NCBI GenBank assembly: GCA_024642215.1
Contig: JAHEBO010000016.1
Span: 39,783-103,782, forward strand
Length of the DNA stretch: 64,000 bases
Direction: 5' to 3'
Origin: Limnohabitans sp.
GTDB taxonomy: Bacteria; Pseudomonadota; Gammaproteobacteria; Burkholderiales; Burkholderiaceae_C
Positions 1 through 64,000 of the stretch are shown here, one piece after another. A program made the translations under genes and the position numbers. Numbering within the stretch: position 1 is the first letter of the stretch; every line of letters begins with the position of its first letter. Under the pieces are notes generated by a model that was given only the letters and a program-made list of their open reading frames with translations, was not told the origin of the DNA and ran no database searches.

Positions 1-1
1 T

Positions 2-307
2 CATTTGGAAGTGACACCCGCCTTGCGAACTTATGTGACGGGTAAATTGGACCGCATCACGCGACATTTTGACCAAGTGGTCGATGTCAAAGTCCTGCTC
101 ACGGTTGAAAAACAAAAAGAAAAGGAAAAACGCCAACGTGCGGAATGCAACATCCATGTCAAAGGCAACGACCTGTTTGCAGAAAGCGCCCACGAAGATT
201 TGTATGCAGCGGTTGACGAATTGGTCGACAAACTCGATCGTCAAGTGATCAAGCACAAAGACCGCATCACGGAACACCACCACAGTGCGCCCAAGCGCAT
301 GATGTGA
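2..307 (+). CDS. hpf: Ribosome hibernation promoting factor (HPF/RaiA family), 5' end truncated by window edge
   Basis: Translation [36 protein letters not shown]...[36 protein letters not shown] is typical HPF; located directly upstream of ptsN-hprK. Confidence 0.9.
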
Positions 308-340
308 AATTTTTCAGCCATTTCCTTTCACAAGGCCCTG

Positions 341-367
341 CCGCACCCCTCGAGGTGCGGTTTTTTT
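341..367 (+). terminator. Rho-independent terminator downstream of hpf
   Basis: CCGCACC-CCTCGA-GGTGCGG stem-loop followed by TTTTTTT. Confidence 0.9.
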
Positions 368-406
368 CGTCTGCAGCTTCTCAAGGGTGCATAATCCGCC
401 CTCGAT

Positions 407-868
407 ATGAACAGACTTGCAGCCATCCTCCCCGTTGAACAAGTGCTGGTTGGCGTAGATGCCACCAGCAAGAAGCGCGCTTTTGAAGAGGCGGGTCTGT
501 TGTTTGAAAACTTGCACGGCCTGTCGAGGGCCCTGGTCACCGACAGCTTGTTTGCCCGCGAACGCTTGGGCTCCACGGGCTTGGGTCATGGTGTGGCCAT
601 TCCACATGGTCGCATCAAAGGCTTGAAATCGCCCATGGCCGCCGTGTTTCAGTTGGCGCAAGCCATCGGCTTTGACGCCCCCGACGAGCAGCCGGTCAAG
701 TTGTTGATCTTCTTGCTGGTGCCCGAAGCGGCCACCCAAAAGCATTTGGAAATTTTGTCTGAAATTGCTGAATTGCTCAGCAACGCCAGTTTGCGCGACA
801 CCTTGGTCAGCAGTGCCAGTGCGCTCAACTTGCACAGTTTGATTGCCGGTTGGTCACCCGCCAATTAA
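407..868 (+). CDS. ptsN: PTS IIA-like nitrogen regulatory protein PtsN
   Basis: EIIA-Ntr motif GLGHGVAIPHGR with the phosphorylatable His; position between hpf and hprK. Confidence 0.92.
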   Translation: MNRLAAILPVEQVLVGVDATSKKRAFEEAGLLFENLHGLSRALVTDSLFARERLGSTGLGHGVAIPHGRIKGLKSPMAAVFQLAQAIGFDAPDEQPVKLLIFLLVPEAATQKHLEILSEIAELLSNASLRDTLVSSASALNLHSLIAGWSPAN

Positions 869-903
869 GGCGCCCTTAAAGTTCCCAACGAAACGAGGTT
901 GCG

Positions 904-1845
904 ATGAAGCCTACCGCAGTCAGCGCCGATGCGCTGTTTGAAGACCACCGCGGCAAACTCAAGTGGCAGTGGATTGCAGGCCTAGGCGCTTCCGAGCGCC
1001 GATTTGACGAAGTTGCAGTTCGCGCAGCCCGCTCAGGCGCCGACTTGGTGGGCTACCTGAATTACATCCATCCATACCGTGTGCAAATTTTGGGTGAGCG
1101 CGAAGTGGCTTATTTGACCCGAGGCTCAGATGAAGACTGCTTGCGCAGAGTCTCACGCATCGTGACCTTGGAGCCGCCTGTGTTGGTGCTGGCCGATGGC
1201 CAAACTGCACCTGAGTCATTGCTGCGCGTGTGCGAGCGAGCACAAATCCCCATGTTTGCCACGCCAGAGTCATCGGCCTTTGTGATTGACGTGCTGCGAG
1301 CCTATTTGTCCAAACACTTCGCCGATCGCACCACCATGCACGGTGTGTTCATGGATATTTTGGGCTTGGGCGTGTTGATCACGGGCGAGTCAGGCCTTGG
1401 CAAAAGCGAGTTGGGCTTGGAGTTGATCTCTCGTGGCAATGGCCTGGTGGCCGATGACGCAGTCGACTTGTTCCGCATCAACCAGACCACCATCGAGGCA
1501 CGTTGCCCCGAGCTGCTGCAAAATTTGTTGGAAGTGCGCGGCATTGGCTTGCTCGACATTCGCGGTATTTTTGGCGAAACCGCAGTGCGCCGAAAAATGC
1601 GCCTCAAACTCATTGTGCACTTGGTTCGACGCGAAAACTTTGAGCGCGATTACGAGCGCATTCCGGCAGAGCCACTCACCCAAGACGTACTGGGCATCCC
1701 CGTGCGCAAGGTGGTGATTCAGGTGGTGGCAGGTCGCAACATAGCAGTGTTGGTGGAGGCCGCGGTGCGCAACACCATTTTGCAAATGCGTGGCATTGAC
1801 ACCTACCAAGATTTCATGGAGCGGCAGCGCGCTGCCATGGGCTAA
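904..1845 (+). CDS. hprK: HPr kinase/phosphorylase
   Basis: Walker [31 protein letters not shown] and signature [16 protein letters not shown]. Confidence 0.96.
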
Positions 1846-1888
1846 GCCCGCAAGGCGAGCCTAGCGGCGTGCCTTCAATGGCGCAACT

Positions 1889-2311
1889 TCAACTGCGCAC
1901 TCTGTGCGGGCAAGGGTTGCGGGTGCAATTGGCGTAGAGGCTCAGGGCGTGGTCGGCAATCACAAAACCCTTGGCCAATGCCACATCGTGCTGGCGCTGT
2001 TCAATTTCTGCGTCGTAAAACTCTTCGACTTTGCCGCAGTCTAAGCACACCATGTGGTCATGGTGTTGGCCTTCGTTGAGCTCGTACACCGCCTTGCCAC
2101 TTTCAAAATGGTTGCGACTGAGCAAACCGGCTTGTTCAAACTGGGTCAGAACGCGGTACACCGTGGCCAGGCCAATGTCGGCGTTGTCTTTTAGCAAGTG
2201 CTTGTAAACATCTTCTGCGGTCATGTGCCGTTGCGTACCCTTTTGAAAGATTTCCAAAATCTTCTGACGGGGCACGGTGGCCTTCAGGCCTGTACTTTTG
2301 AGTTCGTCCAT
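1889..2311 (-). CDS. fur: Ferric uptake regulator Fur
   Basis: [23 protein letters not shown]...[12 protein letters not shown]...[18 protein letters not shown]...[15 protein letters not shown]; divergent from bamE. Confidence 0.96.
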
Positions 2312-2416
2312 GTCTTTTCAGTTGCAATTGAAAGTGAGAGGGCTTGGCTTGGGAAAATGCGCCAGAGTCGGATGCTACCGCTACAATGACCCGATCATAT
2401 GGCCTGCCACGCATCC

Positions 2417-2971
2417 ATGAAAAAACAAATTCGTATTCCTCTGCGCTCATCCTGGACCTTGGGTCTTGTCATGCCCCTGTTGTTGGGCTTGCTGAGCGCG
2501 TGCAGCGTGCCCCGCTTGAATGTCTCTGCCGATGCAGTTTTGTACATTCCCGAGGTGGTGCAAGGCAATTTTGTCTCGCGCGAGCAAAAACAATTCCTCA
2601 AGCCGGGCATGTCGCGCCTGCAAGTCAAAGAAGTGTTGGGCACCCCTTTGGTCTCTAGTGTTTTCCACGAAGACCGCTGGGACTATGTCTTCACCATCCG
2701 ACGTCAGGGTGTACCGCCCCAAAACTTCAGCCTAAGCGTTTGGTTCAAAGGCGACTTGCTCGACCAAGTCACTGGCGACGACCTCCCCAGCGAAACCGAA
2801 TTCGTCACCAAGTTGGTGGTCGAAAAGCCCAGCCTCAAGGTGCCCGTGCTGGAAGCCAAAGACGAAGATTTGCGCAAATTCCCTGCGCCTGTGCGCAAAG
2901 TCGAACCCACTGCTGCGCCTGCCGCACCCTTGCCCTCTTCTTACCCGCCGCTTGAACCTGCTTCACGCTGA
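2417..2971 (+). CDS. bamE: Outer membrane protein assembly factor BamE (OmlA/SmpA lipoprotein)
   Basis: Lipoprotein signal [38 protein letters not shown]; alternative upstream ATG at 2399. Confidence 0.92.
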
Positions 2972-2979
2972 ACCCACTC

Positions 2980-3816
2980 ATGACACAAGTTACTTCACAT
3001 TCCTCAGGCCATCCGATGCACGCCGTTGCAGTGGCAGGTGCCTCTGGCCGCATGGGCCACATGCTCATTGAAGCCATCAGCCAGTCTGACGACTGCCGCT
3101 TGTCTGGCGCCTTGGATTTGCCCACCAGCGCGGCTGTGGGCACCGATGCCAGCGCTTCCTTGGGCAAAGCCAGTGGCGTGTTGGTCACCGGCGATTTGCG
3201 CACGGGCCTCCAAAATTCAAAATACCTGATTGACTTCACCCGCCCAGAGGGCACCTTGGCGCACCTCAAAGTGTGTCAGGCCTTGGGTGTGAAGGCCGTC
3301 ATTGGGACCACCGGATTTTCAGAAGCCGAGAAGGCTGAAATCAAAGCCATCGCCAAAGACATTGCCATCGTCATGGCGCCCAACATGAGTGTCGGCGTCA
3401 ACGTCACGCTCAAGTTGCTCGAAATGGCGGCCAAGGCCTTGGCCACCGGTTACGACATCGAAATCATCGAGGCGCATCACCGTCACAAGGTCGATGCACC
3501 GTCCGGTACCGCGCTCAAAATGGGCGAAGTGATTGCCGATGCCTTGGGCCGCGACCTCAAAGACTGCGCGGTTTACGCCCGCGAAGGCGTCACAGGCGAG
3601 CGTGATCCTTCTAGCATTGGCTTTGCCACCATCCGCGGCGGCGACATTGTGGGCGACCACACCGTCTTGTTTGCTGGCACCGGCGAGCGCATTGAAGTCA
3701 CGCACAAGTCTTCCAGTCGCGCCACCTATGCCCAAGGCAGTTTGCGAGCGGTCCGCTTCTTGGCTGGCCAAGAAACGGGACTGTTCGACATGTTCGACGT
3801 GCTCTCCCTCCGCTAA
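2980..3816 (+). CDS. dapB: 4-hydroxy-tetrahydrodipicolinate reductase
   Basis: [68 protein letters not shown]. Confidence 0.97.
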
Positions 3817-3824
3817 GCCATCGC

Positions 3825-4469
3825 ATGAGCTTGCTCACCTTTTGGCTGCAGGGCGACTTTGTCATTCGGTTTGTGGCCATGGCCCTGTTGGCCCTCTCAG
3901 TGGGCACTTGGGTGGTCATCCTCTGGAAGTGGGCCTTACTGCGCCGCGTACAGCGCGATGTGCCCCAAAGCATTGCCGCATTTTGGCAAGCCGCGCAGTT
4001 TGACGAGGCCTTACAAGGTGTGGCGCGGTTTGATCGCGACCATTGCGTCAAGCCCATGCTAGAGGCCACCGTCCTGCCTTTGGGCGGCACCTTGGCAGCC
4101 GCGGGTGAGCGCGAACACCAACTCACGCGCGTGTTGCGCGACAGCCTCCAAACGACCGTGCGACGTCTGCAATGGGGCCATCTGTTGTTGGCCACAGCTG
4201 GCGCCATCGCGCCCTTTGTGGGTTTGTTGGGCACGGTGTGGGGCATCTTCAACGCCCTCAGTGGCATGGCCGAAGCGGGTCAAATCACCTTAGACCGCGT
4301 GGCAGGCCCTGTGGGCGAGGCCCTGATCATGACGGCCGCTGGCTTGGCTGTGGCCATTCCCGCTGTGTTGGCCTACAACGTCCTAGGCCGTGCCGTGTCG
4401 CTCATCGAAATCGAGTTGGAGGGTTTTGCCCAAGACCTGCTGAACTTGCTCACGGGACGTCAGCGCTAA
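3825..4469 (+). CDS. MotA/TolQ/ExbB proton channel family protein
   Basis: Three TM segments and signature LLLATAGAIAPFVGLLGTVWGIFNALSGMAEAGQITLDRVAGPVGEALIMTAAGLAVAIPAVLAYN. Confidence 0.93.
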   Translation: MSLLTFWLQGDFVIRFVAMALLALSVGTWVVILWKWALLRRVQRDVPQSIAAFWQAAQFDEALQGVARFDRDHCVKPMLEATVLPLGGTLAAAGEREHQLTRVLRDSLQTTVRRLQWGHLLLATAGAIAPFVGLLGTVWGIFNALSGMAEAGQITLDRVAGPVGEALIMTAAGLAVAIPAVLAYNVLGRAVSLIEIELEGFAQDLLNLLTGRQR

Positions 4470-4496
4470 GGCAGCGCTACAACGCACGCACACGCC

Positions 4497-4931
4497 ATGG
4501 CATTCGGCCGCTTTCCTCGTCCAACGCAAGCCAAGCCCTTCAGCGACATCAATGTCACGCCGCTGGTCGATGTGATGCTGGTGCTCTTGGTCATCTTCAT
4601 TCTCACAGCGCCCTTGCTCACCAGTGCCATTCGGCTCGATTTGCCGCAGGCCCAAGCCGCGCAAGCGGGCGAGGCGCCTGAAGCGCTCACCCTCAGCCTG
4701 AACCAGGCCCAAGAGCTGTTTTTGAACGACAAACCCACAGACTTGGCCGCTTTGCCGGACGCGCTGCGCCGCTTGGCATTGCAAAAGCCTCAATTGGAAG
4801 TTCAATTGCGAGTTGATCAAACGGTGCCCTATGGCCAGGTTTTGGTGCTGATGGGCGTGGCTCAGCAAGCCGGTCTTAGCCGCATTGGCTTTGTCACCGC
4901 GCCAGCACCCGGCGCTGCAGCTGCACGCTGA
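4497..4931 (+). CDS. ExbD/TolR family biopolymer transport protein
   Basis: FSDINVTPLVDVMLVLLVIFILTAPLLTSAIRLDLPQA. Confidence 0.93.
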   Translation: MAFGRFPRPTQAKPFSDINVTPLVDVMLVLLVIFILTAPLLTSAIRLDLPQAQAAQAGEAPEALTLSLNQAQELFLNDKPTDLAALPDALRRLALQKPQLEVQLRVDQTVPYGQVLVLMGVAQQAGLSRIGFVTAPAPGAAAAR

Positions 4932-4992
4932 ATTCTCTCAGTCGGCCTCGGCGGGAATTTAACCCCGCCAAACACCTACAATTTGCACCATC

Positions 4993-7665
4993 ATGCAAGA
5001 CAAGTACAACCACCTCGAAGTTGAGCCCGCGGCGCAAAGCCAGTGGAACGCTCGCGATGCCTACCGCGTTACCGAAGACGCCAGTAAAAAGAAGTTTTAC
5101 GCCTGCTCCATGCTGCCCTACCCCAGCGGCAAGCTGCACATGGGCCACGTGCGCAACTACACCATCAACGACATGCTCACGCGCTATTTGCGCATGAACG
5201 GTTACAACGTGCTGATGCCCATGGGCTGGGACGCGTTTGGTTTGCCTGCCGAAAACGCTGCACTCAAAAATGGCGTACCGCCTGCCAAGTGGACCTACGA
5301 AAACATCGCTTACATGAAGAAGCAGATGCAGGCCATGGGCTTGGCCATCGACTGGAGCCGCGAGGTGGCCACGTGCGATGCCAGCTACTACAAGTGGAAC
5401 CAATGGTTGTTCTTGAAGATGCTCGAGAAGGGCGTCGCTTATCGCAAAACACAGGTCGTCAATTGGGACCCCGTTGATCAAACTGTGTTGGCCAACGAGC
5501 AAGTGATCGACGGCAAAGGCTGGCGCACGGGTGCGGTGGTCGAGAAGCGAGAGATCCCTGGCTACTACTTGAAGATTACCGATTACGCCGAAGAGCTGCT
5601 CGACTTTGTGACCGGCGATAAGTTGCCCGGCTGGCCCGAGCGTGTGAAGCTGATGCAAGAAAACTGGATTGGCAAATCCACCGGTGTGCGTTTTGCGTTC
5701 CCGCACGACATTCGCGGTGCCGATGGTCAGCTCATTCAAGACGGCAAGATGTTTGTGTTCACCACCCGTCCCGACACCATCATGGGTGTGACGTTTTGCG
5801 CCGTGGCACCAGAGCACCCCTTGGCTGCGCATGCGGCCCTCACGCAACCTGCTTTGGCCACGTTCATTGAAACTTGCCAAAAGGGTGGCACTACCGAAGC
5901 CGAGATGGCGGTCAAAGAAAAAGAAGGCATGCCCACAGGCTTAACCGTCACGCATCCGCTGACTGGCAAACCTGTTGAAGTGTGGGTGGGCAACTACGTG
6001 CTCATGAGCTACGGTGATGGCGCCGTCATGGGTGTGCCTGCGCACGATGAGCGCGACTTTGAGTTTGCGTTGAAATACCAATTGCCCATTCAGCAAGTGG
6101 TGGCCTCCAAAGGCGTGACCTTCAGTCACACCGAATGGCACGATGGCTTTGGCGACAAAGCCAATGGTGTGTTGGTTAACTCTGGCCAATACGACGGCTT
6201 GAATTTCAAAGACGCCTTAGAAGCTGTGGCCGCCGACTTGGCTGCCAAAGGTTTGGGCGAGAAGAAAACCACCTGGCGTTTGCGCGACTGGGGCATCAGC
6301 CGCCAGCGCTATTGGGGCACGCCTATTCCTATCATCCATTGCGATGAACACGGCGCCGTGCCCGTGCCGGAAAAAGATTTGCCCGTGGTGCTGCCGCAAG
6401 ATTGCATCCCCGATGGCTCAGGCAACCCCCTCAACAAACACGAAGGCTTCCACGCCGGTGTGGTGTGTCCAGTGTGCGGCAAACCCGCGCGCCGCGAAAC
6501 CGACACCATGGACACGTTTGTCGATTCGTCTTGGTACTTCATGCGCTATTGCGACCCCAAGAACACCGACCAGATGGTGGCCGAGGGCGCTGACTACTGG
6601 ATGCCGATGGACCAGTACATTGGCGGCATTGAGCACGCCATTTTGCACTTGCTGTATGCGCGCTTCTGGACCAAGGTGATGCGCGATTTGGGCTTGGTCA
6701 AAGTGGACGAGCCCTTCACCAAATTGCTCACGCAAGGCATGGTGTTGAACCACATTTACTCGCGTCGCACCGAGAAAGGTGGCAAGGATTATTTCTGGCC
6801 CCACGATGTGGAGCACATGTTGGCCGACGACGGCAAAGTGATCGGTGCGCGTTTGAAAAATGCCGTGGGCAATTTGCCGGTGGGTACCGCCATCGATTAC
6901 GAAGGCGTGGGCACCATGTCCAAGTCGAAAAACAACGGCGTCGATCCACAAGACCTGATTGAACGGTACGGTGCAGATACAGCGCGCCTGTACACCATGT
7001 TCACCGCACCGCCCGAAGCCACTTTGGAGTGGAACGATGCGGCCGTGGAAGGCAGCTACCGCTTTGTGCGCCGTGTGTGGAACTACGCGGTCAAAGTTGA
7101 AAGTGCTTTGAAAGTCGGCCTCACGGTTGATCGTTCTCAGCCCATCACCTTCAGTGCCGAGGCCAAAAAATTGCGCCTCGAAATTCACTCGGTGCTGCGC
7201 CAAGCCAATTACGACTACGAGCGCATGCAATACAACACGGTGGTGTCTGCGCTCATGAAGATGCTCAACACACTGGAAGACTCACCGCTGTCTACCTCGA
7301 CAGATGTGAACGACAACGCCGCTTTGGCCGAGTGCTATTCCATTTTGCTGCGCGTGATGTACCCCGCTTGCCCCCACCTGGCTTTCCAGTTGTGGAACGA
7401 GTTGGGTTACGGCACTTGCTGCGGTGACTTGCTCGATGTGGCGTGGCCAGGCGTGGACGAAACGGCTTTGCAACGCGACGAGATTGAGCTCATGTTGCAA
7501 ATCAATGGCAAGTTGCGGGGCTCGCTCACAGTGCCTGCCAATGCAGACAAAGCCGCCATTGAACAAGCAGCTGCTTCGCACGAGCAAGTGACCAAGCAAA
7601 GCGCTGGTGCGGCCCCCAAGAAAATCATTGTGGTGCCTGGCCGTTTGGTCAACGTGGTGTTGTAA
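4993..7665 (+). CDS. leuS: Leucyl-tRNA synthetase
   Basis: [13 protein letters not shown] (HIGH-type), [26 protein letters not shown] (KMSKS), full-length 890 aa. Confidence 0.99.
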
Positions 7666-7703
7666 GCACACTGCCGCAAGCCAATCGCCTCAAAGCACAC
7701 ACC

Positions 7704-8261
7704 ATGAACAAGGTCCCTCAGTTGCTAACCCGTCGCCAATCGCTGCAAGCCTTGGGGCGGCGCTTCGCTGGTGGTGCACTGTTGGGTGGTGCTGCAGTGG
7801 CTGGCTTGTCGGGCTGCGGTTTTCAATTGCGTCAAAGTGCCGACTTGCCCTTCAAGTCTTTGTTCTTGATTTTGCCGCGTCAATCGGCATTGGGCACTGA
7901 TCTGCGCCGCAATTTGGCCAGCAACGCTGACTTGAAAGTTTTTACGGAAGCCAAAGACATGGCGGCCAGTGAAGTGGTCTTAGACGTCATGTCGGAAGTG
8001 CGCGAGCGCGTGGTGGTGGGTTTGAATGCTTCTGGCCAAGTGCGCGAATTGCAGCTTCGTTTGAAGGTGAAGTTTCGCTTGCGTACGCCGCAGGGCAAAA
8101 ATTTGATTCCCGAAGTGGAGTTGCAGCAGCAGCGCGACCTGAGCTTCTTGGAGTCGGCGGCTTTGTCCAAAGAAATTGAAGAAGCCATGATGTACCGCGA
8201 CATGCAAGTGGACATCGTGCAACAAATTTTGCGCCGCTTGCCCGCCGTGAAGTCGCTCTGA
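7704..8261 (+). CDS. lptE: LPS assembly lipoprotein LptE
   Basis: SGCGFQLRQSADLPFKSLFLILPRQSALGTDLRRNL; between leuS and holA. Confidence 0.9.
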   Translation: MNKVPQLLTRRQSLQALGRRFAGGALLGGAAVAGLSGCGFQLRQSADLPFKSLFLILPRQSALGTDLRRNLASNADLKVFTEAKDMAASEVVLDVMSEVRERVVVGLNASGQVRELQLRLKVKFRLRTPQGKNLIPEVELQQQRDLSFLESAALSKEIEEAMMYRDMQVDIVQQILRRLPAVKSL

Positions 8262-8298
8262 AAAAACTGCACTTGTTGCGCGATTAAAGTTCCATCCC

Positions 8299-9354
8299 AT
8301 GCAACTGGCACTGCCTCAAATTCAAGCGCACCTGCAAAAAGGTTTGCGCAGCCTGTACGCCTTGCATGGCGATGAAGCTTTGTTGGTGCAAGAGGCGGCG
8401 GATGCCATTCGCGCCGCAGCGCGCAGCCAAGGGTTTACCGAGCGCAGCGTGCACGTGGTGTCGGGCGCACATTTTGATTGGAGCGAAGTTTTGGCAGCCG
8501 GCGGGTCCATGAGTTTGTTTGCAGACAAACAAATCTTGGAAATTCGCATCCCGACGGGCAAGCCTGGCAAAGAAGGCAGCCCCATGATTCAACAGCTGGC
8601 GCAAACGGCAGAAGGCAATGACAGCACCTTGACGCTGTTCATCTTGCCGCGACTGGATGCGGCCACCAAAAAGGGCGCCTGGTTTGGCGCCTTGGACCAA
8701 TACGGTGTGACAGTGCAAATTGACTCACTCGACCGTGCGCAGTTGCCCCAATGGATTGCCCAACGTTTGAAGCTTCAGGGTCAAAGCGTGGTGGCAGGCC
8801 AAGAAGGTCAAAATTGTTTGCAGTTTTTTGCCGACCGTGTGGAAGGCAATTTGTTGGCAGCCCACCAAGAAATTCAAAAGTTGGGTTTGCTTTTTCCTGC
8901 AGGCGAGTTGACGCAAGCCCAAGTCGAAAGCGCCGTGCTCAATGTTGCACGCTACGATGTCTTCAAGTTGTCGGAGTCGGTGTTATCGGGTCAAATGGCG
9001 CGCGTACAGCGCATGCTCGATGGCCTGCAAGCCGAGGGTGAAGCGGCTGTGCTGGTGCACTACACCTTGGCCGAAGACATTCGCGCACTCAAACGCGTCA
9101 AAGATGCCATGGCCGAAGGCAAGCCCCTGCCCATGGCCTTGCGAGAGCAGCGTATTTGGGGCGTTCGCGAAAAACTATTTGAGCGCGTCCTGCCGCGCTT
9201 GTCTGCCAGTCGTTTGGCCCAATTGCTGCAAAACGCACACCAGGTGGATGGCATTGTCAAAGGCCTTAAGGTGGCCGATTGGCCAACCGATCCGTGGCAA
9301 GCGCTGAACCGTTTGGCCTTGCGCTTGGCCAGTGCGTGTACCACTAAAAGCTGA
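8299..9354 (+). CDS. holA: DNA polymerase III subunit delta
   Basis: LYALHGDEALLVQEAADAIRAAARSQGFTERSV...DRVEGNLLAAHQEIQKLGLL; canonical leuS-lptE-holA order. Confidence 0.95.
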   Translation: MQLALPQIQAHLQKGLRSLYALHGDEALLVQEAADAIRAAARSQGFTERSVHVVSGAHFDWSEVLAAGGSMSLFADKQILEIRIPTGKPGKEGSPMIQQLAQTAEGNDSTLTLFILPRLDAATKKGAWFGALDQYGVTVQIDSLDRAQLPQWIAQRLKLQGQSVVAGQEGQNCLQFFADRVEGNLLAAHQEIQKLGLLFPAGELTQAQVESAVLNVARYDVFKLSESVLSGQMARVQRMLDGLQAEGEAAVLVHYTLAEDIRALKRVKDAMAEGKPLPMALREQRIWGVREKLFERVLPRLSASRLAQLLQNAHQVDGIVKGLKVADWPTDPWQALNRLALRLASACTTKS

Positions 9355-9421
9355 CGCCACTTGAAGCGCTGTGCACTGTGAGGGCAATTCACACACGCCC
9401 TGATGAAGCCTTTGATTCGGC

Positions 9422-9449
9422 TTGAAAAGATCGGGCTTGGGCCTACACT
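9422..9449 (+). promoter_or_regulatory. Sigma70-like promoter for the Bug/aconitase-family/lyase cassette
   Basis: TTGAAA (9422-9427), 16-bp spacer, TACACT (9444-9449), followed by AGGAGAG ribosome-binding site before ATG 9480. Confidence 0.55.
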
Positions 9450-9479
9450 CACTGCATTCCAAACCAGGAGAGACAAGCC

Positions 9480-10484
9480 ATGCCATTGACCTTTGCTTTC
9501 GTACGCCGCAACGCTTTGTTGACTGTGGCACTGCTCGCTGCCCAATCATTGTTGCCAGCGCATGCCCAGACCAGCGCTGCAGACAGCAACTTCCCATCCC
9601 AAAGTATCAAAATTTTGGTGGGCTTTGCCCCCGGTGGCAGCTCCGACACGGTGGCCCGCATCATGGTGCCCAAGCTCACTGAGTTGTTCAAGCAAAACGT
9701 GGTGATCGACAACAAGCCCGGCGCAGGCGGCAACATTGCCACCGACTTGTTAACCAAGGCGACCCCTGATGGCCACACCATCATGCTGGGCACGGTGGGT
9801 TCTTTGTCGGTGAACCAGCACATGAACAAGCTGAACTACGACCCCGTCACCGACACTGCGGCCTTGAGCCTGTGTGTGGTGTTCAGCAATGTGTTGGTGG
9901 TCAACTCGGCCAGCGATGTCAAAACCTTTGATGACTACCTCAAGCAAGCTCGCCAAGAAAATTCCAAGATGTCCTTTGGTTCTTCAGGCATTGGCGGCGG
10001 AGGCCACTTGGCCGGTGAGTTGCTCAAAATTGCGGCCAACTTGAACAACCAACACGTGGCCTACCGCGGTGGTGCGCCAGCCATGAACGATTTGCTCGGC
10101 GGTGTGTTGCCCTCCATCTTCTCAAGCCCCACCGATGCAGTGCAGCACATTCAAACAGGCAAGTTGCGCCCGCTGGTCACCACCGGTGCCAAGCGCTTAG
10201 AAGCTTTGCCCAACGTGCCCACCATTGCGGAGTCAGGCTTTCCTGGTTTTGAGGCGACCAATTGGTATGCCTTTGCCGCGCCCGCCAAAACATCCCCGGA
10301 AGTCATCAAGCGATTGAACGCGGCCTTGGTGGCCACTTTGAAAGATCCTGGTGTGGTGGCGCAGTTGCGCAAGCTGGGCTTAGAGCCTACGCCCACCACG
10401 CCAGCTGAAGCGGCCCGTTACATCAAGGCCGAAAGCGACAAGTGGGGCAGTGTGGTTCGCAAAGCGAACATCAAAGGCAGTTAA
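9480..10484 (+). CDS. Bug/TctC-family periplasmic solute-binding protein
   Basis: Signal peptide; FPSQSIKILVGFAPGGSSDTVARIM...NKPGAGGNIATDLLTKATPDGHTIMLG. Confidence 0.93.
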   Translation: MPLTFAFVRRNALLTVALLAAQSLLPAHAQTSAADSNFPSQSIKILVGFAPGGSSDTVARIMVPKLTELFKQNVVIDNKPGAGGNIATDLLTKATPDGHTIMLGTVGSLSVNQHMNKLNYDPVTDTAALSLCVVFSNVLVVNSASDVKTFDDYLKQARQENSKMSFGSSGIGGGGHLAGELLKIAANLNNQHVAYRGGAPAMNDLLGGVLPSIFSSPTDAVQHIQTGKLRPLVTTGAKRLEALPNVPTIAESGFPGFEATNWYAFAAPAKTSPEVIKRLNAALVATLKDPGVVAQLRKLGLEPTPTTPAEAARYIKAESDKWGSVVRKANIKGS

Positions 10485-10501
10485 TTTTCAGAAAGCACAT
10501 C

Positions 10502-11788
10502 ATGGGTTTGACCCTCGCAGAAAAACTATTGGCGCGCCACGCCGGTTTGCCAAGCACCCGAGCGGGTGACCTGGTGGTGGCCAACGTCAGCTTCGCCATG
10601 GTGCACGATGCGCGTGCGCCCAATGCCATTCGCATGGTGGAAAAAATGGGCGCCAAGTCTTTGCCCTTTGCCAACAAAACGGCTTGGGTGCTCGATCACT
10701 TTTCGCCACCGCCCACGGTGGAGGCGGCGCAAGGCCACACAGCCATGCGTAAATTTGCCGACGAACACGGCAGCGTGTTGTACGACATTGGCGATGGCAT
10801 TTGCCATCAAGTGATGCCCGAAGGCGGGCACCTCACTTGCGGCGATTTGATTGTCGGCACCGACACGCACTCAGTGACGTATGGCGCTTTCAACGCGTTT
10901 GGCACGGGCATTGAAGGCACCGACGTTAGCGCCGTGATGGCTACGGGCAAAGTGTGGCTGCGAGTTCCCGAGTCTGTGCGCGTGACCCTCAAAGGACGCT
11001 TGCAACCCGGTGTGTGGGCCAAAGACGTGACCTTGCACATGCTGGGCAAATTTGGCGCAGAAGGTTTGAACTACCGCGCCATTGAATACGTCGGCTCGGC
11101 TGTGCAGGCCATGGAAATTGACGACCGCATGACGCTGTGCAACCACGCCGCCGAGCTGGGTGCCAAAGCTGCATTGCTTGAGGCCGACGAAAAAACCTTT
11201 GCCTGGCTCAAAGCCCATGGTGCCAAAACACCTGCGCCATTGAGCGCCGATGCCGATGCGCATTACGTCGACCACTTTGAAATCGATGCATCGCAACTGG
11301 CCCCGCAAGTGGCGCGCAAGCATTCGGTGGACGACATCGTGTCGGCACATGAAGTGGTGGGCCAAAAAATCAATTTCGCTTTGATTGGCACTTGTACCAA
11401 CGGCCGTTTGGACGACATCCGTCAAGCCGCTGCGGTGCTCAAAGGCAAGCGCGTGGCCAAAGGCGTGCGCATGATCATCACACCTGCATCGCGTCAAATC
11501 TATTTGGCCGCTGCGCGAGAAGGCTTGATCGAAGCCTTGACCGAAGCCGGTGCGTCCGTCGAAGCCGCTGGTTGCGGCACCTGCGTCGGCATTACCAATC
11601 ACCTGATTCCGGGCGACCGCGAAGTGGTGATTTCCAGTGCCAATCGCAATTTCCAAGGCCGCTTGGGCAATCACGATGCCGACATTTGGTTGGGTTCTGC
11701 CGCCACCGTGGCCGCCTCGGCTTTGACTGGCTACATCACCGATCCACGCACTGTGGCGGGCGGCCAATGGGAGGCTTCACATGCTTGA
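10502..11788 (+). CDS. Aconitase-family hydratase large subunit (LeuC-like / archaeal-type homoaconitase-like)
   Basis: DGICHQVMPEGGHLTCGDLIVGTDTHSVTYGAFNAFGTGIEGTD; Fe-S cysteine motifs GTCTNGR and GCGTCVG. Confidence 0.88.
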   Translation: MGLTLAEKLLARHAGLPSTRAGDLVVANVSFAMVHDARAPNAIRMVEKMGAKSLPFANKTAWVLDHFSPPPTVEAAQGHTAMRKFADEHGSVLYDIGDGICHQVMPEGGHLTCGDLIVGTDTHSVTYGAFNAFGTGIEGTDVSAVMATGKVWLRVPESVRVTLKGRLQPGVWAKDVTLHMLGKFGAEGLNYRAIEYVGSAVQAMEIDDRMTLCNHAAELGAKAALLEADEKTFAWLKAHGAKTPAPLSADADAHYVDHFEIDASQLAPQVARKHSVDDIVSAHEVVGQKINFALIGTCTNGRLDDIRQAAAVLKGKRVAKGVRMIITPASRQIYLAAAREGLIEALTEAGASVEAAGCGTCVGITNHLIPGDREVVISSANRNFQGRLGNHDADIWLGSAATVAASALTGYITDPRTVAGGQWEASHA

Positions 11789-12290
11789 TCACACCCTTCA
11801 AGGACGTGTTTACCGTTTGGGTGACGACGTCAACACCGACCTTAATTGCTCGGGCAAGTACTTGCCTGGCAAAGACGAAGCCTTCATTGCTGCGCAAGCC
11901 TTTGATGCGGTGTCACCCGGTTTTGCATCCCGCTTTGTGACGGGCAGTGTGATCGTTGCGGGCACGCACTTTGGCATCAACTCGTCGCGTGAACAAGCTG
12001 TTCACATCTTGCGACGCATGGGCGTGGCAGCCATTGTGGCGCCTTCGTTTGGGCGTCAATTTTTTCGCAATGCCATCAACAATGGCCTGCCCGTGATTGA
12101 GTGTGATGTGGCGAGCATCGAAGAGGGCGACACGCTGCGCATCGACATGGCGGGGCAAAAATTAGAAGTCAGCAACCGCAACATGGTGCGACCTTTGGGC
12201 GCAGTGCCCGAAGCCATTTTGGCCATCTTGGCCGAAGGCGGCCTCATTCCTTTTTTGAAAAAATACCCCGATTGGAAAATCACAGCATGA
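11781..12290 (+). CDS. Aconitase-family hydratase small subunit (LeuD-like)
   Basis: GDDVNTDLNCSGKYLPGKDEAF...VAGTHFGINSSREQAVHILRRMGVAAIVAPSFGRQFFRNAINNGLP; overlaps the large-subunit stop. Confidence 0.88.
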   Translation: MLDHTLQGRVYRLGDDVNTDLNCSGKYLPGKDEAFIAAQAFDAVSPGFASRFVTGSVIVAGTHFGINSSREQAVHILRRMGVAAIVAPSFGRQFFRNAINNGLPVIECDVASIEEGDTLRIDMAGQKLEVSNRNMVRPLGAVPEAILAILAEGGLIPFLKKYPDWKITA

Positions 12291-13222
12291 GTGGAAATCC
12301 AATCTCTGCGGAAAGTCAGCGCGCACTTACGCCGACGCAGTTGCGTCAACAATTGCGAGCCAAGCTGAAGCAAGCACAGCAGGGCGGCCCTGCGGTGGTG
12401 GCCCCTGGCGTGTTCGACGGCTATGGCGCGCGCATGGTGCAACAACTCGGATTTGAAGCGGTCTACATGACCGGCAACGGCGTGTCGGCCACCTTGTTGG
12501 GCCGCCCCGATGTGGGTTTGGTCGACTTGTCTTTGATGTCCGGTCATGCCCGCCGCGTGGCCTCGTGCGTCAACTTGCCGCTCATTTGCGATGCCGATAC
12601 CGGTTATGGCAACGTGGTTGGCGTGCGCCGCACCATCGAAGAATTTGAAGCGGCAGGGGTGGCGGCCATTCACATGGAAGACCAAATTTCGCCCAAACGC
12701 TGCGCCCAATTGCCGGGCGATCGCAGTGTGTTGCCGTTCCGCGAGGCCGTTGCCAAAATTGAAGCGGCCGTGGCGGCGCGCAAAGACGATCAGTTCATGA
12801 TCATTGCCCGCACCGACAGCGTGGGCGCCGAAGGCCTGGCCGCAGGCATTGCCCGTGCGCAAGTCTTTCAAAAAGCTGGCGCCGATGCTGTGTTCGTCGA
12901 GCTGAAAGCCCATCCCGGCTTGCTGGACGATCTGAAGCAAATCTCAGACGCTTTGACCATTCCTTGCACCGTCAACATCGATGCCGGTGGTCCCTTGCTC
13001 GGCTTGCCCGCAGCCCAATTGCACACCCATGGCGTGGCCTTGGCCATTTACCCCGCCTTGCTGCGCAATGCGGTGGGTTTTGCCATGCGCGAGGCCTTGC
13101 AGCACTTGCAAAACGACGGCCACACCCTGGCGGCCAAGCCGCGCCAGCTCACTTCCAAAGAGTACAACGACTGTTTAGGGCTGCCAGAAGTTGAGAATTG
13201 GGAGCGTCAGTTCCCCGTTTGA
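12287..13222 (+). CDS. Isocitrate lyase/PEP mutase family protein (methylisocitrate/dimethylmalate lyase-like)
   Basis: VAPGVFDGYGARMVQQLGFEAVYMTGNGVSAT...PLICDADTGYGN...HMEDQISPKRCAQLPGD...MIIARTDS; ATGA overlap with preceding gene. Confidence 0.9.
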   Translation: MSGNPISAESQRALTPTQLRQQLRAKLKQAQQGGPAVVAPGVFDGYGARMVQQLGFEAVYMTGNGVSATLLGRPDVGLVDLSLMSGHARRVASCVNLPLICDADTGYGNVVGVRRTIEEFEAAGVAAIHMEDQISPKRCAQLPGDRSVLPFREAVAKIEAAVAARKDDQFMIIARTDSVGAEGLAAGIARAQVFQKAGADAVFVELKAHPGLLDDLKQISDALTIPCTVNIDAGGPLLGLPAAQLHTHGVALAIYPALLRNAVGFAMREALQHLQNDGHTLAAKPRQLTSKEYNDCLGLPEVENWERQFPV

Positions 13223-13246
13223 GCACAAGAGTGCGAAAATAGGGGC

Positions 13247-14512
13247 ATGAACGCATCCATGCAGACCCTCGGGCAACAGGCCAAAGTTGCCTCCGCCTTG
13301 ATGGCCAAAGCCTCTACGGCTTCTAAAAACAAAGCCTTGAAACGCTTGGCAGCCTTGCTGCGCGAGAGCACGGCTGCCCTGCAAATCGACAACGCCAAAG
13401 ACCTGTCGCGTGCAGCGTCAGCGGGCTTGTCCGCGCCCATGGTCGATCGCTTGCGCCTCACGCCCAAGGTCCTTGAAACGTGTGCAGAAGGTTGCGAACA
13501 GCTGGCCGCCATGCCCGATGTCATCGGCGAAATTTTGGGCATGAAGCAACAACCCAGCGGCATTCGTGTGGGGCAAATGCGGGTGCCCATTGGTGTGTTC
13601 GGCATGATTTTCGAAAGCCGTCCCAACGTCACCATTGAAGCTGCCAGCCTGTCGATCAAGAGCGGCAACGCTTGCATTTTGCGCGGCGGCTCTGAAGCCA
13701 TTGAGTCCAACAAAGCGCTGGCCTTGTTGGTGCAGCAAGCCCTGCAAGAGTCAGGTTTGCCAGCCGATGCGGTGCAGTTGGTGCAAACCACCGACCGCGA
13801 AGCGGTGGGCCAACTCATCACCATGCCCGAGTACGTTGACGTCATCATTCCTCGCGGCGGCAAAGGCTTGATCGAGCGCATCAGCCGCGATGCCAAAGTG
13901 CCTGTTATCAAGCACCTGGATGGCAATTGCCACACATACGTGGACGATCCTTGCGATGTGGCCATGGCCGTCAAAGTGGCCGACAACGCCAAAACGCAAA
14001 AGTACAGTCCCTGCAATGCCAGCGAAGGCTTGTTGGTGGCCCAAGGTGTGGCCGCAGAATTTTTGCCACTCATTGGCAAGGTCTATGCCGACAAGGGCGT
14101 TGAAATGCGTTGCTGCCCCAAATCCAAGGCCATCTTGTCGCAAGTGGCTGGCGCCAAACTGGTGGAAGCCACCGAGCAAGATTGGTTTGAAGAGTACTTG
14201 GCGCCCATCATCAGCATCAAGGTGGTGGACGGTCTCGACCAAGCCATCGCCCATATCAATCATTATTCAAGCCATCACACCGATGCCATCCTCACGCGCA
14301 ACCACATGCATGCGCAGCGCTTCTTGCGCGAGGTCGATTCGGCCAGCGTCATGGTCAATGCCAGCACGCGTTTTGCCGATGGTTTTGAATTTGGACTGGG
14401 TGCCGAAATCGGCATCTCGACCGACAAGTTTCACGCCCGAGGTCCTGTCGGGATTGAAGGCCTCACCTCACTCAAGTACGTTGTGCTGGGTGAAGGCGAA
14501 GTCAGAAATTAA
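13247..14512 (+). CDS. proA: Gamma-glutamyl phosphate reductase
   Basis: [36 protein letters not shown]...[11 protein letters not shown]...[34 protein letters not shown]. Confidence 0.97.
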
Positions 14513-14523
14513 CAAAGGCTGCT

Positions 14524-15819
14524 ATGGTTCCGCATTTAGTCACTGCCCTCAACGGGCCCATCAACGAACTCGAGCAACGCGTGCTCGACTCCATGCCCGC
14601 CATTGAGCGCTGGTTTCGCCTCGAGTGGATGGAGCACACACCGCCCATTTACACCTCGGTCGACATTCGAAACGCCGGCTTCAAACTGGCGCCTGTGGAC
14701 ACCAACTTGTTTCCAGGCGGCTGGAACAACCTCTCGCAAGAAATGCTGCCTTTGGCCGTGCAAGCGGCACAGGCGGCCATTGAGAAGATCTGCCCCGAGG
14801 CCAAAAACCTGCTGATCATTCCCGAGAACCACACGCGCAATACGTTCTATTTGAGCAACGTGGCGCAACTTCAGCGCATCTTCCACATGGCCGGTTTGAA
14901 TGTGCGCATTGGCTCGATCAATCCCGAGATCAAAGAGTTGACGACGATTGATTTGCCAGGCGGCGAGCAAGTGACCTTGGAGCCGGTGCTGCGCTCTAAG
15001 CACCGTGTGGGTTTGAAAGACTTCGACCCTTGCACCATTTTGCTGAACAACGATTTGTCGGCCGGTGCACCTGGCATCTTGGAAGACCTGCATGAGCAAC
15101 ACTTGTTGCCACCGTTGCACGCCGGATGGAGCGTGCGCCGCAAAACCTTGCACTTCCAAAGCTACGAAGAAGTCTCTAAGCGTTTTGGCAAGCTGTTGGG
15201 CATTGACCCCTGGCTCATCAATCCCATGTTCAACCAATGTGGCGATGTGAATTTTGCCGAAGGCCTGGGCATTGAGGCACTGCGCAGCAACGTTGATGCC
15301 TTGCTGACCAAAATCAAGCGCAAGTACAAAGAGTACGGCATCAACGAAAAACCGTTTGTGGTGGTCAAAGCCGACAACGGCACTTATGGCATGGGCATCA
15401 TGACTGTGCGCGATGTGGCCGACCTCGATGTCCTCAACCGCAAAACGCGCAACAAGATGAGCGTCATCAAAGACGGCCAGGTGGTCAGCGATGTGATCAT
15501 TCAAGAAGGTGTGCTCACCAACGAACGCATGAACGATGCCGTGGCCGAACCCGTGGTCTACATGATGGACCGCTACGTGGTGGGCGGCTTCTACCGCGTG
15601 CATGCCGAGCGCGGTGTGGACGAGAACCTGAATGCGCCTGGCGCCAGTTTTGTGCCTTTGGCTTTTGCCGACACACCGCATTTGCCGCAGCCGGGCATGA
15701 AGCCCGGCGCCAGCGTGCCCAACCGCTTCTACATGTATGGCGTGATTGGCCGTTTGGCCATGTTGGCCGCCAGTTATGAGCTGGAAGCCACCGATCCTGA
15801 GGCAGAGGTGTACGACTAA
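14524..15819 (+). CDS. gshA: Glutamate-cysteine ligase (proteobacterial GshA type)
   Basis: SVDIRNAGFKLAPVDTNLFPGGWNNLS...NHTRNTFYLSNVAQL...VKADNGTYGMGIMTVRD. Confidence 0.93.
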   Translation: MVPHLVTALNGPINELEQRVLDSMPAIERWFRLEWMEHTPPIYTSVDIRNAGFKLAPVDTNLFPGGWNNLSQEMLPLAVQAAQAAIEKICPEAKNLLIIPENHTRNTFYLSNVAQLQRIFHMAGLNVRIGSINPEIKELTTIDLPGGEQVTLEPVLRSKHRVGLKDFDPCTILLNNDLSAGAPGILEDLHEQHLLPPLHAGWSVRRKTLHFQSYEEVSKRFGKLLGIDPWLINPMFNQCGDVNFAEGLGIEALRSNVDALLTKIKRKYKEYGINEKPFVVVKADNGTYGMGIMTVRDVADLDVLNRKTRNKMSVIKDGQVVSDVIIQEGVLTNERMNDAVAEPVVYMMDRYVVGGFYRVHAERGVDENLNAPGASFVPLAFADTPHLPQPGMKPGASVPNRFYMYGVIGRLAMLAASYELEATDPEAEVYD

Positions 15820-15943
15820 AGTGTGTATTTTGGCGCGGCAGTTGCTGCGCCGCAACATTTCCAAACAGGCCTGTCTTTTAGAGTTTGGACCCCATGGCAA
15901 AGAACGCAAAACAGGCGCAGAATCGCGTTCATTCTGAACAACA

Positions 15944-15973
15944 AGCCCAGCCCTGATGCTGGGCTGATTTTTT
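15944..15973 (+). terminator. Terminator-like hairpin abutting the kup start codon
   Basis: AGCCCAGC-CCTGAT-GCTGGGCT then GATTTTTT; the T run ends one base before GTG 15974. Confidence 0.8.
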
Positions 15974-17842
15974 GTGTCTTCTAGCAAATCTTCTCTAGCC
16001 GCCTTAACCCTAGGCGCTATCGGTGTGGTGTACGGCGACATCGGCACCAGTGTGTTGTATGCGATGAAAGAGGTGTTTGGCTCCGGTCATGTACCTTTCA
16101 CGCCCGAGAATGTCTACGGCATTCTGTCTATCTTCTTCTGGACCCTGACCACCATCGTCTCAGTCAAGTACGTCAGCTTGGTGCTGCGTGCCGACAACCA
16201 CGGTGAAGGCGGTCTGGTGGCCATGCTGGCGCTGGCGTCGCAATCGGTCAAAGACAAGCCGCAATTGCGCAAAGTGCTGTTGATGGTGGGCATCTTTGGC
16301 ACTTGTTTGTTTTATGGCGACGGTGTGATCACGCCGGCCATCTCTGTGCTGTCTGCAGTGGAAGGTTTGGAGGTGGTCTCGCCCACCTTTAAGAAAGCCG
16401 TGATTCCACTCACGCTGATTATTTTGTTTGGCTTGTTTGCCGTTCAAAAAAGAGGCACTGCGGGCATCGGCAAATTTTTTGGTCCTATCACCGTGGTCTG
16501 GTTTGCTGCCATCTCGGTCTTAGGGCTGTACCACATTGCCACGCAACCCGAAATTTTGTGGGCCATCAGTCCCCATTACGCCATCCGTTTCATTTGGGAC
16601 TTTCCAGGTATCACCTTCATTATTTTGGGTGCCGTGGTCTTGTGCGTCACAGGGGGTGAAGCCCTTTATGCCGACATGGGCCACTTTGGCAAAAAACCAA
16701 TTCGCTTGGCGTGGTTCAGTGTGGTGATGCCCTCACTTACTTTGAATTATTTCGGACAAGGCGCGCTGCTCTTGAGCAACCCAGAAGCCGTCAAAAATCC
16801 CTTTTACATGATGGCACCCGAGTGGGCCCTGATTCCCTTGGTGGGACTGGCCACACTGGCCACCGTGATTGCCTCACAAGCCCTGATCACCGGCGCGTTC
16901 AGTGTCACCAAGCAGGTGATTCAGTTGGGCTATTTGCCGCGTTTGCAAGTGCTCCACACCAGCGTCAAAGAGACCGGTCAAATTTACATGCCCTTCGTCA
17001 ACTGGGGTTTGTTTGTGCTGATCGTGTTGGCTGTGGCCTTGTTCAAGTCGTCAAGCAATTTGGCGGCGGCCTACGGCATCGCCGTGTGTACCGACATGCT
17101 GATTACCACCGTGCTCACCTTCTTTGTGATTCGCTACAGCTGGAATTTGCCACTGTCACTGTGCATTGGTGCAACGGGATTTTTCTTTGCGGTTGATTTT
17201 GCGTTCTGGGCGTCCAACCTTTTGAAACTGTTTGAGGGCGGTTGGTTTCCGCTCGTCATTGGCGGTGGCATCTTTTTACTGATGATCACTTGGAGTGATG
17301 GCCGCAGGTTGCTCAACAACTCGCTCAAGGCAGACTCATTCAGCTTGGTTGATTTCTTAGAAGCCATTTTTGTGGCGCCGCCTGTGCGCGTTGAAGGCAC
17401 TGCCGTTTTCTTAACGGCTGAAACGGGCAATGTGCCCAATGCTTTGCTGCACAACTTAAAGCACAACAAGGTCTTACATCGCCAAAATTTATTTGTGACG
17501 GTGCGCAGTCATGAAGTGCCTTGGATTGGCATGAACAAGCGTTTGGAAATTGAACCTTTGGGTCACGACTGCTGGCAAGTGATTGTCAACTACGGATTCA
17601 AGAACGATCCCAATTTGCCTCAGGCTTTGGAGAGCTTGAAGGGCCACGGCGCAGAACTCGATCCGATGAGCACCAGCTATTTCTTGTCGCGCGACATTGT
17701 CATTCCCACCATCGGTGGCGGCATGGCCACTTGGCGTGAAAAGCTGTTTGCGCAAATGCACTTGAACGCCAGTGCGGCGGCCGAGTTCTTGAAGCTGCCC
17801 AACAACTCAGTGGTGGAGTTGGGCTCCAAGATCGAAATTTAA
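15974..17842 (+). CDS. kup: Potassium uptake protein Kup
   Basis: [62 protein letters not shown]. Confidence 0.96.
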
Positions 17843-17849
17843 CTGAACG

Positions 17850-18692
17850 TTAAATGCGGCTCATCGCCTCGCCCATGTGAAGTGGGCGGGTGCTGAGCCA
17901 ATCTGTAGGAAACTGAATGCTGTTTTGCGGAAACAGCATGACCACGGTGGAGCCCAACAAAAAGCGGCCCATCTCTTCACCTTTTTGAAGCTTGACATCT
18001 TGCGTGTCGTAGCGCCATTCGCGCACCATGCCAGGACGCGGCGGATTCACTTGACCGTGCCAAACCGTGGCCATGCTGCCCACAATGGTGGCACCCACCA
18101 AGACCAACACCATCGGTCCTTGTTCAGTTTCAAACTCGCACACCACGCGCTCGTTGCGTGCAAACAAACCAGGCACACCCCGGGCTGTGGTGGGATTGAC
18201 CGAAAACAAATCGCCAGGCACGTGAATCATCCGCAGCAGCTTGCCGGCAATGGGCATGTGAATGCGGTGATAGTCGCGTGGACTTAAGTACAAAGTGGCG
18301 AACTGACCATTTTGAAATTGCGCAGCCAAGTTCTCATCGCCGCCGACCAATGTGCGGGTGCTGTAGTGATGGCCTTTGGCTTGAAAAATTTGATCTTTGT
18401 CGATGGGCCCACATTGGCTGATGGCGCCATCCACAGGGCAGACCCAGGTGCTGGACGCCACAGGACGTGCACCGTCTCTCAAGGGGCGTGTGAAAAATTC
18501 GTTGAAGCTTTTGTAGTGGGCGGGGTCGGCATGCACCGCTTCATCCAAGTTGACGTTGTAGCGCTTCACAAAGCGCTTGATCACCCACGTGGTCAATCCG
18601 CCCCATTCTGCACTGGCCAAACGCCCAGCCAGCCGGGTCATGGCCTGTTTGGGCATGAGGTATTGCGGCAATACTGCCAATTGATCAGACAC
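17850..18692 (-). CDS. psd: Phosphatidylserine decarboxylase proenzyme
   Basis: FNEFFTRPLRDGARPV, YLSPRDYHRIHMP, C-terminal GRFLLGSTVVMLFP (LGST cleavage site). Confidence 0.96.
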   Translation of the reverse strand: MSDQLAVLPQYLMPKQAMTRLAGRLASAEWGGLTTWVIKRFVKRYNVNLDEAVHADPAHYKSFNEFFTRPLRDGARPVASSTWVCPVDGAISQCGPIDKDQIFQAKGHHYSTRTLVGGDENLAAQFQNGQFATLYLSPRDYHRIHMPIAGKLLRMIHVPGDLFSVNPTTARGVPGLFARNERVVCEFETEQGPMVLVLVGATIVGSMATVWHGQVNPPRPGMVREWRYDTQDVKLQKGEEMGRFLLGSTVVMLFPQNSIQFPTDWLSTRPLHMGEAMSRI

Positions 18693-18788
18693 AGGGGCTC
18701 CCTCGATTCACATGGGGACCTATTGTAGAAGGGTAGAAGGCTTGCAAGGCGTCACTTTGAAGCCTGCAAGTGTTTCAAGGGCCGCTTC

Positions 18789-19844
18789 TTAGAACTCTTG
18801 GTAAAAGCCCAAAGCACGCTGTGTGGGGGCATCGTCCACATGGAACAGGTAGGCATTGCCGTTGCTGGCGCGGTGTTGGATGTGCGCATGGGTCGGAATG
18901 GCCACGGTGTCACCTTCTGACCATTTCAACGTGACGCCATCAATCTCGGATTCGCCGCGGCCTTCAATGACGTGCATCACCGAGCTGGCCGAACGTGGGC
19001 GAGGATTGAAGTCCAAGCCATCTCTGAGCAGCTGTGCAGAAAAGCCCAAGGTGGGCAAACAAGGGGCGCCTGTTTCTGGGTTGACGTAGGCCAACTGGAC
19101 CGCCGCCTCTTTTGGCGTACCTTTGTCGAGGGCATTCAAGGCTTCGCGTACATCGACCCAAGGGTAGCGAATTTGAGGGTATGGGGCACGCGTCGCTTGG
19201 CTCAGTGACCCAAAGGGCACCAAACCTGCACGCCGGTACTTGGTTTGAGATGCATCCAAATCAGGGCTGGCGTTTTGCGAAGGCCCCTCAATGGCGTATG
19301 ACGCTTCCATGCTGTAGACCATGGGCAAATCCAATGCATCCAGCCACACCACGGGGCCTTTGCCTTCATGGCCGTGTTCGTGCCACAAACCGGCGGGGGT
19401 CAAAATCAAATCGCCTTTGTGCATCGGGCACTTTTCGCCTTGCACCGTGGTGAAACCGCCTTCGCCTTCCACCACAAAGCGAACAGCGCTGGGTGTGTGG
19501 CGGTGGTTGGGTGCGACTTCGCCAGGCAAGATCAGCTGCATGCCCACATAAATGGTGGGCGTGGCCACCAGTTTCTCTATGCCGTGGCCAGGGTTGCACA
19601 AGACCAAGACCCGGCGTTCAGCCTTTTCAATGGGCGTCAAATCGCCTGCTCGCATCAATTGGGGGCGAACATCTTTGTAGTGCCACACAAAAGGCTGGGT
19701 CGCGCGGGCGGGTTTGCCGCGTGGCAGCAGACCGCGCAATTGTGGCCACAAGGGTGCAATCGACAGGGCCGTCATGTCTGCGATGTAGTCTGCAGGCAGA
19801 TCTTCTAAGCGTCCCAAGGCATCGGCGTGGTTGGAGGGGTTCAT
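18789..19844 (-). CDS. Gentisate 1,2-dioxygenase (bicupin)
   Basis: MQLILPGEVAPNHRHTPSAVRFVVEGEGGFTTVQGEKCPMHKGDLILTPAGLWHEHGHEG. Confidence 0.92.
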   Translation of the reverse strand: MNPSNHADALGRLEDLPADYIADMTALSIAPLWPQLRGLLPRGKPARATQPFVWHYKDVRPQLMRAGDLTPIEKAERRVLVLCNPGHGIEKLVATPTIYVGMQLILPGEVAPNHRHTPSAVRFVVEGEGGFTTVQGEKCPMHKGDLILTPAGLWHEHGHEGKGPVVWLDALDLPMVYSMEASYAIEGPSQNASPDLDASQTKYRRAGLVPFGSLSQATRAPYPQIRYPWVDVREALNALDKGTPKEAAVQLAYVNPETGAPCLPTLGFSAQLLRDGLDFNPRPRSASSVMHVIEGRGESEIDGVTLKWSEGDTVAIPTHAHIQHRASNGNAYLFHVDDAPTQRALGFYQEF

Positions 19845-19882
19845 GATGTGATGGGTCCAGTAAGAGGTGGCAACAGTCTTTT

Positions 19883-19898
19883 AATAAGTATACATATT
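19883..19898. promoter_or_regulatory. Candidate palindromic operator upstream of gentisate dioxygenase
   Basis: AATAAGTATACATATT, 14 of 16 positions dyad-symmetric, in the divergent intergenic region. Confidence 0.45.
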
Positions 19899-20001
19899 GA
19901 TGCTGTTTTCACAAGGCCTGCGACACGTCCTGCGTCAAATAGGAGACGGATTCGCGCTGGGGGTCAGCTGGGTCAAAGGATCGGCGAGGCACAATCAAGG
20001 G

Positions 20002-20931
20002 ATGACTGATTTATTGAGCGTAAAAAACCTCGTCAAACGCTTTGGCGACAACACGGTGGTGAACGATTTGTCGTTCAACATCGCGCCTGGCGAGTGCCTG
20101 GGCGTGATTGGCCCCAACGGTGCTGGTAAAACCACCACGCTGCGCATGTGCTTGGGCTTGACCACCCCCGATGCTGGCAGCATCACGTACTTTGACAATT
20201 TGTCGATGCCCCAAGATGCATTGGCCATCAAGTCAAGGTTAGGCGTGGTGGCGCAGATGGACACCCTCGATCCCGACTTCACGGCGGAAGAAAACCTGCT
20301 GGTCTATGGCCGCTACTTCGGCATGAAAGACCGCGACATCAAAGCGCGCATTGCACCGCTCTTAGAGTTTGGCGCCTTGACCAGCAAGGCCAAAGCCAAA
20401 CCCGGTGAATTGTCTGGCGGTATGAAACGCCGCTTGAGCTTAGCGCGCGCACTCATCAACCAACCGCAAATGTTGATGTTGGATGAGCCCACCACGGGTC
20501 TCGACCCACAGGCGCGGCATTTGATGTGGGAGCGTTTGCAAATGCTGATGCAAGAAGGCAAATCGATTTTGCTCACGACGCATTTCATGGATGAAGCCGA
20601 ACGTTTGTGTGACCGTTTGTTGGTCATTGACCATGGCAAAAAAATTGCCGAAGGCAAACCACGCGATTTGATTGCGCAGCATCTCGAGCCCGATGTGGTG
20701 GAACTGTATGGCCAAGGCGCATTGGCATTGGCCGCAGAAGATTCGCCGCTCAGGCAACATGCGGCAAGGGTTGAGGTCAGTGGCGAGACGGTGTTTTTCT
20801 ACACCTCGGAAGCCAAACCTTTGTTGGTGGCTTTGCAAGCCTGGCCTCACATTCGCAGTCTGCACCGCCCTGCCAATTTAGAGGATTTATTTTTGAAACT
20901 CACCGGTCGACAAATCAGGGAGAACGCATGA
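20002..20931 (+). CDS. ABC transporter ATP-binding protein (NodI/DrrA-like)
   Basis: [57 protein letters not shown]; start [16 protein letters not shown]. Confidence 0.94.
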
Positions 20932-21743
20932 TGAACACACACCATGTGACTCCTTCTGTGTGGGCGCCGCCGCAACTCTCGATGCGCTGGTGGCCCGTTT
21001 TCTTGCGCAATTTGTTGGTGTGGCGCAAGTTGGCCATTCCCAGTTTGGTGGGCAATATTGCTGAACCACTCATGTGGTTGGTGGCCTTTGGTTATGGCCT
21101 GGGCGCCTTGGTGGGCGAAGTGAACGCCGGGGGGCAGCAAGTGCCCTACATTTTGTTTTTGGCCAGCGGCAGCATTTGCATGAGCGCCATGAATGCGGCG
21201 TCGTTTGAGGCTTTGTATTCGGCATTCTCACGCATGCACATGCAAAAAACCTGGGACGGCATCATGAACGCGCCGGTGCGCCTTGACGATGTGGTGATGG
21301 CTGAGATGCTGTGGGCAGCTTACAAAGCCATCTTCACCGTCACAGCCATCATGGTGGTGATGTTGGCGCTGGGCATCACGCACAGTTGGAAGTTGATCTT
21401 GGCATGGCCCATCCTGTGGTTGGTGGGTGTCACCTTCAGTTGTATCGCCTTGATTTTCAATGCCTTGGCCAAAGGCTATGACTTCTTCACCTACTACTTC
21501 ACCTTGTTCCTCACGCCCATGATGTTTTTGTCGGGCATTTATTTTCCGCGCACGCAATTGCCGGAGTGGCTGCAAATCATCACGTCCTATTTGCCGTTAA
21601 CGGCTGCCGTTGAAATGGTGCGTCCTTTGTTCTTAGATCAATGGCCCCAGCATTTTGTGGGCAACTTGTGCCTGTTGTTGGGCGTGGCTGCCAGTGCGTT
21701 CTGGATTGCATTGGCCTTAACGCGCAAACGATTCAGAGCATGA
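20928..21743 (+). CDS. ABC-2 type transporter permease (NodJ-like)
   Basis: Six-TM ABC-2 permease; [31 protein letters not shown]; overlaps the ATPase gene. Confidence 0.92.
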
Positions 21744-21798
21744 TGAGGCGCATCGTGGCATCTGCATTTTCTTTTATCAACTTTTCATTTTTCAAATC

Positions 21799-22647
21799 AT
21801 GATCATTCAAAAAGTAGGCATCATTGGCGCAGGCACCATGGGCAACGGCATTGCGCAAGCATGTGCCGTGGCAGGCATTCCCGTGGTGATGGTAGACATT
21901 TCTGAAGCGGCAGTGGCCAAAGGCATTGCCACGGTGTCGGGCAGTTTGGACCGTTTGCTCAAAAAAGAAAAAATCACCGAAGCCGACAAGGCTTCTGCGC
22001 TGGCGAAAATTCAAGGCAGTACCCGGTATGAAGATTTGATGAGCGCCGATTTGGTGATTGAGGCGGCCACTGAAAACCAAGACCTCAAAGTCAAAATCTT
22101 GAAGCAACTCGATGCTTTGTTGGCGCCCGAAGTCATCATCGCATCCAACACTTCTTCCATTTCCATCACGCAGTTGGCGGCGGTCACCACTCGTGCAGAC
22201 CGCTTCATTGGCATGCACTTTTTCAACCCTGTGCCCATGATGGCTTTGGTTGAAATCATTCGCGGTTTGCAAACCAGCGATGCCACGCACGATGCGGTGC
22301 ACGCGTTGGCCACTGCTTTGGGCAAGACGCCAATCACTGTCAAGAACGCGCCAGGTTTTGTGGTCAATCGCATTTTGGTGCCCATGATCAATGAAGCCCT
22401 GTTTGTGTTGTCTGAAGGTTTGGCCACACCCGATGACATCGACGCCGGCATGAAGCTTGGCTGCAATCAACCCATTGGCCCTCTGGCCTTGGCCGACATG
22501 ATTGGCTTGGATGTGTGTTTGGCTGTGATGGAGGTGTACCTCAAAGAATTCGGCGACAGCAAATACCGTCCTTGTCCCTTGCTCAAAGAGCTGGTGGCGG
22601 CTGGTCGCCTAGGCCGTAAAACCGGTCATGGCGTATACCAATATTGA
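21799..22647 (+). CDS. 3-hydroxybutyryl-CoA dehydrogenase family protein
   Basis: KVGIIGAGTMGNGIAQACAVAGIPVVMVDI...HFFNPVPMMALVEIIRG...TPDDIDAGMKLGCNQPIGPLALADMIGLD. Confidence 0.95.
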   Translation: MIIQKVGIIGAGTMGNGIAQACAVAGIPVVMVDISEAAVAKGIATVSGSLDRLLKKEKITEADKASALAKIQGSTRYEDLMSADLVIEAATENQDLKVKILKQLDALLAPEVIIASNTSSISITQLAAVTTRADRFIGMHFFNPVPMMALVEIIRGLQTSDATHDAVHALATALGKTPITVKNAPGFVVNRILVPMINEALFVLSEGLATPDDIDAGMKLGCNQPIGPLALADMIGLDVCLAVMEVYLKEFGDSKYRPCPLLKELVAAGRLGRKTGHGVYQY

Positions 22648-22701
22648 TTTAAAACAAGTTCACTTGGCGCGTCTCTCTTTAACCTGCAAGCAAGGTTCTC
22701 T

Positions 22702-23505
22702 ATGACAACAATTCACCCAGAAGGCAGCATCGACTTGGACGTGCGGGACGGCGTGTTGTTGATCGGCATCAACCGACCCAACAAGCGCAACGGCTTTACG
22801 CCCAAGATGTACCGCGAGTTAGGCGAGGCTTATACACGCCTAGACGACGATGCTTCGTTGCGTGTGGGCGTGTTGCATGCCATGGGGGATCACTTCACAG
22901 CCGGCCTTGATTTGCCCACCATTGCACCCCTCATGCAGCGCGGCGAAAAAGCCGTGCCGCTGGGTTTGGTCGATCCGCTCAACTTGGGCATGGAGGGCTA
23001 TCGCCGCCGCACCAAACCCATGGTGGTGGCGGTGCAGGGCATTACCTACACCTTGGGCATTGAGTTGATGCTGGCCGCCGACATTGTGGTGGCCGCCGAC
23101 AATTGCCGTTTCTCTCAACTAGAAGTGAAGCGCGGCATCATGGCCACCGGCGGGGCCACCTTGCGAATGGCTGAGCGTGCCGGCATGGGCAATGCCTTGC
23201 TGCATTTGCTCACCGGTGATGAATTCAGCAGCGCAGAAGCTTTGCGTTTGAATTTTGTGCAACGCGTGGTGCCTGCAGGTGAACAACTGAACGAAGCGTT
23301 GAAGATTGCAACAGCCATTGCCGCGCAAGCACCCTTGGCGGTGGTGGCCACACGCCAAAGTGTTTTGAAAGCGGTGGAGCAAGGTCCTTTGGTGGCCATG
23401 CACGAATTCATCTCGGTGCAAAAAACACTCTCCAACAGCGAAGACGCCAAAGAAGGTGTGCAGTCCTTCATTGAAAAACGCAACGCACGCTTCACTGGAA
23501 AATGA
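22702..23505 (+). CDS. Enoyl-CoA hydratase/isomerase (crotonase) family protein
   Basis: GINRPNKRNGFTPKMYRELGEAYTRLDDD...HFTAGLDLP...LMLAADIVVAADNCRFSQLEVKRGIMATGG. Confidence 0.93.
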   Translation: MTTIHPEGSIDLDVRDGVLLIGINRPNKRNGFTPKMYRELGEAYTRLDDDASLRVGVLHAMGDHFTAGLDLPTIAPLMQRGEKAVPLGLVDPLNLGMEGYRRRTKPMVVAVQGITYTLGIELMLAADIVVAADNCRFSQLEVKRGIMATGGATLRMAERAGMGNALLHLLTGDEFSSAEALRLNFVQRVVPAGEQLNEALKIATAIAAQAPLAVVATRQSVLKAVEQGPLVAMHEFISVQKTLSNSEDAKEGVQSFIEKRNARFTGK

Positions 23506-23509
23506 CGTT

Positions 23510-24262
23510 GTGAAAATTGCACTGCTCTCAGACATTCATGCCAACCTGCAAGCGCTCAACGCGTGCATGGCGCATGCAAAGACGCAGGGCGTTGAGCGTT
23601 GGGCTTTGTTGGGTGATTTGGTCGGTTATGGCGGTAACCCGCAAGAGGTGGTGGACATCGCCATGCAATTGGCCGATGAGGGTGCTTGGGTCATTCAAGG
23701 CAACCACGATGCCATGGCCGTCAAGCCGCCTGTCGATGATCAGAGTTTAGGCAGCAGTACCGCGCAGTGGACCTTTGAACAATTGGGCGCTTCTCAGCGC
23801 GGATTCTTAAAGTCCTTGCCCTTAACGGCTCTGTCGGGACCCCTCTTGTTGGTGCACGCCAGTGCGCATGCCCCCGATCGTTGGCACTATGTCGATTCTG
23901 AGCGCGCCGCCGATTTGTGCGCAGACCATGCACTCCAAAACTTCGATGCACGCCATGTGGTGGTCGGGCATGTGCATCAGCAAACGGTCTATTACCGCGG
24001 CACTGGGCACAGCATGATGAAGTTCGATCCCACCGCGGGTGTGCATGTGCCCATGCCTTCGCATCGTCGGTGGGTGGTCACTGTGGGGTCGGTGGGGCAG
24101 CCCCGCGATCACAAACCCGAAGCCATGTACGCCCTCTACGATGATGTGGCGGGGCGCATGACATTTCACCGTGTGGCCTATGACCATCAGGCGGCTGCAA
24201 ATGCCATTCGTGATGCCGGCTTGCCCGAATTCTTTGCTGAACGATTGGCGTTGGGACGATGA
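23510..24262 (+). CDS. Calcineurin-like metallophosphoesterase
   Basis: Metal-binding motifs IALLSDIHANLQAL, LLGDLVGYG, VIQGNHDAM, VVVGHVHQQT; GTG start at 23510. Confidence 0.92.
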   Translation: MKIALLSDIHANLQALNACMAHAKTQGVERWALLGDLVGYGGNPQEVVDIAMQLADEGAWVIQGNHDAMAVKPPVDDQSLGSSTAQWTFEQLGASQRGFLKSLPLTALSGPLLLVHASAHAPDRWHYVDSERAADLCADHALQNFDARHVVVGHVHQQTVYYRGTGHSMMKFDPTAGVHVPMPSHRRWVVTVGSVGQPRDHKPEAMYALYDDVAGRMTFHRVAYDHQAAANAIRDAGLPEFFAERLALGR

Positions 24263-25725
24263 AACTTTTAAATCCTGGCCATGTCATCGATGGCTTTGAA
24301 ATTGAAGAATGCCTGCATGCCGGCGGCATGGCGCACATCTACACCGTTCAATATGCCTTGAGCAAAGACGGTACGCGCCGCGAATCAGAGTTTTCGATGG
24401 CCATGAAAATACCGCGCATGACGGCGGGTGATGGTGCGGAGAACATTGTCAGCTTTGAAGTTGAACAACAAATTTTGCCCGCACTCACTGGCACACATGT
24501 GCCGCGCTTTGTGGCGGCTGGCGATTTGTCGCGCACCCCCTATTTGGTCATGGAATATGTGAAGGCCACCACGCTGGAAGTCTGGGCGGAAAATTTCCAC
24601 AAAGAGACTTTTCAAACAGGCTTGCATGACAGAGCCATTGCGCGCTTGGGCGCCGAGTTGGCGCATGCCGTCAACAGTTTACACAAACAAAATGTCTGCC
24701 ATTTAGATCTGAAGCCGGCCAATGTGTTGATCAAGCCCAATGGCAAAGTCGTCTTGTTGGATTTTGGCTTGTCGTGCCACGCGCATTACCCTGACTTGCT
24801 GGCGGAAGAAATGCGCAAAGCTGTCGGTTCGCCTGCTTGGATTGCGCCAGAGCAAGTGGTGGGTGTGCGCGGCGATCCACGCTCTGACATTTTTGCCATG
24901 GGTGTGATGCTCTATGAATTGGCCACTGGCGAACTGCCATTTGGTGAACCTGCCACAGCAGCTGGCATGCGCCAACGTTTGTGGATGGACCCAGTGCCGC
25001 CGCGCAAACGCAACCCCAATGTGCCCGAGTGGTTGCAAGAAGTGATTTTGAAATGTCTGCACCCAGAGGCGGCCAAACGCTACCCATCGGCTGCCCACTT
25101 GGCCATGGACTTGAGCAACCCCGATCAAATTCGCATTACCGAACGCGGTCGGCAAATCAAGGGCACAGGCTTCAAAGAACATTTCAAACGTTGGCTCAAA
25201 GCGGCCGGCATGCACTACCAGCCAAGTCCGCTGCCGTCCAAGCAAATCAAAGAAGTGCCGATCTTGATGGTCGCTTTGCCACATGCCGATGTGAGTGATG
25301 CCACTTGGTACTCACTGCGAGAAGCGGTGGACCGCTCATTGGGCATTCGGCCCGGTGCCCGCTTGGCATGCGTCACGGTCATATCACCCAGCGACACCAG
25401 CAGCACCGAATCACACAAAAGTGAAAGCAAAGTGCACCGCATGCACTTGGCACGCATGCAACAATGGTCGCAAGGCCTCGACTTGCACGACCATCAAATC
25501 TCGTTTCATGTGTTGGAAGCCAGCGATGTGGCCCATGCCTTGGTCACTTACGCTGAAGGCAATGAAGTGAGCATGATCATCATGGGTGCAGCCACGCATG
25601 GCTTGCAAATGCAACGCTTTGTGGCCACCGTGCCCATCAAAGTGGCCATGGAGGCACCATGCACCGTCATTTTGGTGAAACAAGATGTGCCGTTTGAATT
25701 TTTAGGAAAACTGAATGACGAATGA
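24259..25725 (+). CDS. Serine/threonine protein kinase with C-terminal universal stress protein (UspA) domain
   Basis: Kinase motifs HLDLKPANVLI, LLDFGLS, GSPAWIAPEQ; C-terminal UspA-like DHQISFHVLEASDVAHALVTYAEGNEVSMIIMGAATHGLQMQRFVATVPIKVAMEAPCTVILVK; ATGA overlap with preceding gene. Confidence 0.9.
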   Translation: MKLLNPGHVIDGFEIEECLHAGGMAHIYTVQYALSKDGTRRESEFSMAMKIPRMTAGDGAENIVSFEVEQQILPALTGTHVPRFVAAGDLSRTPYLVMEYVKATTLEVWAENFHKETFQTGLHDRAIARLGAELAHAVNSLHKQNVCHLDLKPANVLIKPNGKVVLLDFGLSCHAHYPDLLAEEMRKAVGSPAWIAPEQVVGVRGDPRSDIFAMGVMLYELATGELPFGEPATAAGMRQRLWMDPVPPRKRNPNVPEWLQEVILKCLHPEAAKRYPSAAHLAMDLSNPDQIRITERGRQIKGTGFKEHFKRWLKAAGMHYQPSPLPSKQIKEVPILMVALPHADVSDATWYSLREAVDRSLGIRPGARLACVTVISPSDTSSTESHKSESKVHRMHLARMQQWSQGLDLHDHQISFHVLEASDVAHALVTYAEGNEVSMIIMGAATHGLQMQRFVATVPIKVAMEAPCTVILVKQDVPFEFLGKLNDE

Positions 25726-26845
25726 TCTCCCACAAGGGCCAACCGCGTGGGACGCTTTGCATCCTTATGCCTCGCTCACACCCGATGCCGTTCTCGATGC
25801 ATTGGCCGACATTGGCCTGATGGGCGATGGCCGCCTCACGGCACTCAGCTCCTACGAAAATCGCGTCTATCAAATTCAACTTGAAACCGAGCGAGCACCC
25901 ACACAAACAAACGGCACACCCGTGCCTGACAGTGTGGTTGCCAAATTTTATCGGCCTGGCCGATGGACCGATGCGCAGATTCAAGAAGAGCACGACTTTG
26001 CGGCAGAGTTGGTTGCGGCTGAAGTGCCCGTGGTGCCACCTTTGCATTTGCAAGGACATACCTTGCATCACAAGCCCTTTGCGGAAAGTCTTTCAAACAC
26101 TGCTGCACCTGGCCAAGCTTTTCAGGGGTTCTCCTATTCTGTGAGCGAACGCCGCGGAGGTCGCCCACCTGAATTGGACGACGACGAGGTGTTGGAATGG
26201 ATCGGCCGATTTTTGGCGCGCATTCATACCGTGGGCGCTGCCAAGCCATTTCACAACCGTCCATCACTCAGCATCGACACTTTCATGCAAGAGCCCAAGG
26301 ATTGGTTGTTTGCCCACAAAGCCATCCCAATGGAAGTCGAGCGCGCATGGCAAGACGCCTGGCAACAGGCCCTGGACGTGATGCATGCCGCTGGCTTAGG
26401 GTCTGCGCATGGCAGTGATTGGCCGCATTTTCAAATGTTGCGTTTGCATGGCGATTGCCACCCCGGCAATATTTTGTGGACGCCTGCAGATTTGCCAGGT
26501 GGCGGCCCACACTTTGTGGACTTAGACGATGCGCGCATGGGCCCTGCCGTGCAAGACCTGTGGATGCTGTTGTCAGGCGATCGCAAACAGCGCTCCGGTC
26601 AGCTCAGCATGTTGCTGGACGGGTATGAGCAAGTGCGTGATTTTGATCGGCGCGAATTGGCCTTGATTGAGCCGCTGCGCACCCTGCGCTTGGTGCACTA
26701 CAGCGCGTGGTTGGCCCGTCGCTGGGACGATCCGATTTTCCCAATTAACTTTCCGTGGTTTGGTACGCCCGATTACTGGCGTGGCCAAGTTCAAATGTTG
26801 GAAGAGCAGATCGAGCAAATGCAAGAGCCACTGTTGGTGGTTTGA
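25715..26845 (+). CDS. SrkA/YihE-like stress response serine/threonine kinase
   Basis: LTPDAVLDALADIGLMGDGRLTALSSYENRVYQIQLE; RLHGDCHPGNILW; FVDLDDARMGPAVQDLWML. Confidence 0.93.
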   Translation: MTNDLPQGPTAWDALHPYASLTPDAVLDALADIGLMGDGRLTALSSYENRVYQIQLETERAPTQTNGTPVPDSVVAKFYRPGRWTDAQIQEEHDFAAELVAAEVPVVPPLHLQGHTLHHKPFAESLSNTAAPGQAFQGFSYSVSERRGGRPPELDDDEVLEWIGRFLARIHTVGAAKPFHNRPSLSIDTFMQEPKDWLFAHKAIPMEVERAWQDAWQQALDVMHAAGLGSAHGSDWPHFQMLRLHGDCHPGNILWTPADLPGGGPHFVDLDDARMGPAVQDLWMLLSGDRKQRSGQLSMLLDGYEQVRDFDRRELALIEPLRTLRLVHYSAWLARRWDDPIFPINFPWFGTPDYWRGQVQMLEEQIEQMQEPLLVV

Positions 26846-26853
26846 GCAGAAAC

Positions 26854-26881
26854 GAACAAGCCGCCCGAAGGCGGCTTGTTC
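26854..26881. terminator. Strong hairpin between convergent genes (bidirectional terminator candidate)
   Basis: GAACAAGCCGCC-CGAA-GGCGGCTTGTTC, 12-bp perfect stem; weak T tract. Confidence 0.7.
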
Positions 26882-26903
26882 ATTGAAATGCAAATGGTTT
26901 GAA

Positions 26904-28877
26904 TTAAACCAACAGCGCATTCACACGGCGCACATAAGCCGCTGGATCATCTGGCATGCCGCCTTCAGCCAGCAAAGCTTGGTCAAACAAAATGTTGGCC
27001 AGGTCGTGAAAGTGCACAGAGCCCTCGAGCTTTTTCACCAAGGCATGCTCAGGGTTCACCTCCAACACGGGCTTCGATTCAGGGGCCTCTTGGCCCGCTT
27101 GCTTCAGCATGCGCGCCAACTGCATGCTCATGCCGTTGTCGGTCACCACCAAACATGCCGGTGAGTCCACCAAGCGGCTGGTGACGCGCACGTCTTCGGC
27201 TTTGTCTTTCAAAGCTTCTTTCAGTTTGGCCAACAAAGGCTTGAAAGTTTCGGCCGCTTCTTCAGCGGCTTTCTTTTCTTCTTCGTCTTGCAAGCTGCCC
27301 AAGTCAAAGGCGCCTTTGGCCACACTTTGCATGGGCGTGCCATCAAACTCGTGCATGAAGTTCAGTGCCCACTCATCCACGCGGTCGGTCATGAGCAAGA
27401 CTTCAATGCCCTTCTTTTTAAACACTTCCAACTGAGGACTGTGTTTGGCCGCAGCCAGTGTGTCGGCTGTGATGTAGTAAATGGCTTCTTGGCCTTCTTT
27501 CATGCGCGCTTTGTAGTCGGCCAAGGACGCGCTCACTTCGTCAGATGAAGTGGATGCAAAGCGCAACAGTTTGGCCAAGCGATCGCGGTTGCCAAAGTCT
27601 TCGCCCAAACCTTCTTTCAGTACCGCACCAAACTCTTTGTAGAAGCGGGTGTATTGACCTTGTTTGGCTTTGTCTTCTTCGCTCACGACGTCGGTCACGC
27701 CGTCTTCAGAAGCCGCAGGTGCTTCATTGTGTTTGGCCAAGTCTTCCAACATGGACAACACGCGCTTGGTGCAACCTTCGCGAATGGCTTTGACGTCGCG
27801 GCTTTCTTGCAGCAATTCGCGGCTCACGTTCAAAGGCAAATCGGCAGAGTCGACCACGCCTTTGACAAAGCGCAAGTAACTGGGCATGAGCGCTTCGGCA
27901 TCGTCCATGATGAAGACGCGCTTGACGTACAACTTGATGCCTGCTTTTTTGTCACGGTTCCACAAGTCTTGAGGCGCTTGCGAAGGAATGTACAAAAGCT
28001 GGGTGTACTCGGTGCTGCCTTCCACACGGTTGTGTGTCCAAGTCAGGGGCTCGGCAAAGTCTTTGCTAATTTGTTGGTAGAAGTCTTTGTACTGTTCTTC
28101 GGTCACGTCTTTCTTAGGACGTGTCCACAAAGCGGTGGCTTTGTTGATGGCTTCCCATTCGCCGGTTTTGACCATGCTGCCGGGTTGACGGCCTTCGCTT
28201 TCGTCTTTGCCAATCAGTTCGCCATCTTGCCACTCTTCTTTTTCCATCAAGATGGGCAAGCTGATGTGGTCGGAATATTTGCCAACGATTTCTTTCAGCT
28301 TCCAGGTGTTGGCGTATTGCAAGGCATCTTCTCGCAGGTGCAAGATGATGCTGGTGCCGCGGGTGGCGCGCTCTATGGCTTCCACTTCAAAGTCGCCCGT
28401 GCCGCCGCTGATCCAGCGTACGCCTTCGGAGGTGGGTGCACCGGCGCGGCGTGTTTCAACGGTAATCTTGTCGGCCACAATAAAACCAGAATAGAAGCCC
28501 ACGCCAAACTGGCCAATGAGCTGCGCATCCGACTTCTGATCGCCCGACAGTTTGCTCATGAAGTCTTTGGTGCCGCTCTTGGCAATGGTGCCCAAGTTGT
28601 CGATGGCTTCTTGCGCCGTCATGCCAATGCCATTGTCGGCAATGGTCAAGGTCTTGGTCTCGGTGTCAAACGACAATCGCACTTCCAAGTTGGGTTGGTT
28701 CTCATACAGCGCGTCGTTGTTCAGGGCTTCGAAGCGCAGCTTGTCGCAAGCGTCAGACGCGTTGGACACCAACTCGCGCACAAAAATTTCGGGGTTGGAA
28801 TACAGCGAATGCGTTACCAAGTGGAGCAGCTGGGCTACTTCGGCCTGAAAGGCATGGGTCTTTTTGGTCATCTTCAA
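26904..28877 (-). CDS. htpG: Molecular chaperone HtpG (Hsp90)
   Basis: [40 protein letters not shown]...IADNGIGMT...[14 protein letters not shown]. Confidence 0.98.
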
Positions 28878-28943
28878 ATCGATACAAAGCGGTTAAAAAG
28901 GTACTTGCCTTCGCAAAGAAAAAGGCAAGCTCAGGGTTTCAAC

Positions 28944-28976
28944 AACCCACCACCCCCAGAATTGGGGATGGGTTTT
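28944..28976 (-). terminator. Hairpin downstream of solute-binding protein gene (terminator candidate)
   Basis: AACCCAcCaCCCCcagaattGGGGaTGGGTT inverted repeat in the 29009/28877 intergenic gap. Confidence 0.4.
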
Positions 28977-29008
28977 GAAATTTCAAGGCGTGCGGTGGTC
29001 TTGGTGAA

Positions 29009-30046
29009 TCAGCGAGCTTGCGCGCCCACTTCCTTGTTCCAACGGTCTAGCAGGCGCTTGCGCTCAGCCGCTTTGCCGTATTTCTCGAAGTCGTACTTGA
29101 TCAAACGAACGTCATCGAGGGAGGGGATGCGGGGATCGGGCTTGAAGGTTTTGTTGGCTGGAAATTGCAAACTGCCTGACAGCCCACCAATTTTTTGTCC
29201 TTCAGGGCTCATCAGCCAGTCGTAGTATTGCTTTGCTGCCTCGGCATTGCGAGCCCCTTTGATCAAGGCGATGCCGCCAATTTCATAGCTGGTGCCTTCG
29301 CAGGGCGCACCCGATTGCACGGGGTATTTGTTGTGTTTCCAGAGGTCAAAGCCAAAGATAAAGCTGACGCCCACGGCCACTTCGCCTTTGGCCACGTTGG
29401 GCGCTTGCGCGGTGCCACTGCGGGTGTATTGCGTGACGTTTGGGTTCAGCCTCTTCATGTAGTCGAAGGCGGCGTCTTCTCCCATCAATTGCACCAATCC
29501 CGCCAAGATGGTGTAGGCCGTACCGCTAGAGGCAGGGTGTGACGTTTCAACCTCGCCTTTGTAAATAGGCTTGAGCAAATCAGACCAGCATTTGGGCGCA
29601 GGTAAGTTTTTCTTTTTCAGCAGTTCTGTGTTCCAACCAAAGCCAATGGCGCTGGTGTAGAACCCCCCCACTTTGTTTTCAGACATGGCGTATTGGCGCA
29701 CGCTCCAGCCATACAAATCGTTGATGTAGGCAGGGCGATAAGGGGTCAGTAAACCCATCTCGGCTGCTTGCAAAAATGGATCGCCTGTGCCGCCCCACCA
29801 GATGTCGGTTTTGGGATTGGCGGCTTCGGCTCGAATTTGTGCCAAGGCTTCACCTGTGGCTTTGCGGGTTTGCAAGACGGTCACGCCGGTGGCTTTGGTA
29901 AAGGCTTGTGCCGCCATCTCGCACCAGCTTTGGTCGGTGCTACAAATGGCATTGACCGTGGCCGCTTGTGCATGGATGCCCATCAAGCTGCTGACCAAGA
30001 CCCCAGCAAGGCTGTGTTTCAAGGTTTTCATGGCGGTTGTGTTCAT
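29009..30046 (-). CDS. ABC transporter substrate-binding protein (AfuA/ferric-type, family 1)
   Basis: Signal peptide; INAICSTDQSWCEMAAQAFTKATGVTVLQTRKATGEALAQIRAEAANPKTDIWWGGTGDP. Confidence 0.9.
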   Translation of the reverse strand: MNTTAMKTLKHSLAGVLVSSLMGIHAQAATVNAICSTDQSWCEMAAQAFTKATGVTVLQTRKATGEALAQIRAEAANPKTDIWWGGTGDPFLQAAEMGLLTPYRPAYINDLYGWSVRQYAMSENKVGGFYTSAIGFGWNTELLKKKNLPAPKCWSDLLKPIYKGEVETSHPASSGTAYTILAGLVQLMGEDAAFDYMKRLNPNVTQYTRSGTAQAPNVAKGEVAVGVSFIFGFDLWKHNKYPVQSGAPCEGTSYEIGGIALIKGARNAEAAKQYYDWLMSPEGQKIGGLSGSLQFPANKTFKPDPRIPSLDDVRLIKYDFEKYGKAAERKRLLDRWNKEVGAQAR

Positions 30047-30092
30047 GATGTATTTGTTCTCAAGCGTTGCTTGCGGCGCAAGCGTTCAAAGT

Positions 30093-30947
30093 TTAAAAAC
30101 TCTCTTTAGGACCCAGGTAGCGCCATTGCCCCACAGGCAGTGCACCCAAATGCACGCGCCCCATGCGAATGCGTTTCAGGCCCACCACCTTCAGTCCTAC
30201 TTGTTCGCACATGCGGCGAATTTGTCGTTTCTTGCCTTCTTTCAAGACAAAGCGCAGTTGTTCTGGGTTTTGCCATTCCACTTGCGCTGGCTTCAAAGGC
30301 TTGCCATCCAAGCTCAAGCCGTGACGCAGTCTTTGCATTTGTGCGGGCGGAAAGTGTGCCTGCACGTTGACCGAAATATCGCCCTGCGGACCGGCGCAGG
30401 TCACGCGCACCAAATACTCTTTCTCCATGTCTGAGTCTTCGCCAATCAATTGGCGTGCGACACGGCCATCTTGCGTCATCACCAACAAGCCGACGGAGTC
30501 AATGTCCAAACGACCTGCTGGCGCAAGGCCTTTGAATTGCACGGGGCTGAACCTGATGTGCGTGGAGTCGCCAGACCACTGATTGCGAGCTTGAAACAGC
30601 ACCATGGCGGGCTCGTGGCCGTCTTCGGCTTGACCGCTCACATAGCCCATGGGCTTGTGCAGCAAGACCGTCACTTGCTGTTCTTGGTGTTCTTGGGCCG
30701 CGCGCTCCACTGTGATGCGATCGGCCGAGCCCACTTGCATGCCCATCTCGGCGACCTTGCCATTGACCAAGACCCAGCCTTGTTCAATCCAAGCATCGGC
30801 TTCGCGGCGGGAACACAGGCCTAGTTCGGCCATGCGCTTGTTCAAGCGCACGGTGGTGGCGCCGGTGGCACTGGGGTGCGCGCTAGACACCGCATTCGCA
30901 GGCCGAGGTGCGCGGGTGAAGGTAGGTTTGGCAGGAGGCTGGTTCAT
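30093..30947 (-). CDS. RsuA/RluB/E/F family pseudouridine synthase
   Basis: S4 domain [74 protein letters not shown]. Confidence 0.93.
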
Positions 30948-31687
30948 AAAGTTTTTTCTTTGACCTGATTGTCTCTGTTTCTGCGGTCAATCATGCGGGT
31001 TCGCAGGCCCTGCAGATCCAAAATTCGCAAACCACCATATTCCACACGTATCAACTCTTCTTCCTGCAGGTGGATCAACGCCTCGTTCACGCGCTGTCTG
31101 GACAAACCGACCAAGTAAGCCAGTTCTTGCTGCGTGATGCGCAGCAAATCACCCACGCCAGAGAACAGCACCGGATTGAACAAGGCCGCCAAGTTGCGCG
31201 CGACTCGCAAGTCGGGATTGTTCAAGCGGTCAAACTCGCGCGCTGCAATGAACTGGCCCAAGCGTTCATTCAACTGGTTCATCACAAAGCGGTTGAAGCC
31301 CAGTGAGTTGTCGATCAGCCAATGAAATGTTTCCAGCGGTAAACCCGCCACGACGCTGGCTCGCAAGGCTTGGATGTTGTAACGATAGACCTCCCGCTTC
31401 AAAGCCGTCCCCTCACCAAACCAACCGCCTGGTGGCACGCCTGTAAAGGTCATGGTCTGGCCATCTTCGTTGTCACTGCTCATTTTTAAGAGGCCCGACA
31501 CCGTGCCAAACCAATAGGTCACAGGCCGCCCAACGCGGCACACAAAATCACCTTTTTCGGCATCGCCCACACGCAAGGCGTTGATGGCGCGCTCACGCTC
31601 TTTGGGTAAGAGCAAAGGCAGCCAAGGAATATTGGCCAATTCCTCGTCGCTTGGCGGTCGCCTTCTTTGATGCAGGTCAGATTTCAT
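30944..31687 (-). CDS. Crp/Fnr family transcriptional regulator
   Basis: cNMP-binding-like domain ([29 protein letters not shown]) plus [47 protein letters not shown]; start at MKSDLHQ. Confidence 0.9.
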
Positions 31688-31711
31688 GTCATCTTCATGT
31701 AAGACGTTGAT

Positions 31712-31776
31712 AATCCTAGGGAAAATCCTAGTGGGTGTTGCTGAAGATTGTCGTCGAAACGACAACTTGACGTCAA
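31712..31776. promoter_or_regulatory. Cluster of three palindromes in the divergent crp/fnr - CoA-ligase intergenic region
   Basis: CTAGG-N6-CCTAG (31716-31731), TTGTCGT-CGAA-ACGACAA (31748-31765), TTGACGTCAA (31767-31776). Confidence 0.55.
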
Positions 31777-31854
31777 ATGCAAGTCTAGCATTCAGTCCAA
31801 GAAATCAACAAGTCTCTTCTTTTTGGACGAGACGGTGACCCAACCAGGACCCGT

Positions 31855-33801
31855 ATGCAGACGACCTTTCCTCAATTGCTTCTGGCACATGCCGCCCAGC
31901 GCCCCACGGCGCCGGCCATGCGTGAAAAAGAATATGGCATTTGGCAAACCATCAGCTGGCAAGACATGGCCACCATGGTGACGCACATGGCGTGTGGCCT
32001 GCACCAAGCAGGCTTGATGCGCGGTGAACACATGATTGTGGTGGGCTCCAACCGTCCCCGTCTTTACGCCACCATGTTGGCGGCGCAATCTTTGGGCGCC
32101 ATCCCTGTGCCTTTGTACCAAGATGCAGTGGCCGCTGAATGCGTGTTCCCCATGACCAACGCCGAAGTGCGTTTGTGCGTGGTGGAAGATCAAGAGCAGG
32201 TCGACAAAATGTTGGAAGTGCGCGAGTCTTACCCCGCACTGGCACACATCTACTTTGACGATCCGCGTGGCTTGCGCAAATACGACGAACCTGGCTTAGG
32301 TTCTGTGGACGAGTTGTTGGCCGCTGGTGCCGTGTTTGCCAAACAGCATCCCGACTTTTACAAAGCGCAAGTGGACTTAGGTTCCAAAGAAGACGTGGCC
32401 GCCATGTTCTTCACCTCTGGTACCACGGGCAATCCCAAAGGTGTGGTGCACACGCACGGCACCTTGATTGACCGCGCTCAAGCAGGTGCTGAGTTTGATC
32501 GACTCACCAGCAATGAAGACGTGCTGGCCTATTTGCCACCCGCTTGGATTGGTCAAAACATTTTCAGCTACGCACAATGGTTGGTGGCCGGTTATGTGGT
32601 CAATTGCCCAGAGTCAGCCGCCACGGTCACCATCGACTTGAAAGAAATTGGCCCTACGTATTACTTCGCACCCCCTCGGGTGTTTGAAGGCATGCTGACC
32701 AGCGTGAGCATTCGCATGGAAGACGCCAGTGCCATCAAGCGCAACATGTACAAATACTTCATGCGCCTGGCCAAAAAAGTGGGCCCTAAGCGCATGGACG
32801 GCGAGTCGATTGGCTTCTTCAGCAGCCTGATGTATGGCTTGGGCAACTTGTTGGTGTACGGCCCCTTGCGCAACAACATCGGCTTTAGCCGCGTGCGTGT
32901 GGCCTACACCGCCGGTGAAGCGATCGGCCCCGATTTGTTCACGTTTTACCGCTCCATTGGTGTGAACTTGAAACAGTTGTACGGTTCTACCGAAACGGCT
33001 GTGTTTGTGTGCTTGCAACCCGACAACCAAGCGCGCGCCGATACAGTGGGTGTGCCTTGCCGCGGGGTTGAAATTAAAGTGGCCGACAACGGCGAGATCT
33101 TGGTGAAGTCGCCAGGCTTGCTCAAGGGCTATTACAAAAACCCAGAAGCCACCGCCGAAGTGCTGACGGCCGATGGGTGGTATCACACCAGCGATGCCGG
33201 CTTCTTGGACAGCCATGGCCACCTCAAAATCATCGACCGCGTGAAAGACGTGGGCCGCATCAAAGGCGGCAGCAACGACGGTGCCATGTTTGCGCCGAAG
33301 TACGTCGAGAACAAACTCAAGTTCTTCCCGCACATCAAAGAAGTGGTGGCCTATGGCGACCAGCGCGAAAAAGTGTGCGTCATGATCAACGTCGATTTTG
33401 ATGCCGTGGGCAACTGGGCCGAGCGCCGCAACCTGCCTTACGCGGGATATACCGACTTGGCACAAAAGCCAGAAGTCTACGAACTCATCAGAGATTGTGT
33501 GGAGCAAGTCAATGCCGATTTGGCCGAAGACGATTTGTTGGCGGGTAGCCAAGTGAGTCGCTTCTTGGTGCTGCACAAAGAACTCGATGCCGATGACGGC
33601 GAACTCACGCGCACCAACAAGGTCCGCCGCGGTTTCATTGCCGAGAAGTACCAGCCCTTGGTCGACGCTTTGTATGGCGGCTTGACCACCCAGTTCATTG
33701 AAACGGTTGTGAAGTTTGAAGACGGACGCACAGGCAGTGTCAGCGCCACCCTCAAGATTTCCGATGCCAAAACATTTGCCCCTGTGAAGGCTGCAGCATG
33801 A
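31855..33801 (+). CDS. AMP-dependent synthetase/ligase (acyl-/aryl-CoA ligase)
   Basis: AMP-binding motif FFTSGTTGNPKGVVHTHG; LYGSTETAVF; GWYHTSDAGFLDSHGHLKIIDRVKD. Confidence 0.94.
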   Translation: MQTTFPQLLLAHAAQRPTAPAMREKEYGIWQTISWQDMATMVTHMACGLHQAGLMRGEHMIVVGSNRPRLYATMLAAQSLGAIPVPLYQDAVAAECVFPMTNAEVRLCVVEDQEQVDKMLEVRESYPALAHIYFDDPRGLRKYDEPGLGSVDELLAAGAVFAKQHPDFYKAQVDLGSKEDVAAMFFTSGTTGNPKGVVHTHGTLIDRAQAGAEFDRLTSNEDVLAYLPPAWIGQNIFSYAQWLVAGYVVNCPESAATVTIDLKEIGPTYYFAPPRVFEGMLTSVSIRMEDASAIKRNMYKYFMRLAKKVGPKRMDGESIGFFSSLMYGLGNLLVYGPLRNNIGFSRVRVAYTAGEAIGPDLFTFYRSIGVNLKQLYGSTETAVFVCLQPDNQARADTVGVPCRGVEIKVADNGEILVKSPGLLKGYYKNPEATAEVLTADGWYHTSDAGFLDSHGHLKIIDRVKDVGRIKGGSNDGAMFAPKYVENKLKFFPHIKEVVAYGDQREKVCVMINVDFDAVGNWAERRNLPYAGYTDLAQKPEVYELIRDCVEQVNADLAEDDLLAGSQVSRFLVLHKELDADDGELTRTNKVRRGFIAEKYQPLVDALYGGLTTQFIETVVKFEDGRTGSVSATLKISDAKTFAPVKAAA

Positions 33802-34580
33802 CAAAACACATTGGCGACGTCATCCTTGACGTTCAAAACATCAGCCTCCGATTTGGTGGTGTGAAAGCACTCACCGACATTTCTTTCAATGTCAAAGAAC
33901 ATGAAATTCGCGCCATCATTGGCCCCAACGGCGCCGGCAAAAGCTCCATGCTCAATTGCATCAATGGTGTCTACACGCCGCAAGAGGGCAGCATCACCTT
34001 CCGCGGTCAAACCTTCGACCACATGAACAGCCGCCAAGTGGCTGAAATGGGCGTGGCCCGTACTTTCCAAAACTTGGCATTGTTCAAAGGCATGAGCGTG
34101 ATCGACAACATCATGACGGGCCGCAACTTGCGCATGAAGAGCAACATCTTGATGCAAGCCTTGCGCATTGGCCCTGCCGAAAACGAAGAGATCAAACACC
34201 GCGAACGCGTGGAAGAGATCATCGACTTTTTGGAAATTCAGGCTTTCCGAAAAACACCCGTGGGCCAATTGCCTTACGGTTTGCAAAAGCGCGTCGACTT
34301 GGGCCGTGCGTTGGCCATGGAGCCCCAAGTCTTGTTGCTCGACGAGCCGATGGCCGGCATGAACGTTGAAGAGAAACAAGACATGTGCCGTTTCATCTTG
34401 GATGTGAACGACGAGTTTGGTTGCACCATCGTGTTGATTGAACACGACATGGGTGTGGTGATGGACATCTCCGATCGCGTGGTGGTGCTTGACTACGGCA
34501 AAAAAATTGGCGACGGGACACCCGAAGAAGTTCGCAACAACGAAGAAGTGATCAGCGCCTATTTGGGCACTTCACACTAA
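33798..34580 (+). CDS. livG: Branched-chain amino acid-type ABC transporter ATP-binding protein LivG
   Basis: GPNGAGKSSMLNCINGVYTPQEGSITFRGQ; VARTFQNLALFKGMSVIDNIMTGRN; LLLDEPMAGMN. Confidence 0.94.
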   Translation: MTKHIGDVILDVQNISLRFGGVKALTDISFNVKEHEIRAIIGPNGAGKSSMLNCINGVYTPQEGSITFRGQTFDHMNSRQVAEMGVARTFQNLALFKGMSVIDNIMTGRNLRMKSNILMQALRIGPAENEEIKHRERVEEIIDFLEIQAFRKTPVGQLPYGLQKRVDLGRALAMEPQVLLLDEPMAGMNVEEKQDMCRFILDVNDEFGCTIVLIEHDMGVVMDISDRVVVLDYGKKIGDGTPEEVRNNEEVISAYLGTSH

Positions 34581-34596
34581 GCACAAGGACAGCAAA

Positions 34597-35526
34597 ATGG
34601 GATTTTTTCTTGAAACCTTGATTGGCGGCCTGATGGCCGGCATGCTCTATTCCTTGGTGGCCTTGGGCTTCGTGCTCATTTACAAAGCCTCGGGCGTGTT
34701 CAACTTTGCACAAGGCGCGATGGTGCTGTTTGCTGCATTGGCCATGGCGCGATTCGCCGAATGGATTCCAGCGTATGCCGGTATCACAAGCCCTGTGGCA
34801 GCCAACTTCATTGCCTTTGCATTGGCAGCAGGTGTCATGTTCATTGTGGCTTGGGTCATTGAATTCTTGGTGCTCCGTCATTTGGTGAACCAAGAGGGCA
34901 CCACGCTCCTCATGGCCACCTTGGGTATTACGTATTTCTTGGATGGTGTGGGTCAATCTATCTTCGGTAGCGACATTTACAAAATTGACATTGGCATGCC
35001 CAAAGAACCTTTGATGGCTTTTGAGCAAGCCTTTGAAGGCGGCATCATGATCAACCAAGAAGACATGGTGGCGGCTGCCATTGCCGCAGTGTTGGTGGCG
35101 GCCCTCAGTGTGTTCTTCCAAAAAACTACCACAGGCCGTGCTTTGCGTGCGGTGGCCGATGATCACCAAGCCGCGCAATCAATTGGCATTCCCTTGAATC
35201 GAATTTGGGTCATTGTCTGGTGCGTGGCAGGCATTGTGGCTTTGGTGGCCGGCATGATTTGGGGCTCCAAGTTGGGCGTTCAATTCTCCTTGTCAACGGT
35301 GGCCTTGCGCGCATTGCCGGTGGTGATTTTGGGCGGTTTGACTTCCGTGCCTGGCGCCATCATTGGCGGTCTCATCATTGGTGTGGGCGAAAAATTATCT
35401 GAAGTTTTCTTGGGCCCTTATGTCGGTGGTGGCATTGAAATCTGGTTCGCCTATGTGCTGGCCTTGGGTTTCTTGCTCGTCCGTCCTCAAGGTTTGTTTG
35501 GTGAAAAGATCATCGATCGCGTTTGA
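34597..35526 (+). CDS. livH: Branched-chain-type ABC transporter permease LivH
   Basis: LIGGLMAGMLYSLVALGFVLIYKASGVFNFAQGAMVLF; GRALRAVADDHQAAQSIGIPLNRIWVIVW. Confidence 0.94.
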   Translation: MGFFLETLIGGLMAGMLYSLVALGFVLIYKASGVFNFAQGAMVLFAALAMARFAEWIPAYAGITSPVAANFIAFALAAGVMFIVAWVIEFLVLRHLVNQEGTTLLMATLGITYFLDGVGQSIFGSDIYKIDIGMPKEPLMAFEQAFEGGIMINQEDMVAAAIAAVLVAALSVFFQKTTTGRALRAVADDHQAAQSIGIPLNRIWVIVWCVAGIVALVAGMIWGSKLGVQFSLSTVALRALPVVILGGLTSVPGAIIGGLIIGVGEKLSEVFLGPYVGGGIEIWFAYVLALGFLLVRPQGLFGEKIIDRV

Positions 35527-35571
35527 TCCGCTGACGCAACCACTGAACCTTCACGATCTCAGAAAGAGTTT

Positions 35572-36648
35572 ATGTTTTACAGAGAAAACGGCCAATTCAA
35601 AACCAGCTACCAAGCTGACCAGCAAATTTTCCCCATTGCGCAAGATCGCTGGGGTGTGTTGCTCATCGTTGCATTTGCATTTTTCGCCGTGCCTTTCTTG
35701 GCCGACGAATACATGATGCGCGCCATCCTCATTCCTTTCCTCATTTTGTCGCTCGCTGCTTTGGGTGTGAACATCTTGGTGGGTTACTGCGGCCAGATCT
35801 CTTTGGGTTCGGGTGCCTTCATGGCGGTGGGCGCGTATGCCGCGTTTAACTGCTGGGTTCGCTTGGAAGGTATTCCGTTGGTAGGCGCTTTGCTGGTGGG
35901 CGGTTTCTTTGCCACTTTGGTGGGCATCTTTTTCGGCATTCCAAGCTTGCGTGTAAAGGGTCTGTATTTGTCCGTGGCCACTTTGGCTGCGCAGTTCTTC
36001 TGCGACTGGGCGTTCCTGCGCATCAAATGGTTCACCAACGACTCAGCTTCAGGCACGGCCTCCGTTGCCAATCTCACCGCTTTTGGTTTTGATGTGGTCA
36101 CGCCTTTGCAGAAATACATTTTCTGCTTGAGCGTATTGGTGGTCTTTGGTGTGTTGGCCAAGAATTTGGTGCGCGGCGCCATTGGCCGCGAGTGGATGGC
36201 CATTCGCGACATGGACGTGGCGGCGGCGGTCATTGGCATTCGCCCTATGTACGCCAAGCTCAGCGCGTTTGCGGTCAGCTCTTTCATTGTGGGCGTGGCT
36301 GGCGCACTTTGGGCTTTCGTTCACTTGGGCTCTTGGGAACCTGCCGCGTTCTCCGTAGACCGTTCATTCCAATTGCTGTTCATGGTGATCTTGGGCGGCA
36401 TGGGCTCCATCATGGGCAGCTTCTTTGGCGCAGGCTTCATTGTGGTGCTGCCCATTGCCATTAACTTGATTCTTCCCGTGTTGGGATCGCTGGTGGGTGT
36501 GGAGGTCAGCACCGCTGCCCTGACCCACGCAGAGCAAATTATTTTTGGTGCATTGATTGTGTGGTTCTTGATTGTGGAGCCGCACGGCTTGGCCAAATTG
36601 TGGAGTGTGGGCAAGCAAAAAATGCGTGTCTGGCCATTCCCTCACTGA
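35572..36648 (+). CDS. livM: Branched-chain-type ABC transporter permease LivM
   Basis: GVNILVGYCGQISLGSGAFMAVGAYAAF; GREWMAIRDMDVAAAVIGI. Confidence 0.94.
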   Translation: MFYRENGQFKTSYQADQQIFPIAQDRWGVLLIVAFAFFAVPFLADEYMMRAILIPFLILSLAALGVNILVGYCGQISLGSGAFMAVGAYAAFNCWVRLEGIPLVGALLVGGFFATLVGIFFGIPSLRVKGLYLSVATLAAQFFCDWAFLRIKWFTNDSASGTASVANLTAFGFDVVTPLQKYIFCLSVLVVFGVLAKNLVRGAIGREWMAIRDMDVAAAVIGIRPMYAKLSAFAVSSFIVGVAGALWAFVHLGSWEPAAFSVDRSFQLLFMVILGGMGSIMGSFFGAGFIVVLPIAINLILPVLGSLVGVEVSTAALTHAEQIIFGALIVWFLIVEPHGLAKLWSVGKQKMRVWPFPH

Positions 36649-36713
36649 TTTCGTCAGTCGTTTTATAAAAGTTTTTTCACTGCTTCTTTTAAATTTTCAA
36701 CAGGAGACAAACC

Positions 36714-38036
36714 ATGAAGCTTCGTCAACTCGTTCTCGCTGCATCGGTGGTGGCTGCGGCCGCTACCAGCGCGTTGGTCAGCACGGCTGCCTTCGCGCAA
36801 GCCAAAGAACAATTTTTCCCCGTGCTGCCTTACCGAACCGGTGCTTATGCACCTAACGGTGTGCCATGGGCCAACGGCTACGCCGACTACCTCAAGCTGA
36901 TCAATGCTCGTGACGGCGGTATCAATGGCGTGAAGATCACTTTCGAAGAGTGCGACACAGCCTACGCCACAGACCGCGGTGTGGAATGCTATGAGCGCCT
37001 GAAAGGCAAAGCACAAGGCGGTATCTTCCAGCCTTTGTCCACCGGCATTACCTTCGCTTTGACAGAAAAAGCGCCCACTGACAAAAACCCCTTGATCACT
37101 GGCGGCTATGGCCGTTCAGAGTCTAGCGACGGTGGTGTGTTCAAGTGGAACTTCCCCTTGCAGGGTACTTACTGGTCTGGCGCTGACATCATCATGCAGC
37201 ACCTCACCAAGAAAGAAAATGGCAACTTGAAAGGCAAAAAGATTGCCTTGGTCTACCACGACAGCCCCTACGGCAAAGAGCCTATTCCTTTGTTGCAAGA
37301 GCGCGCCAAAATGCAAGGTTACGACTTGCAATTGTTGCCCGTGACAGCACCAGGCGTGGAGCAAAAAGCCACTTGGTTGCAAATTCGCCAAGCCCGTCCT
37401 GACTACGTTTTGCTGTGGGGCTGGGGCGTGATGAACTCTGCTGCTTTGAAAGAAGCTGTGGCCACAGGTTACCCTCGCGACAAAATGTTCGGCGTGTGGT
37501 GGTCTGCTGCTGAACCCGACGTCAAAGACGTGGGCGAGGCTGCTAAAGGTTACACAGGTCTGGTGGCCACTGGCCCTGGCGGCAAAGTGATCGAAGACAT
37601 CCAGAAGCACGTGCATGCCAAGAAGCAAGGCACAGGCCCAGCAGACGAAGTCAACAGCACTTTGTACAACCGCGGTTTGGTGAGTGCCGCTTTGGCGGTT
37701 GAAGGTGTTCGCGCTGCGCAAGAACGCTTTGGCAAAGGCAAAGTGATGAACGGTGACCAAATTCGTTGGGGCTTGGAAAACCTGAACATGGACGACAAAG
37801 CACTGAAGAAATTGGGCCTTGATACGGTCATGAAACCCCTCAGCACATCATGCCTCGACCACGAAGGTTCACGCACTGCACGTTTGCACACATGGGACGG
37901 CAAAAAATGGAATTACAGCTCTGACTGGATCGAAGCCGACACCTCCATCATCAAGCCACTCGTGAAGCAATTTGCTGACAAGTACGCTGCAGAGAAAAAA
38001 CTGACACGCCGCACACCTGCGGACTGCCAGTCTTAA
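36714..38036 (+). CDS. Branched-chain-type ABC transporter substrate-binding protein
   Basis: Signal peptide; FFPVLPYRTGAYAPNGVPWANGYADYLKLINARDGGINGVKITFEECDTAY; embedded in liv operon. Confidence 0.92.
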   Translation: MKLRQLVLAASVVAAAATSALVSTAAFAQAKEQFFPVLPYRTGAYAPNGVPWANGYADYLKLINARDGGINGVKITFEECDTAYATDRGVECYERLKGKAQGGIFQPLSTGITFALTEKAPTDKNPLITGGYGRSESSDGGVFKWNFPLQGTYWSGADIIMQHLTKKENGNLKGKKIALVYHDSPYGKEPIPLLQERAKMQGYDLQLLPVTAPGVEQKATWLQIRQARPDYVLLWGWGVMNSAALKEAVATGYPRDKMFGVWWSAAEPDVKDVGEAAKGYTGLVATGPGGKVIEDIQKHVHAKKQGTGPADEVNSTLYNRGLVSAALAVEGVRAAQERFGKGKVMNGDQIRWGLENLNMDDKALKKLGLDTVMKPLSTSCLDHEGSRTARLHTWDGKKWNYSSDWIEADTSIIKPLVKQFADKYAAEKKLTRRTPADCQS

Positions 38037-38051
38037 TCGTGACACACGAGC

Positions 38052-38103
38052 GGGTGGCATTTTCAAATGCCGCCCCTCTTCTTCAGACTTGCGTGCAGGT
38101 CTG
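38052..38103 (+). other. Tandem intercistronic hairpins between substrate-binding protein and livF
   Basis: GGGTGGCATTT/AAATGCCGCCC (38052-38075) and CAGAC...GTCTG (38084-38103). Confidence 0.5.
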
Positions 38104-38122
38104 AGGTGGAGTTTCAAATTCA

Positions 38123-38947
38123 TTGAGCAGGGTCATCATGGACGCTAAAAATATTGTTCTCAACGTCAATGGCATTGAAGTCATTTACAACCACGTCATC
38201 TTGGTTTTAAAGGGTGTGTCTTTGCAAGTGCCAGAAGGCAGCATCGTGGCTTTGCTGGGCGGCAATGGTGCAGGCAAAACCACCACCTTGCGCGCGGTGT
38301 CCAACTTGTTGCAAGGCGAGCGCGGTGCAGTGACCAAAGGCTCGATTGAGTTGCGCGGTGAGCGCATCGAAAACTTGTCCCCAGCCGATTTGGTTCAGCG
38401 CGGTGTGGTGCAGGTCATGGAAGGCCGTCACTGCTTTGCGCACTTGACCATCGAAGAGAACTTGCTCACGGGTTCTTACACGCGCAAAGACAAAGGTGAA
38501 ATTGCGGCCAATTTGGAAAAGGTTTACAACTATTTTCCGCGTCTCAAAACACGCCGCACGTCACAAGCCGCTTATACCTCCGGTGGTGAACAGCAGATGT
38601 GCGCCATTGGCCGTGCCATCATGACCAACCCCAGCATGGTGTTGCTCGACGAGCCCTCGATGGGCTTGGCACCTCAAATTGTGGAAGAGGTGTTCAACAT
38701 CGTGCGCGACTTGAATACCAAAGAAAAAGTGACCTTCTTGTTGGCCGAACAAAACACCAACATGGCCTTGAAGTATTCCGACTACGGTTACATCATGGAA
38801 AGTGGCCGCATTGTGATGGACGGCGCGGCCCAAGACTTGGCCAGCAACGAAGACGTCAAAGAGTTTTACCTCGGCATGGGCGGTGGCGAGCGCAAGAGCT
38901 TCAAAGATGTGAAGAGCTACAAACGCCGCAAGCGCTGGTTGGCTTAA
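38123..38947 (+). CDS. livF: Branched-chain-type ABC transporter ATP-binding protein LivF
   Basis: [79 protein letters not shown]. Confidence 0.94.
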   Translation: MSRVIMDAKNIVLNVNGIEVIYNHVILVLKGVSLQVPEGSIVALLGGNGAGKTTTLRAVSNLLQGERGAVTKGSIELRGERIENLSPADLVQRGVVQVMEGRHCFAHLTIEENLLTGSYTRKDKGEIAANLEKVYNYFPRLKTRRTSQAAYTSGGEQQMCAIGRAIMTNPSMVLLDEPSMGLAPQIVEEVFNIVRDLNTKEKVTFLLAEQNTNMALKYSDYGYIMESGRIVMDGAAQDLASNEDVKEFYLGMGGGERKSFKDVKSYKRRKRWLA

Positions 38948-38975
38948 TCCATCCAAACTCATTCAAAGGATTTTT

Positions 38976-40238
38976 ATGAACACGCACATGGATGCATTGG
39001 AAACGCGCGCCCCTGCCGAGCGCGAAGCCGCACTGTTGGCCGCCTTGCCAGCACAAGTTGCGCACGCCCAAAAAAATGCGCCGGCCTTTACAGATGCTTT
39101 GAAAGGCATCAACGCGACAGACATCACCTCACGCGCGGCCTTGGCCAAATTACCGGTGGTGCGCAAATACGAATTGCTTGAAAAACAAAAAGCCTCACGT
39201 GCTGCCGGGGGCAGTGTGTTTGGCGGTTTCAGCGCGCTTTCATTTGGCAAGAACATGCCTCGCGTGTTTTCCAGTCCAGGTCCCATTTATGAACCGGAAG
39301 GTGCACGTGCCGATTATTGGCGCATGGCCCGCGCCATTGCGGCTGCCGGTTTTAAATCGGGTGAACTCATTCACAACTGTTTCAGCTACCACTTCACACC
39401 CGCGGGTTCCATGATGGAGTCAGGTGCGCACGCCTTGGGTTGTACAGTATTCCCTGGCGGTATTGGTCAAACCGAGCAGCAAGTCCAAGCCATGGCTGAG
39501 CTGCAGCCTGCGGGCTACATCGGCACCCCTAGCTTCTTGAAAATCATCATCGAGAAAGCCGCCGAAATGGGCGTGCCTTTGCCGTCTGTTCAAAAAGCCT
39601 TGGTGTCGGGCGAAGCCTTTCCGCCCAGCTTGCGCGATTGGATGACCGAGCGCGGTGTCAATGCCTATCAGTGCTACGCCACCGCCGATGTGGGCCTCAT
39701 TGCCTACGAAACCAGTGCCCGCCAAGGCTTGATCGTCGATGAAGGCGTGATGGTGGAAATCGTTCGTCCCGGCACCGGCGATCCTGTACCCGAAGGCGAA
39801 GTGGGTGAGTTGGTCATCACCAGCCTCAACCCCGACTACCCCTTGATTCGTTTTGGCACTGGCGATTTGTCGGCCATTTTGAGTGGTCCTTGCCCAACGG
39901 GCCGTACCAACCAGCGCATCAAGGGCTGGATGGGCCGCGCTGACCAAACCACCAAGGTGCGCGGTATGTTTGTGCATCCGGGTCAAGTGGCCGAAGTGGT
40001 GAAGCGTTTCCCCGCCGCCTTGAAAGCCCGTTTGGTGGTGCGAGGCGAGATGGCCAACGACAGCATGGCTTTGCACGTGGAGACCCAAACTGCTGGTTCG
40101 GGTGAGGCTGAACTCAAAGCCCAAATTGCCGAGGCGATTCGAGACATTACAAAACTTCGCAGCGAGGTGGTGTTGGTGGCGCCTGGCAGCTTGGTCAACG
40201 ATGGCAAAGTCATTGAGGACGCACGCAGTTATCAGTGA
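38976..40238 (+). CDS. Phenylacetate-CoA ligase family protein (PaaK-like)
   Basis: FSSPGPIYEPEGARADYWRMARAIAAAGFKSGELIHNCFSYHFTPAGSMMESG; CYATADVGLIAYE; GRADQTTKVRGMFVHPGQVAEV. Confidence 0.9.
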   Translation: MNTHMDALETRAPAEREAALLAALPAQVAHAQKNAPAFTDALKGINATDITSRAALAKLPVVRKYELLEKQKASRAAGGSVFGGFSALSFGKNMPRVFSSPGPIYEPEGARADYWRMARAIAAAGFKSGELIHNCFSYHFTPAGSMMESGAHALGCTVFPGGIGQTEQQVQAMAELQPAGYIGTPSFLKIIIEKAAEMGVPLPSVQKALVSGEAFPPSLRDWMTERGVNAYQCYATADVGLIAYETSARQGLIVDEGVMVEIVRPGTGDPVPEGEVGELVITSLNPDYPLIRFGTGDLSAILSGPCPTGRTNQRIKGWMGRADQTTKVRGMFVHPGQVAEVVKRFPAALKARLVVRGEMANDSMALHVETQTAGSGEAELKAQIAEAIRDITKLRSEVVLVAPGSLVNDGKVIEDARSYQ

Positions 40239-40316
40239 TCATCAGGCCCGTTGCCATGCGTCATATGCCATGTGGGCAAATTGGCCAAAGCCACGGCCAA
40301 CGGGTTGATTTGACGC

Positions 40317-40352
40317 AAAAGGTCTTCATTCTTGAGGGTATGAAGACCTTTT
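40317..40352 (+). terminator. Rho-independent terminator after liv/CoA-ligase operon
   Basis: AAAAGGTCTTCAT-N10-ATGAAGACCTTTT. Confidence 0.8.
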
Positions 40353-40433
40353 CGTTGAGGGTGTAAGTGTTTCCGCGGGGGTCCGTGGGTGTCAGGCCGG
40401 ACTAAACTAAAGGTTCTAGACAAGGAGTTATAG

Positions 40434-41408
40434 ATGAAACGCATGCTCGTACTGGCTGCCGCCGCCTTATCGCTGTTGGCCCAAGCTCAAACTTACCCTG
40501 GCACCAAGCCCATCACCTTCGTGGTGCCCTTCGCAGCCGGAGGCCCTACAGACCGTGTGGCACGTGATTTGGCTGAAGCCATGCGCGCACCTTTGGGCGG
40601 TGCGGTTCTCCTCGTTGACAATGCCGCGGGTGCCGGTGGCTCCATTGGCGCGAACAAGGTTGCCAAAGCAACACCCGATGGCCATACCTTGCTGGTTCAC
40701 CACATCGGCATGGCCACCATGCCCACTTTGGTTCGCAACATTCCCTTCAAAGTCGAAAGCGACTTTGAATACGTCGGCATGATCAATGACGTGCCCATGA
40801 CCCTCATTGGCAAGCCCGGCTTGCCAGCCAACAACTACAAAGAGTTGGCGACTTGGGTCGTCGCCAACAAAGGCAAAATTAATTTGGGCAATGCAGGTGT
40901 GGGTTCTGCGTCTCACCTCTGCGGCTTGTTGTATCAAAATGCCGTTCAAGTTGACATGACCACTGTGCCTTACAAAGGCACAGCCCCTGCCATGACCGAT
41001 CTGATGGGTGGCCAAATTGATTTGATGTGCGATCAAACCACCAACACCACCAGCCAAATTGAAGGCAAAAAAGTCAAGGCTTTTGCGGTCACCACCAACA
41101 AGCGTCTCACCACACCAGCCCTCAAAGATTTGCCCACCATGCAAGAGTCTGGTCTGAAAGGCTTTGAAGTCACCATTTGGCACGGTATTTATGCCCCCAA
41201 AGGCACGCCCCCCGATGTATTGGCCAAACTCAACGCTGCTTTAAAAGTGGCTCTGAAAGATCCTGAGTTCATCAAGAAGCAAGAAGGCCTGGGCGCTGTG
41301 GTCGTGACAGACAAGCGTGTCGAACCTGCTGAACACAAGAAATTTGTGGCTGCTGAAATTGCCAAGTGGAGTCCCGTCATCAAGGCGGCAGGCGTTTACG
41401 CCGACTAA
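40434..41408 (+). CDS. Bug/TctC-family periplasmic solute-binding protein
   Basis: YPGTKPITFVVPFAAGGPTDRVARDLAEAM...VDNAAGAGGSIGANKVAKATPDGHTLLVHH. Confidence 0.93.
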   Translation: MKRMLVLAAAALSLLAQAQTYPGTKPITFVVPFAAGGPTDRVARDLAEAMRAPLGGAVLLVDNAAGAGGSIGANKVAKATPDGHTLLVHHIGMATMPTLVRNIPFKVESDFEYVGMINDVPMTLIGKPGLPANNYKELATWVVANKGKINLGNAGVGSASHLCGLLYQNAVQVDMTTVPYKGTAPAMTDLMGGQIDLMCDQTTNTTSQIEGKKVKAFAVTTNKRLTTPALKDLPTMQESGLKGFEVTIWHGIYAPKGTPPDVLAKLNAALKVALKDPEFIKKQEGLGAVVVTDKRVEPAEHKKFVAAEIAKWSPVIKAAGVYAD

Positions 41409-41429
41409 TGACGTCACGAGCCTCCCTCC

Positions 41430-41456
41430 AAAAAACCGCTCTATGAGCGGTTTTTT
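41430..41456. terminator. Symmetric bidirectional terminator
   Basis: AAAAAACCGCTC-TAT-GAGCGGTTTTTT between convergent genes. Confidence 0.9.
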
Positions 41457-42421
41457 CATGCCAGCGATCTGGCGGCGCCTAACAATGCAGGGGATTCCTG
41501 CGCATTGATCACCCACACCGGAATTTCTTTCAAGTAGGTGCTGAAGCGACCCTTGGCTTCAAAACGTTCGCGGAAATTGGAAGTTTCAAACCAGCCCAAC
41601 CAGCGCGGCACAATGCCGCCGCCTATGTAGACCCCGCCTCGCGCGCCAATGGTCAGCGCCAGATCGCCCGCCACCGAACCTAAAAAGCCAGCAAACATCG
41701 CCATACTTTGCAGGGCCAGTGGGTCTTTGTTTTGCAAAGCCCAGGCTGTAATTTCGGCAGCACCTGCCACATCTACAGGCTGTTCTTGTTTCAGTTGTCT
41801 CAAGGCTAAATACAAATCTATCAAGCCTTGACCTGACAGCACACGCTCAGCAGACACGTGACCATCACGCTGTCGAATGAGCTCAATCACACGATATTCG
41901 GTGTCATTTTGAGCGGCCAGGGTGACGTGGCCACCTTCCCCAGCGATAGGCACCCAATGATCGTGCGCATCGATGGGCAGCAATCCCGAAACACCTAAAC
42001 CTGTGCCTGCACCAATCAAAGCTTTAGGTGCCCGTGCTTGTGCCACGGCGCCACCCACTTGCACCAAGTTTTCAGGTGGAATGGAAGGCAAGGCCAATGC
42101 CAATGCCGTGAAATCATTGATGACATTCAAATGCACCAAGCCCAAATTGCGTTGCATCTCCGAAATCGAGAAAGACCAATGGTGATTGGTCATGCGAATC
42201 AGATCGCCTGTCACGGGATTTGCAATGCCAAGAGCGCCTGCACGGGGCTGTGGCAGATTTTTCAAAGAGAGATAAGTACGGATTGCTGCTTCAAGGGATT
42301 CGTGTGCGGCGCACGGCAAGACCAGAACATGCTCAATGCCTGAGCGGTCGTTGGTCTGCCATCCGAACCGGGCGTTGGTGCCGCCCACATCTCCCAATAA
42401 ACGAGGAAATGCAATGGTCAC
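41456..42421 (-). CDS. glk: Glucokinase
   Basis: LLGDVGGTNARFGW; LIGAGTGLGVSGLLP; AGEGGHVTLA; ARGGVYIGGGIVPRWL. Confidence 0.94.
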   Translation of the reverse strand: MTIAFPRLLGDVGGTNARFGWQTNDRSGIEHVLVLPCAAHESLEAAIRTYLSLKNLPQPRAGALGIANPVTGDLIRMTNHHWSFSISEMQRNLGLVHLNVINDFTALALALPSIPPENLVQVGGAVAQARAPKALIGAGTGLGVSGLLPIDAHDHWVPIAGEGGHVTLAAQNDTEYRVIELIRQRDGHVSAERVLSGQGLIDLYLALRQLKQEQPVDVAGAAEITAWALQNKDPLALQSMAMFAGFLGSVAGDLALTIGARGGVYIGGGIVPRWLGWFETSNFRERFEAKGRFSTYLKEIPVWVINAQESPALLGAARSLA

Positions 42422-42441
42422 AAATCACATCTTCTGCAGAC

Positions 42442-42873
42442 TTAATTCACGAACTGCTCAGAGCCTACGATGCCCAGCTTGTTCAAGCCCAAACGTTGCG
42501 CGCTGGCCATCACCAAGGCCACGGCTTCGTACTTGGCTTTGGCGTGTGAGCGGATGTGCAGTTCGGGTTGAGGTTGAATGCCTGAGGCCTCTGTCAACTT
42601 CGCTTCTAAATCAGCGCGGCCCGCCACGGGGCGACCGTTCCAATTGATCACGCTGTTGGCATCCACATCAATCTTGATCACCACAGGTTCCACTTTTTTG
42701 GTGGGCGGTGTGGAAACCGGCATGTCCAAATTCACCGAGTGAAGTTGCGCAGGGATCGTGATGATCAACATGATCAACAGCACCAGCATCACGTCAATCA
42801 ATGGCGTGGTGTTGATCTCCATCATGACTTCTGGCTCGTCGCTGCCAGAGCCTGAACCGATGTTCATTCCCAT
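42442..42873 (-). CDS. ExbD/TolR family biopolymer transport protein (second copy)
   Basis: MEINTTPLIDVMLVLLIMLIITIPAQLHSVNLDMP. Confidence 0.93.
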   Translation of the reverse strand: MGMNIGSGSGSDEPEVMMEINTTPLIDVMLVLLIMLIITIPAQLHSVNLDMPVSTPPTKKVEPVVIKIDVDANSVINWNGRPVAGRADLEAKLTEASGIQPQPELHIRSHAKAKYEAVALVMASAQRLGLNKLGIVGSEQFVN

Positions 42874-42885
42874 GATCTTGTTCCT

Positions 42886-43299
42886 TTATTGCGGTTCAGT
42901 GATGAACCCGACCTTGGTGATGCCGGCGCGCTGCACCGCATACATCACCCGGCCCACCGACTCAAAGTCGCTCTTGCCATCGCCCCTAATCTGAACTTCA
43001 GGCTGGGGTTTCATGACCGCAAACTTCTTCATGCGCTGGAGCAGGTCGTCTGAATTTTTAATGGGTGTGTCGTACAAGAAGATCTTGCCCTTCACATCCA
43101 CAGAGATGATCACGTTTTCTGGCTTGGTCTCCCGCACCATGTTTTTCTCTTTGGGCAAGTCCACCTTGATGGACGTTGTCACCACCGGAATCGTGATCAA
43201 GAAGATGATCAGCAAAACCAACATCACGTCCACCAAGGGCGTGGTGTTGATCTGGCTCATGATCTCGTCATCGCCTTCTGAGCCTACGTTCATTGCCAT
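42886..43299 (-). CDS. exbD: ExbD/TolR family biopolymer transport protein (first copy)
   Basis: SQINTTPLVDVMLVLLIIFLITIPVVTTSIKVDLP. Confidence 0.93.
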   Translation of the reverse strand: MAMNVGSEGDDEIMSQINTTPLVDVMLVLLIIFLITIPVVTTSIKVDLPKEKNMVRETKPENVIISVDVKGKIFLYDTPIKNSDDLLQRMKKFAVMKPQPEVQIRGDGKSDFESVGRVMYAVQRAGITKVGFITEPQ

Positions 43300-43346
43300 G
43301 ATGGGCCTCTCAGTAAATTGAGCTTTGAATGATGAGCAAGCTTGAA

Positions 43347-44204
43347 TTACTTGTTGCTAGAAGCCAGCAACACAGAGTGCAAGTCAGAACCAAATGCGTT
43401 CACGTCTTCCATCACAGCTTTGTTGCGACGCACCAACCAGTTGTAACCGAGCACGGCAGGCACGGCCACAGCCAAACCGATGGCGGTCATGATCAAAGAC
43501 TCGCCCACGGGGCCCGCCACTTTGTCGATGGATGCTTGGCCGGACATGCCGATTTTCACGAGCGCGTTGTAGATGCCCCAAACGGTACCGAACAAGCCCA
43601 CGAAAGGTGATGTGGAGCCCACTGTGGCGAGCACAGCCAAGCCGTCTTGCATGCGGCTTTGAACGTTGCCAATGGCGCGCTGAATGCTTTGGGTGGTCCA
43701 AGTGTTGAAGTCCACAGCGCCCAACAGGCCTGTGTGCTTGTTGGCGCTCTCAAGGCCTTTTTCTGCAATGAAGCGGAAAGGGCTCTCTTCAGACAAGCTG
43801 TCTGCGCCTTGACGCAATGAAGCGGCTTTCCAGAAAGATTCTTGCGCAGCCGCTGCAAATTTAGCGGCTTTCGATTGTTCAAAGAACTTGGTAATGATGA
43901 CGTACCAAGAGCCCATGGACATGAGCACCAAGATCAGCAAGGTGCCTTTGGCCACGATGTCACCCTGGTTCCACAATGCGGACAGGCCGTAGGGGTTCTC
44001 TTCTGCTGCGTGCGCAGGCGCGGCTTCTGCAGCAGCGGGTGCGGCGGCGCTCAAGGGTGCTGCAGGTGCAGCTTCTGGCGCAGCAGGTGCCGCGGCAGCA
44101 GCAGGCGCCGCCTCTTTGGGCTTGGCCGCAAAGCTGGTGCTGGCCAAACCAACGCCTGCGACCAAACCGATGGCCAGTACGAGAGTTTTGAGTTGCTTGA
44201 TCAT
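43347..44204 (-). CDS. exbB: ExbB proton channel protein with signal peptide and Ala/Pro-rich N-terminal segment
   Basis: MIKQLKTLVLAIGLVAGVGLASTSFA; Ala/Pro-rich linker; VGSTSPFVGLFGTVWGIYNALVKIGMSGQASIDKVAGPVGESLIMTAIGLAVAVPAVLGYN. Confidence 0.93.
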   Translation of the reverse strand: MIKQLKTLVLAIGLVAGVGLASTSFAAKPKEAAPAAAAAPAAPEAAPAAPLSAAAPAAAEAAPAHAAEENPYGLSALWNQGDIVAKGTLLILVLMSMGSWYVIITKFFEQSKAAKFAAAAQESFWKAASLRQGADSLSEESPFRFIAEKGLESANKHTGLLGAVDFNTWTTQSIQRAIGNVQSRMQDGLAVLATVGSTSPFVGLFGTVWGIYNALVKIGMSGQASIDKVAGPVGESLIMTAIGLAVAVPAVLGYNWLVRRNKAVMEDVNAFGSDLHSVLLASSNK

Positions 44205-44304
44205 GGAAAGACTCCTGTGAAACGTATTCAATTAAGTTTTAAAAAGTTCAACACTATGTTGCTTGTTTGCGGGTGCTTGGATTTTGAGAAGTTTCTGCAA
44301 CTTC

Positions 44305-44937
44305 TTATTCCAAACGCCATGTGTATTTCATGCTCGCCCAGCTTTGCTGAGGTTTGCCATCCACCGTGCCAGGCCTGAATTGACACTTGGACAAGCCCGC
44401 ACGCGCAGCTTCGTCCAGGCGCCTAAAGCCCGAGGACTTTTCGACGGCAGATTCAAGCACCTTGCCGTCTGCGCCGACCAAGAACTTCAGCGTCACGGTG
44501 CCTTCTTCTTCCAAGCGCTTGGAGGCGCTGGGGTACTCAGGCTTCTCGCAACTTGATGCACTGATCACAGCAGCCGTCGAAACGGGGCCAGAAGCCACTG
44601 GCAACGGCGAAGGCGGGGCAACAGGTTGCGGCGTGTTGGACACGGCAGCAATGGCATTCACGGGTGTGGGGGCGGCCACAGCAATTTCCACAGGCGGCAC
44701 ATAAGCCGGCGGTGGGGGCGGCAAATTCTTCGGCGGTGGAGGTGGCGGGGGCGGCGGAATGTCCGGTTTGGTCTCTTCCAAAAGAACGGCCTCAACCGGT
44801 CCTTTGATCACTTTCACAAACTTGCGCGCAAGTCCGGAGTTGATGGCCCAAAACAGCAGCCCGTGTAACACCACCACTACCGTCAAACCCACGACATGTT
44901 TGCGGGGTGTTCTCTGCCGGCTGGCGTAATCGATCAT
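44305..44937 (-). CDS. tonB: TonB family energy transducer
   Basis: N-terminal TM, proline run PPPPPPPPPKNLPPPPPAYVPP, C-terminal KPEYPSASKRLEEEGTVTLKFLVGADGKV. Confidence 0.92.
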   Translation of the reverse strand: MIDYASRQRTPRKHVVGLTVVVVLHGLLFWAINSGLARKFVKVIKGPVEAVLLEETKPDIPPPPPPPPPKNLPPPPPAYVPPVEIAVAAPTPVNAIAAVSNTPQPVAPPSPLPVASGPVSTAAVISASSCEKPEYPSASKRLEEEGTVTLKFLVGADGKVLESAVEKSSGFRRLDEAARAGLSKCQFRPGTVDGKPQQSWASMKYTWRLE

Positions 44938-45024
44938 GTAGCAAGTACTCCTTTTCAGGTAAGCAGGGTTGCGAAGAGTTTTCGCATCCTAGAATCTTCA
45001 GGTTTAATTCCGGATCGGTCGAAA

Positions 45025-45041
45025 TTGTAATTAAGTTACAA
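45025..45041. promoter_or_regulatory. Candidate palindromic operator upstream of tonB
   Basis: TTGTAA-TTAAG-TTACAA perfect inverted repeat. Confidence 0.45.
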
Positions 45042-45242
45042 CTCTGCGCATGTTCGCAAAAAATGCACCTGGCATATTCTGTAAGGCGTAGATCTTACCC
45101 GCTGATTGATTGAACGGGACGGGTGATCCGCGAGGTGTTGGGAGGTCCCATCCCGCCTCTTGCACACATAATGACAAAGCAGAGGACAATACCGGCACAA
45201 TCCGCGAAAATTTTTTCCTTGAGTTTTGAGTATTTTTGATTC

Positions 45243-46463
45243 ATGCAACACGTTTCCTGGTCACGCAGCGCCAACATTTACCAAGTCAATGTCCGCCAAT
45301 ACACACCCGAGGGCACGTTGAATGCATTCGCAGTCCATTTGCCACGCCTGCATCAAATGGGTGTGGACATTTTGTGGCTGATGCCCATTCAGCCCATTGG
45401 CAAATCAAAGCGCAAAGACAGTTTGGGCGCCTATGACGAGGTCACCGATCACGTCGCAGTCAACCCAGCATTTGGTTCGCTCAAAGACTTCAAGGCACTG
45501 GTTCAGCAAGCACATTCACTGGGCATGAAGGTCATCATCGAATGGGTGGCCCAGACCACCTCACGTGAGCATGTGTGGGTCAAGCAACATCCTGAGTGGT
45601 ATCTCAAACTCGAGACAGTCGAAACCCAAAGTACTCAGCATGAGAAGGGCGTCAGGGCCGCAGAAGGGTCTGAGCGCTTGAGCCTAGACTTCGGCAGCAA
45701 GCCTGTCTGGGCAGCCATGACACAGGCCATGCTCTTTTGGCTCAAAGAAGCCGACGTGGATGGGTTTAGCTGTCCATCGGCCAGCGAATTGCCGCTCAAG
45801 TTTTGGCAACAAGCACGCGCCAAGCTAGAGGCTCAAAAGCCTGTGTTCATGTTGGCCGGTTCTGCAGATGCGCAAGTTGAAGAATCCGCTTTTGACATGG
45901 TGTACGACTGGGCGCTGTACGATATTTTGAAAAAGATCGCCAAGGGCCATGCCGATGTGCGAGATCTCAAAGCTTATCTGGCAACGACGGCGGCCAATCT
46001 TCAAGCGGACACGTTCCGCATGACCTTTACAGCCAATCACGACACCAACGCATTGCAAAACCATGATGCGGCTCATTTTGGTGACGCTTTTTCGGCCATG
46101 GCGGTAATTGCAGCCACCTTTCCTGGTATGCCATTGGTCTACAGTGGTCAAGAATCGGGGCTTCACAAAATGCTCCCCATTTTTGAAAAGGATGCCATTG
46201 ACTGGCAAAACTTGAAGTACGAAAAACTCTATGCCAATTTGCTGGCCATGAAGAAAAAGCACCCAGCTTTGCACAACGGTGCAACTGGCGCATCCGTTGA
46301 AGTATTTGAGGTAGACAACCAGCACATCTTGGCCTTCCGTCGCCAAAAAGGCATCAATGTGGTGTCAGTACAAGTCAACTTGAGTGGGCAAAACCAAGCC
46401 TTCAACTTACACGGCAAGCCACGCAAACTTGGCGCTTGGGAACACCAAATCCAAACCAGTTGA
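45243..46463 (+). CDS. Alpha-amylase (GH13)-family protein, predicted catalytically inactive
   Basis: GH13 fold motifs throughout (GVDILWLMPIQPIG, GAYDEVTDHVAVNPAFGSLKDFKALVQQAH, FTANHD, FPGMPLVYSGQESGL), but catalytic Asp and Glu positions are Pro and Gly. Confidence 0.88.
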   Translation: MQHVSWSRSANIYQVNVRQYTPEGTLNAFAVHLPRLHQMGVDILWLMPIQPIGKSKRKDSLGAYDEVTDHVAVNPAFGSLKDFKALVQQAHSLGMKVIIEWVAQTTSREHVWVKQHPEWYLKLETVETQSTQHEKGVRAAEGSERLSLDFGSKPVWAAMTQAMLFWLKEADVDGFSCPSASELPLKFWQQARAKLEAQKPVFMLAGSADAQVEESAFDMVYDWALYDILKKIAKGHADVRDLKAYLATTAANLQADTFRMTFTANHDTNALQNHDAAHFGDAFSAMAVIAATFPGMPLVYSGQESGLHKMLPIFEKDAIDWQNLKYEKLYANLLAMKKKHPALHNGATGASVEVFEVDNQHILAFRRQKGINVVSVQVNLSGQNQAFNLHGKPRKLGAWEHQIQTS

Positions 46464-46537
46464 TGGGCCTTGCTCTCGTGTGGCGGCGCTTCAGGCCCTA
46501 CGCGACCATTGCGTTGCAATTTTTTCTAAAGTTCATT

Positions 46538-47800
46538 ATGAAAATTTCACCGACACATTCTTGGATGTCTACCGTTTCATCAAGGCTTCAAGGCGTTTTC
46601 TCCCAAACTTTGGCTGTCGTGTTGTGGGGCTTTGCCTTCAGCTTGAGCGTCCAAGCCCAACTGGCTGTGAGGCCGGAGGTTGCCAAATCCCTGCAAGCTG
46701 CCCAAGATGCTTTGAAAGCGGGGCAAGTTGAAAATGCACTGACTTTGTCACAGCAAACGCTCGCCATGCCAGGCATCACGGCCATTGAGAAACCCATCAT
46801 CCAACGCACCTTGGCGGTGGCCGCCCTCCAAGCCAAGAACCTGCCCTTGGCGATCAGTACGCTTGAAAATTTGATTCAAGAAATGCCAGCCGACACACCT
46901 GCCGCTCAAAAACGTCCCTTGATCGAGTCCTTGCTCAATGCCAGTCAGCAGGCGCAAGACTTGCCGCGTGTTGTTGATTGGGCGCGTACCTATTTAAAAC
47001 TAGAAGGCAGCAACGCATCGGTCCGCCCTGTCCTCATTCAAACCTTGTCCGTCTTAAAGCGCCACGATGAGGTGATTCACGAAGTCAAAGAAAAAATGCG
47101 CTTGGATGAAGCTGCCAAACTCAAAACTGCCGAAAGCGAATTGCGCATGATGGCCGTTAGCCAACGTCAGCTCAAAGACGATGCGGGCTACAACGCAAGC
47201 TTAAAACTGCTGCTGCAAAACTACCCCTCCAAAGCGTATTGGGGCGAGATGATCCCGCGCTTGGCCCGGCAAGCCAACTTCAATGCCCGCTATGACCTGG
47301 ACCTCTATCGCTTGCTCGAACTGACGGGCAACTTAGAAGACGCCATCGAGTACGTTGACATGGCCAACTTGGCACTCAAGGCGGGCTTGCCCGCAGAAGC
47401 TTCGCGCATGGTCGAGCAGGCATACAGGTCAGGACTTTTGGGCAAAGGCAGTGATGCGGCCAGTCACCAAAAACTTCGGCAACAAATTCAGCAACGCTTG
47501 AGCGAAGACGAAAAGGCCTTGCCTGCCTTGGAAAAATCAGCCAAAGATGCCAATGCGTTGGCCAGCTTGGCGGATGTGTATGCCGCCAAACAAAAATGGG
47601 AACAAGCGCAAGCCTATTACAGCAAGGCCTTGGCCCTGGGTGGCCTGCGGCGTGAACCTGAAACACGTTTACACGCTGGCATGGTGCTTTACAAGTTAGG
47701 CCAAAAAGCAGAGGCACTTCAAATGTTAGGCAGCGTTCAGGGCGATGTCACCGCTGTTGACATTGCCCAGTTGTGGACCTTGTGGCTGGTCAATCACTGA
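46538..47800 (+). CDS. Secreted/periplasmic tetratricopeptide-repeat-like protein
   Basis: Signal peptide MKISPTHSWMSTVSSRLQGVFSQTLAVVLWGFAFSLSVQAQ; helical repeats such as SLQAAQDALKAGQVENALTLSQQTLA and WEQAQAYYSKALALGGLRREPETRLHAGMVLYKLGQKAEAL. Confidence 0.75.
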   Translation: MKISPTHSWMSTVSSRLQGVFSQTLAVVLWGFAFSLSVQAQLAVRPEVAKSLQAAQDALKAGQVENALTLSQQTLAMPGITAIEKPIIQRTLAVAALQAKNLPLAISTLENLIQEMPADTPAAQKRPLIESLLNASQQAQDLPRVVDWARTYLKLEGSNASVRPVLIQTLSVLKRHDEVIHEVKEKMRLDEAAKLKTAESELRMMAVSQRQLKDDAGYNASLKLLLQNYPSKAYWGEMIPRLARQANFNARYDLDLYRLLELTGNLEDAIEYVDMANLALKAGLPAEASRMVEQAYRSGLLGKGSDAASHQKLRQQIQQRLSEDEKALPALEKSAKDANALASLADVYAAKQKWEQAQAYYSKALALGGLRREPETRLHAGMVLYKLGQKAEALQMLGSVQGDVTAVDIAQLWTLWLVNH

Positions 47801-47804
47801 GCCA

Positions 47805-49916
47805 TCATGGTTTAGCAGCAGAGGCTGCTGCAGAGGCCGCCTTCAATGCAAACTCCGCGCGCAAAGCGCGCAGTTTTTCGCGAGGGTCTTCTTTCACCGT
47901 TGTTTTGTCGAGTGCCATTTCGCCAATGAAACGGCTGGGCAGTGCGGCAATGGTTTCGCGCCCTTTTTTCCGGCGCTTGGTCCAACTGACTGCCAAAGAC
48001 CGCTGCGCGCGGGTGATGCCCACATACATCAAGCGTCGCTCTTCTTGAAGTCGGGTGAGTTGACCCTCAGCATGCACTTCTGCATTGATAGATTCTTTGT
48101 TCTCTTCGTCCATCTTGAAAGGCAGCAGCCCTTCATTCACGCCCACCAACATCACATGCGGCCACTCCAAACCTTTGGCGGCGTGCAAAGTTGACAGCGT
48201 TACCACATTGGGATCTTGCTCGCGTTCGTTCAAGGTTGAGAGCAAGGAAATTGTTTGCGCCACTTCCAGCAGTGACTTGGTCTCAGAGGCCACGTTCACG
48301 CCGGCGGCATCGTCGATGGTGCCGCCACACCGACCCGACATCCAATCGCAAAACTCAAGCACATTGGTCCAGCGTGCAGCCGCTACTTTTTCGTTGTCTT
48401 CGCCATCGTACAAATGCTTTTCATAGCCAATGTCTTTGAGCCACTGCAACAGGAATGCCTTTGCTTCTTCCGCGCCATGGGTTCTTTTGGCGCGGTATTC
48501 CAAGTCGTTCATGAAGCGTCCAAATTCATGCAGGCTGCCCACGGCCCGTGCAGACAAGCAAGAGCCTAGGCTGTTGGAAAACAGTGCTTCAAACAAACTC
48601 AATTTGTACTGGCTGGCCAGCGTGCCCAAGCTTGCCAATGTTTGATGGCCAATGCCACGTTTAGGGCTGGTGACGGCGCGCAAAAACGCTGGGTCATCAT
48701 TGTTGTTAACCCACAAGCGAAACCATGCGCACAAGTCTTTGATTTCTGCACGGTCAAAAAAGCTTTGCCCGCCAGAAACTTTGTACGGAATTTGTGCACG
48801 CCTTAATGCTTTTTCGAAAGGCTTGGCCATGTGATTGGCGCGGTACAAAATGGCAAATTCACGGTAGTCGCGGTATTGCACACTTCCTGCTGTGGTCGTG
48901 ATGCCCGCTCGCAAAGATTGAATGCGTGCCACCACGCGGTCAGCCTCGTGCTCTTCGTTGTCCGCATCCATCACGCGTACCGGCTCACCTTCGCCCAACT
49001 CCGAAAACAGCGTCTTGGGATAGAGCTTTGGGTTGGGTTCAATCACATTGTTGGCGGCGCGCAAAATAGCGCTGGTGGAGCGGTAGTTCTGCTCTAGCTT
49101 GATCACCTTCAATTCGGGAAAGTCTTGTGGCAAGCGTTTCAGGTTGTCGAGCGTGGCGCCTCGCCATCCATAAATCGATTGATCATCGTCACCCACGGCT
49201 GTAAAGCGAGCCCGCTCGCCCACCAAGTGTTTCAGCACTTCATACTGTGTGGCATTGGTGTCTTGGTATTCGTCGACCAGCACATGGCCCATGGCCGCTT
49301 GCCAGCGCTCACGAACCTCTGGAAAATCAGCCAGCAGTTTCAAGGGCAGGCCGATCAAATCATCAAAGTCAACGCTTTGATAGGCTGCCAAACGCTCTTC
49401 GTAACGCGCCATGATGCGCGCCAGAACGCGCTCGTTGTCGTTCTTGGCAATGGCTTCTGCCTGTGTGCTGTTCAGCCCGCTGTTTTTCCATGCGCTGATA
49501 GCCCACTGCCATTGGCGCGCAGTGTTGACGTCGGTGGAGCCGCCGCCACAGTCTTTCAAAATGCTCACCACATCATCAGAATCCAAAATGCTGAACTGTG
49601 GTTTGAGTCCCAACACATGGCCATCTTGTCGCATGATGCGCACGCCCAGTGCGTGGAAGGTGCAAACCATCACATCCTTCGCACCTTTGCCAATCAGTTG
49701 GCGAGCGCGTTCGCGCATTTCGCTGGCCGCTTTGTTGGTGAAGGTAATGGCTGCAATGCGCTTGGGTTCTAGGCCGACCTCAATCAAGCGCGCAATCTTT
49801 TGCGTGATCACGCGCGTTTTGCCCGAGCCCGCACCCGCCAGCACAAGGCACGGGCCTTTGACGTAATTGACGGCTTCAAGTTGCGCCGGGTTCAAACCGA
49901 GGGAGGGGGATGACAT
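47805..49916 (-). CDS. rep: UvrD/Rep-family ATP-dependent DNA helicase (Rep-like)
   Basis: LNPAQLEAVNYVKGPCLVLAGAGSGKTRVITQKIA; VDEYQDTNATQYEVLKHLVG; VGDDDQSIYGWRGA; STLHAAKGLEW. Confidence 0.9.
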   Translation of the reverse strand: MSSPSLGLNPAQLEAVNYVKGPCLVLAGAGSGKTRVITQKIARLIEVGLEPKRIAAITFTNKAASEMRERARQLIGKGAKDVMVCTFHALGVRIMRQDGHVLGLKPQFSILDSDDVVSILKDCGGGSTDVNTARQWQWAISAWKNSGLNSTQAEAIAKNDNERVLARIMARYEERLAAYQSVDFDDLIGLPLKLLADFPEVRERWQAAMGHVLVDEYQDTNATQYEVLKHLVGERARFTAVGDDDQSIYGWRGATLDNLKRLPQDFPELKVIKLEQNYRSTSAILRAANNVIEPNPKLYPKTLFSELGEGEPVRVMDADNEEHEADRVVARIQSLRAGITTTAGSVQYRDYREFAILYRANHMAKPFEKALRRAQIPYKVSGGQSFFDRAEIKDLCAWFRLWVNNNDDPAFLRAVTSPKRGIGHQTLASLGTLASQYKLSLFEALFSNSLGSCLSARAVGSLHEFGRFMNDLEYRAKRTHGAEEAKAFLLQWLKDIGYEKHLYDGEDNEKVAAARWTNVLEFCDWMSGRCGGTIDDAAGVNVASETKSLLEVAQTISLLSTLNEREQDPNVVTLSTLHAAKGLEWPHVMLVGVNEGLLPFKMDEENKESINAEVHAEGQLTRLQEERRLMYVGITRAQRSLAVSWTKRRKKGRETIAALPSRFIGEMALDKTTVKEDPREKLRALRAEFALKAASAAASAAKP

Positions 49917-50012
49917 GCTTTGGTAACTGAAACACCACGCTGAAAGTCAGGTGCTGCGGTCATGGATCATAGCGGGCAATTGGGGCTCAAAATCCAAGGC
50001 ACAATGTGGCCC

Positions 50013-50978
50013 ATGTTAGATGTCTTGCGCGTCACCTTTCCCTTCTTTGCATTGGTCTTTTGCGGCTATTTTGCTGCCCGTCGCAAAATGCTGCCCTTTG
50101 AGGCCATTCCTGGACTCAATGGTTTTGTGCTGTTCTTCGCGCTGCCTTGTATGCTGTTTCGCTTTGGGGCCAGCACCCCCATTGCGCAGTTGCTCGATGC
50201 GGGTGCATTTTTCATGTACCTGTTTTGTGCCTTGGTCATGGTGGCTTTTGTGCTGGCTGTGTCCATGAACAGACGCATTGGTTGGAACGATGGTGCGTTT
50301 GGCGCTTTGGTGGGGGCATTCCCCAATACCGGTTTCATGGGCGTGCCTTTGTTGGTGGCGCTGTTGGGGTCTGCCGCGGCAGGTCCAGCCATTGTCACCA
50401 TCGTCATTGACATGGTGATCACCACGTCCTTGTGCATTGCGCTGTCGCGTTTGGATGGTGCCGGTGAGCAGGGTGTGGGGCCTGCTGCTAAAAATGCGCT
50501 CTGGGGCATGCTCAAGAACCCCATGCCTTGGTCCATTTTGTTGGGCACTTTGTTCTCGGCTTTCCAAGGTGAATTGCCCGGACCCGTTGCTAAAACAGTG
50601 GCGTTGTTGGCTGACGCAGCATCGCCTGTGGCTTTGTTCACCATTGGCGCAGTTCTGGCGCGCTCACAAAAAATTGCGCACCACGCGCAACACGGCCCGC
50701 TCACCTGGCGCGACTATGTGCCCGTGGCGCTGATCAAACTGTTTTTACATCCCCTCTTGGTTTTGTTGGTAGGCTTGGCCGTCATTTCAATGGGGGTTCC
50801 CATTGACGTGTTTGCCCTCAAAGTCATGGTGTTGGTGGCCGCGCTGCCCAGTGCCAGCAATGTGTCGATGTTGGCTGAGCGCTTTGGCGCTGACAATGGC
50901 CGCATTGCCCGCATCATCTTGGTCTCAACCTCCGCCGCCTTCCTCACCTTCTCAGGTGCGGTCGCTTTGTTGCAATAA
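50013..50978 (+). CDS. AEC (auxin efflux carrier) family transporter
   Basis: LRVTFPFFALVFCGYFAARRKMLP; ~10 TM segments; GAFPNTGFMGVPLLVALLG; ALPSASNVSMLAERFG. Confidence 0.9.
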   Translation: MLDVLRVTFPFFALVFCGYFAARRKMLPFEAIPGLNGFVLFFALPCMLFRFGASTPIAQLLDAGAFFMYLFCALVMVAFVLAVSMNRRIGWNDGAFGALVGAFPNTGFMGVPLLVALLGSAAAGPAIVTIVIDMVITTSLCIALSRLDGAGEQGVGPAAKNALWGMLKNPMPWSILLGTLFSAFQGELPGPVAKTVALLADAASPVALFTIGAVLARSQKIAHHAQHGPLTWRDYVPVALIKLFLHPLLVLLVGLAVISMGVPIDVFALKVMVLVAALPSASNVSMLAERFGADNGRIARIILVSTSAAFLTFSGAVALLQ

Positions 50979-50988
50979 TTTAAAGCCG

Positions 50989-53088
50989 TCAGATGGCCAG
51001 CGGGTCGACATCGACCAGCCAGCGAATCAAACCTTTGTGCGCTGGATTTGAACGTGCCTCATGCAGACACGCTTGAAGCAAGTCCAGCACTTTGTGCAGC
51101 GACTGACGCGAAGTGCTTTCCAGCAACATTTGCGCGCGCTCTACATTGGCCACACGCTGAATGCTCATGGGCACTGCAGGAAAAATACTGACATCTGCCA
51201 TCAGGGTCGCTGCGTGTGCATCGTCTTGCGTCAAGCTTTGCAATTGCGCGTTGCCATGGTTTAAAAATGCTTGCGCCACGGCCTGCATGCGGGCGTCGCA
51301 TCGAATCAAAGCTTGAAAGCTGAAGGGGGGCAAACCAGCTTCTAAGCGTTCCTTCAACTGCTGTGCCGCAAAGGAAGGGTAGTCGTGTTTTTTCAGCGCC
51401 TCAAACAAAGCGTGCGATGGGTGAAAGGTCTGAACCCACATTTCACTGGAAGCACTTTGCGCTGCATCACGGCCAGCGCGGCCACCGGCCTGCATCAGCA
51501 GTGCAAACAAACGCTCAGGTGCTCTGAAATCACTTGAGAACAAAGCACCATCGGGGTTGATGGCTGCGACCAAAGTGATGCGCCTGAAATCATGTCCTTT
51601 GGCAATCATTTGAGTGCCGACCAGCACATCCACTTCACCGCTGTGAACGCCAGCCAATTGCGCTTCAAGTGCGCCCTTCAGTTTGGTACTGTCTGCGTCA
51701 ATGCGCATCACGCGAACGGCTTGACCGTCGGGACGTTTAACGTCGATCAGCAGCTCGGCCAAATGTTCTTCGAGTTGTTCGGTGCCGCGGCCCATGGGGG
51801 CAATGTCTGCATTGCCGCACGCTGGGCATGCGCGAGGCACACGTTCCGTCAAGCCGCAATGGTGGCAGCGCAACGTGCGGTCAATTTTGTGAAACACACG
51901 AAACGCGCTGCAATGGGTGCATTCACTTTTCCAATCGCAATCGGCGCAATGCAACACGGGGGCATAACCGCGGCGGTTGAGCAACAGCATGCTTTGCTCG
52001 CCTTTGGCCACGCGCTCTTGAATGGCCGCGATCAAAGGCGTAGAGAGCACCGTTTTTCGAGGCTGATGGTTCATGTCGACCCGGCGCACAAAAGGCAATT
52101 TGCCAGCGCCAATGCGCGCGGGCATTGGCAAACGCAAATAGCGCCCGCCTTCTGCAGCTGGGCGACTGTGGTACCAACTCTCCAAAGACGGTGTTGCGGA
52201 TCCCAGCATCACTTTGGCACCTTCTCGACTTGCGCGGTAAATGGCCAAGTCGCGTGCTGAGTAGCGAGCGCCTTCCTGTTGTTTGTAACTGGCGTCGTGC
52301 TCCTCGTCGACCACAATCCATTTCAGCTTGGGCATCGAGGCGAAAATCGCCATGCGTGTCCCCAGCACAATGCGTGCAGAACCGTTGTGGGCCGCTAGCC
52401 AACTCTTCAAGCGTTGCGGCCCTGTCATACCACTGTGCATGGACACCACGCCGTCAGCGCCAAAGCGGGCTTTCACGCGTTCCTCCAACTGCGGTGTCAA
52501 ATTGATTTCTGGCACCATCATCAGCGCCTGTGCTTCGGGGTCTTCTGCCAAGCAGCGCGCGACAGCTTGTAAATACACTTCCGTTTTGCCGCTGCCCGTT
52601 GCGCCGTGGATCAAGAAGGGGCCTGGTGCTTCAGCGATGTGTGCCAGTACCTGGATTTGCTGTTCAGACAGTTGCCAAGGCGAAGCCATCGTTGCTTTCA
52701 TGGTTTCATCGGATGCACTGTTCTTTTTCAAGCGACGGCCCAGTTGAACGGGGGTCAGGTCACGCAATTGCGGTGGCAAGGCGGCCATCGCCACTTCACC
52801 GATGGCGCGCTGGTAATACTGCGCAGTAAATTGAACCAACTGAAGCCAGTGCGCACTCAGCGGGCTGACGCCATCCAACACGGCCGCCACATTTTTCACA
52901 GCATTCTGTGCCAAGTGCGAAGGGGCCACAGCATGCACCCGCCACACCACGCCCAAGACTTCACGCTTGCCAAATGGCACGCGCACCAAGTGACCTACCT
53001 GGGCGGGTAGGTCTGTGCCGTAAGTGAGCAGGCCACCCACTTGGCTGTGGGCTGGCGCCGAAACGGCAACGTCAAGCCACATGTGCAT
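50989..53088 (-). CDS. priA: Primosomal replication restart helicase PriA
   Basis: LIHGATGSGKTEVYLQAVARCL; VDEEHDASYKQQEGARYSARDLA; zinc-binding CADCDWKSECTHC...CHHCGLTERVPRACPACG. Confidence 0.97.
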   Translation of the reverse strand: MHMWLDVAVSAPAHSQVGGLLTYGTDLPAQVGHLVRVPFGKREVLGVVWRVHAVAPSHLAQNAVKNVAAVLDGVSPLSAHWLQLVQFTAQYYQRAIGEVAMAALPPQLRDLTPVQLGRRLKKNSASDETMKATMASPWQLSEQQIQVLAHIAEAPGPFLIHGATGSGKTEVYLQAVARCLAEDPEAQALMMVPEINLTPQLEERVKARFGADGVVSMHSGMTGPQRLKSWLAAHNGSARIVLGTRMAIFASMPKLKWIVVDEEHDASYKQQEGARYSARDLAIYRASREGAKVMLGSATPSLESWYHSRPAAEGGRYLRLPMPARIGAGKLPFVRRVDMNHQPRKTVLSTPLIAAIQERVAKGEQSMLLLNRRGYAPVLHCADCDWKSECTHCSAFRVFHKIDRTLRCHHCGLTERVPRACPACGNADIAPMGRGTEQLEEHLAELLIDVKRPDGQAVRVMRIDADSTKLKGALEAQLAGVHSGEVDVLVGTQMIAKGHDFRRITLVAAINPDGALFSSDFRAPERLFALLMQAGGRAGRDAAQSASSEMWVQTFHPSHALFEALKKHDYPSFAAQQLKERLEAGLPPFSFQALIRCDARMQAVAQAFLNHGNAQLQSLTQDDAHAATLMADVSIFPAVPMSIQRVANVERAQMLLESTSRQSLHKVLDLLQACLHEARSNPAHKGLIRWLVDVDPLAI

Positions 53089-53217
53089 CAAGTCCCTTGT
53101 GTTGAAACTTCAATTTGAAGTCGTTCATGCATTCTGTCATTTTCTTGCTCATAAATATTCTTGAAATCGTGGGTAAGTTGTTGTTTTTCAAGATCTTTAG
53201 AAGCAGTCCCAATAAAC

Positions 53218-53226
53218 TGTGGATAA
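53218..53226 (-). promoter_or_regulatory. DnaA-box match (TTATCCACA on minus strand)
   Basis: TGTGGATAA on + strand, exact match to the DnaA box consensus. Confidence 0.5.
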
Positions 53227-53254
53227 CTTTGTTGAAAACTCTACCCGATGCCTC

Positions 53255-53281
53255 GCGAAGCCTTGAAAAATAAGGCTTTGC
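53255..53281. repeat. Inverted repeat / hairpin in priA-hemE intergenic region
   Basis: GCGAAGCCTT-GAAAAAT-AAGGCTTTGC, one G-T pair. Confidence 0.6.
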
Positions 53282-53405
53282 TTGGATTGCTCGAGAACTG
53301 AGCAGATTCATTAAATTCAATGAAATCAATAACTTAGAGAAATCCCAAAGCGCCTAAGAAGCGCATGAGCGAGACAAGAATTTTAAATTCTATTGAAATT
53401 GCTTT

Positions 53406-53414
53406 TGTGCATAA
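53406..53414 (-). promoter_or_regulatory. DnaA-box-like match (TTATGCACA on minus strand)
   Basis: TGTGCATAA on + strand, matches TTATNCACA. Confidence 0.4.
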
Positions 53415-53422
53415 GTCAATAG

Positions 53423-53459
53423 AAAAAACCCAAAAATTTAAATATTTTTGGGTTTTTTT
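53423..53459 (-). terminator. Rho-independent terminator downstream of hemE
   Basis: AAAAAACCCAAAAA ... TTTTTGGGTTTTTTT; T-rich on both strands. Confidence 0.8.
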
Positions 53460-53496
53460 GAGGGGTCTTATGCGCTAGGGCGCAATTGTGGGTCTG

Positions 53497-54612
53497 TCAT
53501 TTGCGCAGGGCCTTCGAGTGCTTATGGACGGCCTCGACCAGTGCTGAAACATGTTCCGGGGGCGTGAATTGGCTAATGCCATGTCCCAGATTGAAAATAT
53601 GCGTTGGGCCAGTGCTGTTGGCATCTGTGTGTGGCTTGCCAAAACTGTCCAAGACGCGAATCACTTCTTTTTGGATTTGCGCAGGCGGGGCAAACAACAC
53701 ATTGGGGTCGATGTTGCCTTGCAAGGCTTTGCCTGGGCCATTCACTGCGCCGCCCACCATCTGGCGAGCGCGTCCCAAGTTCATGGTCCAGTCCAAACCC
53801 AGCACGTTGCAATCGAGTTGGCCCATCTCTTCCAACCACAGGCCACCGCCTTTGGTGAAGACAATGCTCGGAATGCGCACGCCGTTGTGCTCTTTCTTCA
53901 GCAGTGCCAAAACTTTGGCGGTGTAGGCCAAGCTAAATTCCTGAAATGCCGCGTCGGCCAACACACCGCCCCAGCTGTCAAAAATCATGACAGCTTGCGC
54001 GCCGGCTTCAATTTGCGTGTTGAGGTAGGTGGCCACCGCTTGCGCATTGACTTCCAAAATTCGGTGCATCAAATCAGGCCGGCTGTACAGCATCGATTTG
54101 ACCAAGCGATAGTCATCGGAGCCTTTGCCCTCCACCATGTAGCAAGCCAAGGTCCAGGGGCTACCCGAAAAGCCAATCAAGGGCACGCGGCCGTTCAAGG
54201 CTTTGCGAATGGACGTGACCGCGTCAAAGACATAACGCAGCTTGGCCATGTCGGGCACTTGCAACTCGGACACAGCCGCTTCATCTCGCACGCTCTTGGC
54301 AAAGCGAGGGCCTTCGCCCAATGCAAAGCTCAGACCCAAGCCCATGGCGTCTGGGACCGTCAAAATATCGCTGAACAAAATGGCGGCGTCTAAGGGGTAG
54401 CGCTCAAGCGGCTGCAGGGTGACTTCAGTGGCAAAGTCCACATTGGTGGCCAAGCCCATGAAACTGCCCGCCTTGGCGCGCGTGGCGCAATATTCAGGCA
54501 AATAACGACCCGCTTGCCGCATCAACCACACGGGTGTGTGATCGGTGGCTTGGCGCAAACAGGCGCGCAAGAAAGTGTCATTCGTCAAAGGGGCAAAACT
54601 GGCTGAAGTCAT
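53497..54612 (-). CDS. hemE: Uroporphyrinogen decarboxylase
   Basis: [66 protein letters not shown]. Confidence 0.97.
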
Positions 54613-54708
54613 AGCAATAAAGGCCGTGAAGGCGTTTCCAAATGTGTCTGCTGCATTCTCGCAGACTGCCCGCGTTCCGCGGTTCGAATTGACGTGCGTC
54701 AATTCAAA

Positions 54709-56976
54709 TTATGGCGAAGTCTTAACTTGGCTCAATGAATTTTGAATTTCTGACACCGTGGGCAACTCGGACAGCAAATGCGCTTCCTGACCTGGTGCAT
54801 ACCAAGCGTAAACGGGCACACCGTTGCGGCCCATGGCGTTTAGCGCTCGGGTAATGGCGGGGTCATACCGAGTCCAGTCGGCGCGCAACAGCAACACCTT
54901 CTTTTGTAAAAAGTCAGCCTTCACCACAGGGTCGTTGAACGTGGTCTTTTTGTTGAACTGGCACGTGACGCACCAAGCGGCCGTGAAGTCTACAAAAACG
55001 GGACGTCCTGCTGCGCGAGCTTGGGCCACTTTGTCTTCAGACCAAGCTTCCCAAATCACACCTGCCGAACGCGGCTTGCCATTTGATTCAGAAGCAACGG
55101 GCCAGTGATCTTCGGCTGCGGCTGGGTCAATGCGAGTCCAGCTGGCGCCCCATTGCCACAAAGACAAGACCATCAAGACCGCGGCCAAGCTGCGCAAAAA
55201 CCAGCCTGACTTGCCCTGCTGTGGCAAGGCCCACAACATGAGCGCCAAACTCAGCAAGCAAATGAGGAAGCCCGTGACACCTTCCAGGCCCACTTGTTGA
55301 CCCAAGACCCAGACCAACCAGATGACCGTTGCAAACATGGGGAAGGCCATGAATTGACGGAAGGTCACCATCCATGCGCCGGGTCTTGGCAGGCGATCAA
55401 CCCATGCCGTGCTAAACGAAACTGCAATGAAAGGCAGTGCCATGCCTAAACCCATGGCAGCAAAAATAGGCAACGCCTGCCAAGCGGGTAACCCAATGGC
55501 CAGACCTAGCGAAGCACCCATGAAGGGGGCCGTGCAGGGCGACGCAATGACCACCGCAAACACGCCTGACCACAATGCGTTGACCCAAGTCTTAGACCAC
55601 TGAAAACCCGCCACTGAACTGGGTACAAAGGCGCCAAATTCAAACAGGCCAGACAAGTTCAGTCCCATCACGGCAAACAGCATGGCCAGTCCACCCACCA
55701 CCCAAGGCGATTGCAGTTGGAAGCCCCAACCCATTTGCGATCCTGCGGCTCTGAGGGCCAACATCAAACCACCCAACAGCAAGAAAGACATCAAAACACC
55801 CGCCGTGAAGGACCACGCTGATACCTTCATGTCCTTGGGGCTGTTGGAATGTTGCGTGATGCTCAGTAATTTGATGGCCAAGACGGGGAAAACGCAGGGC
55901 ATCAAGTTCAACAACAGACCCCCTGCAAAGGCGCCTAGCAAGGCCAGAACCCATGTGGCAAAGGGGGCTGGCAAAGCACTGCTGACGCCTTGTGCCGTGT
56001 TGCCAGCACTTGTAGCAGGTTGGATGTCATCTGCAAACGCTTGCCATTGACCCTGAACGGGCGTATCTAGCGTCCATTGCAAGCCAGTGGGCGCGTCGGC
56101 CTTGCCTTGCACCAGAAGCCAAGTCATTTGTTTTGGGCTGTCCATTCGCTCGCTAGAAACCTTGACTTGCACTTGCGTCGGCGCTTTGCCGTCTTGAGGC
56201 AAGCCTTGAATGAGTGGCGTGGCATTGTTCTGAATCACGTTGGCCGTTTGAGGGAACACCGTCCAACTGCCCGTTTGCAGTTCTGCAGGCAAACCGGCAA
56301 TGGCCAATTGAAGCGTGCGACCGTCGGAGGCAATGCGGGCTTCATGCGCGCCCTTCAATGATTTGGGTTGCAGTTGAATGGCTTTTTGAAACTCGGCTGG
56401 CGCCATGGTCGTTGCGCTTTTGAGTGGGATGGACAGCTGAAAGTCACCTTCTTGAGGAATGCACTCTTGCTTACAAACCAGCCAGTTGGCATGCAGTTGG
56501 ATGTCCAGGGCAGCCAAGTCGGTGGCCGGCTTGAAACCCTTGTCAATTTGGATGGGGGTGACCAGCAACACGGTGTCCTCATAGCCAAAATTGGCCATGG
56601 GCCCGATGGGAATCATTTTGGGCACGGGCCAAATCACCGGCGCAGCCTTCAAGCCGGAAGGCAGCTTCCAAGTTAGTTCGGTAGGCAGTCCGGAATCGCC
56701 TGGATTACGCCAATAGGTGTGCCAATGCGGTTGATGCGCCAGTTGCAGGCCCACCCAAAAGGTTTGACCGGCCGCGATGCCTTGCGGTGCTTCGGCCAGC
56801 AAGATGGCTTTGACTTGCTGAGTTTGAACCACGTTGGAAACTTTGGCGTTGCCCAGAATCTGGGTGGGTTGTTGTGCCTGCGCGTGGCTTGTCAGTGTGC
56901 CAAGCAGCACCAGCAGACCCCACAGCGTGGCAAGCCATAAAGGGTTCACAAGGCGACGAAAATTCAGCAGCAACAT
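54709..56976 (-). CDS. dsbD: Thiol:disulfide interchange protein DsbD family
   Basis: N-terminal periplasmic domain, ~8 TM region (LNLMPCVFPVLAIKLLS; VIASPCTAPFMGASLG), C-terminal thioredoxin motif VDFTAAWCVTCQFNKKTTF. Confidence 0.94.
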   Translation of the reverse strand: MLLLNFRRLVNPLWLATLWGLLVLLGTLTSHAQAQQPTQILGNAKVSNVVQTQQVKAILLAEAPQGIAAGQTFWVGLQLAHQPHWHTYWRNPGDSGLPTELTWKLPSGLKAAPVIWPVPKMIPIGPMANFGYEDTVLLVTPIQIDKGFKPATDLAALDIQLHANWLVCKQECIPQEGDFQLSIPLKSATTMAPAEFQKAIQLQPKSLKGAHEARIASDGRTLQLAIAGLPAELQTGSWTVFPQTANVIQNNATPLIQGLPQDGKAPTQVQVKVSSERMDSPKQMTWLLVQGKADAPTGLQWTLDTPVQGQWQAFADDIQPATSAGNTAQGVSSALPAPFATWVLALLGAFAGGLLLNLMPCVFPVLAIKLLSITQHSNSPKDMKVSAWSFTAGVLMSFLLLGGLMLALRAAGSQMGWGFQLQSPWVVGGLAMLFAVMGLNLSGLFEFGAFVPSSVAGFQWSKTWVNALWSGVFAVVIASPCTAPFMGASLGLAIGLPAWQALPIFAAMGLGMALPFIAVSFSTAWVDRLPRPGAWMVTFRQFMAFPMFATVIWLVWVLGQQVGLEGVTGFLICLLSLALMLWALPQQGKSGWFLRSLAAVLMVLSLWQWGASWTRIDPAAAEDHWPVASESNGKPRSAGVIWEAWSEDKVAQARAAGRPVFVDFTAAWCVTCQFNKKTTFNDPVVKADFLQKKVLLLRADWTRYDPAITRALNAMGRNGVPVYAWYAPGQEAHLLSELPTVSEIQNSLSQVKTSP

Positions 56977-57074
56977 AAGCCAGAAGCATTCCAAAAAATA
57001 GGGAAGACGCAATGTTCGAACTCTACACCTCAAAATCATTCCCTGAAAATCAGTGTCTCTATTAAACTGCCGTC

Positions 57075-57932
57075 ATGAAAAGCCCGTCAGCCAAGCCCAC
57101 AGCTACCCATTTCTGGTCAGAATTGACCACCCTCGACTTTGCGAGCATTGACACATCTCGCGCCATTGCGGTGCTACCACTGGCTGCCACAGAGCAGCAT
57201 GGCCCGCATTTGCCTTTGTCTGTTGACGCAGATATCGTGAACGGTGTTGTCCAAGCAAGTTTGGCGCATTTGGGTGCGAGTCAGCAGGGTTGCCAAGCAG
57301 ACTTGCCCGTCTTTTTCTTGCCCACTCAAAGCGTAGGCCTCAGCCCCGAACATGCAGCCTTTCCGGGCACGCTCACCTTAAAACCTGAAACTTTGATGCG
57401 TCTTTGGACCGACATTGCCGAATCTGTCAAAGCAGCAGGCGTCAACAAATTGGTGCTGTTCAACGCACATGGTGGGCATGTCGGTGCCATGGATGTGGTG
57501 GCCCGCGATTTGCGCGCACGTTTAGGCATGTTGGTGTACAGCGTCAATTGGTATCAACTGCCGTTGCACAACGACAAAGGTGAAGATTTGAATGACTTGT
57601 TTCCTGCACATGAACACCGCTTCGGTGTGCATGCGGGTGATGTGGAAACCTCCGTCATGCTGGCCCTTCAGCCGCAATTGGTGCGGATGAACTTGGCGCA
57701 GAATTTTCAATCAACGTCTCAGCAGCGCGCCGCAGATTTTTCCATTTTGGGCAACGGTCGAAGTGCCAAGTTGGCCTGGCAAATGCAAGATTACAACCCT
57801 GCTGGCGCAGCTGGCAATGCCGCCGCGGCTAGCGCTGAAAAAGGTCAAGCATTGCTTGCGGCTGCAGGCCGTTCGCTGGCGCAGCTCTTGTCTGAAATTG
57901 ATCGACTGCCCGTTGACACACTTCGCAATTGA
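57075..57932 (+). CDS. Creatininase/creatinine amidohydrolase family protein
   Basis: AVLPLAATEQHGPHLPLSVDADIV...NAHGGHVGAMDVVARDLRA...HAGDVETSVMLALQPQLV. Confidence 0.93.
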   Translation: MKSPSAKPTATHFWSELTTLDFASIDTSRAIAVLPLAATEQHGPHLPLSVDADIVNGVVQASLAHLGASQQGCQADLPVFFLPTQSVGLSPEHAAFPGTLTLKPETLMRLWTDIAESVKAAGVNKLVLFNAHGGHVGAMDVVARDLRARLGMLVYSVNWYQLPLHNDKGEDLNDLFPAHEHRFGVHAGDVETSVMLALQPQLVRMNLAQNFQSTSQQRAADFSILGNGRSAKLAWQMQDYNPAGAAGNAAAASAEKGQALLAAAGRSLAQLLSEIDRLPVDTLRN

Positions 57933-57960
57933 TGCCTTTGAGCGGCTTCAATACCGCAAC

Positions 57961-59070
57961 TTAATTTATCTTGGGTAGTTGGAGCTCACAGGCTTCGGCG
58001 TAAATTTGCTTTGGACATTCGCGGCTGGCATCTAAGCAGCCACCCTCTGCATAAATGCCTTTGCCATCGCGCATGCGCTTCATCACGCGCAAGACCTGTT
58101 CCAATTTGAGTGGGTCTTCCAGCGTTTTTTTAACGCACGCTTCAACGATGGTTTCATCGATCCAAGCTTCGCCTTGCGCATTGGTGCGAAGGCCGTCTCG
58201 CCAGTGATAAATTTCCACGCATTTGGTGGCCAACGTAAAGGGTTGGTCGCGTTTCCAAAAATTGCTGAACAAGCCGCCGCCCATGTAAATGACCCATGAG
58301 CCTTCATAACCCGTCACATCCGACGACGCTTCATGGGGATTGCGAAACCAAAGTCGATCGCCTGGCACAAAAAAATGCGCAGGCAAGGGCGCCTCGAGAG
58401 AGCCGTATTCGTGCAAGAACACATCGTGAAACTGCCCCGATCGCACAGCATGGACTTCGTTGAGGTGTTGCAGTGCTGTCAATAATGCGGGGTGATGCAT
58501 TTGCGCTTCTTGCGCCAACCCCAACAAAATCACGTACTCACTGGCGCGATAACAAGAGAAGTCATAAAGCTTGCCGGTGACTTCGGGTTGCGTGGCACTG
58601 ATCAAAGCTTTGATCAAACAAGTGCCGGGTTGCAAAATGAACCCGGCTTCGTCCACATAGTGCCAAAACTCAACAGGCCGCTCAGCCGCTTCTGTGCGAA
58701 AGGCGAGTGCTGTCTTGCGTGCCGCTCTCGCAATGTTTTCTCTGACGCGCACGGCACTTGAAAGTGCTTCTATATTTTTAAATTCAAAAACATGGGGAGA
58801 AATCAACAGCGACCACAAAATCTCTTGTGTTAAGTTATGTGCGTAATTCTGAAATGACAGCGTGTTGTATTCGGGTGCAAACTTACCAGCCCAGTCTGCT
58901 TGCATGTGGCAATGCGTGATACCTTGCTTGTATTCAATCACGGCATCAGTGAGGAGACCTTGCTTGCGCAGGAAGTCCCTGCAGCTTTCAGTGGTTTCAT
59001 CTGTCAAACGAATGCCCTGAGCACGGTCAAGCATGGATGGAGTCGAGGGCTGAGTCTGCATGCATGTCAT
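57961..59070 (-). CDS. Protein-glutamine gamma-glutamyltransferase (Tgl)-like protein
   Basis: Remembered resemblance to Bacillus Tgl: FEFKNIEALSSAVRVRENIARAARKTA; LYDFSCYRASEYVILLGLA; PAHFFVPGDRLWFRNPHEASSDVTGYEGSWVIYMGGG. Confidence 0.6.
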   Translation of the reverse strand: MTCMQTQPSTPSMLDRAQGIRLTDETTESCRDFLRKQGLLTDAVIEYKQGITHCHMQADWAGKFAPEYNTLSFQNYAHNLTQEILWSLLISPHVFEFKNIEALSSAVRVRENIARAARKTALAFRTEAAERPVEFWHYVDEAGFILQPGTCLIKALISATQPEVTGKLYDFSCYRASEYVILLGLAQEAQMHHPALLTALQHLNEVHAVRSGQFHDVFLHEYGSLEAPLPAHFFVPGDRLWFRNPHEASSDVTGYEGSWVIYMGGGLFSNFWKRDQPFTLATKCVEIYHWRDGLRTNAQGEAWIDETIVEACVKKTLEDPLKLEQVLRVMKRMRDGKGIYAEGGCLDASRECPKQIYAEACELQLPKIN

Positions 59071-59082
59071 TTTGACAAGAAA

Positions 59083-59120
59083 TGAGGCCTCACCCTATCG
59101 GGACAAACACTATCGTGTTT
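59083..59120. promoter_or_regulatory. Three abutting palindromes upstream of the Tgl-like gene
   Basis: TGAGGCCTCA (59083-59092), CCC-TATC-GGG (59093-59102), AAACAC-TATC-GTGTTT (59105-59120). Confidence 0.6.
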
Positions 59121-59162
59121 TAACTTCTTAGACTCAGCGCAAAAAGAGTGTGTGATTTGATC

Positions 59163-59849
59163 TCACGCAAAAGTCACCCACTGGTGGTGGTCACTTCCGT
59201 CCAAGTGCGGCAAGTTGTTATAGGAGAGCAGCATGTGCCTTGACGGCGTGTAAATGAATTCTGTCAATGCAGTGTTGCGAATGCGCAAGTTCAACTCAAT
59301 GGTGGTGTCTGCGGGGGCGCCTAGCACTTGGCCCACGGCTGTCGAAATTGGTCCGCCACTTGACACCAAAAGCACCCGGCCTTGATAGCGTGTACGCACA
59401 TGTTCCAGCACCTCTTGAATGCCTTGAACAAACTCAGCGTAACTTGGCATGCCCTTGGGCTGTGTTTCGCCCGCCATCCACTTTTGCAGCGCAGTTCTGA
59501 GCAAGCGAAAATGATGTTTGTACATCTCGGGTGTATCTGGCTTGGCCAAAGGCATAGGATGCACAGTTTCAATCAAAGCATGGCTGTCATACTCGTTCAA
59601 CCCAGGCCACACTTCGGGTGTCATGTGAAGGCCAGCACCCTCTGCAATGCCTTCCCAAGTTTGCCGGTGCCGCTTCAGGCTGCCCATCAACACCGCATCA
59701 AATGCCAAAACGTCGGGTGCATGCGCAGACGCTTGTTTCCAATAGGCGCCTAAGCGGATACTTTGGCGTTTGCCCAAGTCACTCAGTTGATCGTAGTCGT
59801 CGGCGCCAAAGGATGCTTGTCCATGACGCACCAAAGTCAGTTGTCCCAT
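59163..59849 (-). CDS. Histidine phosphatase (phosphoglycerate mutase-like) family protein
   Basis: LTLVRHGQASFGADDYDQLSDLGKRQSIRLG; RVLLVSSGGPISTAVGQ. Confidence 0.93.
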   Translation of the reverse strand: MGQLTLVRHGQASFGADDYDQLSDLGKRQSIRLGAYWKQASAHAPDVLAFDAVLMGSLKRHRQTWEGIAEGAGLHMTPEVWPGLNEYDSHALIETVHPMPLAKPDTPEMYKHHFRLLRTALQKWMAGETQPKGMPSYAEFVQGIQEVLEHVRTRYQGRVLLVSSGGPISTAVGQVLGAPADTTIELNLRIRNTALTEFIYTPSRHMLLSYNNLPHLDGSDHHQWVTFA

Positions 59850-59854
59850 GATGC

Positions 59855-60790
59855 TCAGTCTAACGCCACTTGGCCTTCAATGCAGACCACAGTGTCGCCA
59901 CCCACCCACACTTGGCCTTGCGAGTCTTGTTGTATGTGCACGCGCCCCTGTCGCCCCAGTGCTTGTCCTTGGCTTGCGATGTAGTGCTTGGGCATCTTGC
60001 CCGAGTCGATCAGCCACTGCGCCAGCGAGGCATTCAAACTGCCGGTGACAGGATCTTCCAAAATGCCGATGGCCGCAGCAAAAGCACGCACCTCGAGTTG
60101 GGCATCAGCGGTTGCCATGCCTGACCTGCCTGCAAATGCCCTTGATTCCCGATTGCTCCGTGAAATCAGCAGACTTGAACTTGACTTGTCTTCGTCAGTG
60201 ATGGCGGCAACCCCCACTTTGACGCCCAGTTGTTTCAAGGCCAAGTGATCCGGCGTCAAGCTGCGAACGGTTTCAGCAGAGTCCAATAAAAACGACCACC
60301 ACTCGGGGCCGTTATTCAGAATTTGGCACTGCAAGATGTTTTCTTGTTGAAGGCCCAATGCCTTCAACACTGCGCGCATCATGTCGCTGGCTATGTCACG
60401 CCTTTGTGAAGGCGGTGCAGCAAAAGCCCATTGGTCTTGGCGTGCTTCAATTCGAACCAAGCCGACGCCACACTCTTGCACAATGAGGCCTTTGACTTGA
60501 GGCTGATGCCCAGCCTGCAACCAAGCCCTGGCACTGCCCAATGTGGGGTGGCCTGCAAACGGCAATTCGCCGCCGGGTGTAAAGATGCGCAATTTGTAAT
60601 CGGCGCCTTGCGCTTGGGCTTCTGGTGTGGGCGGAAACATAAAGGTTGTTTCGCTCAATTGCGTCCAGCGTGCAAAACTTTGCATGCTGGCATCACTCAG
60701 ACCTGTACCGTCCAACACAACGGCAACAGGATTGCCTAGATAGCCAACGGATGTGAAAACATCCACTTGTTTGAAGGGCCTCGAAGTCAT
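59855..60790 (-). CDS. PhzF-family isomerase/epimerase
   Basis: FKQVDVFTSVGYLGNPVAVVLDG; LSETTFMFPP; YKLRIFTPGGELPFAGHPTLGSA. Confidence 0.94.
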   Translation of the reverse strand: MTSRPFKQVDVFTSVGYLGNPVAVVLDGTGLSDASMQSFARWTQLSETTFMFPPTPEAQAQGADYKLRIFTPGGELPFAGHPTLGSARAWLQAGHQPQVKGLIVQECGVGLVRIEARQDQWAFAAPPSQRRDIASDMMRAVLKALGLQQENILQCQILNNGPEWWSFLLDSAETVRSLTPDHLALKQLGVKVGVAAITDEDKSSSSLLISRSNRESRAFAGRSGMATADAQLEVRAFAAAIGILEDPVTGSLNASLAQWLIDSGKMPKHYIASQGQALGRQGRVHIQQDSQGQVWVGGDTVVCIEGQVALD

Positions 60791-60805
60791 GGGAGATCTC
60801 CGTAT

Positions 60806-61423
60806 TTAAAGACTTGTTTTAAACATCCAAATGGCCGTGAGGACCAGGGCTGCCGACATGCAGCGATTGAAAACCAACAACCTCACGCCCTGTGCCAACC
60901 ATTGGCGCAATATGCTGCCCATGGCTGCGTAGGTCAGATTGCTCACAAAACCAAAAGCCATCATGATGGGAAGCAGGATCATGCTGCGTGCAACGGCATC
61001 TTCTTTGCCTGCAACCCAGCCTGCCACCACAGAAAGCGCCAACATCCAAGCCTTGATGTTCAAGAACTGAACACTCACCCCTTGAAAGAATGTGATGTTC
61101 AAGCGGTCTGCATTGGCACTGATCAACGCCCTCATGCCCCAAAGTCGGTAGGCCATCCACAACAGATACAGCGTGCCACTGACCATGATCACCCAGCGCA
61201 GCGCCGGCACTGCTAAAACCAGATGCCCCAAGCCGGCCATGCAAAGCGCTAACAACAAACCCCAACCGATGGGAACTGCCAAAATGAATTTCATGGCCGA
61301 TCGCATGCCATGGTTGGCCGCCAATGCCGTCGACAGCGTGGTGTTAGGCCCCGGTGTAAAACTGGCAGCGGTAGACAACACCAACAAGGCTGTCAGTTCT
61401 TCTGAATTCAAAATGAAATTCAT
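60806..61423 (-). CDS. LysE/RhtB family translocator
   Basis: SFTPGPNTTLSTALAANHGMRSAMKFILAVPIGWGLLLAL; MVSGTLYLLWMAYRLWG. Confidence 0.92.
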   Translation of the reverse strand: MNFILNSEELTALLVLSTAASFTPGPNTTLSTALAANHGMRSAMKFILAVPIGWGLLLALCMAGLGHLVLAVPALRWVIMVSGTLYLLWMAYRLWGMRALISANADRLNITFFQGVSVQFLNIKAWMLALSVVAGWVAGKEDAVARSMILLPIMMAFGFVSNLTYAAMGSILRQWLAQGVRLLVFNRCMSAALVLTAIWMFKTSL

Positions 61424-61469
61424 GCGATAGGTTGCAGGTATGGCGCTGGTTCAGTTGTCTGGAGGTGGA

Positions 61470-63458
61470 TTATTTGGCTGAAAGTGTTTCCCAGCGCTCT
61501 AGCGCCGCCAACAATTCAGCGTCAATTTCGCCGTCGCGTGCATACAAGGCAGTCGCTTGCGCGGGATCCTTTGCAAACAAGCTGCTGTCTTCCAAAGACA
61601 ATCTAATTGTCGCCTGTTCTTTTTCAAGCGTTTCAATCAGGCCAGGCAAACCCTCTAACTCACGTTGCTCTTTGTAGCTAAGCTTTGTCGTGCTCTTGCT
61701 CTGTGGCGTTGCAGGCATGTTTGCCTTCACTTCAGTAGCGCCCTTGTTCGTCTGTTGCGCCACTTCTGGCGTCTGAGCTTTTTTCAAAGAGATGTTGATG
61801 TTTGAAGCGATTTGGGCTGCGCCGGCTTGCTTTGCCGCAGCCGCTTTGTTCTGTGCTTGAATGGCTTGGCTGCGCTGCGACTGCGTGAGCCAGTCCTGGA
61901 CAGAACCTTCGTACTCCCGCCAAAATCCAGGGTTCTCTTCCGTCGCTTCACAAGCGATGATGCTTGTCACCACGTTGTCCATGAAGGCACGGTCATGGCT
62001 GACCAAGAACACGGTGCCCTCGTAGTCTTGCAGTAACTCTTCCAGCAGCTCTAAGGTGTCAATGTCCAAATCGTTGGTGGGCTCGTCCAGCACCAAGACA
62101 TTGGCGGGGCGTGCAAACAGCCGTGCTAACAGTAAGCGATTGCGTTCACCGCCCGACAATGACTTGACCGGTGATGTGGCGCGCGCAGGTGAAAACAAGA
62201 AGTCGCCCAAATAGCTTTTCACGTGTTGGCGTTTGTTGCCAATTTCAATCCACTCGCTGCCCGGACTGATGAAGTCTTCCAAAGAAGCCTCAAGGTCCAG
62301 CGCGTTTCTCATTTGATCAAAATAGGCCACCTGCAAATTAGCGCCTTGGCGAATGGACCCACTGTCGGCTTCAAGTTCGCCCAAGATCATTTTCAGCAGT
62401 GTCGTTTTGCCTGCCCCGTTGGGGCCTAATAAGCCAATCTTGTCGCCACGCAACAAGGTGGCGGTAAAGTCTTTCACAATGACCTTCACATCGCCCTCTG
62501 GGGAGGTGAATGATTTGCAAACATCTGTGAGTTCTGCCACCAACTTGCCACTTGGCGCGCCAGAAGCCACTTCCATGCGAACACGTCCCACTTGTTCTCG
62601 GCGCGCACTGCGAGTGGCGCGTAAATTTTCAAGGCGAACGATTCGGCTCTGACTGCGTGTGCGTCTGGCTTCTACGCCTTTGCGGATCCAAACTTCTTCT
62701 TGTGCCAACAGTTTGTCGGCCTTCGCGCTGATCACAGCTTCTTGCGCCAACTGTTCTTCTTTGTTAATTTGATACTGCGCAAAATTGCCTGGATAACTTC
62801 TGAGACGACCACGGTCTAATTCCACAATGCAGGTGGCGATGCGATCCAAAAAAGCACGGTCGTGCGTGATGGCAACCACACTGCCCTTGAAATCAATCAG
62901 CAATTGCTCTAACCAAGAGATGGAATCTAAATCCAAATGGTTGGTGGGCTCATCTAACAAGAGCACATCAGGACGCGTGACCAATGCTTGTGCCAATGCA
63001 ACACGTTTGCGATTGCCACCAGACAGCGTGCCAATTTTTGCAGCGGGATCTAAATGCAAGCGGTGCAAGGTCTCATCGACCCGTTGCTCCCAACCCCAGC
63101 CATCCAGTGATTCAATTTGGCTTTGCAGGGTGTCTAAGTCGCCGACGCAGTTGCTGTAGTCATCAATCAATTTCATCACGGGCGCAAGGCCGCGTTGAAC
63201 AGATTCAAAAATGGAATCCTCAGCCTCGAGGAGCGGTTCTTGTGCAACATAGGCGATCCGAACGCCTTGTTGGACGTGCATGGTGCCATCGTCAGCGTGC
63301 TCCATGCCAGCCAGAATTTTGAGGAAGGATGATTTGCCTGTGCCGTTACGACCAATGAGGCCAATGCGCTCAGAAGTTTCGAGTGCAAAGTCTGCATGAT
63401 CCAAGAGTGCCACATGGCCATAAGCCAATGATGCGTCTAATAAAGTGATTAAAGCCAT
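61470..63458 (-). CDS. uup: ABC-F family ATPase (Uup-like)
   Basis: Two ABC domains ([34 protein letters not shown]), two signatures (LSGGNRKRVALAQAL; LSGGERNRLLLARLF), ABC-F linker and C-terminal coiled coil; start at MALITLLDASLAYG. Confidence 0.92.
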   Translation of the reverse strand: MALITLLDASLAYGHVALLDHADFALETSERIGLIGRNGTGKSSFLKILAGMEHADDGTMHVQQGVRIAYVAQEPLLEAEDSIFESVQRGLAPVMKLIDDYSNCVGDLDTLQSQIESLDGWGWEQRVDETLHRLHLDPAAKIGTLSGGNRKRVALAQALVTRPDVLLLDEPTNHLDLDSISWLEQLLIDFKGSVVAITHDRAFLDRIATCIVELDRGRLRSYPGNFAQYQINKEEQLAQEAVISAKADKLLAQEEVWIRKGVEARRTRSQSRIVRLENLRATRSARREQVGRVRMEVASGAPSGKLVAELTDVCKSFTSPEGDVKVIVKDFTATLLRGDKIGLLGPNGAGKTTLLKMILGELEADSGSIRQGANLQVAYFDQMRNALDLEASLEDFISPGSEWIEIGNKRQHVKSYLGDFLFSPARATSPVKSLSGGERNRLLLARLFARPANVLVLDEPTNDLDIDTLELLEELLQDYEGTVFLVSHDRAFMDNVVTSIIACEATEENPGFWREYEGSVQDWLTQSQRSQAIQAQNKAAAAKQAGAAQIASNINISLKKAQTPEVAQQTNKGATEVKANMPATPQSKSTTKLSYKEQRELEGLPGLIETLEKEQATIRLSLEDSSLFAKDPAQATALYARDGEIDAELLAALERWETLSAK

Positions 63459-63500
63459 TGCCTCATTATCAATGAGGCTAGAAAAATTTTTACAAAAGAC

Positions 63501-63530
63501 TTGCGCTGCTCCAAAAAGTAGTGTTATAGT
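63501..63530 (+). promoter_or_regulatory. Candidate rRNA operon promoter P1
   Basis: TTGCGC, 18-bp spacer, TATAGT (63525-63530), AT-rich upstream sequence. Confidence 0.55.
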
Positions 63531-63535
63531 CGAGG

Positions 63536-63577
63536 GCTTCGCTGCTGAATAGTTGTTTACAACTGCAGTAGCAAAGC
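63536..63577 (+). other. Long hairpin in the rRNA leader
   Basis: GCTTCGCTGCTGAATAGTTG / CAACTGCAGTAGCAAAGC imperfect stem. Confidence 0.55.
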
Positions 63578-63689
63578 TTGGTTGAATTGGCTGCACTGCA
63601 GCGGATGTGTATCAAGAAAAGCCAAGAGGCTTTGCTGCAGGATCACAGATTGGCAGCATGCTGAATGGCTTGAAAAAAAGTTTAAAGTT

Positions 63690-63740
63690 TTTTAGATTTT
63701 TTTCAAAGCAGGCAAAAAATGCGTGCTATACTGCAAGGCT
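63690..63740 (+). promoter_or_regulatory. Candidate rRNA operon promoter P2
   Basis: A/T tracts upstream (UP-element-like), TATACT at 63727-63732; the -35 is weak. Confidence 0.5.
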
Positions 63741-63940
63741 TCGCTGATCGCAGCGAGTGATGCAAAAACAACAAGGGCTTCGGCTTGAAATTGTTTGCAA
63801 CGAGATCTTTAAAAATATACAGCCGATAAGCGTGGGCGTTTGATGGCGATTGCCAAGTTCTACGGAACTAAGTCTTAATTGACTTACAAACGCTCATGAG
63901 AATAGAAGTGAAGTTCACTTCAATTCCGTTTTTATGAGTT

Positions 63941-63952
63941 GCTCGAAAGAGC
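63941..63952 (+). other. GNRA-tetraloop hairpin just upstream of 16S
   Basis: GCTC-GAAA-GAGC, ~17 nt before the estimated mature 16S 5' end. Confidence 0.5.
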
Positions 63953-63968
63953 GAAAAAATTCAAGATC

Positions 63969-64000
63969 GAACTATAGAGTTTGATCCTGGCTCAGATTGA
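63969..64000 (+). rRNA. rrs: 16S ribosomal RNA, 5' end only (continues past window)
   Basis: AGAGTTTGATCCTGGCTCAGATTGA from 63976, the universal 16S 5' sequence; the exact 5' end is estimated. Confidence 0.97.

Follow-up and report, generated by a model that had tools for sequence, protein, structure and literature searches.

A GH13_48-type amylase of Limnohabitans that has lost its catalytic residues: a probable maintained pseudoenzyme with parallels in Duganella lactea and Bacteroidia

The window, a stretch of 64,000 nucleotides of DNA from the freshwater bacterium Limnohabitans sp., encodes a protein of the GH13 alpha-amylase family whose nucleophile and acid/base are replaced. The protein is probably a maintained pseudoenzyme, which would have arisen from an active GH13_48-type maltogenic amylase after loss of the surrounding pathway. 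The best-known GH13 pseudoenzymes with a role are those of animals. Apparently new here are the evidence that selection has been maintained, the recurrence of such proteins in bacteria and the association with loss of the companion pathway.

Protein and family placement

The reading frame (Table 1) contained no internal stop codon and matched the Pfam Alpha-amylase family (PF00128) at 2.8e-26, above the cut-off. No signal peptide was seen in the 406-residue protein, and a simple scan of the + strand detected no promoter-like site upstream of the ORF. The AlphaFold2 model (mean pLDDT 91.4, pTM 0.91) and the Pfam match revealed the (beta/alpha)8 barrel with domains B and C that is expected of GH13. 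The best PDB folds found by Foldseek were 3dhu (Lactobacillus plantarum; TM 0.83) and 4gkl (Thermotoga neapolitana AmyB; TM 0.82), which are the closest solved relatives by sequence together with predicted fold, and both are members of GH13 subfamily 48 (PMC11239784). The window protein is closest to the maltogenic-amylase group, the GH13_48 of the literature. It keeps the cysteine that directly precedes the nucleophile in CSR-II (C177), as well as the L-[DN] ending of CSR-V (L148-D149) and the GQ ending of CSR-VII (G302-Q303), both of which are features of GH13_48 (PMC11239784). It differs from the two solved enzymes in that the nucleophile and the acid/base are absent and the aspartate D144, aligned with the substrate-recognition residue Asp135 in T. 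neapolitana numbering, is glutamate, so that inactivity is expected.

Table 1. Positions of the features in the window, and of the two parallel genes elsewhere
Feature	Position	Strand	Basis or remark
tonB, conserved left flank (then exbB, two exbD, glucokinase)	44305..44937	-	synteny
3'-end remnant of deleted upstream amylase gene (525-aa AmyA of relatives)	45177..45229	+	about 88% identity (L116, L121, L118)
GH13_48-like pseudoenzyme ORF (probable)	45243..46463	+	406 aa; AlphaFold2 pLDDT/pTM; PDB folds 3dhu, 4gkl
Y65D, subsite -1 tyrosine lost	45435..45437	+	Y in 256/258 homologues
Region I, N104Q and H105T	45552..45557	+	N in 255/258, H in 256/258 homologues
Domain B loop, residues 124-142, ending with W142G	45612..45668	+	pLDDT < 50 for 124-142
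Region II, R176S, C177 kept, D178P (nucleophile lost)	45768..45776	+	R and D each in 256/258 homologues
Region III, E206G (acid/base lost)	45858..45860	+	E in 255/258 homologues
Region IV, N265-H266-D267, kept	46035..46043	+	homologue alignment
Interval with second deletion junction	46464..46537	+	synteny with L116, L118, L120
TPR-repeat protein, signal-peptide-like start, conserved locus flank	46538..47800	+	synteny
Dead GH13_48, Duganella lactea FT50W (G114)	L012:4935-6185		signal-peptide-like start
Dead GH13_48, Bacteroidia G1056 (protein L315)	L353:7689-9080		signal-peptide-like start; D178N, E206Q, D267E

Loss of the active site

The protein was compared with 258 distinct homologous proteins from Limnohabitans, other Burkholderiales, Sphingomonadales and Bacteroidia. 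The GH13 triad, consisting of Asp on beta4, Glu on beta5 and Asp on beta7, reads P178, G206 and D267 in the window protein. The preliminary description had reported altered regions I to III and a kept FTANHD in region IV, and the motifs read as it stated, first against more than 60 homologues and later against all 258: IIEWVAQTTS versus IIDWVANHTA in region I (which includes D100E), DGFSCP versus DGFRCD in region II and MLAGS versus MLAES in region III. Its claim of an intact GH13-fold ORF without catalytic residues was likewise borne out by the open frame, the Pfam match and the alignment, in which D178, E206 and R176 of active relatives lie opposite the lost positions with no gaps. The extent of the damage, however, had been understated, since ten more positions of the catalytic face are replaced (G59, S63, Y65, Y70, D109, G126, W142, D144, W271 and F313). 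Most subsite -1 residues are gone (Y65D, H105T, R176S), and 20 of the 29 residues of the domain B loop region 117-145 differ from homologue L110. Among the columns conserved in at least 95% of sequences, 14/58 are altered in the window protein versus 0/58 in each of seven Limnohabitans orthologues, a difference beyond what chance would give.

The locus comes from a single draft genome, which is the one point in favor of a sequencing, assembly or alignment artefact. A sequencing error is not plausible because several replacements need two or three nucleotide changes (three for D178P; two each for E206G, H105T and R176S), and the many multi-nucleotide replacements are all in frame in an ungapped alignment. 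In addition, the locus is contiguous on a 104-kb contig and GC and GC3 are normal, making an artefact improbable to the point of being negligible.

Loss of activity is strongly predicted for the window protein; it is a prediction and not a demonstration because BmaN1, a GH13 enzyme with an aberrant triad, is still active (PMC5347038). This precedent, together with the kept H266-D267 and the acidic residues gained by the window protein, would speak for an enzyme of altered chemistry, in which new cleft residues (e.g., D59, D65, E100 and E109 with H266-D267) would support another reaction. BmaN1-type GH13_45 proteins resemble the window protein in their non-canonical catalytic residues, but BmaN1 keeps its glutamate acid/base, whereas the window protein has lost the nucleophile, the acid/base and the substrate-binding residues R176 and H105. 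Altered chemistry is highly unlikely in view of this difference and of the selection and parallel data given below. An alpha-amylase annotation by an automatic pipeline would wrongly credit the bacterium with that activity.

Deletion of the maltodextrin locus

In five Limnohabitans relatives the GH13 orthologue sits inside a maltodextrin locus that is at least about 20 kb long. A pullulanase and further GH13 enzymes (610, 545 and 525 aa) are annotated there, as are a sugar-binding protein and two probable permease genes, a TonB receptor, a Trp-halogenase-like gene, a TPR gene and a LacI regulator. A rep-like helicase bounds the locus on one side and tonB-exbB-exbD-glk on the other, the latter flank having been read in the relative G006. 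In the window, tonB-exbB-exbD-glk is followed by the GH13 and TPR genes alone, and these by the helicase. The PF00128 search of the window assembly (2.5 Mb, 92.8% complete) returned this ORF as the only GH13.

One deletion ended just upstream of the GH13 start: the short segment found there derives from the 3' end of the missing gene for the 525-aa amylase, and the left edge of this remnant marks the approximate junction. A second deletion, which removed the Trp-halogenase-like gene and the TonB receptor, ended in the 74-nt interval that separates the GH13 stop codon from the TPR start codon. An 18-nt match that would have set the 3' deletion edge about 15 nt past the stop was rejected, as it falls inside the G006 TPR coding sequence and is probably due to chance.

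In eight other Limnohabitans relatives (L131-L137 and L142), tonB, the TPR gene and the rep-like helicase are directly adjacent and the GH13 gene is absent; the whole maltodextrin locus has been lost there, by repeated or shared loss. A functional link of the GH13 protein with TonB/ExbBD, whose nearness, like that of the TPR gene, the preliminary description had cited, was therefore dropped, since these genes merely flank the deleted locus and persist where GH13 is absent. Strong purifying selection acts on the TPR protein, which persists even in relatives without the sugar locus, and for these reasons its role is probably independent of maltodextrin use. Near the locus of relatives, L119:7020-8819 and L122:119-1981 carry a glucokinase fused to an RpiR-type regulator domain with a SIS domain, the fusion being shown for L119. 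The glucokinase-RpiR/SIS gene is absent from the corresponding part of the window.

Selection on the window gene

The amino-acid branch leading to the window gene was 0.27 long, versus about 0.03 in the closest orthologues, and the TPR neighbor was not accelerated. In a branch codon model (our own implementation, window branch versus elsewhere), omega was 0.197 on the window branch and 0.0755 elsewhere (2dlnL 24.5), and omega = 1 was rejected on the window branch (2dlnL 68.6). The TPR control gave 0.042 on the same branch.

Next, the codons were partitioned by the barrel geometry of the model into a catalytic face of beta-to-alpha loops (167 codons) and the rest (216 codons). With this partition, which was drawn by an analyst who had already seen the changes, omega of the face rose from 0.050 to 0.366 on the window branch (2dlnL 79), an about sevenfold relaxation, and that of the scaffold went from 0.098 to 0.080 (2dlnL 0.56, not significant). 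The result held without domain B (2dlnL 33.2 for the face and 0.41 for the rest). The face carried 50 of the 65 lineage-specific replacements, which was as extreme in 3/383 circular shifts. Fisher tests of conserved columns on face versus rest gave p values of 0.004 and 0.001 for the window protein, 0.17 and 0.08 for the D. lactea protein and 0.13 and 0.03 for the Bacteroidia protein described below; they are weak for the latter two because conserved columns lie mostly on the face anyway. Uniform pseudogene decay was ruled out by the partitioned codon model. The face omega of 0.366 is below 1, with no excess over neutrality, which speaks against altered chemistry.

These data bear on whether the gene is a relic on its way out, useless since the loss of the locus and not yet hit by a stop or frameshift. 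Its faster evolution than that of active orthologues and the disappearance of the whole locus, GH13 gene included, from eight relatives are as a relic would predict, and a published survey deemed such sequences errors or ongoing pseudogenization (PMC11239784). However, the relaxation is limited to the catalytic face, and the scaffold omega is unchanged. The frame is open, with no stop or frameshift and no indel relative to the closest orthologues. The face implies a neutral divergence of at least about 0.23 substitutions per site since the loss, if it is neutral; simulated neutral genes retained an open frame in 0/3000 cases at 0.23 per site and in 1.7% at 0.10, so that zero stops would be very improbable at the required divergence. 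A relic is accordingly unlikely. At least equally unlikely is a protein with no role that is still expressed, in which selection acts only against misfolding and the cleft residues, not being needed for the fold, drift. Folding constraint of this kind would explain both the restriction of changes to functional-site residues and the absence of a new conserved motif, but stops, frameshifts or deletion would remove such a protein free of cost, and deletion did happen in relatives; open frames in three lineages would be left without explanation. These two are the main rivals of a maintained pseudoenzyme, and both struggle with the absent stops and the full deletion in relatives.

The window protein thus combines missing catalytic residues in an intact frame with purifying selection after catalytic loss, the latter indirectly, as the window branch includes time before the loss. 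The selection statistics favor the earlier inference that the gene is maintained rather than decaying. The preliminary description had also held that close relatives with an intact triad could mark this copy as a decaying allele; such relatives do exist, but the codon analysis and the two parallel cases argue against decay.

Parallel losses in Duganella lactea and Bacteroidia

A triad member was missing in 3/258 homologues, namely the window protein, a protein of Duganella lactea FT50W (L012/L156) and a Bacteroidia protein (L315 of genome G1056); all remaining tallied homologues retain Asp-Glu-Asp, and the triad was intact in 11/11 Limnohabitans orthologues examined. The exact window variant was found in one genome only, and a class-wide scan around the window genome added a single further homologue. 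Judged from their sequences, the three dead copies are independent, because each has close relatives with an intact site (identity 77% for the window protein, 88% for D. lactea and 77% for L315). All three lack W142, E206, W271 and F313. D. lactea and L315 differ in which triad members they have lost, a further point against altered chemistry.

In the D. lactea protein, 12 of 190 Duganella-invariant sites are changed, essentially all of them cleft sites (V102A, H105Q, W108S, E140A, W142S, E206A, Y221E, W223L, D267A, S270A, W271S and F313L), and most of the domain B loop, which has low confidence in the window model, has been deleted. An intact fold is predicted (pLDDT 93.7). Overall omega was 0.107 versus 0.090 in the background, with no difference between them, and omega = 1 was rejected (2dlnL 59.6); after partition, omega was raised to 0.236 on the face and lowered to 0.034 in the rest. 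This confined pattern without a raised overall omega also argues against a relic. For L315, dS was saturated in the codon model.

Both genomes appear poor in companion enzymes. Besides the dead protein, the D. lactea genome has only a GlgB-like GH13, and six relatives have 4-10 family matches; G1056 has a single first-look GH13 candidate, versus 5-47 in 90 other matching Bacteroidia genomes. The gene neighbors differ among the three dead proteins. Those of the D. lactea gene are S9-type and M20-type peptidase genes, which the intact relative L020 shares, and those of L315 are a large TamB-like ORF and a TsaD-like gene. The signal-peptide-like starts of the D. lactea and L315 proteins are lacking in the window protein, and because predicted locations thus differ, one simple partner is disfavored. 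A second role shared by the three is not obvious.

Proposed course of events and known systems

According to the comparisons above, the ancestral gene belonged to a maltodextrin locus that also encoded other amylases and a pullulanase, as well as a sugar-binding protein with probable permeases, a TonB receptor and a LacI regulator. That locus was deleted around it, leaving no other GH13 in the assembly, and in the same lineage the catalytic face was dismantled while the rest stayed under normal purifying selection with an open frame; the two steps could have occurred either way round. D. lactea and one Bacteroidia genome arrived independently at the same outcome, a dead cleft in a genome depleted of other amylases. 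We infer that GH13_48 has a second function that needs the folded scaffold and not the sugar cleft, most likely a protein-protein contact or a structural role. Once alpha-glucan metabolism was lost, the enzymatic half may have become dispensable or unwanted and the scaffold half kept.

The cleft appears abandoned because sugar-contacting and catalytic residues are both lost. The carbohydrate-binding and sensor roles suggested in the preliminary description are disfavored, as the sugar-contacting Y65, H105, R176, W142 and W271 are gone too, and a glycan sensor or lectin was dropped as first choice given the loss of sugar-contact residues in three cases.

As a tentative generalization that we rate below the reading of the window protein itself, GH13_48 maltogenic amylases may be bifunctional across several phyla, with a conserved non-catalytic job. 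Lineages that drop alpha-glucan metabolism might then either delete the amylase or repeatedly convert it to a dead scaffold through loss of W142, E206, W271 and F313. The three independent bacterial conversions, each in a genome without companion amylases, amount to a natural replicated experiment in which the scaffold is demonstrably selected in two. A family annotated purely as starch enzymes may hide a second function.

The ectodomains of rBAT/SLC3A1 and 4F2hc/SLC3A2 are GH13 pseudoenzymes with a role in animals (PMC8537225, PMC11239784). They keep the GH13 fold for a non-enzymatic, partner-binding role, as is proposed for the window protein, but are membrane glycoproteins from another GH13 branch, whereas the window protein is a soluble bacterial protein with a recent loss. 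It has been remarked that some bacterial GH13_48 members lack catalytic residues, and the 2024 study defining the subfamily removed 17/364 sequences whose catalytic machinery was incomplete, which it took for likely errors or for ongoing pseudogenization (PMC11239784). These discarded GH13_48/49 sequences are probably of the same kind as the window protein. In surveys of CAZymes, the absence of catalytic residues is by itself no reason to set a sequence aside as an error.

Among the homologues, three Saprospiraceae proteins (L039, L040 and L042) were about 1215 aa long. The L039 protein joins its GH13_48 domain to a GH31 domain, which may hint at a functional partner.
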